NCBI GenBank assembly: GCA_017410525.1
Contig: JAFQQQ010000003.1
Location: 1 to 46,208 of the forward strand
Direction of reading: 5' to 3'
DNA length: 46,208 bases
DNA from: Bacilli bacterium
GTDB taxonomy: Bacteria > Bacillota_I > Bacilli_A > RF39 > UBA660
The stretch's first letter is position 1, and every line of letters begins with the position of its first letter. This document shows positions 1 to 46,208 of the stretch, piece after piece. The translations under genes and the position numbers were made by a program. A model generated the notes under the pieces. It saw only the letters and a program-made list of their open reading frames with translations. It had not been told where the DNA came from and did no database searches.

Positions 1-15
1 CAAATTACAATTTAT

Positions 16-41
16 AGAGCAGATAAATCTGTTCTTTTTTT
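16..41 (+). terminator. Intrinsic terminator of an upstream gene
   Basis: Inverted repeat with arms at 16-24 and 27-35 followed by a T run to 41. It must end a gene lying left of the window. Confidence 0.7.
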
Positions 42-80
42 GTTTTGTAAGCAAAATAATTTTATAAAGGAGAAAAAAAT

Positions 81-449
81 ATGACAAAATATAAAGATGT
101 ATATTGGACTTTACCACATCAAAAAAGATACTTTGGAACTACAACAATAGGTTCTGATAATTTAATTAGAGCGTTGTCAGAGGATAACAAAACTGTAATG
201 GACATATATAATCTAATTACTAGTGATCCAGATGCTAAAGAAATATTAAAAAAATTTATAGATGCTGGATATGAAAATTTTATAATGAAAGACTTTGTTA
301 CTGATAATGAAAAAGGTCTATATAGAATGAAAAGTAACGATAAAATAATATTTGTTCCTAGATATGATTTAAAAAGAGTTATTTCTAAAGAATTAAAAAA
401 TAAATTTTCAAAAGATTTAGAAAGAGAACAAGAAGAATTTGAAAAATAA
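81..449 (+). CDS. Hypothetical protein of the integrated element
   Basis: A 122-residue protein that I do not recognise. It starts with ATG behind a good AAAGGAG site and ends in a charged, probably helical tail rich in Lys and Glu. There is no signal peptide, membrane segment or clear catalytic motif. It lies 24 bases before the next gene and points the same way as the sortase and recombinase genes downstream, so it is probably element cargo or a maintenance gene. Codon use (aga, tta, AT-rich third positions) matches the host region. Confidence 0.75.
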   Translation: MTKYKDVYWTLPHQKRYFGTTTIGSDNLIRALSEDNKTVMDIYNLITSDPDAKEILKKFIDAGYENFIMKDFVTDNEKGLYRMKSNDKIIFVPRYDLKRVISKELKNKFSKDLEREQEEFEK

Positions 450-473
450 TATAAAGGAGAGGAAAAAAATATA

Positions 474-1142
474 ATGGAAAACAATAATGGAATTAATATA
501 TTTGGATATAGTTATGATAATAAACAAAATAAATATGTAGTTAATGAAGACCAAGCAAAAGTGGTTAAGACAATTTATGAGTTATATAATAAGTATTATT
601 TGAATTTAGATGAAATTGAAGAACTAATAAAAGGTAATATTGATATAGATTATATTATCGCAAGTAGAATAGAACGAATTTATGAAGAATTAAAAGAACA
701 ACAATTAGAATCAAAAAATCCGTTTGATAAACTAAATATTGCTAATCTATTAAAATGTGCTTATGGTTTAAGAGAACATTTAATAAATCATTTTACTGAA
801 TTAAAGAAAAAAATAGAATATATAGATAATATGAATGACGAAATAGATGTAGAGGGTATTTTAAATGATATAGAAGATGTATTAACTTTATTAAATGATA
901 GATATGCTCTTAATACTAAATATAAAAATTTTGAAGAAACAAAAAAAATAATAGATGAATATAGACAACAAGCAAAAGGAATCATTGTCGATAATGATTA
1001 TAAAGAATTAATAGAAAAAAGCAAAGATATTGATAAATTTTATTCATATAGTCAAAGTTCAATTATAAGTGAAGATTTATATAAAGAAGTCTTGGAAACA
1101 ATAAATAATAGAAATCTTACAAACGAAGAAATAGAAAAATAA
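474..1142 (+). CDS. Hypothetical protein with serine-recombinase-like N-terminal segment
   Basis: 222 residues. The first ~50 residues (GY near 12-13, then VVNEDQAKVVKTIYELY) closely resemble the Recombinase domain of the large serine recombinase encoded 1.7 kb downstream, which has GY and VINEEQAKVVRLIFDLF at the matching place. The catalytic resolvase domain and zinc ribbon are absent. The rest is predicted helical and charged. It could be a decayed recombinase piece recruited into a new protein, or a regulator that contacts the recombinase or its site. The frame is intact for 222 codons and has a ribosome site, which argues for a working gene. Function unknown. Confidence 0.7.
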   Translation: MENNNGINIFGYSYDNKQNKYVVNEDQAKVVKTIYELYNKYYLNLDEIEELIKGNIDIDYIIASRIERIYEELKEQQLESKNPFDKLNIANLLKCAYGLREHLINHFTELKKKIEYIDNMNDEIDVEGILNDIEDVLTLLNDRYALNTKYKNFEETKKIIDEYRQQAKGIIVDNDYKELIEKSKDIDKFYSYSQSSIISEDLYKEVLETINNRNLTNEEIEK

Positions 1143-1155
1143 AAAGGAGAAAATT

Positions 1156-1899
1156 ATGAAAAAAATTTTAACGGCATTATATATTTTGTTGTTCATATCA
1201 ATTGCAGTATTTTGTTTTTATAAGGCTTACGAAATAAAAGATGAACAAACAAAAATAAAAGAAGAACAAACCGAACTAATAGATATAGCAGAAATACCCG
1301 AAAAAGTAGAAGATATTGAAGAAAAAAAAGAAGTAATAAACTTTCAAGATTTAATAAATATAAATTCTGATTTTATTGGATGGATTAAAATAGAAGATAC
1401 TAATATTAATTATCCAATAGTTCAAGGAACAAATAACACCTATTATTTAAAACATTCCTTTTATAAGGAATATAGTAATGCTGGAAGTATTTATATGGAT
1501 GCTACTGCAAATAGTAATTTTAGTTCAAAAAATACTTTTATATACGGGCATTATACTTCTGATGGAAGTATGTTTGGTCAAATAGGAAAATATATGAAAC
1601 AAGATTTTTATGATAAGCATAAAGAAATATATATTTATACTTCGGAACAAAACTATAAATTAGAAGTATTTAGTGTTCATGTTGATAAGGCATCATCAAA
1701 ATCGTATCAAATGAATTTTACAACTGATGAATCATATAAGGACTATATAGATCTAATGAAAAGTTATAGTGTTATAAAAAGTGATATAGAAATTGATTAT
1801 ACAGAAGATAGGATAGTTACTTTATATTCTTGTTCTCATGAAAGAGGTCATGCGAAAGATGACAGATATTTTGTTCACGCAAAATTAATAGAGATATAA
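1156..1899 (+). CDS. srtB: Class B sortase
   Basis: 247-residue membrane-anchored transpeptidase. An N-terminal hydrophobic segment (about residues 5-22) is followed by a Glu/Lys-rich linker and the sortase beta-barrel from about residue 65. The catalytic triad is visible: His132 in YGHYTS, Cys226 in TLYSC and Arg237 in DRYFVHA. Class B enzymes cleave an NPQTN- or LPXTG-like sorting signal and join the protein to peptidoglycan, or act on element-encoded surface proteins. No substrate with a sorting signal is seen in the window; it may lie left of it. The gene is 13 bases after its neighbour and ends before a hairpin terminator, so it is the last gene of the 81-1899 unit. Confidence 0.93.
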   Translation: MKKILTALYILLFISIAVFCFYKAYEIKDEQTKIKEEQTELIDIAEIPEKVEDIEEKKEVINFQDLININSDFIGWIKIEDTNINYPIVQGTNNTYYLKHSFYKEYSNAGSIYMDATANSNFSSKNTFIYGHYTSDGSMFGQIGKYMKQDFYDKHKEIYIYTSEQNYKLEVFSVHVDKASSKSYQMNFTTDESYKDYIDLMKSYSVIKSDIEIDYTEDRIVTLYSCSHERGHAKDDRYFVHAKLIEI

Positions 1900-1949
1900 G
1901 ATGTTTGATGTTTCAACCGTAGTACAAATTTAGTTTTATAAATAATAGC

Positions 1950-1974
1950 AAATCGTAGAAATACGATTTTTTTG
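1950..1974 (+). terminator. Intrinsic terminator after sortase
   Basis: Arms 1951-1957 and 1962-1968 with a GAAA loop, then a run of T. It ends the sortase transcript. Confidence 0.85.
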
Positions 1975-2010
1975 TTTTAAAAATCTAAAATGAAAGTATA
2001 TGGTGAAAAA

Positions 2011-2178
2011 ATGAATAAGATAGATGATTTATTTAAATATAATCAAATAATTTCTAATGAAATTGAAAGAAAAATTATTGTTGCTTTATTTGAGTTGTTA
2101 TACAGCAAACAACAAATAACAAAAAGCGAATTAGACTCTCTTGTTTTAAATACCTGTCGTACCTTTAACTTAAATTAA
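2011..2178 (+). CDS. Small protein upstream of the recombinase
   Basis: 55 residues if started at the ATG at 2011, which has a GGTGA site six bases before it; an earlier in-frame ATG at 1990 lacks one. The sequence is helical, with an ITKSELDSL stretch that recalls the short SHOCT-like proteins often found just before large serine recombinases of integrative elements, but the resemblance is weak. It ends a few bases before the recombinase frame. It may be an excision helper or regulator; this is inference from position only. Confidence 0.55.
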   Translation: MNKIDDLFKYNQIISNEIERKIIVALFELLYSKQQITKSELDSLVLNTCRTFNLN

Positions 2179-2183
2179 AAAAA

Positions 2184-3944
2184 ATGTTAGATTCGAGTCG
2201 TTGGAAGGAGGTTATTATTACGGCAAGAATAGTAGCTATATATGGTAGAGTATCGACAGAGCATGAAGCACAATTATCTGCACTAGATAATCAAATACAA
2301 TACTATGATGACATATTAGATAAGCATCCTGATTGGGAATTATATGATAGATATATAGATGAAGGAATTACAGGAACATCAACTAAAAAGAGAAAAAACT
2401 TTTTAAGAATGATGGAAGATGCAAGAAGAGGTTGCTTTGATTTGATTATCACTCGTGAAGTATCACGATTTGCTAGAAATACAGTTGATACTCTTCAAGA
2501 AACAAGAAAACTAAAAAAGTGGGGAGTAGAAGTTTATTTTACTGAAGATAATATATGGACTTTTAATGATGAAGATGGAGAATTAAAATTAACCTTAATG
2601 GCAACTTTAGCTCAAAATGAAAGTAAAAAAACTTCTCAAAGAGTTAAAGCAGGACAAATGATTTCTTTTCAAAATGGTGTTTTTTATGGGACTGGAAATA
2701 TAATGGGCTATGACAAGATTGGAAAAGAAATGGTTATCAATGAAGAACAAGCTAAAGTTGTAAGATTAATATTTGATTTGTTTTTAGAAGGATATGGTAC
2801 TCAAAAAATAAAATACGAATTAGAAAAGAGAGAAATTTTAACAGCAACAGGTTTAAAAGTTTGGAGTGCTTCACAGATCGGAAGAATGTTAAAAAATGCT
2901 TTTTATTGTGGCACGATTGTTTATAGAAAGTATTATGTTCCTGATTATTTAGAGCAAAAACCCAAAAAGAATAATGGAGCAGTTGAACAAGTGATAGTTG
3001 AAGGAACGCATCAACCTATAATATCAAAAGAGGATTTTGAAAAAGTACAAAAACTTTTAGAAAAACATTCAATGATAAAAAATGATGATAAAAAAAATAG
3101 AGTGGGTGTTCCACAAAATATATGGAGTTCAAAAGTCGTATGCGAATGTGGTGCAAGTATGAATAAAAAAGTTTATAGTAGAAGAAACGAAAAAGAAGTT
3201 ATGTATGGTTATATTTGCTATAATCAAAAAAACAAAGGTTCAGCTAATAAAAGGATAGAAAAAGGATTGGATGCAGATGGATTTTGCGATATTCCTCAAA
3301 TTCAAGAATGGAAATTTGATTTGATGTCAAATATTTTATTTGATAAAATTTTAAACGATAAGGAAAGAATAAAAGATCTTGCATATAGTTTAATAGATAA
3401 AGTAATATCAGAAGATGAAATTAATAATGAAATTCAAGATAAGATTTTATCAATAGAAAAGAAAATTAGTAATAATACCGAAAAGAAAAATAGACTATTA
3501 GACGGATATTTAAATGGTTTAATCGAAAAAAAAGATTTTGTTATAAAAAAGAAAGAAATTGAAGACGCATATCAAAATTTGGTATTACAACTAGAGGACT
3601 TAAAAAGTCAGTCAACACCTTCAACTTGTGAAATAAAAGAAAGAATTAAGAAATTAAAGCAAACTATAAATGAAAATTTAAATTTTGATGAAAATTGCAT
3701 ACCAACTGAAATAATTAATTCTTTTATTGAAAAAATAACTGTTCATAAAGATAAATTTGAATGGAAATTAAATTATTTAACTGAATTAAATAATTATATT
3801 GGAGATATACCAATTGAAGATAAAGGTATTCATCTTGCAACAATTGTAATAAATAGAGATGATGTAATTAGATATAATGAAAAACATAATTGTTTAAAAA
3901 GAATTTGTCAAAAAGAGAATATTATAATGGAAGTATATATTTAA
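2184..3944 (+). CDS. Large serine recombinase (integrase of the element)
   Basis: 586 residues in the longest ATG frame. The resolvase domain starts at AIYGRVSTEHEAQ with the nucleophilic Ser in RVS, followed by the ITREVSRFARN motif. Next come a Recombinase domain (VINEEQAKVVRLIFDLF), a zinc ribbon with CECG and further Cys residues, and a C-terminal coiled coil. It would integrate and excise the element between att sites. The start is odd: a strong AAGGAGG at 2205-2211 sits after the only ATG (2184), and the domain proper begins right after an in-frame ACG at 2220 where relatives usually begin with Met-Ala-Arg. Translation may start at ACG 2220 or ATT 2217. Confidence 0.93.
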   Translation: MLDSSRWKEVIITARIVAIYGRVSTEHEAQLSALDNQIQYYDDILDKHPDWELYDRYIDEGITGTSTKKRKNFLRMMEDARRGCFDLIITREVSRFARNTVDTLQETRKLKKWGVEVYFTEDNIWTFNDEDGELKLTLMATLAQNESKKTSQRVKAGQMISFQNGVFYGTGNIMGYDKIGKEMVINEEQAKVVRLIFDLFLEGYGTQKIKYELEKREILTATGLKVWSASQIGRMLKNAFYCGTIVYRKYYVPDYLEQKPKKNNGAVEQVIVEGTHQPIISKEDFEKVQKLLEKHSMIKNDDKKNRVGVPQNIWSSKVVCECGASMNKKVYSRRNEKEVMYGYICYNQKNKGSANKRIEKGLDADGFCDIPQIQEWKFDLMSNILFDKILNDKERIKDLAYSLIDKVISEDEINNEIQDKILSIEKKISNNTEKKNRLLDGYLNGLIEKKDFVIKKKEIEDAYQNLVLQLEDLKSQSTPSTCEIKERIKKLKQTINENLNFDENCIPTEIINSFIEKITVHKDKFEWKLNYLTELNNYIGDIPIEDKGIHLATIVINRDDVIRYNEKHNCLKRICQKENIIMEVYI

Positions 3945-4290
3945 AACTATTAATATTCTCTTTTCTTTTACATATTAAAAAATAAAATTTTATATAAAAA
4001 ATCACCTTTTGTAGTCGCAAAATGGACAAAAACATGATATAATGATTATGCAATCTATTAAGGATTCTTGATTGTGATATGAAGTATATTTAAATTAATG
4101 CTTATTCATCCCAAATGAGATTGTAGCACAAGCTGTAGTTAAAGAAAATCAATAATTAAATTAAGACTAAGGTTTTAAAATTTTAAAACCTTAGTTTTTT
4201 TGATAAAATCTGTTTTTTTAAATAATTTAATTTATTTATATGGTATAATTATAAAAGATGTTAATTAAATATATGTACTGGAGGAGTAGT
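3945..4290. other. Intergenic stretch with possible attachment site and gene remnant
   Basis: No complete gene. Just past a large serine recombinase is where the element end (att site) is expected. The + frame 4099-4155 reads CLFIPNEIVAQAVVKENQ before a TAA and looks like the tail of a real protein. It may be the 3' end of a target gene split by the element. A strong terminator follows at 4167. A -10-like TATAAT near 4242-4247 probably serves the next gene. Confidence 0.35.
4167..4202 (+). terminator. Intrinsic terminator, perfect 28-bp palindrome
   Basis: Arms 4167-4180 and 4181-4194 are perfectly complementary with no fixed loop and are followed by eight T. It sits downstream of the recombinase and of the possible gene remnant. 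Confidence 0.85.
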
Positions 4291-5007
4291 ATGTCTAAAA
4301 TAAGAAAACAATATTTTGCGCGTTTATTCGTGCGTATTACGATCTTTATCGTGTGTTTGATTATGTGTTTTAAACCACAATTCTATGAAATTTTAGAAGG
4401 TATGAATTTTTTTGATGGGTTTCATATATTACACCTTTTATGGTTAGTTTGGGTATTTGATATGATTTTACAAATCATACCTATTAAAAACAAATTAGCG
4501 TTAGGCTCACAAAAACTGTTTATAAATCGTTTCCAACCAATTCGTGAAAAAATCAATTATAAAGCTCTCAAGAATTATGTTAAGAAGACTACTGCCTCAG
4601 CATATAAAGTGTTTGTTGTATGGGCAATATTGATTGTCGTTATTGGTGTACTTTATTATCTCAATATTATAAACAAAACCTGGCTATTTATGTTTTCAGT
4701 TTTGTTCTATGTTTGTGATTTGATTTGTGTTTTAATTTGGTGCCCATTTCGCCTAATCATGAAAAATAAGTGTTGTACAACTTGCCGTATCTTTAACTGG
4801 GATCATCTTATGATGTTCTCGCCACTTATTTTTTGTGTAGGATTTTTTACAATTTCACTTGTGGTGATGGCGTTCTTAGCGTGGTTAGTTTGGGAATTAT
4901 GCATTATACTTTATCCAGAACGTTTTTCTGAAATCACAAACGTTGCCCTTAGATGCTCTAACTGTACTGATAAACTTTGTACACAATACTGCAAAAAACT
5001 TAGATAA
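4291..5007 (+). CDS. Cysteine-rich multi-pass membrane protein
   Basis: 238 residues from the ATG at 4291, chosen because GGAGG lies eight bases before it. About five hydrophobic segments are seen, followed by Cys clusters: CCTTC in a cytosolic or loop segment after the fourth, and a tail with CSNC and CTQYC that could bind a metal or an Fe-S cluster. I do not recognise the family with certainty. Codon use differs from all neighbours (CGT arginine, GCG, GTG, ATC), so recent horizontal gain is likely. It stands alone between terminators. Confidence 0.8.
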   Translation: MSKIRKQYFARLFVRITIFIVCLIMCFKPQFYEILEGMNFFDGFHILHLLWLVWVFDMILQIIPIKNKLALGSQKLFINRFQPIREKINYKALKNYVKKTTASAYKVFVVWAILIVVIGVLYYLNIINKTWLFMFSVLFYVCDLICVLIWCPFRLIMKNKCCTTCRIFNWDHLMMFSPLIFCVGFFTISLVVMAFLAWLVWELCIILYPERFSEITNVALRCSNCTDKLCTQYCKKLR

Positions 5008-5050
5008 AGCATTGACTCAACATTTTTTTATATTTAAAAACAATTAATTG

Positions 5051-5076
5051 AAAAGCACATTTTTCGCGCTTTTTTA
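5051..5076 (+). terminator. Probable intrinsic terminator
   Basis: Short arms (AAAAGC at 5051-5056, GCTTTT at 5068-5073) followed by T residues, after the membrane protein gene. Confidence 0.5.
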
Positions 5077-5126
5077 TTTACATTAATTAGTATTTGTGTT
5101 AAAGTATATTAAAAAAAGGTGATAAT

Positions 5127-5915
5127 GTGATAAGAAAGCAACTATTTCAAAGAGTCTTAGATATATCAAAAAATGGGGAACTTCTAGATAAACAAATGAT
5201 TCTAAAGTTAGTTAGAGATATATTATCAAATACAGATTCTTTAACAAGAAGAAAATATAAATATACTTATTTTGGAAATTTTGATGGTTTTTGTGCTAAA
5301 ACTGATATAGAAAATTATAAAATATGTTTTAGTATTAAAACTTGTTATGAGGAAGTAAATGAGTATAAAAATGCATCTGTGTTAGAAAAAAATCTTCATA
5401 TAATTGCTATTATTTTTCATGAAATAGAACATCTTCAAGAACCTGTAAAAATAAGAAAAAATGGATTTGAAGGAAAACTCATAAGTGTTGCTGATAGTCA
5501 TGAAAATTATTTTGATAAAAATGGAAATGCAAACTTTGATACATATTATTGTGATCCAAGTGAAAAAATAGCTTTCGCTAATTCATATAAAAAATTATTA
5601 GAATATTTATCTAAATATCCTAATTTTAAAAAGGAATATGAAAATGAATATATAAATATAAACAATGAATATATAGAAAGATTGTTATATGCATATGAAA
5701 AATCAGATAACGGTAAATATAATATACCTTTAATAGATTTTATATTAGCTATTAAAAAAACATCTAATTTACGAAAAATTAATTTTAAATTAGTAAAAAA
5801 AGGGGAATGTAAAAATATTAGTAAAATAGATACAGAAAAAAGATTTATGTATGGCTTACCTGTAACTATGGAAAATGTAGAACAGTTAGAAAAGAAAATA
5901 ATATTAAGGAGATAA
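5127..5915 (+). CDS. HExxH-containing hypothetical protein
   Basis: 262 residues beginning with GTG at 5127; the ATG two bases earlier is followed at once by a stop, and an AAAGGTGA site precedes the GTG. A hydrophobic stretch IIAIIF leads into HEIEH (His98, Glu99, His102), the zinc-binding and catalytic pattern of metallopeptidases. No third zinc ligand can be assigned by eye. No signal peptide is present, so action is probably cytosolic. It lies one base from the HAD gene, and the two are followed by the Smr gene, suggesting one transcript. Peptidase activity is inferred from the motif alone. Confidence 0.7.
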   Translation: MIRKQLFQRVLDISKNGELLDKQMILKLVRDILSNTDSLTRRKYKYTYFGNFDGFCAKTDIENYKICFSIKTCYEEVNEYKNASVLEKNLHIIAIIFHEIEHLQEPVKIRKNGFEGKLISVADSHENYFDKNGNANFDTYYCDPSEKIAFANSYKKLLEYLSKYPNFKKEYENEYININNEYIERLLYAYEKSDNGKYNIPLIDFILAIKKTSNLRKINFKLVKKGECKNISKIDTEKRFMYGLPVTMENVEQLEKKIILRR

Positions 5916-5916
5916 A

Positions 5917-6603
5917 ATGAGATTATTAGCTACTGATTATGACAACACATTAAAAACAAATATAAAAAATTTTAAAATAAATTTAGATGCAATTAATAAA
6001 TTTATGGAACAAGGAAATAAATTTGTGATAATAACAGGAAGAAGTTTTGAACAAATACAACCTGAAATAATTAAATATAATATTAAATATGATTATCTTG
6101 TTTGTAATAATGGTTTAATTATTTTTGATAAAAACAATAAAATTGTTAAATGTAAATTATTACCTATTAATGATATAAACTTTATATACACTACATTATC
6201 AAAGTTTCCTAATTTAAAAAAAATTGAAGCGTATACATATACTACAACTACGACTGAATTAAATGAAATATTAGAATTTCATGGCGAATTTATAAATAAA
6301 AGTAGCGCTACTGATTATAGAAACAAATTAATGTATGCAAGAAAACATCTATATTGTTATCAAGATAATAATCATATATATATTAGTTTAAATACAAATA
6401 AAGCTAACGCTTTAATGTTTATACAAAAATTGGAAAAGATGCAAAAAGAAAGTATTTATACTATAGGTGATGATTTAAACGATTTAGATATGTTATTATA
6501 TTTTAATGGTTACAAAATGTTAAAATCTAATAATAAACTTTTATTCAAAGGAATACCGACGATAAAGGATGTACATTCTTTAGTAAAAAAAATATCTAAA
6601 TAA
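5917..6603 (+). CDS. HAD-superfamily hydrolase, Cof-type
   Basis: 228 residues. Motif I is LLATDYDNTL with Asp7 as nucleophile and Asp9 as acid/base. Motif II is near ITGRS, and motif IV is GDDLNDLDML close to the C-terminus. A cap domain lies between them, as in Cof-type (class IIB) phosphatases that act on sugar phosphates or nucleotides. The substrate cannot be told from sequence. It overlaps closely with the HExxH gene upstream and precedes the Smr gene by 15 bases, so the three are probably co-transcribed. The length is slightly below the usual ~270 residues, suggesting a reduced cap. Confidence 0.85.
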   Translation: MRLLATDYDNTLKTNIKNFKINLDAINKFMEQGNKFVIITGRSFEQIQPEIIKYNIKYDYLVCNNGLIIFDKNNKIVKCKLLPINDINFIYTTLSKFPNLKKIEAYTYTTTTTELNEILEFHGEFINKSSATDYRNKLMYARKHLYCYQDNNHIYISLNTNKANALMFIQKLEKMQKESIYTIGDDLNDLDMLLYFNGYKMLKSNNKLLFKGIPTIKDVHSLVKKISK

Positions 6604-6618
6604 TATAAAGGTGATAAA

Positions 6619-6885
6619 ATGGAATTAAATCAAGTGTTGTTTGTAGATAATTTACCTAGTTTGGATTTACACGGTTTTGATAGAGATACAGCTCGTGTAA
6701 AAGTGTTGGAATTTATAAAAGATAATATAATTTTAAAGAATGATATAATTTGTATTGTTCATGGCGTAGGATTAGGTATAGTAAAGGAAGAGGTTCACAA
6801 CACATTAAAAAGACATAAAAATGTTCTTGAATATAAATTGTTTTATAATAATGTAGGATGTACTATTGTCAAGTTAAAGATTTGA
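6619..6885 (+). CDS. Stand-alone Smr-domain protein
   Basis: 88 residues that are almost entirely a Smr domain: the LDLHG motif near residues 15-19 and HGVGLGIV near 54-61. Smr is best known as the C-terminal nuclease domain of MutS2, where it nicks DNA or cleaves RNA at collided ribosomes. Here it is an independent small protein, not the tail of MutS2, and the region upstream encodes a HAD enzyme. It has a GGTGATAAA ribosome site. Its terminator overlaps the last codons. Confidence 0.85.
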   Translation: MELNQVLFVDNLPSLDLHGFDRDTARVKVLEFIKDNIILKNDIICIVHGVGLGIVKEEVHNTLKRHKNVLEYKLFYNNVGCTIVKLKI

Positions 6886-6902
6886 CAATAGTGTATTTTT
6901 TT
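6862..6902 (+). terminator. Intrinsic terminator after Smr gene
   Basis: Eleven-base arms at 6862-6872 and 6882-6892, then T residues. The stop codon of the Smr gene lies inside the hairpin. Confidence 0.85.
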
Positions 6903-6937
6903 GTTAATATAATCACTGCTTAAGGGAGAGGGATATT

Positions 6938-7774
6938 GTGGACTTTAATACTAGAAATTTTTTGAAATCAAAATTTATTAAAATTAAGGATTTATATGTA
7001 AACAGAAAATATGCCACTTTAATAAAAGAATGTACTGATTATTTAAATATTTATCCTAACGAAACAAATGTTAGATTTATGAGAGCAAAAGCTTATAGAT
7101 ATAAAGGTATGTTTAAAGAAGCTATAGAAGATTTAAACTATAATTTAAGTTTAGGCGAAAATGCACATTCAATAGTAGAACTTTATTATATATATTATTT
7201 TTTAAACATGTATGAAGAGGCTTTAAACTTATTACCTGAATTATATAAAAATAAATATATAAATGTATCTTCACTCGCTATATCAGAAGCTATAATGAAA
7301 AAACAACTTGGGATTCCGTTTAAAACAAAAAGCAATTATGTAATTAATCAAATAAACGATTTTAACAAGAAAGATTCTTTAAATCATATAATAAACAATC
7401 ATCAAAAGGAATATATTGAAGGAAAATCAATGTTTTATCGTAATGTAGATATAAATTATTTATATGATATATTAATTAAAAATTTAAAAAATAGTAAAAA
7501 AGCCAATATTGAGGAAATGTTAGAAATACATTATTTTGGTGTTTCAAATATAGGCACAAATAATTATAATGTATGTAATTTTATCAAAGTGGTAGTGATA
7601 CCTAACACTAATAATATTATAAGTATATATCCAATTGATACTGTTTATAATTTAGAATTTGTTAATTTAGAGAATGATAGATCTAAATTATTTAAAGAAG
7701 ATAAATATAAAATTAAAACTATATCAAGAATAGATAAATTTAATAATAGAAATAGCAAAAGAAACAAGTTATAA
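6938..7774 (+). CDS. TPR-like hypothetical protein
   Basis: 278 residues starting at GTG 6938 behind GGGAGAGGG. Residues ~15-110 look like tetratricopeptide helices (ALxLxPE and AIEDLNYNLSLGE type units), a protein-binding scaffold. The C-terminal half is a separate domain of unknown fold with Asn-rich strands. No signal peptide or membrane segment. It is a single-gene unit between terminators and just precedes priA; no functional link is evident. Confidence 0.7.
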   Translation: MDFNTRNFLKSKFIKIKDLYVNRKYATLIKECTDYLNIYPNETNVRFMRAKAYRYKGMFKEAIEDLNYNLSLGENAHSIVELYYIYYFLNMYEEALNLLPELYKNKYINVSSLAISEAIMKKQLGIPFKTKSNYVINQINDFNKKDSLNHIINNHQKEYIEGKSMFYRNVDINYLYDILIKNLKNSKKANIEEMLEIHYFGVSNIGTNNYNVCNFIKVVVIPNTNNIISIYPIDTVYNLEFVNLENDRSKLFKEDKYKIKTISRIDKFNNRNSKRNKL

Positions 7775-7788
7775 AACTTGTTTTTTAT
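7763..7788 (+). terminator. Intrinsic terminator before priA
   Basis: Arms 7763-7770 and 7775-7782 with an ATAA loop, then T residues. It overlaps the stop of the TPR-like gene. Confidence 0.8.
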
Positions 7789-7826
7789 TGTTTTAAATAG
7801 TATAATTTTATTAGTGAGATGGTAAT

Positions 7827-9983
7827 ATGTATGCAGATGTACTTGTAGAATTAAAAGCAAAACGAATAGATAAGACTTTTACTTATTTAATACCTAACTA
7901 CCTAATAGATAAGGTTAAAGTGGGTATAAGAGTACTTATACCTTTTGGTAAACAAACTTTAGAAGGTTTTGTATTAAATATAGAAGAAAATAAAGACATA
8001 GATTATAAATTAAAGGAAATAATAGATATTGTAGATGAAGATCCGGTTTTAAATGAAGAAATGTTAGAACTTGGTAAATATATTAGTTTAAAAACTCTTT
8101 GTAATTTAATACAAGCTTATCAAACTATGTTACCTGCTGCTTTAAAAGCACACAAAAACTTTAATGTAAATAAAAAATATATAAGATATATTACATTAAT
8201 AGATAAAGATTATATACCTAAAAATGATAATCAAAAAGAAATAATAGAAATATTAAAAAAAGGAAACACTTTAAAAAGTGATTTAACTAAAATATCAGTT
8301 TCTAGTATAAATACACTAATAAGAAAAAAAATAATAGAAGAAATAAAGGAAGAAACTTATAGATTAAATAATACTAATTCCTTTAACGATAAAAGAGTTC
8401 TTTTAAATAAAGAACAACAAAAAGTAGTAGATGTTGTGCTCCAAAATAAAGATACATTTATTCCTTATTTATTGCATGGTGTTACTGGATCAGGTAAAAC
8501 AGAAGTATATATGAATATTATAGAAAATGTTTTAAAAAATGGTAAAGAAGTTATTGTGCTTGTTCCTGAAATAAGTTTAACTCCTCAAATGGTAAGAATC
8601 TTTAAAAGTAGATTTAAAGATTCTATAGCTATTCTTCACAGTGCTCTTTCAGATGGTGAAAAGTATGATGAATGGAGAAAGATAGAAAGGAAAGAGGTTT
8701 CTATTGTAATAGGCGCTAGAAGTGCTATATTTGCCCCTCTTACAAATATAGGTTTAATAGTTCTTGATGAAGAACACTCAGATACATATAAACAAGACAA
8801 TAATCCTAGATATGATGCTATAGATATAGCTATTAAAAGGGCGAAAACTTATAACTGTCCAATAATACTAGGATCAGCAACTCCTTCAATAGAGTCATAT
8901 ACTAGAGCTAAACTTGGTACATACCATTTACTAGAACTAAAAAATAGAATAAATAAAACTATGCCAGAGGTTAAATTAATTGATATGAGAGAATCAATAA
9001 AAAAAGGTTATAGAATTCTTTCTAAAGAGTTAATAGATAATATAAACGATAGATTAAGTAAAGATGAGCAAGTAATACTTCTTTTAAATAGAAGGGGATA
9101 TTCAACTACTATTACTTGTAAAGAATGTGGTACTACTATAAAATGTCCTAATTGTGATATACCTTTAACTTATCACAAAACAGGTAATAAACTTAATTGC
9201 CATTATTGTAATTATACAACCTTTAAACCTTTAAATTGCCTAGAATGTAATAGTAAAAACATAAATAGTTTTGGTATGGGTACGGAAAAATTAGAAGAAG
9301 AAGTAAAAAAACTGTTTAACTGCAAAACTATTAGAATGGATATAGATACAACACGAAGAAAAGGAAGCCATGAAAAAATAATTAATGATTTTAGAAATAA
9401 AAAATATAATATTTTAATAGGTACTCAAATGATATCTAAAGGACTCGATTTTGATGATGTTACTTTAGTGGGTGTTATAAATGGTGATGCAACACTCAAT
9501 ATTCCAGATTTTAGAAGTGGCGAAAGAACATACAGTTTACTTAATCAAATATCAGGTAGATCGGGTAGAAGTATTAAACCAGGAAAGGTAATTATACAAG
9601 TGTTTAATACAGAACACTACAGTATAGAGTATGCATCTAAAAATGATTATAATAGTTTTTATAAAGAAGATATGAGTATAAGGAAAAAATTAAAATATCC
9701 ACCATACTATAATCTTTGTTTAATAAAATTAATTGGCATTGACTATAATGAATTAAATAGTGAAGCATTAAAAATAAAACAATATTTAAATGATAATAAT
9801 TATATAGTACTAGGTCCAAGTCCTTGTACAGTTCCTAAAATATATAATAAATATTATATGCAAATAATAATTAAATATAAAAATATAAAAGATATATATG
9901 ATAAGTTAAAATTTATAATGGAGAAGTCTAATATAAATACAAAAATATCTGTAGAATTAGATTTAAATCCTAAAAAAATATAA
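7827..9983 (+). CDS. priA: Primosomal protein N' (PriA helicase)
   Basis: 718 residues, close to the usual length. An N-terminal DNA-binding region is followed by the helicase core with Walker A GVTGSGKTE, a DEEH box (LDEEHSD), GSATPS (motif III), and QMISKGLDF and SGRSGR (motifs V-VI). A zinc-binding insert has paired Cys residues (CKECG, CPNC, CHYC, CLEC). PriA recognises stalled forks and recombination intermediates and reloads the replicative helicase through DnaD/DnaB/DnaI in Firmicutes. In many relatives coaBC and def/fmt flank it; here it stands alone with its own terminator. Confidence 0.97.
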   Translation: MYADVLVELKAKRIDKTFTYLIPNYLIDKVKVGIRVLIPFGKQTLEGFVLNIEENKDIDYKLKEIIDIVDEDPVLNEEMLELGKYISLKTLCNLIQAYQTMLPAALKAHKNFNVNKKYIRYITLIDKDYIPKNDNQKEIIEILKKGNTLKSDLTKISVSSINTLIRKKIIEEIKEETYRLNNTNSFNDKRVLLNKEQQKVVDVVLQNKDTFIPYLLHGVTGSGKTEVYMNIIENVLKNGKEVIVLVPEISLTPQMVRIFKSRFKDSIAILHSALSDGEKYDEWRKIERKEVSIVIGARSAIFAPLTNIGLIVLDEEHSDTYKQDNNPRYDAIDIAIKRAKTYNCPIILGSATPSIESYTRAKLGTYHLLELKNRINKTMPEVKLIDMRESIKKGYRILSKELIDNINDRLSKDEQVILLLNRRGYSTTITCKECGTTIKCPNCDIPLTYHKTGNKLNCHYCNYTTFKPLNCLECNSKNINSFGMGTEKLEEEVKKLFNCKTIRMDIDTTRRKGSHEKIINDFRNKKYNILIGTQMISKGLDFDDVTLVGVINGDATLNIPDFRSGERTYSLLNQISGRSGRSIKPGKVIIQVFNTEHYSIEYASKNDYNSFYKEDMSIRKKLKYPPYYNLCLIKLIGIDYNELNSEALKIKQYLNDNNYIVLGPSPCTVPKIYNKYYMQIIIKYKNIKDIYDKLKFIMEKSNINTKISVELDLNPKKI

Positions 9984-10012
9984 AACAATACAATTATGTA
10001 TTGTTTTTTTGA
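9982..10012 (+). terminator. Intrinsic terminator after priA
   Basis: Ten-base arms 9982-9991 and 9998-10007 followed by T residues. The priA stop overlaps the first arm. Confidence 0.85.
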
Positions 10013-10074
10013 AATAAAAGTGGTACAATTTATATGGTATAAGAGTAAAAATAGAATAAAAAAGGGTGAACGGT

Positions 10075-10698
10075 ATGTATGATGATTTTTTATTAAATAA
10101 TGATTTAACTTCAAAAGTAGATTCTTCTGCTGACTTAGATAGCCTTTTTAATAATCTAACAACTAATATAGATAATTTTAATAAGTATCTAGAAGATGTT
10201 AATAAAAAGAAAAAAGAAAATGTCATTGAAGAACAAGAATTATTTGAAGAAAAACTTAGGATAGATAAGGCTAAATTAGAGTTTGAAAATTATGTGAAAG
10301 AAAAAAATGCAGAATATGAAACAAAAATGAATCAAGTAGAAAGTTATCTTGAAACACAAAAACAAAACCTTTTAAAAGCTGAAACTGAATTTAAAAATAA
10401 TATGGATAATTCTTTCAATGAATTGGATTTGATAAAAAGAGAATTGGACATACAAAAGGAAAGAATAAAAGAAGAAAAAGAACAATTTGAAACGTATAAA
10501 AATTTAGAATTAAATCGTATAAAACATTCACAAGAAATGTTAGAATCAGAAAAAACTCAATTTGAAAAATATAAAGAAGTAAATAATAGAAAGATTGAGT
10601 TAGAAAGCAAAAATTTAGAACAAAAATGTGATAAGTTTAGAGAATTGGTTAGTCAATTTAATTCTAAATTTAATCCTATGTTAAAAGAAGAAGAATAA
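10075..10698 (+). CDS. Coiled-coil protein A
   Basis: 207 residues from the ATG at 10075, preferred over the GTG at 10066 because GGGTGA sits just before it. A short acidic, Asn/Asp-rich N-terminus is followed by a long uninterrupted coiled coil (about residues 40-200) of Glu/Lys heptads. There is no membrane segment. The end (KFRELVSQFNSKFNP) resembles the end of the next protein (KFNELVNSFKSGV), so the two may be paralogues and could form a heteromeric filament or scaffold. A promoter-like TATAT/TATAAG region lies upstream. Function unknown. Confidence 0.7.
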   Translation: MYDDFLLNNDLTSKVDSSADLDSLFNNLTTNIDNFNKYLEDVNKKKKENVIEEQELFEEKLRIDKAKLEFENYVKEKNAEYETKMNQVESYLETQKQNLLKAETEFKNNMDNSFNELDLIKRELDIQKERIKEEKEQFETYKNLELNRIKHSQEMLESEKTQFEKYKEVNNRKIELESKNLEQKCDKFRELVSQFNSKFNPMLKEEE

Positions 10699-10711
10699 AA
10701 AGAGGTGCAAT

Positions 10712-11743
10712 ATGGAACAATTTGATAATGAAGTTTTTGGGTTTGGTGTAGAAACAAACGAAGAAACAAACGATTTTAATTATGATTCTATAAGTGGATT
10801 GGGCGAAAGTGATTACGAAAATGAAGATTTATTTTCAATAGATGCAAATGATGTAGTAGATGAAGATTTTGCTTCAGATTTTAGAATAGGTGATTTTGAA
10901 TCTGAAACTTTAAATTCGCAAGATAATATAGTTGCTAATGTAGAAGAATTTAAAATAGAAGAAGTAGAGTCTCCTAAAGGTGAAGAAATATTTACTTTAG
11001 AAAATGAGGAAGCAGTTACAGAACAAGTTGTTGAAAAAAATGAAGAACCAGTAGCGGTTGAGGAAAATAAAGAAGAAACAGTAGAAACTCAAGTGGATTC
11101 TGAAGTAAAAGAAAAATCTACTGTTGAACTTTCAGAAACACCTATCGAAGAATTAACCAAATTAACTGAATATAAAGAAGATAAAATAGAAGAAACTAAT
11201 ATAAGTGAATTATTTGACAAAGTAAGCGTTAATGTTAATGAAGCGACAGATATATTTAGAAAAAATACCGATTTAAAGAAAAAAATAGATACTAGATTTG
11301 AAGAATTAAAAAAATTGCAAATTGAAATAGAAAATTCTAGAAAAAAACAAATAGATGAAGTAAATAAATATAAAGAAGAAGTTCTTGAAAAATTAACAGA
11401 GAAAAAAGAAGAAATAGAGAAGAGATTAAATTTATTAAAGGAATCTCAAGCAACTTTAGAAAAAGAAAAACAAGAATTTGAAAAACATAAGAAAGAAGAA
11501 CAAGAAAAAATTGAAAAAGTACAAAAAGAAGTACAAGCAGCTTATGATGATAGAAGAGAAGAGTTAGGGCATATTGAAGATGTTCTTAGAAAACAAAAAG
11601 ATGCTTTAGATGAAGAAAGAAGTCAATTAAGTTTGGATAGAATTCAATATGAATCAGATAAAAATGATCTTGCAAATAATTTGCTTAAATTTAATGAATT
11701 AGTTAATTCGTTCAAAAGTGGAGTAAACGAGGTTAATGAATAA
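10712..11743 (+). CDS. Coiled-coil protein B, acidic
   Basis: 343 residues. The first ~170 are strongly acidic and low in complexity (Glu, Asp, Val, Asn) and probably disordered. The second half is a long coiled coil ending in a LLKFNELVNSFKSG segment shared with the preceding protein. It lies 13 bases behind coiled-coil gene A with its own AGAGGTG site, so the two form an operon. No signal peptide. Similar bipartite proteins can organise cell shape, chromosome or spore structures, but no specific role can be assigned. Confidence 0.7.
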   Translation: MEQFDNEVFGFGVETNEETNDFNYDSISGLGESDYENEDLFSIDANDVVDEDFASDFRIGDFESETLNSQDNIVANVEEFKIEEVESPKGEEIFTLENEEAVTEQVVEKNEEPVAVEENKEETVETQVDSEVKEKSTVELSETPIEELTKLTEYKEDKIEETNISELFDKVSVNVNEATDIFRKNTDLKKKIDTRFEELKKLQIEIENSRKKQIDEVNKYKEEVLEKLTEKKEEIEKRLNLLKESQATLEKEKQEFEKHKKEEQEKIEKVQKEVQAAYDDRREELGHIEDVLRKQKDALDEERSQLSLDRIQYESDKNDLANNLLKFNELVNSFKSGVNEVNE

Positions 11744-11770
11744 AAGTTCATAAGGGCTTTTATTTTTTTA
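11740..11770 (+). terminator. Intrinsic terminator after coiled-coil operon
   Basis: Seven-base arms 11740-11746 and 11757-11763 with a T-rich tail. Confidence 0.65.
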
Positions 11771-12075
11771 TAATTTTATATAAAAAGATAATAATAAAAA
11801 AGAAATATCAAATAGTAAAGGTATATTACTTTAAAATAAACATCAAAATTTTATTACATTAAAATTATATTTTTAAAATATTATGATACTTTACATACTA
11901 TCTTATAAAAGTGTAAATAAAATTGTTTGTTTTAAAAAAATAATAAAAGAATATAGAAAAAATTTTATAAATGTGTTATCCTTAATTAGGATAAGTTATA
12001 TCGTAGTTAAAGGAATTACATGCTTTATATATAAAAAAACTTATCAAATGAGGTAGATGAAAGGAGAGAGTTTAT
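11771..12075. other. AT-rich leader region upstream of the first pilin gene
   Basis: About 300 bases with no gene. It is extremely AT-rich and includes an imperfect palindrome at 11976-11994 (seven-base arms TTATCCT/AGGATAA around TAATT) about 100 bases before the pilin start. That could be an operator or an mRNA hairpin. An AAGGAGAG ribosome site lies at about 12060-12067. The promoter is not clear. Confidence 0.4.
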
Positions 12076-13239
12076 ATGAAAAGAAATGGATTTACCTTAA
12101 TAGAATTACTAGCAGTAATAGTAATATTAGCAATTATAGCATTAATAGCAACACCAATAATACTAGGTATTATAAGTGATGCAAAGAAAGAAAGCCAAGA
12201 AAGAAGTGCTGAACTATATCTAAGTGGAGTAGATTTAGCAGTAGCAAGAAAAAATTTAACACAAGAATTTAGTCCAGAAGAATGTACTATAGAGAATGGT
12301 GCAGTAACTTGTACAATCGATGGTGAAGAAGTGCCATTGGAAGTAGAAGTAGATGGAGAAGTGCCTGTAAGTGGAACAATAAAATTTGAAAATAATAAAG
12401 TAGCAAAAGATACAACACTAACATTTGAAGGATTTAGTGCTACAATAAACGAAGATGGAAAATTAGAATTAGGTGCTGTAACAACACAAGTAATAAAAGG
12501 AGTTTTAAATTCAGTATGTAAACCATCAGAAACACAATCATGGACAAATAATCCGTTAGAAGTAGGATATAAATATGAATGTGATGTAGACCCAACTAAA
12601 AAAGGTTATGATTATTCATTCTATGTATTAACAGATGCAACTGATTCTAATGCAGAAAGTGTTAATTTAATAATGGATAGTAATATTAATGATAATGGAG
12701 AAGCTGTAAAAGAAAATGTAGCAGATAAGGGGTTTATTAATGTGATTAATGGACAATACGCACCAGTAGTAGCAATGAATTATTTAGAACAAGTAACTTC
12801 AACTTGGACAAATTTAAACCCGATAGAAGTATCTTATTATACTGATGGTTCTGGACAAAAACATCAAATGGGAAAAACATACAATGTAAACGCAAGATTA
12901 CCATATTACAATGAGGTTTCAAATTCAAATTATCATCCTGTTTATTCTGATAATTTAAAGATAGAATGTTATCGCACAAATATGGAAACATATGATGAAG
13001 AACCAATTTCTTGTGATATTGCAGATTCAAACAGCGTGTGGGATACTATAATAGGAGCTAATTTTCCTAATCTAAATCATATAGCTGAAGTAGGAGGATA
13101 TTATTTGCTTTCAGCTGAATTTGAATATGCAACAGAGGCATCTTACATTTCGCATTATCAAAGTTATGCAGGTTATTTTAATTCTTATTCAACATTTAAC
13201 GGTATTGGTGTACGCCCTGTTATAACTTTATCAAAATAA
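12076..13239 (+). CDS. Type IV pilin-like protein with C-terminal DUF6273-like domain
   Basis: 387 residues. The N-terminus is a class III (prepilin) signal: a short basic leader MKRNG, cleavage before Phe6, Glu at mature position 5, and a hydrophobic helix (FTLIELLAVIVILAI). A region with paired Cys follows. From about residue 165 a domain runs from GYKYECDV and YSFYVLTD to the C-terminal GVRPVITLSK, which is the typical ending of DUF6273-type extracellular domains. A second gene at 41926 has the same arrangement. The protein would be processed by a prepilin peptidase and displayed on a pilus or pseudopilus; none of the assembly genes is in this window. Confidence 0.85.
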   Translation: MKRNGFTLIELLAVIVILAIIALIATPIILGIISDAKKESQERSAELYLSGVDLAVARKNLTQEFSPEECTIENGAVTCTIDGEEVPLEVEVDGEVPVSGTIKFENNKVAKDTTLTFEGFSATINEDGKLELGAVTTQVIKGVLNSVCKPSETQSWTNNPLEVGYKYECDVDPTKKGYDYSFYVLTDATDSNAESVNLIMDSNINDNGEAVKENVADKGFINVINGQYAPVVAMNYLEQVTSTWTNLNPIEVSYYTDGSGQKHQMGKTYNVNARLPYYNEVSNSNYHPVYSDNLKIECYRTNMETYDEEPISCDIADSNSVWDTIIGANFPNLNHIAEVGGYYLLSAEFEYATEASYISHYQSYAGYFNSYSTFNGIGVRPVITLSK

Positions 13240-13247
13240 TATTAAAC

Positions 13248-13276
13248 AAAGAATAGATAAATCTATTCTTTTTCTT
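13248..13276 (+). terminator. Intrinsic terminator after first pilin gene
   Basis: Eleven-base arms 13248-13258 and 13261-13271 separated by AA, then T-rich sequence. Confidence 0.85.
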
Positions 13277-13328
13277 TACAAATATTTATTTGAAATGCTA
13301 TAATTATAATAGTAGAGGGTAATGTTTT

Positions 13329-14219
13329 ATGAGAAATTTAATATTAAAGTTTATTGATGAATTAAAATATGAAAAAAATTATTCTGAATTAACTGTTAAT
13401 GGATATTTAACAGATTTAGATATGTTCTTGGAATATTTAAATGAAAATAATATTAAAAGTTACAAAAGTTTAGATTATCAAAAAATAAGAGATTACATAA
13501 GTTTTTTATATGAATTAAATTATAATAATAAAACTATATGTAGACATATAAGTGCTATTAGAAGTTTTTTTAAATATCTAAAAGTTAATGATTATATAGA
13601 TGATAATCCTTGTACTTTAGTATCTAATCCTAAATTAGATAAAAGGTTACCTAAATATTTAAATTTTGAGGAAATAGAAAAATTACTTAATGCTTTTGAC
13701 AATAACAATTATTTGGGACTTAGAAATTCTTTAATACTAGAAATACTTTATTCTACCGGTATAAGAGTTAGTGAAATAACAAATATTAAATTAAAAGATA
13801 TATCTCTTTCTAATAAAACAATTATAATAGACGGTAAAGGTAATAAACAAAGAATAGTTTATTTTGGAAATATTTGTTTAAACTTATTGAAAAAATATAT
13901 AGAAAAAAGTTATCCAATATTAAATCAAAATAATATCGAATATTTATTGTTAAGTAAAAAAGGAAAAAAGATAAATGAAAGAGAAATAAGGAAAGTAGTA
14001 GATGATGCGTCAAGTATAGCAGGTATAAAGAAAAAAATATCTCCCCATGTACTTAGGCATACTTTTGCGACTCATATGTTAACTGAAGGAGCAGATTTAA
14101 GAAGTGTACAAGAATTACTTGGGCATGAAAACTTATCTACCACTCAAGTTTATACTCATTTAACTAATGAAAAAATAAGAAATGTATATTTAAGCTCTCA
14201 TCCAAGAGCTAGAAAGTAG
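13329..14219 (+). CDS. xerD: Tyrosine recombinase, XerC/XerD family
   Basis: 296 residues, the normal length for XerC/D. An N-terminal SAM-like core-binding domain (1-100) is followed by the catalytic domain with all six residues visible: Arg146 (TGIRVSE), Lys170, His240 and Arg243 (HVLRH), His266 (LLGHENLS) and the nucleophile Tyr275 (QVYTH). Xer proteins resolve chromosome dimers at dif with FtsK. It is followed eight bases later by tdk and is in a housekeeping setting, not next to an att site, so a host role is more likely than an integrase. XerC versus XerD cannot be decided by eye. Confidence 0.9.
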   Translation: MRNLILKFIDELKYEKNYSELTVNGYLTDLDMFLEYLNENNIKSYKSLDYQKIRDYISFLYELNYNNKTICRHISAIRSFFKYLKVNDYIDDNPCTLVSNPKLDKRLPKYLNFEEIEKLLNAFDNNNYLGLRNSLILEILYSTGIRVSEITNIKLKDISLSNKTIIIDGKGNKQRIVYFGNICLNLLKKYIEKSYPILNQNNIEYLLLSKKGKKINEREIRKVVDDASSIAGIKKKISPHVLRHTFATHMLTEGADLRSVQELLGHENLSTTQVYTHLTNEKIRNVYLSSHPRARK

Positions 14220-14227
14220 GATTTATA

Positions 14228-14806
14228 ATGGCAAAGTTATATTTTAGATTTGGCGCAATGAATTGTGGTAAAACAACTGCTTTATTACAAGTTGCTCACA
14301 ACTATGAAGAAAAAGGAATGAATATTTTATTAATTAAACCTAAAATAGATAAAAAAGGTGATAATAAAATAGTTTCAAGATTAGGTATCGCTAGAAAAGT
14401 AGATATACTAGTTGATACTGATGAAAGCTTAAAAAATATATTAAAATTAGATAATATAAGTTGTATATTAGTAGATGAAGTACAATTTATGAGTAAAGAT
14501 CAAATAAAAGAATTATGGATAATTGCTAAAACTAAAGACATACCAGTAATTTGTTATGGATTAAAAACTAATTTTAAAGGTAAACTTTTTGAAGGTTCTA
14601 AAGCAGTAATAGAACTTGCGGATGAATTAGAAGAACTTATTACTATTTGTAAATGTGGTAAAAGAGCAAAATTTAATGCAAGAGTCATAAATGGTAAGTT
14701 TGTAAGAAGTGGAGAAGAAGTAGCTATTGATGGAATTGATGCTGAATATGAACCATTATGTGGCAAATGTTATATTGAAAATGTACTAGGAATAAATAGT
14801 TTCTAG
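14228..14806 (+). CDS. tdk: Thymidine kinase
   Basis: 192 residues, the usual length for the TK1-type enzyme. The P-loop is GAMNCGKT at residues 9-16, the Walker B-like VDEVQF is at 82-87, and a lasso/zinc region has CKCG and CGKC. It phosphorylates thymidine to dTMP in the salvage pathway. It lies eight bases after the Xer gene, so it is co-transcribed, and a terminator overlaps its end. Confidence 0.96.
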   Translation: MAKLYFRFGAMNCGKTTALLQVAHNYEEKGMNILLIKPKIDKKGDNKIVSRLGIARKVDILVDTDESLKNILKLDNISCILVDEVQFMSKDQIKELWIIAKTKDIPVICYGLKTNFKGKLFEGSKAVIELADELEELITICKCGKRAKFNARVINGKFVRSGEEVAIDGIDAEYEPLCGKCYIENVLGINSF

Positions 14807-14817
14807 TATTTTTTTTA
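14784..14817 (+). terminator. Intrinsic terminator after tdk
   Basis: Arms TACTAG (14784-14789) and CTAGTA (14803-14808), then a run of eight or more T. The tdk stop lies inside the loop/arm. Confidence 0.7.
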
Positions 14818-14848
14818 TTTATAAAAATAAAATTAAATAGGTGATAAT

Positions 14849-15088
14849 TTGAATATAATTAATGGTATTAGATCTTATATACTTGACAATGATTTAAAAA
14901 TAACAATACTAAATAATAAAATTAATATTGTTAATTATAAAGATATTGGTCATTTTGATTCTAATAAAATAATAGTTAAAACTGATGTGGGAGAAATAAT
15001 AATAAAAGGTGGTAATTTAGTAGTATCAAAACTTATGAGTAGTGAAATATTAATAACTGGTAATTTTAGTAATATAGAATTTAGGTGA
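14849..15088 (+). CDS. yqfC: Sporulation protein YqfC
   Basis: 79 residues starting with TTG at 14849 behind GGTGATAA. Small beta-rich protein; the pattern of short Ile/Lys strands ending in a conserved IxGNFSxIEF matches YqfC, found in spore-formers directly before yqfD. In B. subtilis yqfC/yqfD belong to the mother-cell SigE regulon. The gene is separated from yqfD by four bases. Identification rests on size, strand pattern and synteny together. Confidence 0.8.
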   Translation: MNIINGIRSYILDNDLKITILNNKINIVNYKDIGHFDSNKIIVKTDVGEIIIKGGNLVVSKLMSSEILITGNFSNIEFR

Positions 15089-15092
15089 TATA

Positions 15093-16286
15093 TTGAAAAA
15101 TAGTGTACTGTATTTATTAGAAAGTAAATTAAATATTAATATTAAAGGACATAATATAGAAAGATTTATAAAAAGACTAAAAAATAATAATATAGAAATA
15201 TTAAATATAATATATATATCTGCAGATGAAATAAATATAAAAGTATATAAGAAGGACTATGATAAAGTAATTAAATTAAAAACCATATATGAAATAGAAA
15301 TAATAGATTATTATGGTTTAATTAAAACTAAAAATAATTTATTAAGTAATAAATATATAATAATATTTATACTTATTAGTTTGATAGGTTTATATTTAAT
15401 AACTAGTTTAATATTTGAAGTAGATGTAGTTACTAGTGATTCTAAGATGGAAAATATATTAATAAATGAATTAAAAGAATATGGTATAAAGCGGTATAGA
15501 TTTAAAAAGAATTATATGGAATTGCAAGATATAAAGAATAAATTATTAAGTAATCATAAAGAAGAATTAGAATGGATAGAAATAGAAAATGTTGGTACTA
15601 AGTATATAATAAGATATGAGCCTAGAATAAAAAATAAAATAAACGATGATACGCCATTTAGACATATAATAGCTAAAAAAGATGGAATTATTAGAGACAT
15701 GAATATATCAAGTGGACAAATTATAAAAGAGATTGATTCTTATGTAAGAAAAGGAGATATTATAGTTAGTGGATATATTAGTTTAAATAGCAATGTTAAA
15801 GATACAGTAAGTAGTAAAGGTAACGTATATGCTGAAACCTGGTATAAAGTAACAATAAAATATCCATATAAGTATAAAGAGATAAAAGAAACTGGTAATA
15901 GTAAAGAAGTATTGGTAATTCAGCTTTTGAATAAGGATGTAGAATTATTTAATTTTAATAAATATAAAACTAAAAAGGATGAAAACAAAACAATATTAAA
16001 AAATAATATATTACCTTTTAAATTAGTTAAGCAAAAACAAAAAGAAACTATTGTAATTGATGAAAATAATAGTGAAGAAGAGTTAATAGAAAAAGCAATA
16101 AATGTGTCTATTAATAAAATGGAAGAAAAGTTAAAAAAAGGAGAATATGTTAAAGATTATAAGATTTTAAATAAGACTAAACATAGTGATTCTATTACTT
16201 TAAATATTTTTTTTAATGTAGTTGAAGATATAACAGAATATATGGAAATACAACAATATATTGAAGAAGAAAAAGAAATTGAGTAA
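15093..16286 (+). CDS. yqfD: Sporulation protein YqfD
   Basis: 397 residues starting with TTG at 15093. A cytosolic N-terminal region (about 1-85) is followed by one membrane segment (YIIIFILISLIGLYLITSLI) and a large outer domain with the VRKGDIIVSG and KGNVYAETWYKV motifs typical of YqfD (stage IV sporulation family). The C-terminal tail is acidic. It probably acts in the mother-cell membranes during engulfment-stage spore development. It is coupled to yqfC; SigE, encoded 1.7 kb further on, is the expected regulator in the known system. Confidence 0.88.
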   Translation: MKNSVLYLLESKLNINIKGHNIERFIKRLKNNNIEILNIIYISADEINIKVYKKDYDKVIKLKTIYEIEIIDYYGLIKTKNNLLSNKYIIIFILISLIGLYLITSLIFEVDVVTSDSKMENILINELKEYGIKRYRFKKNYMELQDIKNKLLSNHKEELEWIEIENVGTKYIIRYEPRIKNKINDDTPFRHIIAKKDGIIRDMNISSGQIIKEIDSYVRKGDIIVSGYISLNSNVKDTVSSKGNVYAETWYKVTIKYPYKYKEIKETGNSKEVLVIQLLNKDVELFNFNKYKTKKDENKTILKNNILPFKLVKQKQKETIVIDENNSEEELIEKAINVSINKMEEKLKKGEYVKDYKILNKTKHSDSITLNIFFNVVEDITEYMEIQQYIEEEKEIE

Positions 16287-16292
16287 AAAATA

Positions 16293-16321
16293 TTGAATCT
16301 CAATTTTAAAAATGATATAAT
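16293..16321 (+). promoter_or_regulatory. Promoter of the 6S-like RNA
   Basis: TTGAAT at 16293-16298 and TATAAT at 16316-16321 with a 17-base spacer. The predicted start, about 16328, coincides with the first base of the RNA closing stem. Confidence 0.8.
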
Positions 16322-16327
16322 TAAATT

Positions 16328-16505
16328 GCTGGAAGATGCGATAAATAATCCCATATGAAAAACCTACTAATCGAAAATATTGGGAATCTAATTCAGACCG
16401 GTGTAGAATACCTAAATTTATTTAGGGATCCTAAAGGTTTTGATGTGATGCCCACCTGGGAGACTAGGTTTTATTCGATTCGGGATGCCGCTCTTCTGGC
16501 TTTTT
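16328..16505 (+). ncRNA. ssrS: 6S RNA-like structured RNA
   Basis: A ~173-base non-coding transcript. The 5' end (16328-16336) pairs with the 3' end (16492-16500), an inner three-pair block (GCG 16338-16340 with CGC) continues the stem, and a T run at 16501-16505 makes the closing stem its own terminator. The interior includes GATGCCCACCTGGGAGA and a large central bubble, resembling 6S RNA, which binds housekeeping RNA polymerase in stationary phase. Size, closing stem, position and promoter support this; the exact family is not proven. SRP RNA, tmRNA and RNase P RNA do not fit. Confidence 0.65.
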
Positions 16506-16520
16506 AATTATGGAGGTTGT

Positions 16521-17120
16521 ATGGTGGAAGAATTAACTTTATTAAAAGATAGTTACGTAGTATTTGATTTAGAAACAACAGGACTTTATCCTAATAGTGG
16601 TGATACTATGATAGAGATAGGTGCCGTTAAAATAAATAATGGAAAAATAGTTGATAGATTTGATGAATTGATTGATCCAGGTAAGGATTTAAGTGAAGAA
16701 ATTATAAAAATTACTGGTATAGATAATGAAATGTTAAATGATAAAAGAAATGAAGAAGCTGTATTAAAAGACTTTATGAACTGGGTAGGAGATTTACCTA
16801 TGGTTGCTCACAATGCTAAATTTGATATTTCTTTTGTAGAAAATGCTTTTTCTAAATATAATATGGGTAATTTAAAAAATGTAGTAATCGATACATTAGG
16901 TTTATCTAGATATTTAGAATCTAAAGAAAGATATCACAATTTAGCTACATTAGTTAAAAGATATAATATACCTTGGGATGAAGATAAACATCATAGAGCA
17001 GATTATGATAGTGAAGGTACTGCTTTGATATTTTTAAAGATGTTGCAAAAATTAGAACTTAATAATTTTAAAATTTTAAAAGATTTATATAAATATCCTT
17101 TTATTGTTATTAGAAAGTAA
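16521..17120 (+). CDS. DnaQ-like 3'-5' exonuclease
   Basis: 199 residues from the ATG at 16521, chosen because GGAGG lies just before it; the in-frame ATG at 16485 is inside the 6S-like RNA. DEDDh exonuclease motifs are visible: ExoI VVFDLETTGL (Asp-Glu), ExoII HNAKFDISF, and ExoIII with HxxxxD (HHRADYDSE). It resembles the proofreading exonuclease domain of PolC but stands alone, so it may proofread or degrade nucleic acids separately. The ribosome site is in the 20 bases left between the RNA terminator and the gene, so the gene depends on read-through or an internal promoter. Confidence 0.88.
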   Translation: MVEELTLLKDSYVVFDLETTGLYPNSGDTMIEIGAVKINNGKIVDRFDELIDPGKDLSEEIIKITGIDNEMLNDKRNEEAVLKDFMNWVGDLPMVAHNAKFDISFVENAFSKYNMGNLKNVVIDTLGLSRYLESKERYHNLATLVKRYNIPWDEDKHHRADYDSEGTALIFLKMLQKLELNNFKILKDLYKYPFIVIRK

Positions 17121-17143
17121 AATTAATATAATAATAAAAAACG

Positions 17144-17168
17144 ACACTTTTAATAGTGTTCTTTTTTT
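17144..17168 (+). terminator. Intrinsic terminator after exonuclease
   Basis: Arms ACACT (17144-17148) and AGTGT (17155-17159), then a T-rich run. Confidence 0.7.
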
Positions 17169-17188
17169 ATAATGTTTTTGGTGATTAT

Positions 17189-17965
17189 ATGAAAATATAT
17201 TTAGACCTAGTAATGTTACTTAATTTTGCTATAGATTTTTTATTGCTTTTAACTGTATCTATAATACTAAAAAGAAATGTTAAAATTACTAGAATAATGT
17301 TAGGAGCTTTTATAGGTGGATTAAGTATATTATTTTTATTTTTTAATATAAACAGTTTTATTTTATTTATATTTAAAATAATTATAAGTATTTTAATGAT
17401 ATTAACTACATTTGGCTATAAAACAATAAAATATACATTAGTGAATATATTATATTTATATGTGTCTAGTATAATTCTTGGTGGATTCTTATACTTACTT
17501 AATTTAGAATTTTCATACAAACATATAGGTATGATATTTTTTAATAATGGACTTAGTATAAATTTTATATTTTTAATAATATTTTCACCAGTAATCCTAT
17601 ATATTTATATTAAACAAACAAAAAACTTAAGATATAATTATTCGAATTATTACAATATAGAAATAATAAATAAAAACAAAAAATATAAGTATATAGCTTA
17701 CATGGATAGTGGTAATTTACTAGTAGATAATTTAACTAAGAAAATAGTAATCTTGATAGATAAGAGAAAACTACTTTTTAATATAAAAGAGTTTAGATTG
17801 ATACCTTATATGGGAGTAAATGGAAGTAATATGATTAAAGTAGTAAAGATAGATAAACTAATATTTAATAATAAAGAATATAGTAATATTTTGCTTGGAA
17901 TAATGGATAAAATTAGTTTAGATGGTGTAGATGTAATATTAAATAGAAAGTTATTGGAGGGATAA
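17189..17965 (+). CDS. spoIIGA: Pro-sigma-E processing protease SpoIIGA
   Basis: 258 residues from the ATG at 17189 (GGTGATTAT before it); the upstream ATG at 17156 lies in the preceding terminator. Five hydrophobic helices fill residues 1-145, followed by a cytosolic aspartic-protease domain with the catalytic motif MDSGN (Asp173), as in B. subtilis SpoIIGA. It cleaves the pro-sequence of SigE in the mother cell when activated from the forespore. The gene ends one base before sigE, the conserved arrangement. Confidence 0.93.
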   Translation: MKIYLDLVMLLNFAIDFLLLLTVSIILKRNVKITRIMLGAFIGGLSILFLFFNINSFILFIFKIIISILMILTTFGYKTIKYTLVNILYLYVSSIILGGFLYLLNLEFSYKHIGMIFFNNGLSINFIFLIIFSPVILYIYIKQTKNLRYNYSNYYNIEIINKNKKYKYIAYMDSGNLLVDNLTKKIVILIDKRKLLFNIKEFRLIPYMGVNGSNMIKVVKIDKLIFNNKEYSNILLGIMDKISLDGVDVILNRKLLEG

Positions 17966-17966
17966 T

Positions 17967-18653
17967 ATGATAAGAGATATAATTAATTTTATAAAGAAGT
18001 TACTTAGTAGTGAAGGTGTATATTTTGTAGGTAGTACTGATAAACTTCCTGAACCTTTGGCCAAGGAAGATGAAGTAAAATATGTAGAATTATCTATGGC
18101 AGGAGATGAGTTTGCTAGAAATAAACTTATAGAACACAACCTTCGATTAGTTGTATTTCTTGCTAAAAAGTATGAAAACACAGGAGTAGATTTAGAAGAT
18201 TTAGTAAGTATAGGGACCATTGGTCTTATAAAGGGTGTTAATACTTATAAACTTGATAAAAATATAAAACTTGCTACTTATGCTTCTAGATGCATTGATA
18301 ATGAAATACTTATGTTTTTAAGGAAAAATAAAAGAAGAAGAGGAGAAGTAAGTTTTGAAGATAGTTTAAGTTATGATAGCGAAGGTAATGAGTTGCACCT
18401 AGAAGATATATTAGGTACGGCAGATGATATAGTAACAAGACCTCTAGAAGAGGAAATAGAAAAGAAAATCCTTTACCAAGAATTAACTAAATTAAATGAT
18501 AGGGATAAAGAGATAATGACTTTAAGATATGGTTTATTTGGTAAAAAAGAAATGACTCAAAAAGAGGTAGCTTTATCTCTTGGTATAAGTCAATCATATA
18601 TTTCTAGAATAGAGAAAAAAGTTATAAGTAAATTAAAAATACAGAATAGATAA
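17967..18653 (+). CDS. sigE: Sporulation sigma factor SigE
   Basis: 228 residues, very similar throughout to B. subtilis SigE: NLRLVVFLAKKYENTG (region 2.1-2.2), DLVSIGTIGLIKGVNT, KLATYASRCIDNEILM (2.3-2.4), and LGISQSYISRIEKKVI (4.2). The expected cleavage area YFVG-ST is near residues 19-22, so the pro-sequence is only about 20 residues, shorter than the ~27 in B. subtilis, but still has the amphipathic KKLL helix. SigE directs early mother-cell gene expression. The terminator is not obvious; the next gene has its own promoter. sigG, which often follows, is not here. Confidence 0.96.
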   Translation: MIRDIINFIKKLLSSEGVYFVGSTDKLPEPLAKEDEVKYVELSMAGDEFARNKLIEHNLRLVVFLAKKYENTGVDLEDLVSIGTIGLIKGVNTYKLDKNIKLATYASRCIDNEILMFLRKNKRRRGEVSFEDSLSYDSEGNELHLEDILGTADDIVTRPLEEEIEKKILYQELTKLNDRDKEIMTLRYGLFGKKEMTQKEVALSLGISQSYISRIEKKVISKLKIQNR

Positions 18654-18682
18654 TTGTATTAAATATTTATATTTGATATAAT
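18654..18682 (+). promoter_or_regulatory. Promoter of the Tim44-like gene
   Basis: TTGTAT at 18654-18659 and TATAAT at 18677-18682, 17-base spacer. Confidence 0.6.
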
Positions 18683-18697
18683 TAAATAGGTGATAGT

Positions 18698-19237
18698 ATG
18701 TTAAGTGAATTAATTAGTTTAGATCCTACATTTACAGAAAGTAGTTTTAAAACAAAAGTAGATAATATATTTGTTATGTTACACATGAGTTTAATGACAG
18801 ATAATATAAAAAGAGTAGATCATTTTATAAGTGATATTGTATATCAAGAATTTAGTAATAGGCTTAATGCTTTAAATAGTAATAATGAAAGACAAATGTT
18901 TGATGAGCTAAATGTTAAATCAACAGATATAATAAAAGTTGAAATTACAGATGATAAATATATAATAACAGTTAGAATTATTTCTAGATATATGGATTAT
19001 ATTATAGATAAAGAAACAGCTAATTTCAAAAGAGGTAATAATACATCTAGAGTAGAAAAAGAAAATATATTAGTATTTGAGAAGAAGAGAAGTGCTAAAG
19101 TACAAAGTGTAGTTAGATTCTGTCCTAATTGTGGACATCCTATGGATGTAAATAAATCTGGTTACTGTGAATTTTGTCATAGTACTTATAACCAAGAAAA
19201 TTACGATTGGGTACTTACTAGTATAAAAACTTGGTGA
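18698..19237 (+). CDS. Tim44-like domain protein with C-terminal zinc ribbon
   Basis: 179 residues. The DPTFTESSFKTKV start and the alpha/beta body (about 1-130) match the bacterial Tim44-like/NTF2-fold family. The C-terminus has a zinc ribbon CPNCGHPM...CEFCHS. Family members are usually annotated as zinc-ribbon transport proteins, but their role in bacteria is not established. Its stop precedes the murI start by four bases, suggesting an operon with murI. Confidence 0.8.
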   Translation: MLSELISLDPTFTESSFKTKVDNIFVMLHMSLMTDNIKRVDHFISDIVYQEFSNRLNALNSNNERQMFDELNVKSTDIIKVEITDDKYIITVRIISRYMDYIIDKETANFKRGNNTSRVEKENILVFEKKRSAKVQSVVRFCPNCGHPMDVNKSGYCEFCHSTYNQENYDWVLTSIKTW

Positions 19238-19241
19238 TTAG

Positions 19242-19970
19242 ATGAAAATAGGCGTATTTGATTCAGGAATAGGTGGTCTTACAGTACTTAAAAGATTAAT
19301 TGATAAGTATCCAAATAATGAATATATATATTATGGAGATACTAAAAATATTCCTTATGGAGATAAAAGCATAGAAGAATTAAAAGTACTTGCTTCCAAT
19401 ATTGTTGATTTCTTAATAAGTAAGAATGTAGATATGATAGTTATAGCATGTGGTACAGTTAGTTCTAATTTATCGAATTACTTAAAAGAAAAATATAATA
19501 TAAAAATAGTTGATATTATTAGTCCTGTTATAAATTATTTAAATAATAGTGAATATAAAAAAATAGGTGTAATAGCTACTAATGCTACTATAAATAGTAA
19601 AGTATTTAGTAAAAGTTTAAATAAAGATATAAAAGAAGTAGCTTGTCCTATGTTTGTGCCTATAATAGAAAGTAATAATTTAACTAAATTACAAAAGTAT
19701 TTAGATGCTTATTTAAATGATTTAAAAGATAGAGATATAATAGTACTTGGATGTACTCATTATCCTTTAATAAAAGATGAAATAAATAAGTATTTAAATA
19801 ATAATAATATAAAATTACTTGATATGTCCGAATGTATAAGTGATATAACAAATGAAGGTAAAGCAAGTATAGAAGTATATTTTAGTGAGTTAGAAGATAA
19901 GTTAATTAACGATGTTAATTCTATTTTAAGTGAAAAAGGTTTTGTAATAAATAAAATAAAAACGAACTAA
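19242..19970 (+). CDS. murI: Glutamate racemase
   Basis: 242 residues. The N-terminus GVFDSGIGGLTVL carries the conserved Asp-Ser; YYGDTKNIPYG follows; the two catalytic cysteines are Cys70 in ACGTVSS and Cys181 in GCTHYPL. It makes D-glutamate for peptidoglycan. The first cysteine motif normally reads CNT, and here the Asn is Gly. The length is a little short of the usual 260-270. The gene is coupled to the Tim44-like gene and ends in a strong terminator. Confidence 0.93.
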   Translation: MKIGVFDSGIGGLTVLKRLIDKYPNNEYIYYGDTKNIPYGDKSIEELKVLASNIVDFLISKNVDMIVIACGTVSSNLSNYLKEKYNIKIVDIISPVINYLNNSEYKKIGVIATNATINSKVFSKSLNKDIKEVACPMFVPIIESNNLTKLQKYLDAYLNDLKDRDIIVLGCTHYPLIKDEINKYLNNNNIKLLDMSECISDITNEGKASIEVYFSELEDKLINDVNSILSEKGFVINKIKTN

Positions 19971-19990
19971 TTAATTATTAGTTCGTTTGT
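19960..19990 (+). terminator. Intrinsic terminator after murI
   Basis: Eleven-base arms 19960-19970 and 19978-19988. The murI stop lies in the first arm. It is the last host sequence before the tRNA-Met-type scar. Confidence 0.8.
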
Positions 19991-19997
19991 TTTCATA

Positions 19998-20014
19998 TGG
20001 TAGCGACGGGGAGA
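19998..20014. repeat. Attachment-site scar, copy of tRNA-Met 3' end
   Basis: 17 bases identical to 21748-21764, the 3' end (CCA, acceptor strand, start of T arm) of the tRNA-Met gene, in the same orientation. It is a direct repeat 1750 bases away and is not part of a tRNA here. This is the classical mark of integration into a tRNA 3' end. Confidence 0.8.
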
Positions 20015-20073
20015 GTGTATACAAAATTCTTGTAACCCATTGAAAACAAAGGTTTTACAATGGTATTTAATAA

Positions 20074-20096
20074 TTTTGGACTTGCTTTTGGCCTTG
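20074..20096 (+). repeat. Paired TTTTGGACTTG-type repeats, left side of cassette A
   Basis: Two 11-base units at 20074-20084 and 20086-20096 (second: TTTTGGCCTTG), 12 bases apart. They lie 76 bases inside the scar and resemble the paired repeats at 21606, 24883, 24985 and 25730. They may be arm-type integrase sites. Confidence 0.6.
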
Positions 20097-20131
20097 TTTT
20101 CAAAAAGATTCACAAAAACAAACATATACTA

Positions 20132-20160
20132 TTGATATATGAATATATGTTTGGTATAAT
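20132..20160 (+). promoter_or_regulatory. Promoter of peptide mRNA, cassette A
   Basis: TTGATA at 20132-20137, 17-base spacer, TATAAT at 20155-20160. The start is expected near 20167. The same promoter is conserved in cassette B. Confidence 0.8.
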
Positions 20161-20228
20161 GTTAATGGATACATTTGAAAAATATCAGATGCTTTCCCTT
20201 TCTTGAAAAAGAAAGGTGGTGGTTAATT

Positions 20229-20306
20229 ATGACAAAAAGAGAACTATCTCAATTTATTATAATTCTACTATTATTTTTTGTAGTAATCACCTTACTATTT
20301 AAATAA
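20229..20306 (+). CDS. 25-residue membrane peptide, toxin candidate (cassette A)
   Basis: MTKRELSQ followed by a continuous hydrophobic stretch (IIILLLFFVVITLLF) and a final Lys: one membrane-spanning helix with charged ends. The size and shape are those of type I toxins and small regulatory membrane peptides. A copy at 25502-25579 differs by one conservative residue (Val18 to Ile) and by silent changes (CTA/TTA Leu), which indicates selection on the protein. GGTGGTGG lies before the ATG, partly sealed by a hairpin. No close match to named families (Fst, TxpA, Ibs, Hok) is evident. Confidence 0.75.
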   Translation: MTKRELSQFIIILLLFFVVITLLFK

Positions 20307-20391
20307 TAAAAACATCTGATTTCAACAACAGTTGATTTCAGATGCCTATCCATAAGGGATTGCATTTGATCCGCAATATTCAAATGTATCC
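20305..20391 (-). ncRNA. Predicted antisense RNA, antitoxin candidate (cassette A)
   Basis: On the minus strand a TATAAT (20398-20403) with a weak TTAAAT -35 box points back into the peptide transcript. The hairpin at 20313-20344 is followed on this strand by a T-rich run (20301-20312). Together these predict an ~85-base RNA complementary to the 3' half of the peptide mRNA, the arrangement of 3'-overlapping antitoxins. All elements are conserved in cassette B. Transcription is inferred. Confidence 0.55.
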
Positions 20392-20519
20392 TTTTTTATT
20401 ATATGCAAGTTTCCTTGACATATTTAATATATCACAAATATATTAAAAGTGCAAGTTTAATGATTTGAAATTATACTATAGTATGCTATAATTAAATAGA
20501 TGATGGTAGGTGTATTTTT

Positions 20520-21482
20520 ATGAATAAATTTATTGAATTAAAATACTTCAATATTGGTGATAAAAAATATAAATTATATAAGTCCTATAATTTTAAATTT
20601 GCAGATATAAAAAGATTAGATAAAAAATTCAATATACAGGTAGAGACGTCAATTAATGATTTTTTGAAAGTTATGTTATCAATTTTTAAAGAAGAAGACC
20701 TGCCTTTGCTTTTTTCAAATTTAAAGACATTATCAGTAAAAAAATATAAATTAAATGATTATATATTTTTAAAAAATTTTGATGCATATTATAGTAGTAA
20801 TGTAAATACAATTACAATTCACAAAAATAAGTTAAATGTAATTTATCATGAATTATTTCATATGGCAAGTTCGTTTTATAATAAAGATAATCAAATGATT
20901 TTTACAGGGTTTGAGCAAAATAATCTTTTTAAAAAAGGAATTGGAAAAGCATTAAATGAAGGGTATACTCAGATATTAACAGAAAGATATTTTTCAGAAA
21001 AGTTAGAAAATGTTTATAATATTGAAAAATCATTTGCTCAAGTTATAGAAATGATAGTAGGAAAAGAAAAAATGCAATCATTATATTTTAGAGCAGATTT
21101 ACCAGGTCTCATTAATGAATTTCAAAATTATTGTAATAATGATGAAATTATAAAACTTTTGAATGATCTTGATATTTTAAGTAAATATTCAAACAAAGAA
21201 ATAATAAAAAATATTAATGATACACAAATCTTGATAAATAGTTATAAAAGTGCTTATTTGATTTTAATGAAATGTTATGCCCACAATTTTGTATTAAATA
21301 ATGACCAATTAACAAATGAATTGTTGTATAATAGCTTTACATTATTTCTTAAGCATTTGGGAGATAGTTTAGTTATTAATGATGTAAATATTCAAATTTT
21401 TACACAAGAAGAATTAGCAAGATTATTTTATTTTTATTGTAATGAAGCAAAAAGCAGAAATATGCATACAAATATAAAGTAA
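20520..21482 (+). CDS. HExxH zincin-like cargo protein of cassette A
   Basis: 320 residues. HELFH (His110, Glu111, His114) followed by LNEGYTQ with Glu147 gives the three-ligand pattern of gluzincin-type zinc peptidases. The rest is helical with no signal peptide or membrane span, so it probably acts in the cytosol. A TTTAATGATTT-rich promoter region with TATAAT (20489-20494) and a GATGATGG ribosome site precede it. It is cargo between the toxin-like module and the tRNA. A defence, immunity or regulatory proteolysis role is possible but not shown. TTGACA at 20415-20420 could be part of its promoter. Confidence 0.75.
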   Translation: MNKFIELKYFNIGDKKYKLYKSYNFKFADIKRLDKKFNIQVETSINDFLKVMLSIFKEEDLPLLFSNLKTLSVKKYKLNDYIFLKNFDAYYSSNVNTITIHKNKLNVIYHELFHMASSFYNKDNQMIFTGFEQNNLFKKGIGKALNEGYTQILTERYFSEKLENVYNIEKSFAQVIEMIVGKEKMQSLYFRADLPGLINEFQNYCNNDEIIKLLNDLDILSKYSNKEIIKNINDTQILINSYKSAYLILMKCYAHNFVLNNDQLTNELLYNSFTLFLKHLGDSLVINDVNIQIFTQEELARLFYFYCNEAKSRNMHTNIK

Positions 21483-21525
21483 AATATTTATTAATTTCTA
21501 TATAAAAAAACATTATAGAAATCAT

Positions 21526-21536
21526 ATTGGTAGCGA
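21526..21536. repeat. Second partial tRNA-Met scar
   Basis: Eleven bases (ATTGGTAGCGA) identical to 21746-21756. Like the main scar it is followed about 78 bases later by a pair of TTTTGGACTTG repeats, so it may mark a second, nested integration. Confidence 0.45.
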
Positions 21537-21605
21537 ACCATAAAATTGAATTCAAAATAAGTAAGAGCCATTATAAATACAAGGTTCTTCTTTTTTTGAC
21601 TCAAA

Positions 21606-21628
21606 TTTTGGACTTGTTTTTGGACTTG
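21606..21628 (+). repeat. Paired TTTTGGACTTG repeats, right side of cassette A
   Basis: Perfect 11-base units at 21606-21616 and 21618-21628, same orientation and 12-base spacing as the left pair. Confidence 0.6.
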
Positions 21629-21680
21629 TTTTCATTAAAGAATACCTAAAAAAGGAGAAAAATAGAATAAATGAGAAAAA

Positions 21681-21738
21681 TAAAAAAGGGATGAAATCCC
21701 TTGTAAAATAAAGAAAAGTCTTGAGGCCAAGACTTTTA
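21681..21738 (-). terminator. Terminators downstream of tRNA-Met
   Basis: Two hairpins on the minus strand. The first (21714-21723 with 21728-21737, AGGC/GCCT loop) has a partly T-rich tail. The second (21686-21691 with 21697-21702) is followed on this strand by six T. Confidence 0.65.
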
Positions 21739-21747
21739 AGAACTTAT

Positions 21748-21824
21748 TGGTAGCGACGGGGAGATTCGAACTCTCGACACCATGGGTATGAACCATGTGC
21801 TCTAGCCAACTGAGCTACATCGCC
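21748..21824 (-). tRNA. tRNA-Met(CAU), elongator type
   Basis: 77 bases, CCA encoded. Acceptor GGCGATG pairs with CGTCGCT; the D arm is GCTC/GAGC; the anticodon stem CATGG/CCATG encloses TTCATAC with anticodon CAT; the T arm contains GTTCGAATC. G1 rules out the initiator. Ile(CAU) cannot be fully excluded, but the sequence resembles Firmicute elongator tRNA-Met. Promoter TTGCAA (21862-21867) and TATAAT (21839-21844) on this strand are 17 bases apart. Its 3' end is the target of cassette A. Confidence 0.95.
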
Positions 21825-21838
21825 ATAAGACAGTATTA

Positions 21839-21867
21839 ATTATAGCAAACTTATTTTATTTTTGCAA
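21839..21867 (-). promoter_or_regulatory. Promoter of tRNA-Met
   Basis: Minus strand TTGCAA (21862-21867), 17-base spacer, TATAAT (21839-21844). Confidence 0.75.
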
Positions 21868-21960
21868 TACTTTTTTGTTAATTTTTGATATAATATATTT
21901 GAATTCATTTTATATTATATTAAAGAAATATTATTTTATACTTAAAACAGGGTGATATGT

Positions 21961-22788
21961 ATGTTAAAAATAAAAAATAATTTTGACTTAAAAGCTACTA
22001 TTACTTGTGGTCAAATATTTAGGTTTATTTTAGAAGAAGATGGAAGTTACACGGTTATAATAAAAGATAGAGTAATAAACTTGAAAGAAGATAATGATTA
22101 TATAATAGTGAAATCTAGTAAAGAAGATAATTTAAAAGAAATAATATATGATTATTTTGATCTTGATAGAAATTATGAAATAATTGAAAAAAATATATTA
22201 AAGTGTGATAAAAAATTAGAAGATGCTTTAATATTTAGTAGAGGATTAAAAATGATTCATCAGGATCCTTTCGAAACAATAATTGCCTATATAATATCTC
22301 AAAATAATAGAGTTCCTTCTATAGCTAACGCATTAAACTTAATATCTTTAAATTATGGAGAAAAAGTTGTATTTAAAGATAAAGAATATTATTTATTTCC
22401 AAGTATAGATAAATTAAAAACTCTTAGTACTTTAGATTTTAGAAATTGTAAAGTAGGTTTTAGAGATAAATATCTATATGAAATAATGAGAAGTATTGAA
22501 AATAATTTACTAGATATAGAAAGTATTTATAATATGAATAGTGAAGATTCATTAAAATATTTAATAGGTTTTAAAGGTATAGGTAATAAGGTTGCTTCTT
22601 GTATATTACTATTTGCTTATCAAAAGTTTGATGTATATCCTATAGATACATGGGTAAAAAAATTTATGAAAGAAGACTATAATATAGAAGGTGAACAAAA
22701 TATAAAACAATTTACAACTACAACATACAAAGAATATAGCGGGCTTGCTATACAATACATGTTTAATTATAAAAGGAATAAAAAGTAA
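21961..22788 (+). CDS. ogg: 8-oxoguanine DNA glycosylase
   Basis: 275 residues from the ATG at 21961, with AGGGTGA before it. An OGG N-terminal domain (KATITCGQIFRF) is followed by the HhH-GPD fold (LIGFKGIGNKVASC) with catalytic Lys210 and Asp229 (YPIDTW), as in the OGG1-type bifunctional enzymes. It removes 8-oxoguanine and cleaves the backbone. Single gene between tRNA-Met (opposite strand) and the gltX leader. Confidence 0.93.
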   Translation: MLKIKNNFDLKATITCGQIFRFILEEDGSYTVIIKDRVINLKEDNDYIIVKSSKEDNLKEIIYDYFDLDRNYEIIEKNILKCDKKLEDALIFSRGLKMIHQDPFETIIAYIISQNNRVPSIANALNLISLNYGEKVVFKDKEYYLFPSIDKLKTLSTLDFRNCKVGFRDKYLYEIMRSIENNLLDIESIYNMNSEDSLKYLIGFKGIGNKVASCILLFAYQKFDVYPIDTWVKKFMKEDYNIEGEQNIKQFTTTTYKEYSGLAIQYMFNYKRNKK

Positions 22789-22817
22789 TTTACAAACTAT
22801 AAAAAGTTTGTTATAAT
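22789..22817 (+). promoter_or_regulatory. Promoter of gltX leader
   Basis: TTTACA (22789-22794), 17-base spacer, TATAAT (22812-22817). It overlaps a short hairpin (ACAAACT/AGTTTGT) that may also end the ogg transcript. Confidence 0.75.
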
Positions 22818-22823
22818 AAGTTC

Positions 22824-23048
22824 GTAATTGAAGAAAAAATTTAAAAGCTGTGAAGAAGAATAGTAAAATAATGAGTTTTAAAGAGAGTTAGTGTTTGGTG
22901 TAAACTAATAAATGAATTATTTGAAGAAACTTTGGAGCTTATATAATACGTTAACAACGTTATAGTTTAAAGGTGTAGAAATACATAAATTAAGGTGGTA
23001 CCACGAATAGATTCGTCCTTATATATAGGAAGAGTCTATTTTTTATTA
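22824..23048 (+). promoter_or_regulatory. T-box leader of gltX
   Basis: T-box motif AAGGTGGTACCACG at 22994-23007. Stem I contains AGTA on its 5' side (22862-22865), the AGAGAGTTAGTGTTTGGTG distal region, and a 3' specifier side with GAAGAA at 22923-22928, whose GAA reads Glu. The terminator (about 23009-23021 pairing with 23030-23042) ends in a T run. Uncharged tRNA-Glu binding should favour the antiterminator and gltX expression. Confidence 0.9.
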
Positions 23049-23062
23049 GAAAGGAAGATTTT

Positions 23063-24712
23063 ATGACAAACAAAGATTTAGCTAACGCAATATTTCCGAA
23101 TATTACAAAAACAATTGAAGACTATGAAAAAGAATATCCAAGCAGAAATTTAAGTGATGGAGCATGTGTAACTAGATTCGCACCATCTCCAACAGGATTT
23201 ATGCATTTAGGAGGACTTTTCCAAACAATTATAAATTATGTAATTGCCAAAGAATCAAGGGGTGTATTCTTTTTAAGAAATGAAGATACAGATAAGGCAA
23301 GAGAAATAGAAGGTGCAGTAGAACTTATAATGCAAACTTTAAATAATTATGGACTTACTCCTGATGAATATGAATTTAAGGGACAAATAGTAGGTAATTA
23401 TGGACCTTATATTCAAAGCGAAAGAAAAGAAATATATCATGCTTTTATTAAATATTTAATCGAAATTGGTAGAGCATATCCTTGTTTTTGTACAACTAAA
23501 GAGCTAAGTGAAATGAGAGAAAATCAAGAAACTATGAAAATTAGAACAGGTTATCATGGCAGATTTGCCAGATGCTCTAGATTAACTCCAGAGGAAGCAA
23601 TAGAAAAAATAAATAATGGAGAAAAATTTGTTATTAGATTTAGAAGTAATGGCAACTTTGATAATAAGTTTGAATTTGATGATTTAAGACAAGGGAAACT
23701 ATTCCTAAATGAAAATGATATTGATGAAGTTATTATGAAAAGTGAAAATATGCTTCCAACATACCATTTTGCTCATGTAGTAGATGACCATTTAATGCAC
23801 ACTACACATGTAGTTAGAGGAGAAGAATGGTTACCAAGTGCTCCAAAACATATCCAAATGTTTGATGCTTTTGGGTTTGAAGCGCCAAAATATATTCATA
23901 CTCCCCTTATTATGAAAAAAGAAGGGGAATCTTTAAGAAAAATAAGTAAAAGAAAAGATCCTGAAGCAAGTATGAGTTATTATAGCGAAATGGGTTATCC
24001 AACTATTGCAGTTATTGAATCATTAATGACAATAATTAACTCTAACTATGAAGAATGGCACACAGCTAATCCAGATAAAAAATTCACTGATTTTGAATTT
24101 AGTGCAGCTAAAATGTCAACTAGTGGAGCTTTATATGACTTAATGAAATTAGATGATATATCTAAAAATATAATATCTAAAATGACAAAAGATGAATTAT
24201 ATGAAGAATCTTTAAAATGGGCAAGTGCTCATAGTGAATCATTAAAAGAATTGATAGAAAAAGATGTAGAATACTATAAAAATATTTTAAATATAGAAAG
24301 AGTCCAAGAAAAACCTAGAAAAGATATTGCTAAATACTCTGATATAGAAAACTTAATATGGTATATGTATGATGATATATTCTATAATAAAGAAATGGAA
24401 TATGAATGGAAAAATATAACTGATAAAGAAGAAATTAAAAATATTTTAGATACATATGTAAGTAAATATATTAGTTTAGATGATAAAGAAACTTGGTTCA
24501 ATAATATTAAACTTATGTGTAATGAATTAGGATATGCTTCTAATATGAAAGAATATAAGAAAAATCCTGAATTATTCAAAGGAAATGTAGCTGATGTATC
24601 AACAGTATTAAGAGTTGCTTTAACTAGTAAATCAATGACTCCAGATTTATTTGAAATAATGAGTTTAATGGGTATCGATAGAATTAAAGAAAGATATTCA
24701 AAAATAAATTAA
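23063..24712 (+). CDS. gltX: Glutamyl-tRNA synthetase
   Basis: 549 residues, longer than the usual 470-490. The HIGH-type motif is PSPTGFMHLGG (residues 41-51) and the KMSKS-type motif is KISKR (293-297). CFC at 141-143 may belong to a zinc site. GatCAB is encoded further on and no GlnRS is seen, so a non-discriminating enzyme that also charges tRNA-Gln with Glu is likely. Controlled by the T-box above and followed by tRNA-Glu in the same direction. Confidence 0.95.
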   Translation: MTNKDLANAIFPNITKTIEDYEKEYPSRNLSDGACVTRFAPSPTGFMHLGGLFQTIINYVIAKESRGVFFLRNEDTDKAREIEGAVELIMQTLNNYGLTPDEYEFKGQIVGNYGPYIQSERKEIYHAFIKYLIEIGRAYPCFCTTKELSEMRENQETMKIRTGYHGRFARCSRLTPEEAIEKINNGEKFVIRFRSNGNFDNKFEFDDLRQGKLFLNENDIDEVIMKSENMLPTYHFAHVVDDHLMHTTHVVRGEEWLPSAPKHIQMFDAFGFEAPKYIHTPLIMKKEGESLRKISKRKDPEASMSYYSEMGYPTIAVIESLMTIINSNYEEWHTANPDKKFTDFEFSAAKMSTSGALYDLMKLDDISKNIISKMTKDELYEESLKWASAHSESLKELIEKDVEYYKNILNIERVQEKPRKDIAKYSDIENLIWYMYDDIFYNKEMEYEWKNITDKEEIKNILDTYVSKYISLDDKETWFNNIKLMCNELGYASNMKEYKKNPELFKGNVADVSTVLRVALTSKSMTPDLFEIMSLMGIDRIKERYSKIN

Positions 24713-24737
24713 CAAAAAAATCAATATATGCTATAAT
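24709..24737 (+). promoter_or_regulatory. Promoter of tRNA-Glu
   Basis: TTAACA (24709-24714) overlaps the gltX stop; 17-base spacer; TATAAT (24732-24737). Confidence 0.7.
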
Positions 24738-24754
24738 AAGTATATATTGATTAT

Positions 24755-24831
24755 GGCCCGTTGGTGAAGTGGTTTAACACATAGCCCTCTCAAGGCTACA
24801 TACATGGGTCCGAATCCCATACGGGTCACCA
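24755..24831 (+). tRNA. tRNA-Glu(CUC)
   Basis: 77 bases with encoded CCA. Acceptor GGCCCGT pairs with ACGGGTC; the anticodon stem TAGCC/GGCTA encloses CTCTCAA, anticodon CTC; the T arm is ATGGG-TCCGAAT-CCCAT. It lies just after gltX. CUC reads GAG only, so another tRNA-Glu(UUC) must exist elsewhere. Its 3' end is the integration site of cassette B. Confidence 0.93.
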
Positions 24832-24835
24832 ATTA
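24813..24835. repeat. Attachment repeat at tRNA-Glu 3' end
   Basis: 23 bases covering the last 19 bases of tRNA-Glu plus four following bases, repeated exactly at 25890-25912. Confidence 0.85.
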
Positions 24836-24842
24836 GTCAAAC

Positions 24843-24868
24843 AAACCCTTATTTTATAAGGGTTTTTG
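24843..24868 (+). terminator. Intrinsic terminator after tRNA-Glu
   Basis: Nine-base arms 24843-24851 and 24857-24865, then T. It lies inside cassette B, so the element supplies the terminator for the host tRNA. Confidence 0.8.
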
Positions 24869-24882
24869 TGTGTCTAAGTGTA

Positions 24883-24905
24883 TTTTGGTCTTGTTTTTGG
24901 TCTTG
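24883..24905 (+). repeat. Paired TTTTGGTCTTG repeats, tRNA side of cassette B
   Basis: Units at 24883-24893 and 24895-24905, 12 bases apart; they differ from the cassette A units by one base (T for A). Confidence 0.6.
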
Positions 24906-24984
24906 TTTCACAAAAAAATAAAGTTGAAAATAGGTAATAAAGTATTGTATTTGTTGGGTTAATTGGCGATATTAATTTTTTACA

Positions 24985-24995
24985 TTTTGGTCTTG
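24985..24995 (+). repeat. Third TTTTGGTCTTG unit
   Basis: A single unit; its downstream sequence (GTTTCACAAAAAAATA) also follows the second unit at 24895, so about 27 bases were duplicated. Confidence 0.55.
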
Positions 24996-25051
24996 TTTCA
25001 CAAAAAAATATATTACAATTAAATTTTTAAATATTTAAATATAATAAAAAA

Positions 25052-25071
25052 GATAGTAAAATTTTACTATC
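25052..25071 (-). terminator. Intrinsic terminator of the 69-residue gene
   Basis: Perfect 20-base palindrome followed on the minus strand by six T. Confidence 0.75.
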
Positions 25072-25087
25072 GTTATATTTAAATTAA

Positions 25088-25297
25088 TTAAAATAAACGT
25101 TTACCTGTTGGGCCTTCTTCTATAGTTTTTAATGATAAAATGATTGCTACTATTTCTTCTTTCTCAGTAGAAGTTAATCCAGGCCATTTTTCTTTCAATT
25201 CATTTAATCCCTCGCAAGTTGCTGCTGTAAATTCTTTGCCACCTTCTGCAATATTTGTAATTAAGGCAGCAACAATTCTTGATAAATCTTCTCTCAT
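25088..25297 (-). CDS. 69-residue cargo protein of cassette B
   Basis: Small soluble protein with helical segments (LSRIVAALITNIAEG, TEKEEIVAIILSL) and a C-terminal GPTGKRLF. Not recognised. Expression signals are excellent: AAAGGAGG before the ATG, and TTGACA (25344-25349) with TAGAAT (25321-25326) 17 bases apart on the minus strand. Its base composition is richer in G+C than neighbours. Lying between the toxin-like module and the tRNA end, it holds the same position as the HExxH gene in cassette A, so it is probably cargo. Confidence 0.7.
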   Translation of the reverse strand: MREDLSRIVAALITNIAEGGKEFTAATCEGLNELKEKWPGLTSTEKEEIVAIILSLKTIEEGPTGKRLF

Positions 25298-25320
25298 AAA
25301 ACCTCCTTTTTTGTAGGAAA

Positions 25321-25349
25321 TATTCTAGCACAAAGAATATATTATGTCA
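25321..25349 (-). promoter_or_regulatory. Promoter of the 69-residue gene
   Basis: Minus strand TTGACA (25344-25349), 17-base spacer, TAGAAT (25321-25326). Confidence 0.75.
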
Positions 25350-25417
25350 AATTGTTGATTTTAAAACAAAAATGTGATATATTAAATATGTCAAGGAAAC
25401 TTGCATATAATAAAAAA

Positions 25418-25500
25418 GGATACATTTGATTGGGCAAATCAAATGCATTCCCTTATTGGATTGCATCTGAAATCAACGGTTGTTGAAATCAGATGTTTTT
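25418..25500 (+). ncRNA. Predicted antisense RNA, antitoxin candidate (cassette B)
   Basis: TATAAT at 25406-25411 on the + strand, then ~80 bases ending in the hairpin 25464-25495 and five T. It is complementary to the 3' half of the minus-strand peptide mRNA. The hairpin loop differs from cassette A, as expected if each antitoxin is specific. Confidence 0.55.
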
Positions 25501-25501
25501 A

Positions 25502-25579
25502 TTATTTAAATAGTAAGGTGATTACTATAAAAAATAATAGTAGAATTATAATAAATTGAGATAATTCTCTTTTTGTCAT
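25502..25579 (-). CDS. 25-residue membrane peptide, toxin candidate (cassette B)
   Basis: MTKRELSQ, then a hydrophobic helix with IVITLLF near the end and a final Lys. Identical to the cassette A peptide except Ile for Val at residue 18; other base changes in the frame are silent. Same hidden GGTGGTGG ribosome site. A membrane-acting toxin is inferred from shape and genetic context, not from family match. Confidence 0.75.
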   Translation of the reverse strand: MTKRELSQFIIILLLFFIVITLLFK

Positions 25580-25647
25580 AATTAACCACCACCTTTCTTT
25601 TTCAAGAAAGGGAAAGCATCTGATATTTTTCAAATGTATCCATTAAC

Positions 25648-25676
25648 ATTATAGCAAACATATATTCATATATCAA
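25648..25676 (-). promoter_or_regulatory. Promoter of peptide mRNA, cassette B
   Basis: Minus strand TTGATA (25671-25676), 17-base spacer, TATAAT (25648-25653), as in cassette A. Confidence 0.8.
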
Positions 25677-25729
25677 TAGTATATATTTAATTTTTCTAAA
25701 AATAAAATAATTAGACTATATCCAATTGC

Positions 25730-25751
25730 TTTTGGTCTTATTTTGGTCTTG
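25730..25751 (+). repeat. Paired TTTTGGTCTTG-type repeats, distal side of cassette B
   Basis: Units at 25730-25740 (last base A instead of G) and 25741-25751, 11 bases apart. Confidence 0.55.
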
Positions 25752-25889
25752 TTTGATGTAAATATAAGAACTTTTTAAATGAATTAACATTAACAAAATT
25801 AAGCAAAGTATTAACGCGAATTCCTTTATTTTAAAGGTAAATCTTGATTTGGGCCTTTATTTTCAACAAATTATAAAAAATTGCCATTA

Positions 25890-25912
25890 AATCCCATACG
25901 GGTCACCAATTA
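25890..25912. repeat. Attachment-site scar, copy of tRNA-Glu 3' end
   Basis: 23 bases identical to 24813-24835, without the rest of a tRNA. It marks the far boundary of cassette B; the original host sequence resumes after it. Confidence 0.85.
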
Positions 25913-25996
25913 TTAAAAATGAGAGCTTAACGGCTCTTTTAATTTGACAAAATTACCGATATATAATAAAATAATCGACATCAGAGGGGGTATAAT

Positions 25997-26722
25997 ATGT
26001 ATATAGTAGAGGATAAAAAGATAATATTTGAAGACAATAAATTATTTCCAATGTTACCAAGTTTAGGATATGGTTCTCAAGGAGATGTTTATAAATTTAG
26101 ATTAGATAAAGATTTTTATGCGTTAAAAGTGTTTAACGGATTGTATATAGAAAAATTAGAAAATTATCATCAAAAATTAAATATAAATATAGATTCCTAT
26201 GTATCGCCAATAAAACTTTTATATGTTAAAGATAAGTTTAAAGGATATTTAATGAAATATTGTAAGGGTAAAAATTTACAAATAAAGCCTAAATTAGGAA
26301 TATCAGTAAGTGAATTTGCTTCTAGTACAGTAAAATTATTTGAAGATACAAAGAAACTAACAGATTTAAAATATGTCATTTATGATACTTTTATTTCTAA
26401 TGTTATGTATGATGAAGGTTTTAAAATGATAGATATAGATAATTATCCATATGAACAAAACAAAAGCATTGGTGAAATAGATGAGTTAAATAGACTTAGA
26501 TTAAATAAAATGTTAGTTACAATATTTATAAATACTACAGATTTAGCAACTTTAGCTTACACTGATGTAGAATTCACTAAATTATTAGACAAATGTACAT
26601 CAGGAAATATTGGATTTGAAGAATTATTTAATGAACTTTGTATGAAAGCATACAATATTGCAGATACAGAAATAGAAAAAGTGGAAGAAATTGGTAAAGC
26701 ATTAAAAAATGTAAGAAAATAA
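25997..26722 (+). CDS. Protein kinase-like protein
   Basis: 241 residues with an eukaryotic-type kinase pattern: glycine loop GYGSQGDVY (24-32), Lys44 in YALKVF, then Asp130 and Asn134 in a YDTFISN segment that stands where HRDxxxxN is expected, and Asp145/Asp147 (MIDIDNY) in place of DFG. The core catalytic residues are thus present in an unusual form; it could be an active small-molecule or protein kinase, or a pseudokinase. No membrane segment. It is a single gene, immediately beyond the cassette B scar, with AGAGGGGG before the ATG. Confidence 0.75.
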   Translation: MYIVEDKKIIFEDNKLFPMLPSLGYGSQGDVYKFRLDKDFYALKVFNGLYIEKLENYHQKLNINIDSYVSPIKLLYVKDKFKGYLMKYCKGKNLQIKPKLGISVSEFASSTVKLFEDTKKLTDLKYVIYDTFISNVMYDEGFKMIDIDNYPYEQNKSIGEIDELNRLRLNKMLVTIFINTTDLATLAYTDVEFTKLLDKCTSGNIGFEELFNELCMKAYNIADTEIEKVEEIGKALKNVRK

Positions 26723-26744
26723 ACGAGTTTTGACTCGTTTTTTT
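26721..26744 (+). terminator. Intrinsic terminator after kinase-like gene
   Basis: Arms 26721-26728 and 26733-26740, then T. Confidence 0.8.
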
Positions 26745-26796
26745 GATAAATAATTTTAAAAAAATAGGTAATAATAAAAATAAAATAGAACTCAAT

Positions 26797-26825
26797 TTGA
26801 CATTGTCTTTTAGATTTGCTATAAT
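26797..26825 (+). promoter_or_regulatory. Promoter and short leader of the NlpC/P60 gene
   Basis: TTGACA and TATAAT 17 bases apart upstream of a ~50-base leader. A small hairpin (CCTA/TAGG with AAAAA loop, about 26836-26848) lies in the leader; too short for a known riboswitch. Confidence 0.65.
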
Positions 26826-26879
26826 CGACAATGTGCCCTAAAAAATAGGACAGGAAAATTGTAGTATAGGAGAATTATT

Positions 26880-27521
26880 GTGAAAGACAGATTAAAGAGA
26901 ATATTTATTTTCTCGAATGTGTTATTGCTTACTTTATTAAACTCAACCGGATTTCAAGTGGTAAATGCAATAACGATACTTGATAAGAACATTGAAATCG
27001 AAATATACGAAATAAAAGAAGAAAAAGAAGTTGGAACAGTTGGAAATATAATTGATTTATATAAAACTGATCCTAATAATAAAGAATTTGAAGAATACAA
27101 ACAAGAACAAGCAAAATTAGAAATGGAAAACTTTAGACTCGAAAAAGCTAAACAAGAAAGAATTGCTTTTAAAACTAAAATAGTTAATTTTGCTAAACAG
27201 TTTGTTGGTAATCCTTATTTAACTGGTGGAACTAGTTTAACTAATGGTGCTGATTGTTCAGGATTTGTTCAAACTGTATATGCCACATTTGGTATTAAAT
27301 TACCTCGTACAACGGTTGAACAAATAAAGTCAGGAACTGAAGTTTCTATAGATGAAATAGAAGTAGGAGATATAGTATCTTATGGATATGATGGATTTGC
27401 TACACATTCAGCTATTTATATAGGTGATGGAAAAATAGTTCATTCATCAACACCAGAAATGGGAATTAGGATAGATAATATACACATTATTCCAATATTA
27501 TCTATAAGAAGAGTTAGATAA
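26880..27521 (+). CDS. Secreted NlpC/P60 cell-wall hydrolase
   Basis: 213 residues starting with GTG at 26880 behind TAGGAG. A signal peptide (about 1-30, ending VVNA) is followed by a charged, coiled linker (50-95) and an NlpC/P60 domain with Cys126 (ADCSGF), His176 (THSAIYIG) and His188 (KIVHSS), the expected triad spacing. Such enzymes cut the D-Glu-mDAP bond of peptidoglycan stem peptides during growth or division. Single gene with its own promoter. Confidence 0.92.
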   Translation: MKDRLKRIFIFSNVLLLTLLNSTGFQVVNAITILDKNIEIEIYEIKEEKEVGTVGNIIDLYKTDPNNKEFEEYKQEQAKLEMENFRLEKAKQERIAFKTKIVNFAKQFVGNPYLTGGTSLTNGADCSGFVQTVYATFGIKLPRTTVEQIKSGTEVSIDEIEVGDIVSYGYDGFATHSAIYIGDGKIVHSSTPEMGIRIDNIHIIPILSIRRVR

Positions 27522-27539
27522 ATTGAAAAAAATTGTTGC

Positions 27540-27673
27540 AAAAGTCATATAATGTGTTATAATATATATGGCTTTTTTAATTAAACACATTCATGGATTT
27601 ATATGTCTAGTGCCAAATTGGTGATGTATGAAGTTGATATGGATGGAAGATATAACGAAAGGGAGGAATTAAT
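27540..27673 (+). promoter_or_regulatory. rpsB promoter and 5' leader
   Basis: A TATAAT at about 27560-27565 preceded by TTGCAA (16-base spacer) gives an untranslated leader of roughly 105 bases with several short inverted repeats, including CCAAATTGG. Leaders before rpsB often allow S2 feedback control; that is inference here. GGGAGG precedes the start. Confidence 0.5.
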
Positions 27674-28726
27674 ATGACAGTTGTGTCTATGAACAATTTA
27701 TTAGAAGCTGGTGTTCATTTTGGCCATCAAACTAAAAGATGGAATCCAAAAATGAAAGAATACATTTTTACTTCAAGAGATGAAATTTATATTATCGATT
27801 TACAAAAAACTGCAAAAAAAATAGAAGAAGCTTACACTGCTTTAGCTGAAATAGCTAAAAACGGTGGTAAAACTATTTTTGTAGGAACAAGAAAACAAGC
27901 TCAAGAAGCTACTAAAGAAGAAGCTATCAAAAGTGAATCTTACTATGTAACTGAAAGATGGTTAGGTGGAACACTTACAAACTTTAAAACTATTAGAAAT
28001 AGAGTAAAAAGATTAGAACAAATCGAAAGAATGGAACAAGATGGAACATTTGATTTACTTCCTAAAAAAGAAGTTATTGGATTAAGAAAAGAATATGCTA
28101 AATTAGATAAATTATTATGTGGTATTCGTTCTATGGATAAATTACCACAAGCTATGTTTATCGTAGATCCTTCTAAAGAAGAAATAGCTATTCGTGAAGC
28201 TAGAAAATTAAATATACCTGTATTTGGTATAGTTGATACTAACTGTGATCCAGATATGGTAGATTATGTAATACCTGCAAACGACGATGCAATTCGTGCT
28301 GTTAAATTAATTATTGGTGTTATGAACAATGCAATACTTGAAGCTAATGGTGGAAAAATTACTGATTACGTAAGTGGAAAAACTGAAGAAAATGGAACAG
28401 ACATTATGAAAAAAGCTGTTGAATCAGTTAAGAGAAAAGAAGATAGAAGAACTAATGATAGACAATTCGATAGAAAGAAAAAATCATTTGATAACAAAAA
28501 ATCATCAAAAAGTTTTGAAAAAGAAGTAAAAGTAGAAGAAACTAAAAAAGAAGAAAAAGTTGCTAAAGTAGAAGTTAAAGAAGAAAAAACTGTTGAAAAA
28601 AAAGCCGCAGTTAAAGAAGATTTAACTGGAAAAACAGTTGCTGAATTAAGAGAACTTGCTAAAGCAAAAGAAATAAAAGGTTATTCTACAATGAAAAAAG
28701 CTGAATTATTAGAAGCTTTAAATTAA
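27674..28726 (+). CDS. rpsB: Ribosomal protein S2 with C-terminal Rho-N-like extension
   Basis: 350 residues; the normal S2 part is about 1-235 ([14 protein letters not shown] start, [20 protein letters not shown]). It is followed by a Lys/Glu-rich disordered linker (about 255-315) and a compact helical module (317-350, with [16 protein letters not shown] and KKAELLEAL) like the Rho N-terminal/SAP-type fold. S2 joins late in 30S assembly and recruits S1. The added module could bind RNA or DNA. The frame is continuous, so the tail is real. tsf follows after an attenuating hairpin. Confidence 0.95.
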
Positions 28727-28733
28727 TGAACTA

Positions 28734-28762
28734 AAAAGATGATTGAAAAATCATCTTTTATT
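28734..28762 (+). terminator. Hairpin between rpsB and tsf (partial terminator)
   Basis: Eleven-base arms 28734-28744 and 28749-28759 with a GAAA loop, followed by TATTAAT, not a full T run. It probably lowers tsf transcription or stabilises the rpsB mRNA end. Confidence 0.6.
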
Positions 28763-28783
28763 AATAAATAAGGAGGAAAAAAT

Positions 28784-29659
28784 ATGATTACTGCTAGTAT
28801 GGTAAAAGAATTAAGAGAAAAAACTGGTGCTGGAATGTTAGATTGTAAAAAAGCACTAGAAGCTAACAATGGAGATATTAATGCTTCAATCGATTGGTTA
28901 AGAGAAAAAGGTATTTCTAAAGCTGCTAAAAAAGCTGATAGAATTGCTGCAGAAGGTATGGCTGCTATTTTAACTAAAGATAACAAAGCTGTTATTATCG
29001 AAGTTAATGCTGAAACAGATTTCGTTGCTAAAAACGAAAAATTCACAGGAATGGTTAGTGAAATACTTGAAACTATCATAAATAGTGATGTTACTACATT
29101 AGAAGATGCTATGAAATTACAAACTAGTGAAGGAACAGTTGAAGATTTAATAGTTGCTAGAACTGCTACTATTGGAGAAAAATTAAGTTTCAGAAGAGTA
29201 GAAGTAATAACTAAAAAAGATAGTGAATCATTTGGTGACTATATTCATATGGGTGGAAAAATTGCAGTTTTAACTGTAGTTGATAATGCATCAAGTGAAG
29301 TAGCTAAAGATGTAGCTATGCATGCTGCTGCTATGAAACCTGCATATGTAAAAGCTGAAGAAGTTCCAACTGATGTTCTTGAAAAAGAAAAAGACATTAT
29401 GAGAGAACAATTATTAAATGAAGGTAAACCTGCTGATAGAATCGAAAATATCTTAGTTGGTAAAGTTAGAAAATACTACGAAGAAGTATGTTTAGAAAAT
29501 CAAATCTTTGTAAAAGCAGAAAACAAAGAAACAGTTGCTGATTTCGTTAAAAATAATGGTGGTACAATAACTACTATGGTTCGTTTCGAAGTTGGTGAAG
29601 GAATGCAAAAAAGAGAAGAAAATTTTGCTGACGAAGTTGCTAAACAAATGCAAGGATAA
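28784..29659 (+). CDS. tsf: Elongation factor Ts
   Basis: 291 residues. The N-terminal UBA-like domain with VKELREKTGAGMLDCKKAL and the TDFVA motif (ETDFVAKN) that inserts into EF-Tu are clear. It recycles EF-Tu-GDP. Standard rpsB-tsf order; a GGAGG site lies before the ATG. Length and sequence are ordinary. pyrH and frr, which often follow, are replaced by a convergent yigZ-type gene. Confidence 0.97.
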   Translation: MITASMVKELREKTGAGMLDCKKALEANNGDINASIDWLREKGISKAAKKADRIAAEGMAAILTKDNKAVIIEVNAETDFVAKNEKFTGMVSEILETIINSDVTTLEDAMKLQTSEGTVEDLIVARTATIGEKLSFRRVEVITKKDSESFGDYIHMGGKIAVLTVVDNASSEVAKDVAMHAAAMKPAYVKAEEVPTDVLEKEKDIMREQLLNEGKPADRIENILVGKVRKYYEEVCLENQIFVKAENKETVADFVKNNGGTITTMVRFEVGEGMQKREENFADEVAKQMQG

Positions 29660-29673
29660 TTTCCTTGCTTTTT
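29650..29673 (+). terminator. Intrinsic terminator after tsf
   Basis: Arms GCAAGGA (29650-29656) and TCCTTGC (29662-29668), then T. The tsf stop is in the hairpin. Confidence 0.8.
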
Positions 29674-29690
29674 TATTAACAAAAAAAGCC

Positions 29691-30281
29691 TTAATCTTTT
29701 TCGATTAAGACTTTATCTTTTATTGATACATGAATTGCTACTTTTTCTAATTCTGAAATAAAGTTAAGTTCATCTTTATTTAAATAGAAACTATAAACTA
29801 TATTATCGTTATATTCTTTGTTAATAATAGTTTTATCATTTAGTATATAATCAACTAATTTAACTTGATCATAACTAAACTCTAATTCTACTAAGTATCC
29901 TTCTTCAAGTTCAATAATATCAGTTAGTTTTAAAGTATCATTTACTGAATTAGAATAGGCTCTAACAAGTCCTCCAGCACCTAATTTAATTCCACCAAAA
30001 TATCTAATAACGATTGCAAGTACATTAGTTAAATTGTTTTTCTTTAATATATTTAGAATAGGTAGACCTGCAGTACCACTAGGTTCCCCATCATCTACAC
30101 ATTTTTCTTGTCCATTAACAATATATGCATAACAAATATGAGTAGAGTCTTTAAATTCTGTTTTTATTTCTTCTAAATATTTGTTTACTTCATCAATACT
30201 ATTAATTTTTATTAATTTAGTTATAAATTTAGATTTTTTAATTATTATAGTATTTTCTATTGACTCTTTTATAGAATACAT
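29691..30281 (-). CDS. yigZ: YigZ/IMPACT family protein
   Basis: 196 residues. The IMPACT N-terminal domain shows KKSKFI, DGEPSGTAGLPIL and RYFGGIKLGAGGLVRAY, the signature of the YigZ/YvyE family, followed by a short C-terminal ferredoxin-like domain. The bacterial role is not settled; eukaryotic IMPACT regulates the GCN2 pathway. It converges on tsf, and the Lys-Asp C-terminus overlaps a second inverted repeat (29690-29710) that can end transcription from either side. Confidence 0.9.
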   Translation of the reverse strand: MYSIKESIENTIIIKKSKFITKLIKINSIDEVNKYLEEIKTEFKDSTHICYAYIVNGQEKCVDDGEPSGTAGLPILNILKKNNLTNVLAIVIRYFGGIKLGAGGLVRAYSNSVNDTLKLTDIIELEEGYLVELEFSYDQVKLVDYILNDKTIINKEYNDNIVYSFYLNKDELNFISELEKVAIHVSIKDKVLIEKD

Positions 30282-30401
30282 AAAATCACCTAAAAAAATT
30301 ATAACTCAAATATATTAATAAATCAAATATTAAAAAATAACATAGTGAATAATTATATTATTTTTCTTTTTTGTATATAATAAAAAAGTAATAAATTTCT
30401 A

Positions 30402-30430
30402 TTGACAAAATATAAAAACTAATCTATAAT
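30402..30430 (+). promoter_or_regulatory. Promoter of asparagine operon
   Basis: Consensus TTGACA (30402-30407), 17-base spacer, TATAAT (30425-30430). Confidence 0.85.
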
Positions 30431-30437
30431 TAATACA

Positions 30438-30716
30438 TAAGCCTTTTTTGCGGCTTAACAGATTAAATGTGTTGATTGAGAGAAGTAATAATATAAACTG
30501 ATTAAAGAGAGTTAGTGTTTGGTGCGAACTAACATTAAGTATATTATGAATAACACTCATGAACTATTAACTTGAACAAAGTAAAGTTAATCGGTTGTAA
30601 CCCGTTAAAAATTACACGATTTGATAGAATCGGTAAAGTGGTCATTGATATGACAAGTTGGGTGGCACCGCGGAAATAGTTCGTCCCAAATAGTGAGACG
30701 GATTACTATTATTAAA
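30438..30716 (+). promoter_or_regulatory. T-box leader of the tRNA-Asn/gatCAB/asnA/asnS operon
   Basis: T-box motif GGGTGGCACCGCGG at about 30659-30672. Stem I has AGTA on its 5' side (30484-30487), the AGAGAGTTAGTGTTTGGTG region, and the specifier side GAATAACA, where AAC at 30552-30554 reads Asn. GAA and AAT overlap just before it. The expected terminator pairs around 30676-30686 with 30697-30711 but lacks a proper T run, so the switch may be leaky. Uncharged tRNA-Asn should raise expression of the whole operon. Confidence 0.88.
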
Positions 30717-30718
30717 TT

Positions 30719-30794
30719 GCCTGATTAGCTCAGTCGGTAGAGCGCACGGCTGTTAACCGTTAGGTCGTAGGTTCGAGTCCTACAAGAGGCGCCA
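30719..30794 (+). tRNA. tRNA-Asn(GUU) inside the T-box operon
   Basis: 76 bases with encoded CCA and G73. The anticodon loop CTGTTAA gives GTT; the T arm GTAGG-TTCGAGT-CCTAC and D arm GCTC/GAGC are good. The acceptor GCCTGAT against AAGAGGC has two adjacent mismatches (positions 5-68 G/G and 6-67 A/A). It is transcribed behind the Asn T-box and separated from gatC by a terminator-like palindrome. Confidence 0.9.
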
Positions 30795-30806
30795 TTTTAA
30801 AATAGT

Positions 30807-30830
30807 AACAAGTCTTAAGACTTGTTTTTT
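30807..30830 (+). terminator. Palindromic terminator between tRNA-Asn and gatC
   Basis: Perfect 20-base palindrome (30807-30826) followed by further T. It would release the tRNA transcript or let part of it read into gatC. No separate gatC promoter is clear. Confidence 0.75.
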
Positions 30831-30847
30831 GTTTATAGGAGGATATT

Positions 30848-31138
30848 ATGGTAACAAAAGAAAAACTAAAGGATTATGCTGCTAAATTAATGTTTGATAT
30901 GGATGATGCTGGATACAATAGAACCTTAGAAGAATTTGAAACAGTAGAAAAACATATGGCACTTATCGGTGAAATTGATGGAATAGATAATGTAGAACCT
31001 ATGACTTTTCCATATGTAATATACCATGCAACATTAAGAGAAGATGAAGCAAAAGAATGCTTGACTAATGAGGAAGTACTTGCTAATAGTAAAGATGTAA
31101 AAGCTAATCAAGTTAAAGTTCCAAAGGTGGTGGGATAA
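30848..31138 (+). CDS. gatC: Asp/Glu-tRNA amidotransferase subunit C
   Basis: 96 residues. Helical N-terminus and a C-terminal extended region with VEPMTFPY (the usual VxPxxxP-type segment) and KVPKVVG at the end match GatC, the small subunit that wraps around GatA and stabilises the complex. The ribosome site is AGGAGG. Its last base is the first base of the gatA start (ATGA-type overlap), so translation is coupled. Confidence 0.92.
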   Translation: MVTKEKLKDYAAKLMFDMDDAGYNRTLEEFETVEKHMALIGEIDGIDNVEPMTFPYVIYHATLREDEAKECLTNEEVLANSKDVKANQVKVPKVVG

Positions 31139-32583
31139 TGAAAACGATAATGGGCTATAGAAATGATTTAGATAATTCTAAAATAACAAGTCTAGAATTA
31201 TTTAATGAATCTGTTTTAAAAGCGAATAAATATCAAGGTGAATATAATTCATTTGTAACAATCTTGAATGATTATAATCATCAAGAATCAGATTCATTAT
31301 TAAACGGTATTCCATATGCTTTAAAAGATAACTTTTCAACTAAAGGAATACTTTCAACATCTTCTTCCAATATACTTAAAGATTATGTTCCTGTATATGA
31401 TGCTACTGCATATAAAAAATTAAAAGAATCTGGTGCAGTATTAGTAGGTAAAACGGTACTTGATGAACTTGCTATGGGAGGTACAGGTACTACAGGACAT
31501 ACTGGTATAGTTAAAAATCCTTGGGATAATAATAGACAAATAGGTGGATCATCTGCAGGATCTGCTGCTAGTGTTGCTTTAGGTATTGTTCCATTTAGTA
31601 TAGGTTCAGATACTGGAGACTCCATTCGCAAACCAGCTGCATTCGGTGGAGTAGTAGGATTTAAACCAACATATGGTAGAATTTCAAGATATGGACTTTT
31701 CGCATTCGCATCAAGTCTAGATCATGTAGGTTGTTTTACGAGATGTGTAGAAGATGCAGCTATTGTTACTGATATCCTTAAAGGTAAAGATGAAAGAGAT
31801 ATGACATCTCTTCCTGACGAAAATATTAAATATGTAGATATGTTAGATAATGATATAAAAGGTAAAAAACTTTTCTATATTAAAGAAGTAACTGATTTAG
31901 AAATGTATAAAGAAGCAGGTGAAGAAACTTTAGAAGTTTTAAGAAAGTTTAAAGAAACAATTGAAAAATGTAAAGAATTAGGATTTACTATAGAAGAAGT
32001 TTCAATTGATGAAAAAATACTTAAAGCTATATATCCTTCATATATGACGATTAGTTGTGCTGAAGCAACAAGTAATAATTCTAATCTAACTGGTATAATA
32101 TTTGGTCCAAGAGGTGAAGGAGATAATATAAATAATATTATGTTTGATGCTAGAACTAAAGGATTTAGTGAACTTATAAAAAGAAGATTTATATTAGGTA
32201 GTTATATACTTCAAAAAGAAAATCAAGAAAGATTATTTAAAAATGCAGGGAGAATTAGAAGATTAGTAGTAGATAAAATGAATGAATTATTTAAAGAATA
32301 TGATGGTATGATACTTCCAGCAAGTGGTGGAATTGCACCTAAATTTAATGATGCAATAGATAGAATGAGTGATAGATATTTAATACTTGAAAATCATATG
32401 GCAATAGCTAACTTTGGAGGTTTCCCAAGTATAACTATACCAAATGGTTTTGTTAATAATATGCCTATAGGATTAAATATAACAGGGCCACAATTTAAAG
32501 ATGGAGAAACTTTAAATATAGCTTATAAAATAGAAGAAAAGTTAGGTTATAAAGGGTTAATAAAGGAGGAATATGATGTATAA
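31138..32583 (+). CDS. gatA: Asp/Glu-tRNA amidotransferase subunit A
   Basis: 481 residues, amidase-signature family. The Ser-cisSer-Lys triad is Lys63 (ALKDN), Ser138 (GGSSAG) and Ser162 (TGDSIRKP); the spacing matches characterised GatA. It releases ammonia from glutamine, which GatB uses on Glu-tRNA(Gln) or Asp-tRNA(Asn). The motif reads GDSIR where many have GGSIR, as also seen in mollicutes. It overlaps gatB by several bases. Confidence 0.96.
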   Translation: MKTIMGYRNDLDNSKITSLELFNESVLKANKYQGEYNSFVTILNDYNHQESDSLLNGIPYALKDNFSTKGILSTSSSNILKDYVPVYDATAYKKLKESGAVLVGKTVLDELAMGGTGTTGHTGIVKNPWDNNRQIGGSSAGSAASVALGIVPFSIGSDTGDSIRKPAAFGGVVGFKPTYGRISRYGLFAFASSLDHVGCFTRCVEDAAIVTDILKGKDERDMTSLPDENIKYVDMLDNDIKGKKLFYIKEVTDLEMYKEAGEETLEVLRKFKETIEKCKELGFTIEEVSIDEKILKAIYPSYMTISCAEATSNNSNLTGIIFGPRGEGDNINNIMFDARTKGFSELIKRRFILGSYILQKENQERLFKNAGRIRRLVVDKMNELFKEYDGMILPASGGIAPKFNDAIDRMSDRYLILENHMAIANFGGFPSITIPNGFVNNMPIGLNITGPQFKDGETLNIAYKIEEKLGYKGLIKEEYDV

Positions 32584-34003
32584 GGTTACAATTGGACTTG
32601 AAGTACACTGTGAAGTTAAAACAAATTCAAAAAACTTTTCAAGTTCTAGAAATACATATTCAGAATATCCAAATGAAAATATTGATACAGTAGATATTGG
32701 ACTTCCTGGCATTCTTCCTGTTGCTAATAAAGAAGCATTTAGAAAATCACTAATGATGGCTCTTGCTTTAAATTGTAAAACACCAGATGTAGTTATGTTT
32801 GATAGAAAAAATTATTATTATCCAGATCTTCCTAAAGGTTATCAAATAACACAAATGGAAAAACCTGTAGGCGTAGATGGTTATGTAATGATTAATGTAA
32901 ATGGTGAGGATAAAAAAATAGGAATACATGATATACATTTAGAAGAGGATACTGCTTCTATGGAACACTTCTCTGATTATTCATTAATAGATTATAATAG
33001 AGCAGGAGTGCCACTACTTGAAACAGTAACCACACCGTCTATTCATTCAGTAGATGAAGCTATTGCTTTTCTAGAAGCTTTAAAAGGTATATTCTTATAT
33101 ACAGGTGTATCAGAAGCAAAAACTGATAGAGGCCAAATGAGAGTAGATGTTAATGTTAATTATAGAGATGAAGATGATAACAATATTACACCTAGAGTTG
33201 AAATAAAGAATATAAATAGTTTCAATAGTGTAAGACTTGCAATTGAAGCAGAATTAAATAGACAAATGGATTTGATTTTGGCCGGAAAAGAAAAAGAAGT
33301 GGTTCAAGAAACAAGACGTTTTGATGAAGAAAAGATGGAAACATTCCCAATGCGTTCTAAAGTAGATGCAGTAGATTATAAATACTATATAGAACCAAAT
33401 ATCCCACCTATAAAAATAGAAGATTCTTGGATAGAAGAAATAAAAAAAGATATTCCTATGTTACAATTTGAAAGAATAGAAAAATATATGAGTGACTATG
33501 AATTATCTAGATATGATTCAACAATAATAGTTAAGGATAAATCAGTATCAGATTATTTTGAAGAAACTATAAAATTAGGATGTAATCCAAAAAGTAGTGC
33601 TAACTGGATAACAAGTATAATACTTGGTCATTTAAATAAAAATGATTTAAAAATAAATGATATATATTTAACTCCTAAAATGTTAGTTGAATTAATAAAT
33701 ATGGTAGATAGTGGTAAAATATCATCTAAACAAAGTAAACAAGTATTTACTAAATGTTTAGAAGATAGTATTGAACCTAGCAAAGTAGTAAAAGAATTAG
33801 GTATGACTCAAATTACAGATGATAAAACTATAAGAGATATAGTAGTTAAAGTACTTGATGAACATCCAGATTTAATAGAGGACCATAGAAAAGGGAAAAA
33901 CACTTTTGATTTCTTTGTTGGTCAAGTTATGAAGGCAACTCGTGGTCAAGCTAATCCAGGATTAACCGCTAATATCATTCGTGAAGAAATAGAAAAGAGG
34001 TAA
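32576..34003 (+). CDS. gatB: Asp/Glu-tRNA amidotransferase subunit B
   Basis: 475 residues from the ATG at 32576 (AAGGAGG six bases before); an ATG at 32573 is also possible. GLEVHCEV (N-terminal), KNYYYPDLPKGYQITQ and DRGQMRVDVNV are GatB signatures. The C-terminal YqeY-like tail ends in RGQANPGLTANIIREE. It binds the misacylated tRNA, phosphorylates the acyl group with ATP and amidates it. Its start lies inside the end of gatA. Confidence 0.96.
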   Translation: MYKVTIGLEVHCEVKTNSKNFSSSRNTYSEYPNENIDTVDIGLPGILPVANKEAFRKSLMMALALNCKTPDVVMFDRKNYYYPDLPKGYQITQMEKPVGVDGYVMINVNGEDKKIGIHDIHLEEDTASMEHFSDYSLIDYNRAGVPLLETVTTPSIHSVDEAIAFLEALKGIFLYTGVSEAKTDRGQMRVDVNVNYRDEDDNNITPRVEIKNINSFNSVRLAIEAELNRQMDLILAGKEKEVVQETRRFDEEKMETFPMRSKVDAVDYKYYIEPNIPPIKIEDSWIEEIKKDIPMLQFERIEKYMSDYELSRYDSTIIVKDKSVSDYFEETIKLGCNPKSSANWITSIILGHLNKNDLKINDIYLTPKMLVELINMVDSGKISSKQSKQVFTKCLEDSIEPSKVVKELGMTQITDDKTIRDIVVKVLDEHPDLIEDHRKGKNTFDFFVGQVMKATRGQANPGLTANIIREEIEKR

Positions 34004-34005
34004 TT

Positions 34006-34977
34006 ATGGAATTAGATGTGTTACAAACTCAAAAATATATAAAAAAAATAAAAGATTTTTTCCAATTAACTTTAGCTTCTACATTAGATTTACAAAGAGT
34101 TTCCGCACCACTTTTCGTGTTAAGAGAAACTGGTCTAAACGATCAATTGAATGGATATGAAAAAGCAATAGATTTTAAACTATTTGATAATAAAACAGCT
34201 GAAATAGTTCATTCACTTGCTAAATGGAAAAGATATGCTTTAAGTAAATATAAGTTTCCAGTTCATACAGGGCTTTATACTGATATGAATGCAATTAGAA
34301 AAGACGAAACAGTAGATAATATTCATTCTTATTATGTAGATCAATGGGATTGGGAATATGTAATAAATAAAGATGAAAGAAATGAAGAAACATTAAAACA
34401 AGTAGTTAATAAAATATATGCCGTTTTATTAAAAACAGAAGCATTTATACATAGTGAATTACCACAATTAGAAATGTGTTTACCAGAAAAAATTCATTTT
34501 GTAACTTCTCAAGAGTTAGAAGATTTATATCCTAACTTATCCTCAAAAGAAAGAGAATATGAAATAACAAAAAAATATGGAGCAGTATTCTTAATGAAAG
34601 TTGGAGGAGCTTTAAAATCAGGTAAACCACATGATGGAAGAAGTCCAGATTATGATGATTGGGAATTAAATGGAGACATATTAGTATGGTTTGATACTAT
34701 AAACATGGCACTAGAATTATCTAGTATGGGTATAAGAGTAGATAAAGATAGTTTAATGAAACAATTAGAATTATCAGGAACACTTGATAGATTAGAATGT
34801 GATTATCACAAAATGGTTATAAATAATGAACTTCCATTTACTATTGGTGGAGGAATAGGGCAATCAAGACTTTGTATGTTTTTCTTAAGAAAGAAACACA
34901 TTGGGGAAGTACAAGTTTCAGTTTGGCCAGATACAGTATTAAAAGAATGTCAAGAAAAAGGTATTCATTTATTATAG
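34006..34977 (+). CDS. asnA: Aspartate-ammonia ligase
   Basis: 323 residues, the usual size. Class II synthetase-like fold with VSAPLFVLRETGLNDQLNG, HTGLYTDMNAIRKDE and GGGIGQSRLCMFFL motifs typical of AsnA. It makes free asparagine from aspartate and ammonia with ATP. It lies two bases after gatB and 13 before asnS, so the operon gives both free Asn and a route to charge it. Confidence 0.96.
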   Translation: MELDVLQTQKYIKKIKDFFQLTLASTLDLQRVSAPLFVLRETGLNDQLNGYEKAIDFKLFDNKTAEIVHSLAKWKRYALSKYKFPVHTGLYTDMNAIRKDETVDNIHSYYVDQWDWEYVINKDERNEETLKQVVNKIYAVLLKTEAFIHSELPQLEMCLPEKIHFVTSQELEDLYPNLSSKEREYEITKKYGAVFLMKVGGALKSGKPHDGRSPDYDDWELNGDILVWFDTINMALELSSMGIRVDKDSLMKQLELSGTLDRLECDYHKMVINNELPFTIGGGIGQSRLCMFFLRKKHIGEVQVSVWPDTVLKECQEKGIHLL

Positions 34978-34990
34978 AAAGGAGATACTT

Positions 34991-36364
34991 ATGGATTTAA
35001 AAGATTTATACAAAGATTATAAAAGTTATTTAAATAAACAAATAGAAATACAAGGATGGATTAAAAACCATAGAAAACAAAAAGAATTTGGATTTATTGA
35101 TTTTAATGATGGAACATATTTCAAAAATTTACAAGTAGTTTATGATAATACATTATCTAACTTTGATGAAATATCAAAATTACACATAGGTTCTGCAGTT
35201 ACTGTAAAAGGTACTTTAATAGAATCTCAAGGTAAACAAGATTTTGAGTTAAAAGCAAGTGATGTAATATTAGAAGGTGAATGTCCTGATGATTATCCAA
35301 TTCAAGCAAAAGGTAGACCAACTCGTGAATTCTTAAGAGAAATCGCATATCTTCGTCCTAGAACTAATTTATTTAGTGCGGTATTTAGAGTAAGAAGTGT
35401 TGCTGCTTATGCAATTCATAAATACTTCCAAGATAATGGATATGTATATTTCCACGCACCACTTATAACAGCTAGTGACTGTGAAGGTGCCGGTGAAATG
35501 TTCCAAGTAACTACATTAGATTTAGAAAGAGTTGCTAAAGATGGAAAAGTAGACTATTTAAAAGATTTTTTTAATAAACCAGCTGCTCTTACAGTAAGTG
35601 GACAATTACAAGCAGAAACATTTGCTATGGCATACAAGAAAACTTATACATTTGGACCTACATTTAGAGCTGAAAACTCAAATACAAAAACACATGCAAA
35701 TGAATTTTGGATGATTGAACCTGAAATTGCTTTCTGTGATTTAGAACAAGATATGAATATAATGGAAAGTATGCTTAAATATGTAGTAAATTATGTGCTT
35801 GAAAATTGTCCTGAAGAAATGAAATTCTTTGATAGTTTCGTTGAAAAAGGTTTAATTGAAAAATTAACAAAACTAGTTAATAGTGAATTCACAAGAATTG
35901 ATCATAAAGATGTAATAACTATTCTTAAAGAAGCTAAAGTAGACTGGGAATTCAAACCTGAATATGGTGAAGATATTGCTAAAGAACATGAAAAATATAT
36001 TACAGAATACTTTAATGGACCTGTATTTATTAAAAACTGGCCAAAAGATATTAAAGCATTCTATATGAAACAAAATGAAGATGGAGAAACAGTTGCTGCA
36101 GTAGACCTTGAAGTACCAGGAGCAGGAGAACTTATGGGAGGATCTCAAAGAGAAGAAGATTACGATAAATTAGTTAATCGTATGAAAAAACTTGGAATGG
36201 AAACTGAAGGTTTAGATTGGTATTTAAACTTAAGAAAATTTGGTGGATGTGTTCACTCGGGATTTGGTATGGGATTTGAAAGATTACTTATATATTTAAC
36301 AGGTGTTGAAAATATAAGGGATGTTATACCATTCCCAAGAACTCCGGGAAATTGTGAATATTAA
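34991..36364 (+). CDS. asnS: Asparaginyl-tRNA synthetase
   Basis: 457 residues. An OB-fold anticodon-binding domain (about 15-105) is followed by the class II catalytic core: motif 1 near RVRSVAAYAIHKYF, motif 2 near FRAENSNTKTHANEFWMIEPE, shown in part as TFRAENSNTKTH, and motif 3 at GFGMGFERLLIYLTG. It charges tRNA-Asn directly with the Asn made by AsnA. As GatCAB can also produce Asn-tRNA, this organism may have two routes. Last gene of the operon, ending in a two-way terminator. Confidence 0.96.
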   Translation: MDLKDLYKDYKSYLNKQIEIQGWIKNHRKQKEFGFIDFNDGTYFKNLQVVYDNTLSNFDEISKLHIGSAVTVKGTLIESQGKQDFELKASDVILEGECPDDYPIQAKGRPTREFLREIAYLRPRTNLFSAVFRVRSVAAYAIHKYFQDNGYVYFHAPLITASDCEGAGEMFQVTTLDLERVAKDGKVDYLKDFFNKPAALTVSGQLQAETFAMAYKKTYTFGPTFRAENSNTKTHANEFWMIEPEIAFCDLEQDMNIMESMLKYVVNYVLENCPEEMKFFDSFVEKGLIEKLTKLVNSEFTRIDHKDVITILKEAKVDWEFKPEYGEDIAKEHEKYITEYFNGPVFIKNWPKDIKAFYMKQNEDGETVAAVDLEVPGAGELMGGSQREEDYDKLVNRMKKLGMETEGLDWYLNLRKFGGCVHSGFGMGFERLLIYLTGVENIRDVIPFPRTPGNCEY

Positions 36365-36390
36365 AAAAGTTGGGATTCCAACTTTTTTAA
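36363..36390. terminator. Two-way terminator between asnS and the DUF1846 gene
   Basis: Eleven-base arms 36363-36373 and 36378-36388 with a GATT loop; A and T runs on either side let it work on both strands. The two genes converge on it. Confidence 0.85.
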
Positions 36391-37853
36391 TATTCATTAT
36401 AAAATATAGGTTCAGAAGTCAAATTGATAAGTAAACTTCTTAAAGCATTTAAATCATTTTTTTCAACAATATATGTAGCATGACAATCACAATTATTTAA
36501 TTTTTTAAGATTCTTTAATGCTTTTTCCACTATTGGATTAGTTGCTGAACAAATAGATAGAGCAATTAACACATCGTTTAAATTAAGATTTTTACCATTA
36601 CTTAGTGATTCTTTTTTTAATTTTAATATAGGTTTTAAAACACTAGGTGAGAGTAAATCTATCTCATCAGGAATATCAGTTAAATGTTTAATGCTATTTA
36701 GAATTAAACTAGCAGCAGGGCTAAGTAGTTTAGTTTCTCTACCTGTAATAATAGTACCATCTTCTAATTCTAGAGCCATAGCTCTTTTTTTCTTTAATTT
36801 TTCTTTGCTTTTAGCAGCTTCTATAACAGGTAATAAACTTTTATTTATTTTAAGTTCATTTATAAGAAGTTTAATTCTTTTAGGAATCTCTTCGTCACAT
36901 TTACCTTCTTTAGCATCAACTAATGCTTTATAATATCTTCTAAGTATTTCTTTTTTTGCTGCATCTTTAATTACTTCATCATTTGTAATACAATTACCAA
37001 TAGAATTAACTCCCATATCAGTAGGGGATTTATATATATCTTCACCAGTTATTTTATTTAAAATGTTTTTAAGTACTGGAAAAACTTCTAAATCTCTATT
37101 ATAGTTAACAGAACTTACACCATATGCTTCTAGGTGAAAATAATCTATCATATTTTTATCATTTAAATCAGCAGTAGCTGCTTCATATGCCATATTAACA
37201 GGATGTTTTAAAGGTAGATTCCATACAGGGAATGTTTCAAATTTGGCATACCCAGCTTTTATATCACGTTTATGTTCATGATATAGTTGAGATAAGCAAG
37301 TAGCTAGTTTGCCACTACAAGGACCTGGAGCATTTACAATAACTAAAGGTTTAGTTGTTTCAATATACGGATTAGCACCATATCCCTCTTCACTAACGAT
37401 AACATCTACATCAGTAGGGTATCCTTTAGTAAAAGTGTGGAAATAAGTTTTAACACCCATAGTTTCTAACTTTTCTTTAAATCTTAAAGCAGTGCTTTGA
37501 CCTTTATATAAAGTTATAACAACGCTATTAACAGTTATTCCAAGTTTTCTAAATATATCTACTAGTCTTATAACTTCCATATCATAACTAATACCATAAT
37601 CAGCTCTTATTTTCTTTTCAATATCTTTAGCATTTATACAAAAAATAATTTCACATTGGTCTTTTAATTCTTCAAGTAGTCTAATTTTAGAATCAAGTTT
37701 AAAGCCTGGTAAAACTCTTTTAGCATGATGATCATCAAAAAGTTTCCCACCAAATTCTAAATAAAGTTTATTATCAAACATTTTTATTCTTTCTTTAATA
37801 GTCTTTATTTGTGAATTAACATATAATTCATTATCAAATCCTGTCTTTTTCAT
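36387..37853 (-). CDS. DUF1846 family protein (UPF0371)
   Basis: 488 residues. Full-length match in pattern to the DUF1846 family: the FDNKLYLEFGGKLFDDHHAKRVLPG segment near the start (FDxKLYLEFGGKL), VSEEGYGANPYIETT, NAPGPCSGKLATCLSQLYH and GVNSIGNCI. The middle has a P-loop-like GPCSGKLAT, hinting at nucleotide binding. Crystal structures of relatives are known, but the function is not. Single gene on the minus strand. Confidence 0.88.
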   Translation of the reverse strand: MKKTGFDNELYVNSQIKTIKERIKMFDNKLYLEFGGKLFDDHHAKRVLPGFKLDSKIRLLEELKDQCEIIFCINAKDIEKKIRADYGISYDMEVIRLVDIFRKLGITVNSVVITLYKGQSTALRFKEKLETMGVKTYFHTFTKGYPTDVDVIVSEEGYGANPYIETTKPLVIVNAPGPCSGKLATCLSQLYHEHKRDIKAGYAKFETFPVWNLPLKHPVNMAYEAATADLNDKNMIDYFHLEAYGVSSVNYNRDLEVFPVLKNILNKITGEDIYKSPTDMGVNSIGNCITNDEVIKDAAKKEILRRYYKALVDAKEGKCDEEIPKRIKLLINELKINKSLLPVIEAAKSKEKLKKKRAMALELEDGTIITGRETKLLSPAASLILNSIKHLTDIPDEIDLLSPSVLKPILKLKKESLSNGKNLNLNDVLIALSICSATNPIVEKALKNLKKLNNCDCHATYIVEKNDLNALRSLLINLTSEPIFYNEY

Positions 37854-37920
37854 ATATACCTCCGGTTACTATATAAACATCATAACAATTATAACATGTT
37901 TAAAATTATAAAAAATAGTC

Positions 37921-37998
37921 TTTTATTTCATATTTGAAAGTGGTATAATTGATTTGGACACTCCTAAAAAGGTATTAGTCTTTTTTTTTGACATATAT
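37921..37998 (+). promoter_or_regulatory. Promoter and leader of the symporter gene
   Basis: Extended -10 TGGTATAAT (37941-37949) with a weak -35 box. The leader has a weak inverted repeat (about 37957-37980) followed by nine T (37981-37989), so it may act as an attenuator. Confidence 0.45.
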
Positions 37999-38018
37999 TT
38001 AACTAGGAGGTTTTTTTG

Positions 38019-39215
38019 ATGTTAAAAAGAATGTGGAAAAATTATAGATTTCCAATAATACTTTTATCTTCTATAATTATAGGATGTATTTTAGGAATCA
38101 TATTAAAAGAAGATGCAGTATATTTAAAACCAGTTGGAACAATATTTATAAATATGCTTTATGTAGTTGTAGTGCCACTCGTATTTTTTACTATTTCAAG
38201 TAGTATATCTAGTATTAAAAGTTTAAAAAAACTAGGTAAAATATTTAGAGTAATGTTTATAGTATTTATAATAACTAGTGGTATTGCTGCTTTATTTATG
38301 TTACTAGGAGTTAAAATATTTGATCCAGTAGGTAATATAAATTTAAGTCTTACTAGTGGTGTTAAAGAAACAATAGATATCGGTAGTAAAATAGTAGATA
38401 TGGTAACAGTAGGTGACTTTTATCAATTACTATCTAAAAATAGTATGTTACCTTTAATAATTTTTTCTTGTATTTTTGGTTTTGCAGTTAATATGACTAA
38501 ATCAGAATCAAATAAAATATCGAATGTATTAGATTCTATATCTAAAGTCATGATGAATGTAATTAAAATAGTTATGTATTATGCTCCAATAGGACTATGT
38601 GCTTACTTTGCATCACTTGTTGGAGAATATGGTAAAGAAATAATAGGTAGTTATGCTAGAAGCATGATATTCTATCTAATAATGGCAGTTATTTATTATG
38701 TAATATTCTATACAATTTATAGTTATATTGCTAGAGGTAAAAAAGGAGTTAAAGATTTCTTTAAACATATTTTTACACCTACAGTAACCTCACTTGGTAC
38801 ATGTTCATCACTTGCTAGTCTTCCTTCAAATATGGAAGCTGCAAATAAATTAAAAATAGATGAAGATGTATTTAGAACAACACTTCCTATAGGTGCAACT
38901 ATGCATATGGAAGGTTCTGCTATGGCCTCAATACTTAAAATAGCATTCCTTTTTGGAATATTTGGTAAGAGTTTTACAGGTATTGATACATATTTAATAG
39001 CTATACTTATTTCGGTACTTTCTGGAGTAGTTATGTCTGGTATACCTGGTGGTGGATTAATAGGAGAGATGTTAATAGTATCTTTATATGGATTCCCGCT
39101 TGAAGCATTTCCTATAATCGCAACAATAGGTTGGATAGTAGATCCACCTGCAACTTGTCTTAATGTAGTAGGGGATGTAAGTAGTGCAATGTTAATAGAA
39201 AAACATGTTGAGTAA
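38019..39215 (+). CDS. Dicarboxylate/amino acid:cation symporter (DAACS)
   Basis: 398 residues from the ATG at 38019 (AGGAGG eight bases before). Eight hydrophobic helices and the GltPh-type signature: a serine-rich hairpin (TVTSLGTCSSLASLP), MHMEGSAMASI in helix 7, and the second hairpin GVVMSGIPGGGLIGEM followed by WIVDPPATCLNVVGD in helix 8. It takes up glutamate, aspartate, Ser/Thr or dicarboxylates with Na+ or H+; the substrate cannot be fixed by eye. Single gene. Confidence 0.92.
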   Translation: MLKRMWKNYRFPIILLSSIIIGCILGIILKEDAVYLKPVGTIFINMLYVVVVPLVFFTISSSISSIKSLKKLGKIFRVMFIVFIITSGIAALFMLLGVKIFDPVGNINLSLTSGVKETIDIGSKIVDMVTVGDFYQLLSKNSMLPLIIFSCIFGFAVNMTKSESNKISNVLDSISKVMMNVIKIVMYYAPIGLCAYFASLVGEYGKEIIGSYARSMIFYLIMAVIYYVIFYTIYSYIARGKKGVKDFFKHIFTPTVTSLGTCSSLASLPSNMEAANKLKIDEDVFRTTLPIGATMHMEGSAMASILKIAFLFGIFGKSFTGIDTYLIAILISVLSGVVMSGIPGGGLIGEMLIVSLYGFPLEAFPIIATIGWIVDPPATCLNVVGDVSSAMLIEKHVE

Positions 39216-39227
39216 CATGTTTTTTTG
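39201..39227 (+). terminator. Intrinsic terminator after symporter
   Basis: Nine-base arms 39201-39209 and 39214-39222, then T. The symporter stop is in the loop. Confidence 0.8.
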
Positions 39228-39260
39228 TGCTATACTTTAAAAGTAGTAAAGAGGTGTTAT

Positions 39261-39674
39261 ATGAAAGAAAAATCTTGTGGAGCAATAGTATACAAAAAAG
39301 AAAATCAGGAATTAAAGTTTTTATTAGTTCATCAATACAATAGTCATTATAGTTTTCCTAAGGGTCATATGGAAGAAAATGAAACAGAACTTGAAACAGC
39401 TCTAAGAGAAATCAAAGAAGAAACAAATTTAGATGTAGAAATTGATACTAGTTTTAGATATCAAATTACATATTTAGTTGAACCTAAAAATATTATGAAG
39501 GATGTCGTTTATTTTGTTGCTACCCCTAAAACATTTGAATTAATATCTCAAGTAGGAGAAATAGATGAGTGCGTATGGTGTAGTTATGAAGAAGTATTAG
39601 AAAAGTTAGAATTTGATAATATAAAAGAAGTTTTTGAAAATGCATATAATTATATAAAAAATAAAAATATTTAA
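39261..39674 (+). CDS. Nudix hydrolase
   Basis: 137 residues from the ATG at 39261 (GAGGTG before it). The Nudix box runs from GHMEENETELETALREIKEET, i.e. G-x5-E-x7-RE-x2-EE, near residues 35-56 and carries the Mg2+-binding Glu residues. The start KEKSCGAIVYKK and KGH resemble diadenosine tetraphosphate (Ap4A) hydrolases, so a bis(5'-nucleosyl)-tetraphosphatase is plausible. Single gene. Confidence 0.88.
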   Translation: MKEKSCGAIVYKKENQELKFLLVHQYNSHYSFPKGHMEENETELETALREIKEETNLDVEIDTSFRYQITYLVEPKNIMKDVVYFVATPKTFELISQVGEIDECVWCSYEEVLEKLEFDNIKEVFENAYNYIKNKNI

Positions 39675-39681
39675 TTTAGGG

Positions 39682-39709
39682 TTGACAAAACAAAAAAATA
39701 AGTTATAAT
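39682..39709 (+). promoter_or_regulatory. Promoter of the tandem leader
   Basis: TTGACA (39682-39687), 16-base spacer, TATAAT (39704-39709). Confidence 0.8.
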
Positions 39710-39718
39710 GTTAGTTAA

Positions 39719-39808
39719 GTGAGAGGGCATAAGGTAACGAGCTGTCCTGGGAGAAATCTTACACGTAAAACACGGAGTCACTTTTAATAGGCTTGCGTGT
39801 TTTTTTTC
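39719..39808 (+). promoter_or_regulatory. Attenuator-like leader, unit 1
   Basis: GTGA (39719-39722) can pair with TCAC (39778-39781), enclosing a hairpin GGGCA/TGTCC (39725-39746) and two ACACG blocks (39761-39765, 39770-39774). CGTGT (39796-39800) before eight T can pair with either ACACG block, giving a terminator or an alternative fold. Very similar to unit 2, 120 bases away. Confidence 0.6.
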
Positions 39809-39839
39809 ATATTTTGGCAATCTATTAATAATTATTCTT

Positions 39840-39928
39840 GTGAGTATGCATTAAAGCTGCATAGGGATTACTAGTCCTACACGTGTATGACACGGAGTCA
39901 CGTCTTAGTGATTTTCGTGTCTTTTTTT
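39840..39928 (+). promoter_or_regulatory. Attenuator-like leader, unit 2
   Basis: Same plan as unit 1: GTGA (39840-39843) with TCAC (39898-39901), hairpin TATGCA/TGCATA (39845-39863), ACACG at 39879 and 39890, and CGTGT (39916-39920) followed by seven T. ACACGGAGTCAC is identical in both units. The GNAT ribosome site AAGGAG follows directly. Could be a riboswitch pair; no known class was recognised. Confidence 0.6.
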
Positions 39929-39945
39929 GATAAGGAGATGATATT

Positions 39946-40494
39946 ATGTATTTTAAAAAAGTAGAAGGAAAAAGGGTGTATTTATCACCCATGTGTGTAG
40001 AAGATGCTGAAAAGTATGTAAAATGGATGAATGATTTTGATGTTACAGATAAAATTAATTCAAGTTGTAATGTAATAACTGTAGAAAGTGAAAAAGTGTG
40101 GTTAGAAAAAAATAGTGGGATAGGTAATTACCAATTTGCAATCGTAAAACAAGAAAATGATGAACTTATAGGTAACTGTAGTTTACACAACTTAGATTTT
40201 ATAAACGGGAGGGCTACTGTAGGAATATTTATAGGTGAGAAAGAAAATAGGGGTATGGGATATGGTAGTGAAGCATTAGAGTTGCTATTAAGTTATGGAT
40301 TTAATCATTTAAATCTAAATAATATAATGCTTGCAGTATATTCTTTTAATGAACCCGCAATTGCTTGTTATAAAAAAGTTGGTTTTAAAGAAATAGGAAA
40401 AAGAAGAGAAGCATATTTTAAGAATAATGAAAGATATGATGAAATATTCATGGATATACTTAGAAGTGAATTTTATGAAATGTATAAAAATTAA
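39946..40494 (+). CDS. GNAT acetyltransferase, RimJ/RimL type
   Basis: 182 residues. The GNAT core shows LIGNCSLHN (beta 2-4), the acetyl-CoA loop ENRGMGYGSEALELLL (R/Q-x-x-G-x-G/A), and the C-terminal NEPAIACYKKVGFKEIGKRREA. The family acetylates protein N-termini, polyamines, amino acids or antibiotics. The substrate is unknown; control by a tandem attenuator leader suggests response to a small molecule or to translation stress. Single gene. Confidence 0.9.
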   Translation: MYFKKVEGKRVYLSPMCVEDAEKYVKWMNDFDVTDKINSSCNVITVESEKVWLEKNSGIGNYQFAIVKQENDELIGNCSLHNLDFINGRATVGIFIGEKENRGMGYGSEALELLLSYGFNHLNLNNIMLAVYSFNEPAIACYKKVGFKEIGKRREAYFKNNERYDEIFMDILRSEFYEMYKN

Positions 40495-40517
40495 TAAAAT
40501 TTAATTTTTAAATTAAG

Positions 40518-40543
40518 GAGCAATAAAAATATTGTTCTTTTTC
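40518..40543 (+). terminator. Intrinsic terminator before obg
   Basis: Arms GAGCAATA (40518-40525) and TATTGTTC (40530-40537), then T. Confidence 0.75.
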
Positions 40544-40594
40544 TATTAATTTTTAATTTTTTAGTGTATAATACTAATGAACGGATGTGATACT

Positions 40595-41866
40595 ATGTTT
40601 ATAGATGAAGTAATAATTGAATTAAATGCGGGTCGTGGTGGAAATGGATGTATGGCTTTTAGAAGAGAAAAGTATGTTGAAATGGGTGGACCATTCGGTG
40701 GGAATGGTGGACACGGTGGGAATATAATTTTTGAAGTAGATGAAGGATTAAATACATTAATTGACCTTAGATATAAAAAAATATATAAAGCTAAACAAGG
40801 CGAACATGGTCAAGGTAAAGCTATGAATGGTAAGAATGCAGAAGACCTTGTTATAAAAGTACCTATTGGAACAGTTATAACTGATACTGATACAAACCTT
40901 ATAATAGGAGATTTAACTAAAAAGGGAGATAGAGTAGTTGCGGCTTTAGGTGGTCGTGGTGGCCGTGGTAATATGGCATTTGCAACCCGTAATAATCCTG
41001 CACCTGCTTTTTGTGAAAATGGTGAACCCGGTGAAGAAAAGAAGGTAAAAGTAGAATTAAAGTTACTTGCTGATGTAGGCTTAGTTGGAATGCCTAGTGT
41101 AGGTAAATCTACATTTATAAGTAAAATAAGTGCTGCTAAACCTAAAATTGCTGCATATCACTTTACAACTTTAAATCCTAATCTTGGAGTGGTTAAAACT
41201 AAAGATAATAGATCTTTTGTAGTAGCTGATTTACCTGGGCTTATTGAAGGAGCTTCTTTGGGCGAAGGACTTGGAGATAGATTCTTAAAACATATTGAAA
41301 GAACTAGAGTAATCGCACATATTATAGATATGTCTGCTTTTGAAGGTAGAGATCCAGTAGAAGATTATAAAATAATAAATAAAGAACTAGAAAACTTTAA
41401 TAAAAAAATAATGGATAAACCACAAATAGTTATCGCTAATAAAATGGATATGGAATCTTCTTTAGAAAATTTAGAAAAGTTTAAAAAAGAAGTAAAATGT
41501 GAAGTATTCCCAATAAGTTCTATGACAGGTGAAGGTATTGATAAAGTTTTAATAAAGTTAGCTGATATGCTTGATACGATAGAACGACAACCTTTATATG
41601 AAGAAGAAAAATTTGAAAGTCATGTTTTATATAAGTTTAAAAAAGAACAACCTTTCAAAATATTTAAAGAAGGAAATACTTTTGTAGTAACAGGTGATGA
41701 AATAGAAAAAATGCTTAGAATGACTTGGTTTGCTAGTGATGAAGCATTTGCTAGATTCTCTAAAAAATTAAGAAGACTTGGTATAGATGATAAATTAAAA
41801 GAAATGGGAATAGTTGAAGGAGATACTATACGTATTCTTGACTATAAATTTGAATATAAAGAATAA
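40595..41866 (+). CDS. obg: GTPase Obg
   Basis: 423 residues from the ATG at 40595; MFIDEVIIELNAG is the usual Obg N-terminus. The glycine-rich Obg fold (GGNGGHGG, GGRGGRGNM), G domain with GMPSVGKST (G1), DLPGLIEGA (G3) and NKMD (G4), and the C-terminal OCT domain are all present. It acts in late 50S assembly, stress response and, in B. subtilis, sporulation. rplU and rpmA, the usual upstream genes, are not in the window. Confidence 0.96.
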   Translation: MFIDEVIIELNAGRGGNGCMAFRREKYVEMGGPFGGNGGHGGNIIFEVDEGLNTLIDLRYKKIYKAKQGEHGQGKAMNGKNAEDLVIKVPIGTVITDTDTNLIIGDLTKKGDRVVAALGGRGGRGNMAFATRNNPAPAFCENGEPGEEKKVKVELKLLADVGLVGMPSVGKSTFISKISAAKPKIAAYHFTTLNPNLGVVKTKDNRSFVVADLPGLIEGASLGEGLGDRFLKHIERTRVIAHIIDMSAFEGRDPVEDYKIINKELENFNKKIMDKPQIVIANKMDMESSLENLEKFKKEVKCEVFPISSMTGEGIDKVLIKLADMLDTIERQPLYEEEKFESHVLYKFKKEQPFKIFKEGNTFVVTGDEIEKMLRMTWFASDEAFARFSKKLRRLGIDDKLKEMGIVEGDTIRILDYKFEYKE

Positions 41867-41890
41867 AATACTTGTAAAAGTATTTTTTTT
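41865..41890 (+). terminator. Intrinsic terminator after obg
   Basis: Nine-base arms 41865-41873 and 41878-41886 with a GTAA loop, then T. Confidence 0.8.
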
Positions 41891-41925
41891 CTTGTATAAT
41901 TATACATAGAATAGAGGTTATGTTT

Positions 41926-42900
41926 ATGAACAAAAAGGGTTTTACATTAGTTGAATTACTTGCAGTAATAGTAATACTTGCTTTACTCGCGCTACTTACT
42001 TCAACAGCAGTTACAAAATTAGTTAGAGATGCAAAAAATGATTTATCAGAAACTCAAATACAGTTAATTAAATCTGCTGCAGATACTTGGGTTGCAGATA
42101 ATTTAAATAAACTTCCAAGTAGTGGTGGTTGCGGATATTTAACTCTTGAAGATTTAAAATATTATGGATTATTAGATAATGTTATTTTAAATCCTAAAAA
42201 TAGTGAAGAAATACCAAACGATTTAAAAATTAAAATAACAACTACTACGAGTACTTATGGCAATCCAGTAACAAACGCAGAGGTTAATCCAGATAGTATA
42301 GAAGGGTGTGAGGCTCTTTACAGTCCTTCATGTATAGTGATACAAGGTACAGGTACATCACCAGGAGATAAAATATCATGCACTTATAGTAATATAACAG
42401 AAAGTTTTTATGTAATAAATAATGATGGAAAAAATATAAAAATGTTAACTGAATATAACATTGATATTATGACAAAGCTTCAAAGTCAAACAGCAGGTGA
42501 TATAAAATACTCTGATAGTTTTTATTGGGTTGATAGTTCAAATAATTTATTGTCAAAATATAGTACTAGTTATCCAGCTTATGTATATGATGAAAATTCC
42601 AATCTATATTCAGTTGTTGAAAGTTATGTAACAACACTTAAAGAAAATGGTGTAGAAGGTGTTATTGGAAATTTATTGAGCTATGAAGAGGCAATAGAAT
42701 TAGGTTGTTCTTATCCAACAACTGGATTTGGTACTTGTTCAAAAGATTGGTTAAATACAACTTCATACTGGTTAGGTTCTGCTGGTTCTAACAATACAAT
42801 GTGGATTATTGATGATTATTTTGATCATGCTGCTGATGGATCAACTGGTATTCGTCCTGTTATAATTATTCCAGTCATAGAATTGCAAAATAATTTATAA
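41926..42900 (+). CDS. Type IV pilin-like protein with DUF6273-like C-terminal domain
   Basis: 324 residues from the ATG at 41926, eight bases after GAGG (the ATG at 41920 is too close). Class III signal MNKKG, then FTLVELLAVIVILALLAL with Glu at mature position 5. The central region has three Cys pairs, and the C-terminal domain runs from GDKISCTYSN and ESFYVINND to SYWLGSAGSNN and TGIRPVIIIP, the DUF6273-type ending. Paralogue in architecture of the 12076 gene. It stands alone, so secretion and assembly rely on genes outside the window. Confidence 0.85.
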   Translation: MNKKGFTLVELLAVIVILALLALLTSTAVTKLVRDAKNDLSETQIQLIKSAADTWVADNLNKLPSSGGCGYLTLEDLKYYGLLDNVILNPKNSEEIPNDLKIKITTTTSTYGNPVTNAEVNPDSIEGCEALYSPSCIVIQGTGTSPGDKISCTYSNITESFYVINNDGKNIKMLTEYNIDIMTKLQSQTAGDIKYSDSFYWVDSSNNLLSKYSTSYPAYVYDENSNLYSVVESYVTTLKENGVEGVIGNLLSYEEAIELGCSYPTTGFGTCSKDWLNTTSYWLGSAGSNNTMWIIDDYFDHAADGSTGIRPVIIIPVIELQNNL

Positions 42901-42933
42901 AGAATCAATAAAATTACTTTTGATTCTTTTTTA
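42899..42933 (+). terminator. Intrinsic terminator after second pilin gene
   Basis: Ten-base arms 42899-42908 and 42920-42929, then T. Confidence 0.8.
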
Positions 42934-42972
42934 TTTATCAATTTTATAGTATAATAAACTTGTGGTGGTATT

Positions 42973-43698
42973 ATGTTATATAGTTCTATAGAAAATAAAA
43001 GAATAAAAAACATTAAAAAATTATATACAAAAAAATATAGAGATGAATATAATGAGTTTTTAATAGAAGGTGAGCACCTAGCCCTTGAGGCTTATAAAGA
43101 AGGTATTTTAAAAGAATTAATACTAGAAGAAGGAACTGATTTTAGATTAGATATAGAAACTAGTTATGTAACAAACAATGTTTTAAAATATATAAGCCAG
43201 TTAGCTAATCCTTCGAAGATAATTGGTATATGTAAAAAAATTAAACCGAAAGAAATAGGTAATAAAATAGTTATGCTTGATGGTGTTCAAGATCCTGGTA
43301 ATTTAGGTACTATTATTAGAAGTTGTGTTGCTTTTAATGTAGATACAATAATACTTAGTAATACTTGTGTGGATTTATATAATTCTAAAGTACTTAGGGC
43401 TACTCAAGGAATGATATTTAATGTAAATATAGTAGAACAAGATTTAGAAGAAATAATTTTTAAATTAAAACAAAAAAATTATAAAATATATGGTACTAAG
43501 GTAAAAGGTGGAAAAAGTCTAAAAAATATTGAAAAAACTGATAAATTTGCTATAATAATGGGAAATGAAGGAAACGGGGTTAATCCTCTAATACTTGATA
43601 TGTGTAGTGACTATATTTATATAGATATGAATAATAATTGCGAAAGCTTAAATGTAGGTGTTGCTACAAGTATTATTCTTTATGAATTAGATAAGTAG
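42973..43698 (+). CDS. SpoU-family RNA 2'-O-methyltransferase
   Basis: 241 residues. An N-terminal substrate-binding domain (FLIEGEHLALEA) is followed by the SPOUT knot with LDGVQDPGNLGTIIRSC (motif 1), IIMGNEGNGV (motif 2) and CESLNVGVATSIILYEL (motif 3). RlmB/TrmH-type enzyme acting on rRNA or tRNA; the target cannot be decided. Starts an operon with rimM and trmD (seven-base gap). Confidence 0.92.
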   Translation: MLYSSIENKRIKNIKKLYTKKYRDEYNEFLIEGEHLALEAYKEGILKELILEEGTDFRLDIETSYVTNNVLKYISQLANPSKIIGICKKIKPKEIGNKIVMLDGVQDPGNLGTIIRSCVAFNVDTIILSNTCVDLYNSKVLRATQGMIFNVNIVEQDLEEIIFKLKQKNYKIYGTKVKGGKSLKNIEKTDKFAIIMGNEGNGVNPLILDMCSDYIYIDMNNNCESLNVGVATSIILYELDK

Positions 43699-43705
43699 GT
43701 AATAT

Positions 43706-44191
43706 ATGAATTTAATAAACATTGGTAAAATTGTTAATACTCATGGACTGAAAGGTGAAATAAGAATTATTAGTGATTTTAAATATAAAAAACATGTTTT
43801 TAAAGCTGATAATGTAGTTTATATAAATGAAAATAAATATATAATTAAATCTTATCGTTTTCACAAAATATATGATATGATAACTCTAGATTCTATAAAT
43901 ACTATAGAACATGCAGAACAATTAAAAGGTTTAAATATTTATATAAATAGAAATGATTATAAGTTTGATGGATATTTAAATGAAGATTTAATTGGGCTAG
44001 AAGTTTATGATAAAGAAATATTTAAAGGCAAAATAATTGATATAGTTAAAACAGTAACTAATGATTTATTTGTAATAGACGGAGTAAAAAGACATATGGT
44101 ACCTAATATACCTACATTTATTAAAGAAATAGATTTAAAAAATAATAAAATATATATTGAATATATAAGAGGGTTAGATAATGAAGATTGA
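43706..44191 (+). CDS. rimM: Ribosome maturation factor RimM
   Basis: 161 residues. Beta-barrel N-domain with IGKIVNTHGLKGEIRI and a PRC-barrel C-domain with DLIGLEVYD and HMVPNIPTFIKEID (the usual IPfv...V segment). It assists 30S head assembly around S19. Its end overlaps the trmD start by 11 bases, so translation is coupled. Confidence 0.94.
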   Translation: MNLINIGKIVNTHGLKGEIRIISDFKYKKHVFKADNVVYINENKYIIKSYRFHKIYDMITLDSINTIEHAEQLKGLNIYINRNDYKFDGYLNEDLIGLEVYDKEIFKGKIIDIVKTVTNDLFVIDGVKRHMVPNIPTFIKEIDLKNNKIYIEYIRGLDNED

Positions 44192-44849
44192 TATATTAAC
44201 TTTATTCCCATCTATGTTTGATGGATTTATAAGTGAATCTATAATAAAAAGAGCTATACAAAAAAAATTAGTTGAAATAAATATTTATGATATTAGAGAT
44301 TATTCAACAGACTCACACAAAAAAGTAGATGATTATGGATTTGGCGGTGGTAAAGGAATGGTACTTATGCCACAACCAATATTTGATGCAGTAGAAGATT
44401 TAAGAACGGAAGAATCTAAGGTAATACTTATGACTCCTCAAGGAATAAAATATAATCAAGAAATTGCTTATAATTTGGTAAACGAAAAACATTTAATAAT
44501 TATATGTGGTCATTATGAAGGATTCGATGAAAGAATAAGAAACATTGTAGATATAGAAATAAGTATTGGGGATTTTGTTTTAACAGGTGGAGAAATACCT
44601 GCTATGGCGATAAGTGATAGTGTAATTAGGTTATTAGATGGAGTAATTATGCAAGAATCACATATAAATGATTCATTTAATAATAATTTACTTGATTATC
44701 CAGTATATACTCATCCAGTAGAATATAGAGGTATGAAAGTTCCAGATGTACTTTTATCTGGGCATCATGCTAATATAGATAAATGGAGAAAAGAAGAACA
44801 GATAAAAAGGACTAAAGAAAGAAGACCAGATTTATTAGAAAAGAGATGA
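44181..44849 (+). CDS. trmD: tRNA (guanine-37-N1) methyltransferase
   Basis: 222 residues, a typical TrmD core. SPOUT knot motifs: IDILTLFPSMFDGF, DDYGFGGGKGMVLMPQPIF, LIIICGHYEGFDERI and DFVLTGGEIPAM, with the catalytic Asp region near YRGMKVPDVLLSGHHANI. It makes m1G37, needed for reading-frame keeping. rplS, which usually follows, is absent; an unknown gene takes its place four bases on. Confidence 0.96.
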   Translation: MKIDILTLFPSMFDGFISESIIKRAIQKKLVEINIYDIRDYSTDSHKKVDDYGFGGGKGMVLMPQPIFDAVEDLRTEESKVILMTPQGIKYNQEIAYNLVNEKHLIIICGHYEGFDERIRNIVDIEISIGDFVLTGGEIPAMAISDSVIRLLDGVIMQESHINDSFNNNLLDYPVYTHPVEYRGMKVPDVLLSGHHANIDKWRKEEQIKRTKERRPDLLEKR

Positions 44850-44853
44850 TTTT

Positions 44854-45309
44854 ATGAGAGAACAACATTATTATGTTTGTAAAAAAGGTGATGATAGACA
44901 ACTAATTTATCTTGACTATGATAAATTAAAAGGTTTTGGTTTCTCACCTAAAAATAATGTTAAGTATGATGGAATTATCGTAAATAAAATGGTTATAATA
45001 AAACCTTCTATGATAGAAAAAGTTTTAAAAAGGAAAATAAAAAGAAAATTAGATTTATATTTAAAACTAATAATTAGATTTATTGAAAGTGAAGATAGTG
45101 ATAACGGAGAAACACTAAGAGAAGCTTTAAATGATTTGTCTAGATATAAAAATATAATAGATTATAAATATAAAAAATATTTAGATGAAAAATATTTAAA
45201 AATATTATTAAAGAAGATTGCTATACTTGAATATGAATTAAATACAAAACTAATGAGTATAGGTGAGTATGAATATGAAGAAGAAAAAACTTCTACAAGA
45301 AGAAGATAG
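44854..45309 (+). CDS. Hypothetical protein downstream of trmD
   Basis: 151 residues, basic and mostly helical. The N-terminus has a short beta-type segment (QHYYVCKKGDDRQLIYLDYDKL), seen here as HYYVCKKGDD, then KRKIKRKLDLYLKLI helices and a Glu-rich, Arg-ended tail (TSTRRR). No signal peptide or membrane span. Four bases after trmD, so co-transcribed with an RNA-modification operon; an RNA-binding role is possible but unproven. Not recognised. Confidence 0.7.
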   Translation: MREQHYYVCKKGDDRQLIYLDYDKLKGFGFSPKNNVKYDGIIVNKMVIIKPSMIEKVLKRKIKRKLDLYLKLIIRFIESEDSDNGETLREALNDLSRYKNIIDYKYKKYLDEKYLKILLKKIAILEYELNTKLMSIGEYEYEEEKTSTRRR

Positions 45310-45320
45310 GAAGTGGTGTT

Positions 45321-46172
45321 ATGGTTAGTTATAAAATAGGTATATATAATAGGAAAGAAGCAAGAATAATTGACTTAGATAAAATTACTAAAATAAAAAG
45401 TTTAGATAAATTAGATGAATTAACAAGTGCTTTTAACAGCGAAGAAGAATTAAAAATTTATCTTTTTAATCAAGAATTAATTTCTTTAGACGAAATGAAA
45501 AAAAGTTTAAGTGTAATGTATAAAAATAGTGGTAAAGTAAAGAAATTACCAATCATATTTAATCACATGAAAAAACATTTAGATATAACTTATTTAAGAG
45601 CTAAACTTATGAGTTTATCTAATGATATAGAATTTTTAGAAAAACTTGCTAGACATTATAGTATTGGTAGTGATAAATTTAATCCGCAGGGAGTAAATGT
45701 TTCTGATATTAGAATGTATATTAGCGATGTTAGAAACAACGGTGGTAATCAGTTCTATTCTAGGAGTCTTGAAATTGCTTTAGACGATATGTGGAAAAAA
45801 GCAGTATTTAAATTAGTTGATAGGTCTACTGGAGAAGTAAAAGAAAACTACAGAGGTTCTAGAGATTTAGGAATGTTCCTATATAAATATGAAAAAACAT
45901 TAGAGAAAAAAGAAGAAAAACAAGAAATCAAAGAAGATGCAAAGAAGGAAAATAGAATAGAACCTCAATGGGAACAAACAACATTATTTGATTTAATAAA
46001 TAAACAAGAAATAGTTGTAGAAGAGCCCCCCAAAATGGTATTAAGTAGTGAAGGAGAACCTGATTTTCCACCTAATTCTGAAGAAGAAAGAAATTATTTA
46101 AGATATTTAGAAGACTTAGAGGAAATGGCTAATAACGAACCTATTGAAAATCATCCACATTATAGAAGATAA
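45321..46172 (+). CDS. Hypothetical protein, last gene of the trmD operon
   Basis: 283 residues. Residues 1-190 look globular with strands and helices (YKIGIYNRKEARIIDLDK start, LARHYSIGSDKFNPQGVNVSDIRMYI region, in part HYSIGSDKFNPQG). Residues 195-283 are charged and probably disordered (Glu/Lys, Pro) ending in HPHYRR. Eleven bases after the preceding gene and ended by a terminator. Not recognised; probably a lineage-specific cytosolic protein. Confidence 0.7.
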   Translation: MVSYKIGIYNRKEARIIDLDKITKIKSLDKLDELTSAFNSEEELKIYLFNQELISLDEMKKSLSVMYKNSGKVKKLPIIFNHMKKHLDITYLRAKLMSLSNDIEFLEKLARHYSIGSDKFNPQGVNVSDIRMYISDVRNNGGNQFYSRSLEIALDDMWKKAVFKLVDRSTGEVKENYRGSRDLGMFLYKYEKTLEKKEEKQEIKEDAKKENRIEPQWEQTTLFDLINKQEIVVEEPPKMVLSSEGEPDFPPNSEEERNYLRYLEDLEEMANNEPIENHPHYRR

Positions 46173-46188
46173 AATATCTTCTTTTTAT
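46164..46188 (+). terminator. Intrinsic terminator of the trmD operon
   Basis: Arms 46164-46171 and 46175-46182, then T-rich sequence. The last stop codon is in the hairpin. Confidence 0.8.
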
Positions 46189-46208
46189 TTACAAATTTTT
46201 TAAAACAT

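Follow-up and report, generated by a model that had tools for sequence, protein, structure and literature searches.

The leader of a GNAT acetyltransferase gene in a gut bacterium of the Bacilli contains, with good probability, an undescribed cis-regulatory RNA in two copies, which is most likely an ON riboswitch for a toxic small molecule; this is inferred without data from binding, probing or expression experiments. The RNA is an orphan riboswitch candidate. It has an undescribed fold, is doubled in series, and is a candidate activator of detoxification genes; ligand binding and switching are inferred. In gut Bacilli and some Clostridia it precedes many genes for drug export or detoxification. 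A preliminary description of the window (the whole stretch of 46,208 nucleotides analysed here), made from the sequence alone, had proposed two riboswitch or attenuator units in series upstream of the GNAT gene. Homologues, covariation and the absence of an Rfam match support this proposal.

Architecture of the leader

All features of the leader are on the forward strand. The element starts with a sigma-70-type promoter (TTGACA-16-TATAAT, 39682-39709; 12/12 consensus matches), followed by unit 1 (39717-39807), unit 2 (39838-39928) and the regulated gene, which encodes a GNAT acetyltransferase of 182 aa (39946-40494; Pfam Acetyltransf_3, E 6.6e-22) and has the Shine-Dalgarno sequence AAGGAG at 39932-39937. 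An intrinsic terminator closes each unit. The identical sequence that first drew attention to the locus is the 12-mer ACACGGAGTCAC, found at 39770-39781 and 39890-39901 with a spacing of exactly 120 bases. No third copy is present in the window at up to two mismatches (chance expectation 0.32; two reached in 3/100 shuffles), and there are no further copies across the whole 1.04 Mb genome at up to one mismatch. The repeat with this 120-nt spacing spans 43 nt at 74% identity.

The candidate aptamers of unit 1 (39717-39783; 65.2 bits with model R3, filters off) and unit 2 (39838-39903; 62.2 bits) have the same minimum free energy (MFE) structure when each is folded in isolation: a four-way junction of helices P1 to P4, with a 6-bp P2. 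P1 is GUGA/UCAC in both (39719-39722/39778-39781 and 39840-39843/39898-39901); these are the closing pairs picked out in the preliminary description, and they occur in both MFE folds. That description also placed an inner hairpin in each unit. There is a hairpin, but there are three per unit rather than one. In unit 1 these are P2 (39724-39729/39743-39748), which carries UAAG (39730-39733) and GAGC (39739-39742), P3 (39749-39752/39757-39760) and P4 (39764-39766/39772-39774). In unit 2 they are P2 (39845-39850/39858-39863), with a shortened loop UUAAAGC that lacks UAAG and GAGC, P3 (39864-39869/39873-39878) and P4 (39882-39886/39890-39894). The junction linkers are G (J1/2), none (J2/3), ACA (J3/4; 39761-39763 and 39879-39881) and GAG (J4/1; 39775-39777 and 39895-39897). 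Folding energies of the isolated aptamers are ordinary when compared with shuffled sequences (z -0.2 for unit 1, -1.1 for unit 2), so the claim for the fold depends on covariation, which also supports the unit 1 aptamer.

The terminator of unit 1 (39768-39807) ends in a run of eight T (39800-39807), and its hairpin has a z of -3.5, reached in 0/200 shuffles. Its 5' arm overlaps the 3' strand of P4, J4/1 and, through UC (39778-39779), half of the 3' strand of P1. The terminator of unit 2 (39889-39928) consists of a hairpin (39889-39921; z -5.9, 0/200 shuffles) and a run of seven T (39922-39928). It had been suggested that the terminator could pair with either of two ACACG blocks. This is not borne out: the usual arm is formed by the second block and the 3' strand of P1 only. 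The ACA of the first block is the junction linker J3/4 and its CG is the start of P4; the block is not a conserved terminator partner. It was rejected as a general partner because homologues with an AAUU-type P4 do not have it.

Homologues and covariation

An exact search with the 12-mer covered 78 relatives and identifies the same leader in two genomes of the same genus, as a tandem in one (G009) and as a single unit in the other (G005). In a genome of another genus (G045) the RNA precedes an unrelated ABC transporter gene. Covariance model R1, built from four sequences, matches in 46 of 291 family genomes (about a sixth) and in 33 of 150 genera; three of its matches (L060-L062; 20-25 bits) were dropped because the conserved core is missing. 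Scanning named genome contigs for the pattern yields at least 112 stretches, mostly from RF39-type gut Bacilli and some from Clostridia; Onthousia, Pelethosoma, Faecimonas and Ventrenecus are among the matches, and we take these names to belong to the RF39 group. Pattern matches in records from Bacteroidaceae, Polyangiaceae, Peptococcaceae, Chloroflexi, Phycisphaerae and Bacteroidales were discarded, being coding-like by eye and unmatched by model R2, as was one match on a viral contig, a GC-rich and coding-looking sequence which R2 does not match either. Several Clostridia carry the RNA with GC-richer stems, and in one clostridial order it is present in 14 of 33 genomes. Since a sample of 392 genomes from the phylum gives no match beyond the family, the distribution is patchy. 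It should be noted that the source records are mostly metagenome assemblies and that the E-value calibration is rough. A total of 164 distinct units was collected.

The fold is well supported by these homologues. Across the 62 sequences of alignment A4, 96.5% of pair cells are paired, as against 80% in shuffled and 30-51% in slid controls, and double changes occur in 15 of the 19 pairs. Alignment A5, with 98 sequences including Clostridia, has 94.8% paired and contains 388 double-change cells (141 in shuffles). RNAalifold returns the same four helices from the fitted alignment. A4 and A5 are fitted to the covariance model, and P2 was therefore also tested without any model, by comparing the six bases that follow GYGAR with the six that follow AGC; this anchored test is the only model-free one. 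It gives 36 distinct stems with 98.6% paired, versus 62% when partners are permuted (maximum 72% in 1000 trials). A lack of covariation in homologues had been named at the outset as grounds for refutation; covariation is instead strong in A4, in A5 and in the model-free P2 test. The junction bases G, ACA and GAG are conserved, as is, in most units, the UAAG/GAGC internal loop of P2. Two clostridial units (L208 and L210) have an extra, structured-looking domain of about 80 nt between UAAG and GAGC, and in one locus (L055, 2028-2146) P2 and P3 are repeated before a single P4, a partial duplication inside one unit.

A T-run lies 3' of 160/162 units, at a median of 20 nt past UCAC, and in 148 of these 162 units the terminator hairpin takes up the UCAC of P1, compared with 58 when the downstream sequence is shuffled. 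P1 and the terminator are, as judged from the predicted pairings, mutually exclusive. A -10 hexamer stops 8-11 nt short of GUGAG in 98 of 164 units; from this placement, transcription is expected to start at the RNA itself.

Twenty-five pairs of units lie within 300 nt of each other, and their starts are 113-277 nt apart. A -10 box is found upstream of 24/25 first units versus 13/25 second units. A short P2 without UAAG/GAGC marks the second unit of seven tandems: that of the window (39840-39901) and those of L068, L069, L126, L164, L168 and L194. The second unit of L168 also looks degenerate in its TACAC/GGAGTCAC core. Because the UAAG/GAGC loop is missing from unit 2 of the window, binding of the same ligand is not assured; its affinity or its ligand may differ from that of unit 1.

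Downstream genes and the putative ligand

The first gene behind each RNA was picked automatically, and some picks are possibly wrong. ABC transporter ATPases make up 36 of 128 first genes, usually with permease genes next; the best match of the ATPase is to the DrrA subfamily of daunorubicin resistance, with a score under its cut-off. At least 20 of the 128 are GNATs. The others include three MFS genes, three nucleotidyltransferases, two S51 peptidases, one S66 peptidase and one methyltransferase. The PDB structures nearest to the GNAT of the window are aminoglycoside 6'-N-acetyltransferases (6erd, 8q6u), and the nearest PDB relatives of the S66 enzyme are MccF/MccC-family proteins. Within the genus the leader accompanies all four GNAT orthologues, including one which is only 66% identical (G008). 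In two clostridial loci (L097 and L107) the RNA is followed by a dCTP deaminase-like gene, which in L107 adjoins GNAT genes.

A family of small proteins from small-genome gut Bacilli accounts for 35 of 121 complete first genes (for example L162:1751-2281; alignment A7). The members scanned have no Pfam match, and the family profile matches no PDB sequence. The predicted fold (pLDDT 87.6) matches the Spo0A C-terminal domain (Foldseek probability 1.00), with a Z of 11.5 over 111 residues in the fold comparison; the next unrelated structure scores 4.0. Going by this model, the small proteins are a new stand-alone Spo0A-C-like family. The family is missing from 16 of 18 RNA-bearing genomes tested, its absence extending to the window's own genome. 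It was rejected on this ground as a trans-acting regulator and is regarded as a target.

Given the drug-type exporters and modifying enzymes among the targets, the ligand is most likely a toxic small molecule. The RNA probably senses such a compound and turns on the bacterium's own defence genes. Antibiotics or polyamines had been put forward as signals; an antibiotic-like ligand fits the wider regulon, without having been demonstrated, and polyamines find no specific support. A microcin-C-like (aminoacyl-nucleotide) antibiotic can be guessed at from the GNAT, MccF-like S66 and PepE-like S51 targets; with only three peptidase genes, it stays a guess. The varied gene set could also reflect a protein or a general stress signal instead of one small molecule. 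In one genome (G106; contigs C20, C28 and C33) the RNA occurs four times, ahead of different genes; such a small regulon is useful for finding the signal. The regulon as a whole gives a handle on uncharacterised exporters and acetyltransferases and on the new Spo0A-like protein family.

Switching mode, rival explanations and known RNA classes

In most units the terminator claims P1's 3' strand and the -10 box stands 8-11 nt upstream of P1, so the folded RNA is taken to be the ON state; the folded junction should correspond to readthrough, a switching direction which is inferred. In the proposed mechanism, transcription would start a few bases 5' of P1. The nascent RNA could then form the four-way junction closed by P1, or it could give up P1 and P4, the 3' strands of which would become the 5' arm of the intrinsic terminator. 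If a ligand stabilised the junction, P1 would stay closed and the terminator could not form, leaving the gene ON. With two such switches in series the polymerase would reach the GNAT gene only after passing both terminators, which is predicted to give less leakage and a steeper response. A steeper response has been described for riboswitches in series where both terminators must be passed (PMC9481103). It is possible, if rather speculative, that this is a widespread natural riboswitch class devoted to antibiotics or other natural toxins, in which many loci have two sensors in series and a second, short-P2 sensor with a different ligand makes a two-input AND gate for defence genes.

The RNA adds an undescribed fold, with over 160 examples, to the orphan riboswitch candidates, and its predicted ON mechanism is clear; this makes the ligand question directly testable. 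The targets suggest that gut and digester bacteria use an RNA to sense a toxic compound; to our knowledge, few natural riboswitches for such a compound have been described.

Binding of the leader by a protein, either an antiterminator or a repressor, with the junction as recognition site and no small-molecule ligand, is unlikely but has to be considered. Such a protein could make equal use of a conserved junction and of a switch between P1 and terminator, and the regulon is diverse. The commonest candidate regulator is, however, the Spo0A-C-like family, which most RNA-bearing genomes tested do not have; no other protein adjoins the RNA throughout (a general host protein is not excluded), and conservation is centred on the internal junction, as in an aptamer. 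Least probable of all is attenuation by a ribosome that stalls on a leader peptide, the mode of many antibiotic-resistance leaders, despite the resemblance of the regulon to resistance genes and an open frame that runs from the GTG of P1 in unit 1. Upstream ORFs led by a Shine-Dalgarno sequence are not above chance (8 units versus 18 in shuffles), the ends of the P1 GTG frame are widely scattered, and the inferred start a few bases before P1 leaves no space for a ribosome site. There is no conserved short ORF with a ribosome site, and leader-peptide attenuation is thus largely refuted.

It remains conceivable but improbable that the RNA has diverged from a riboswitch class already known, or that its class was published outside Rfam and the literature searched. 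The preliminary description recognised no known class and named an Rfam match as grounds for refutation; Rfam 15 provides none: no family matches the units at the gathering threshold, and a permissive search (E up to 10) with the window units and with GC-rich and consensus-like homologues gives only chance-level matches. These are weak matches to sRNA, miRNA and antisense-RNA families, far under the gathering scores, and were rejected. The azaaromatic (yjdF) and guanidine-I riboswitches also sense toxic small molecules and switch on efflux or detoxification genes. Both have Rfam models; their folds differ from that of the candidate RNA, and neither model matches the window units. The NiCo riboswitch is likewise a four-way junction and an ON switch with exporter targets. 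It has no Rfam match here, its conserved junction bases are presumably different, and the targets of the candidate RNA are drug-type exporters and modifying enzymes.

In favour of a known identity stand guanidine-IV and its variant Gd4v, which are terminator ON switches controlling GNAT and exporter genes; Gd4v is gut-enriched and its ligand is unknown (PMC9788692). Gene context and the overlap with the terminator fit the same ON mode, which is a likeness of inferred mode and not of membership. In guanidine-IV and Gd4v a pseudoknot connects two hairpins, the second of which is the terminator (PMC9788692), and guanidine-IV tandems were not found (PMC9481103), whereas the candidate RNA, compared with these published descriptions, is a covarying four-helix junction closed by P1 and is frequently in tandem. 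Its core sequence strings are absent from the literature searched, which did not extend to a survey of 224 motifs (NAR 2017); a term search of the main text of two ncRNA surveys (PMC11109978, PMC8632094), supplements excluded, finds no such motif.

The layout itself has parallels. Pseudo-cooperative tandems of the TPP and c-di-GMP-I classes also place two complete riboswitches in series, each with its own expression platform (PMC9481103); the aptamer of the candidate RNA is undescribed, and its second unit often has a short P2. T-boxes are similar in being antitermination leaders before genes, sometimes in series. The T-box model (RF00230) does not match at the candidate leader. It has two matches elsewhere in the window, T-box leaders at 22841-23023 and 30463-30691, the second of which directly precedes a tRNA gene (30719-30791). 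The window also contains a 6S RNA gene at 16323-16506 (RF00013, 58 bits).
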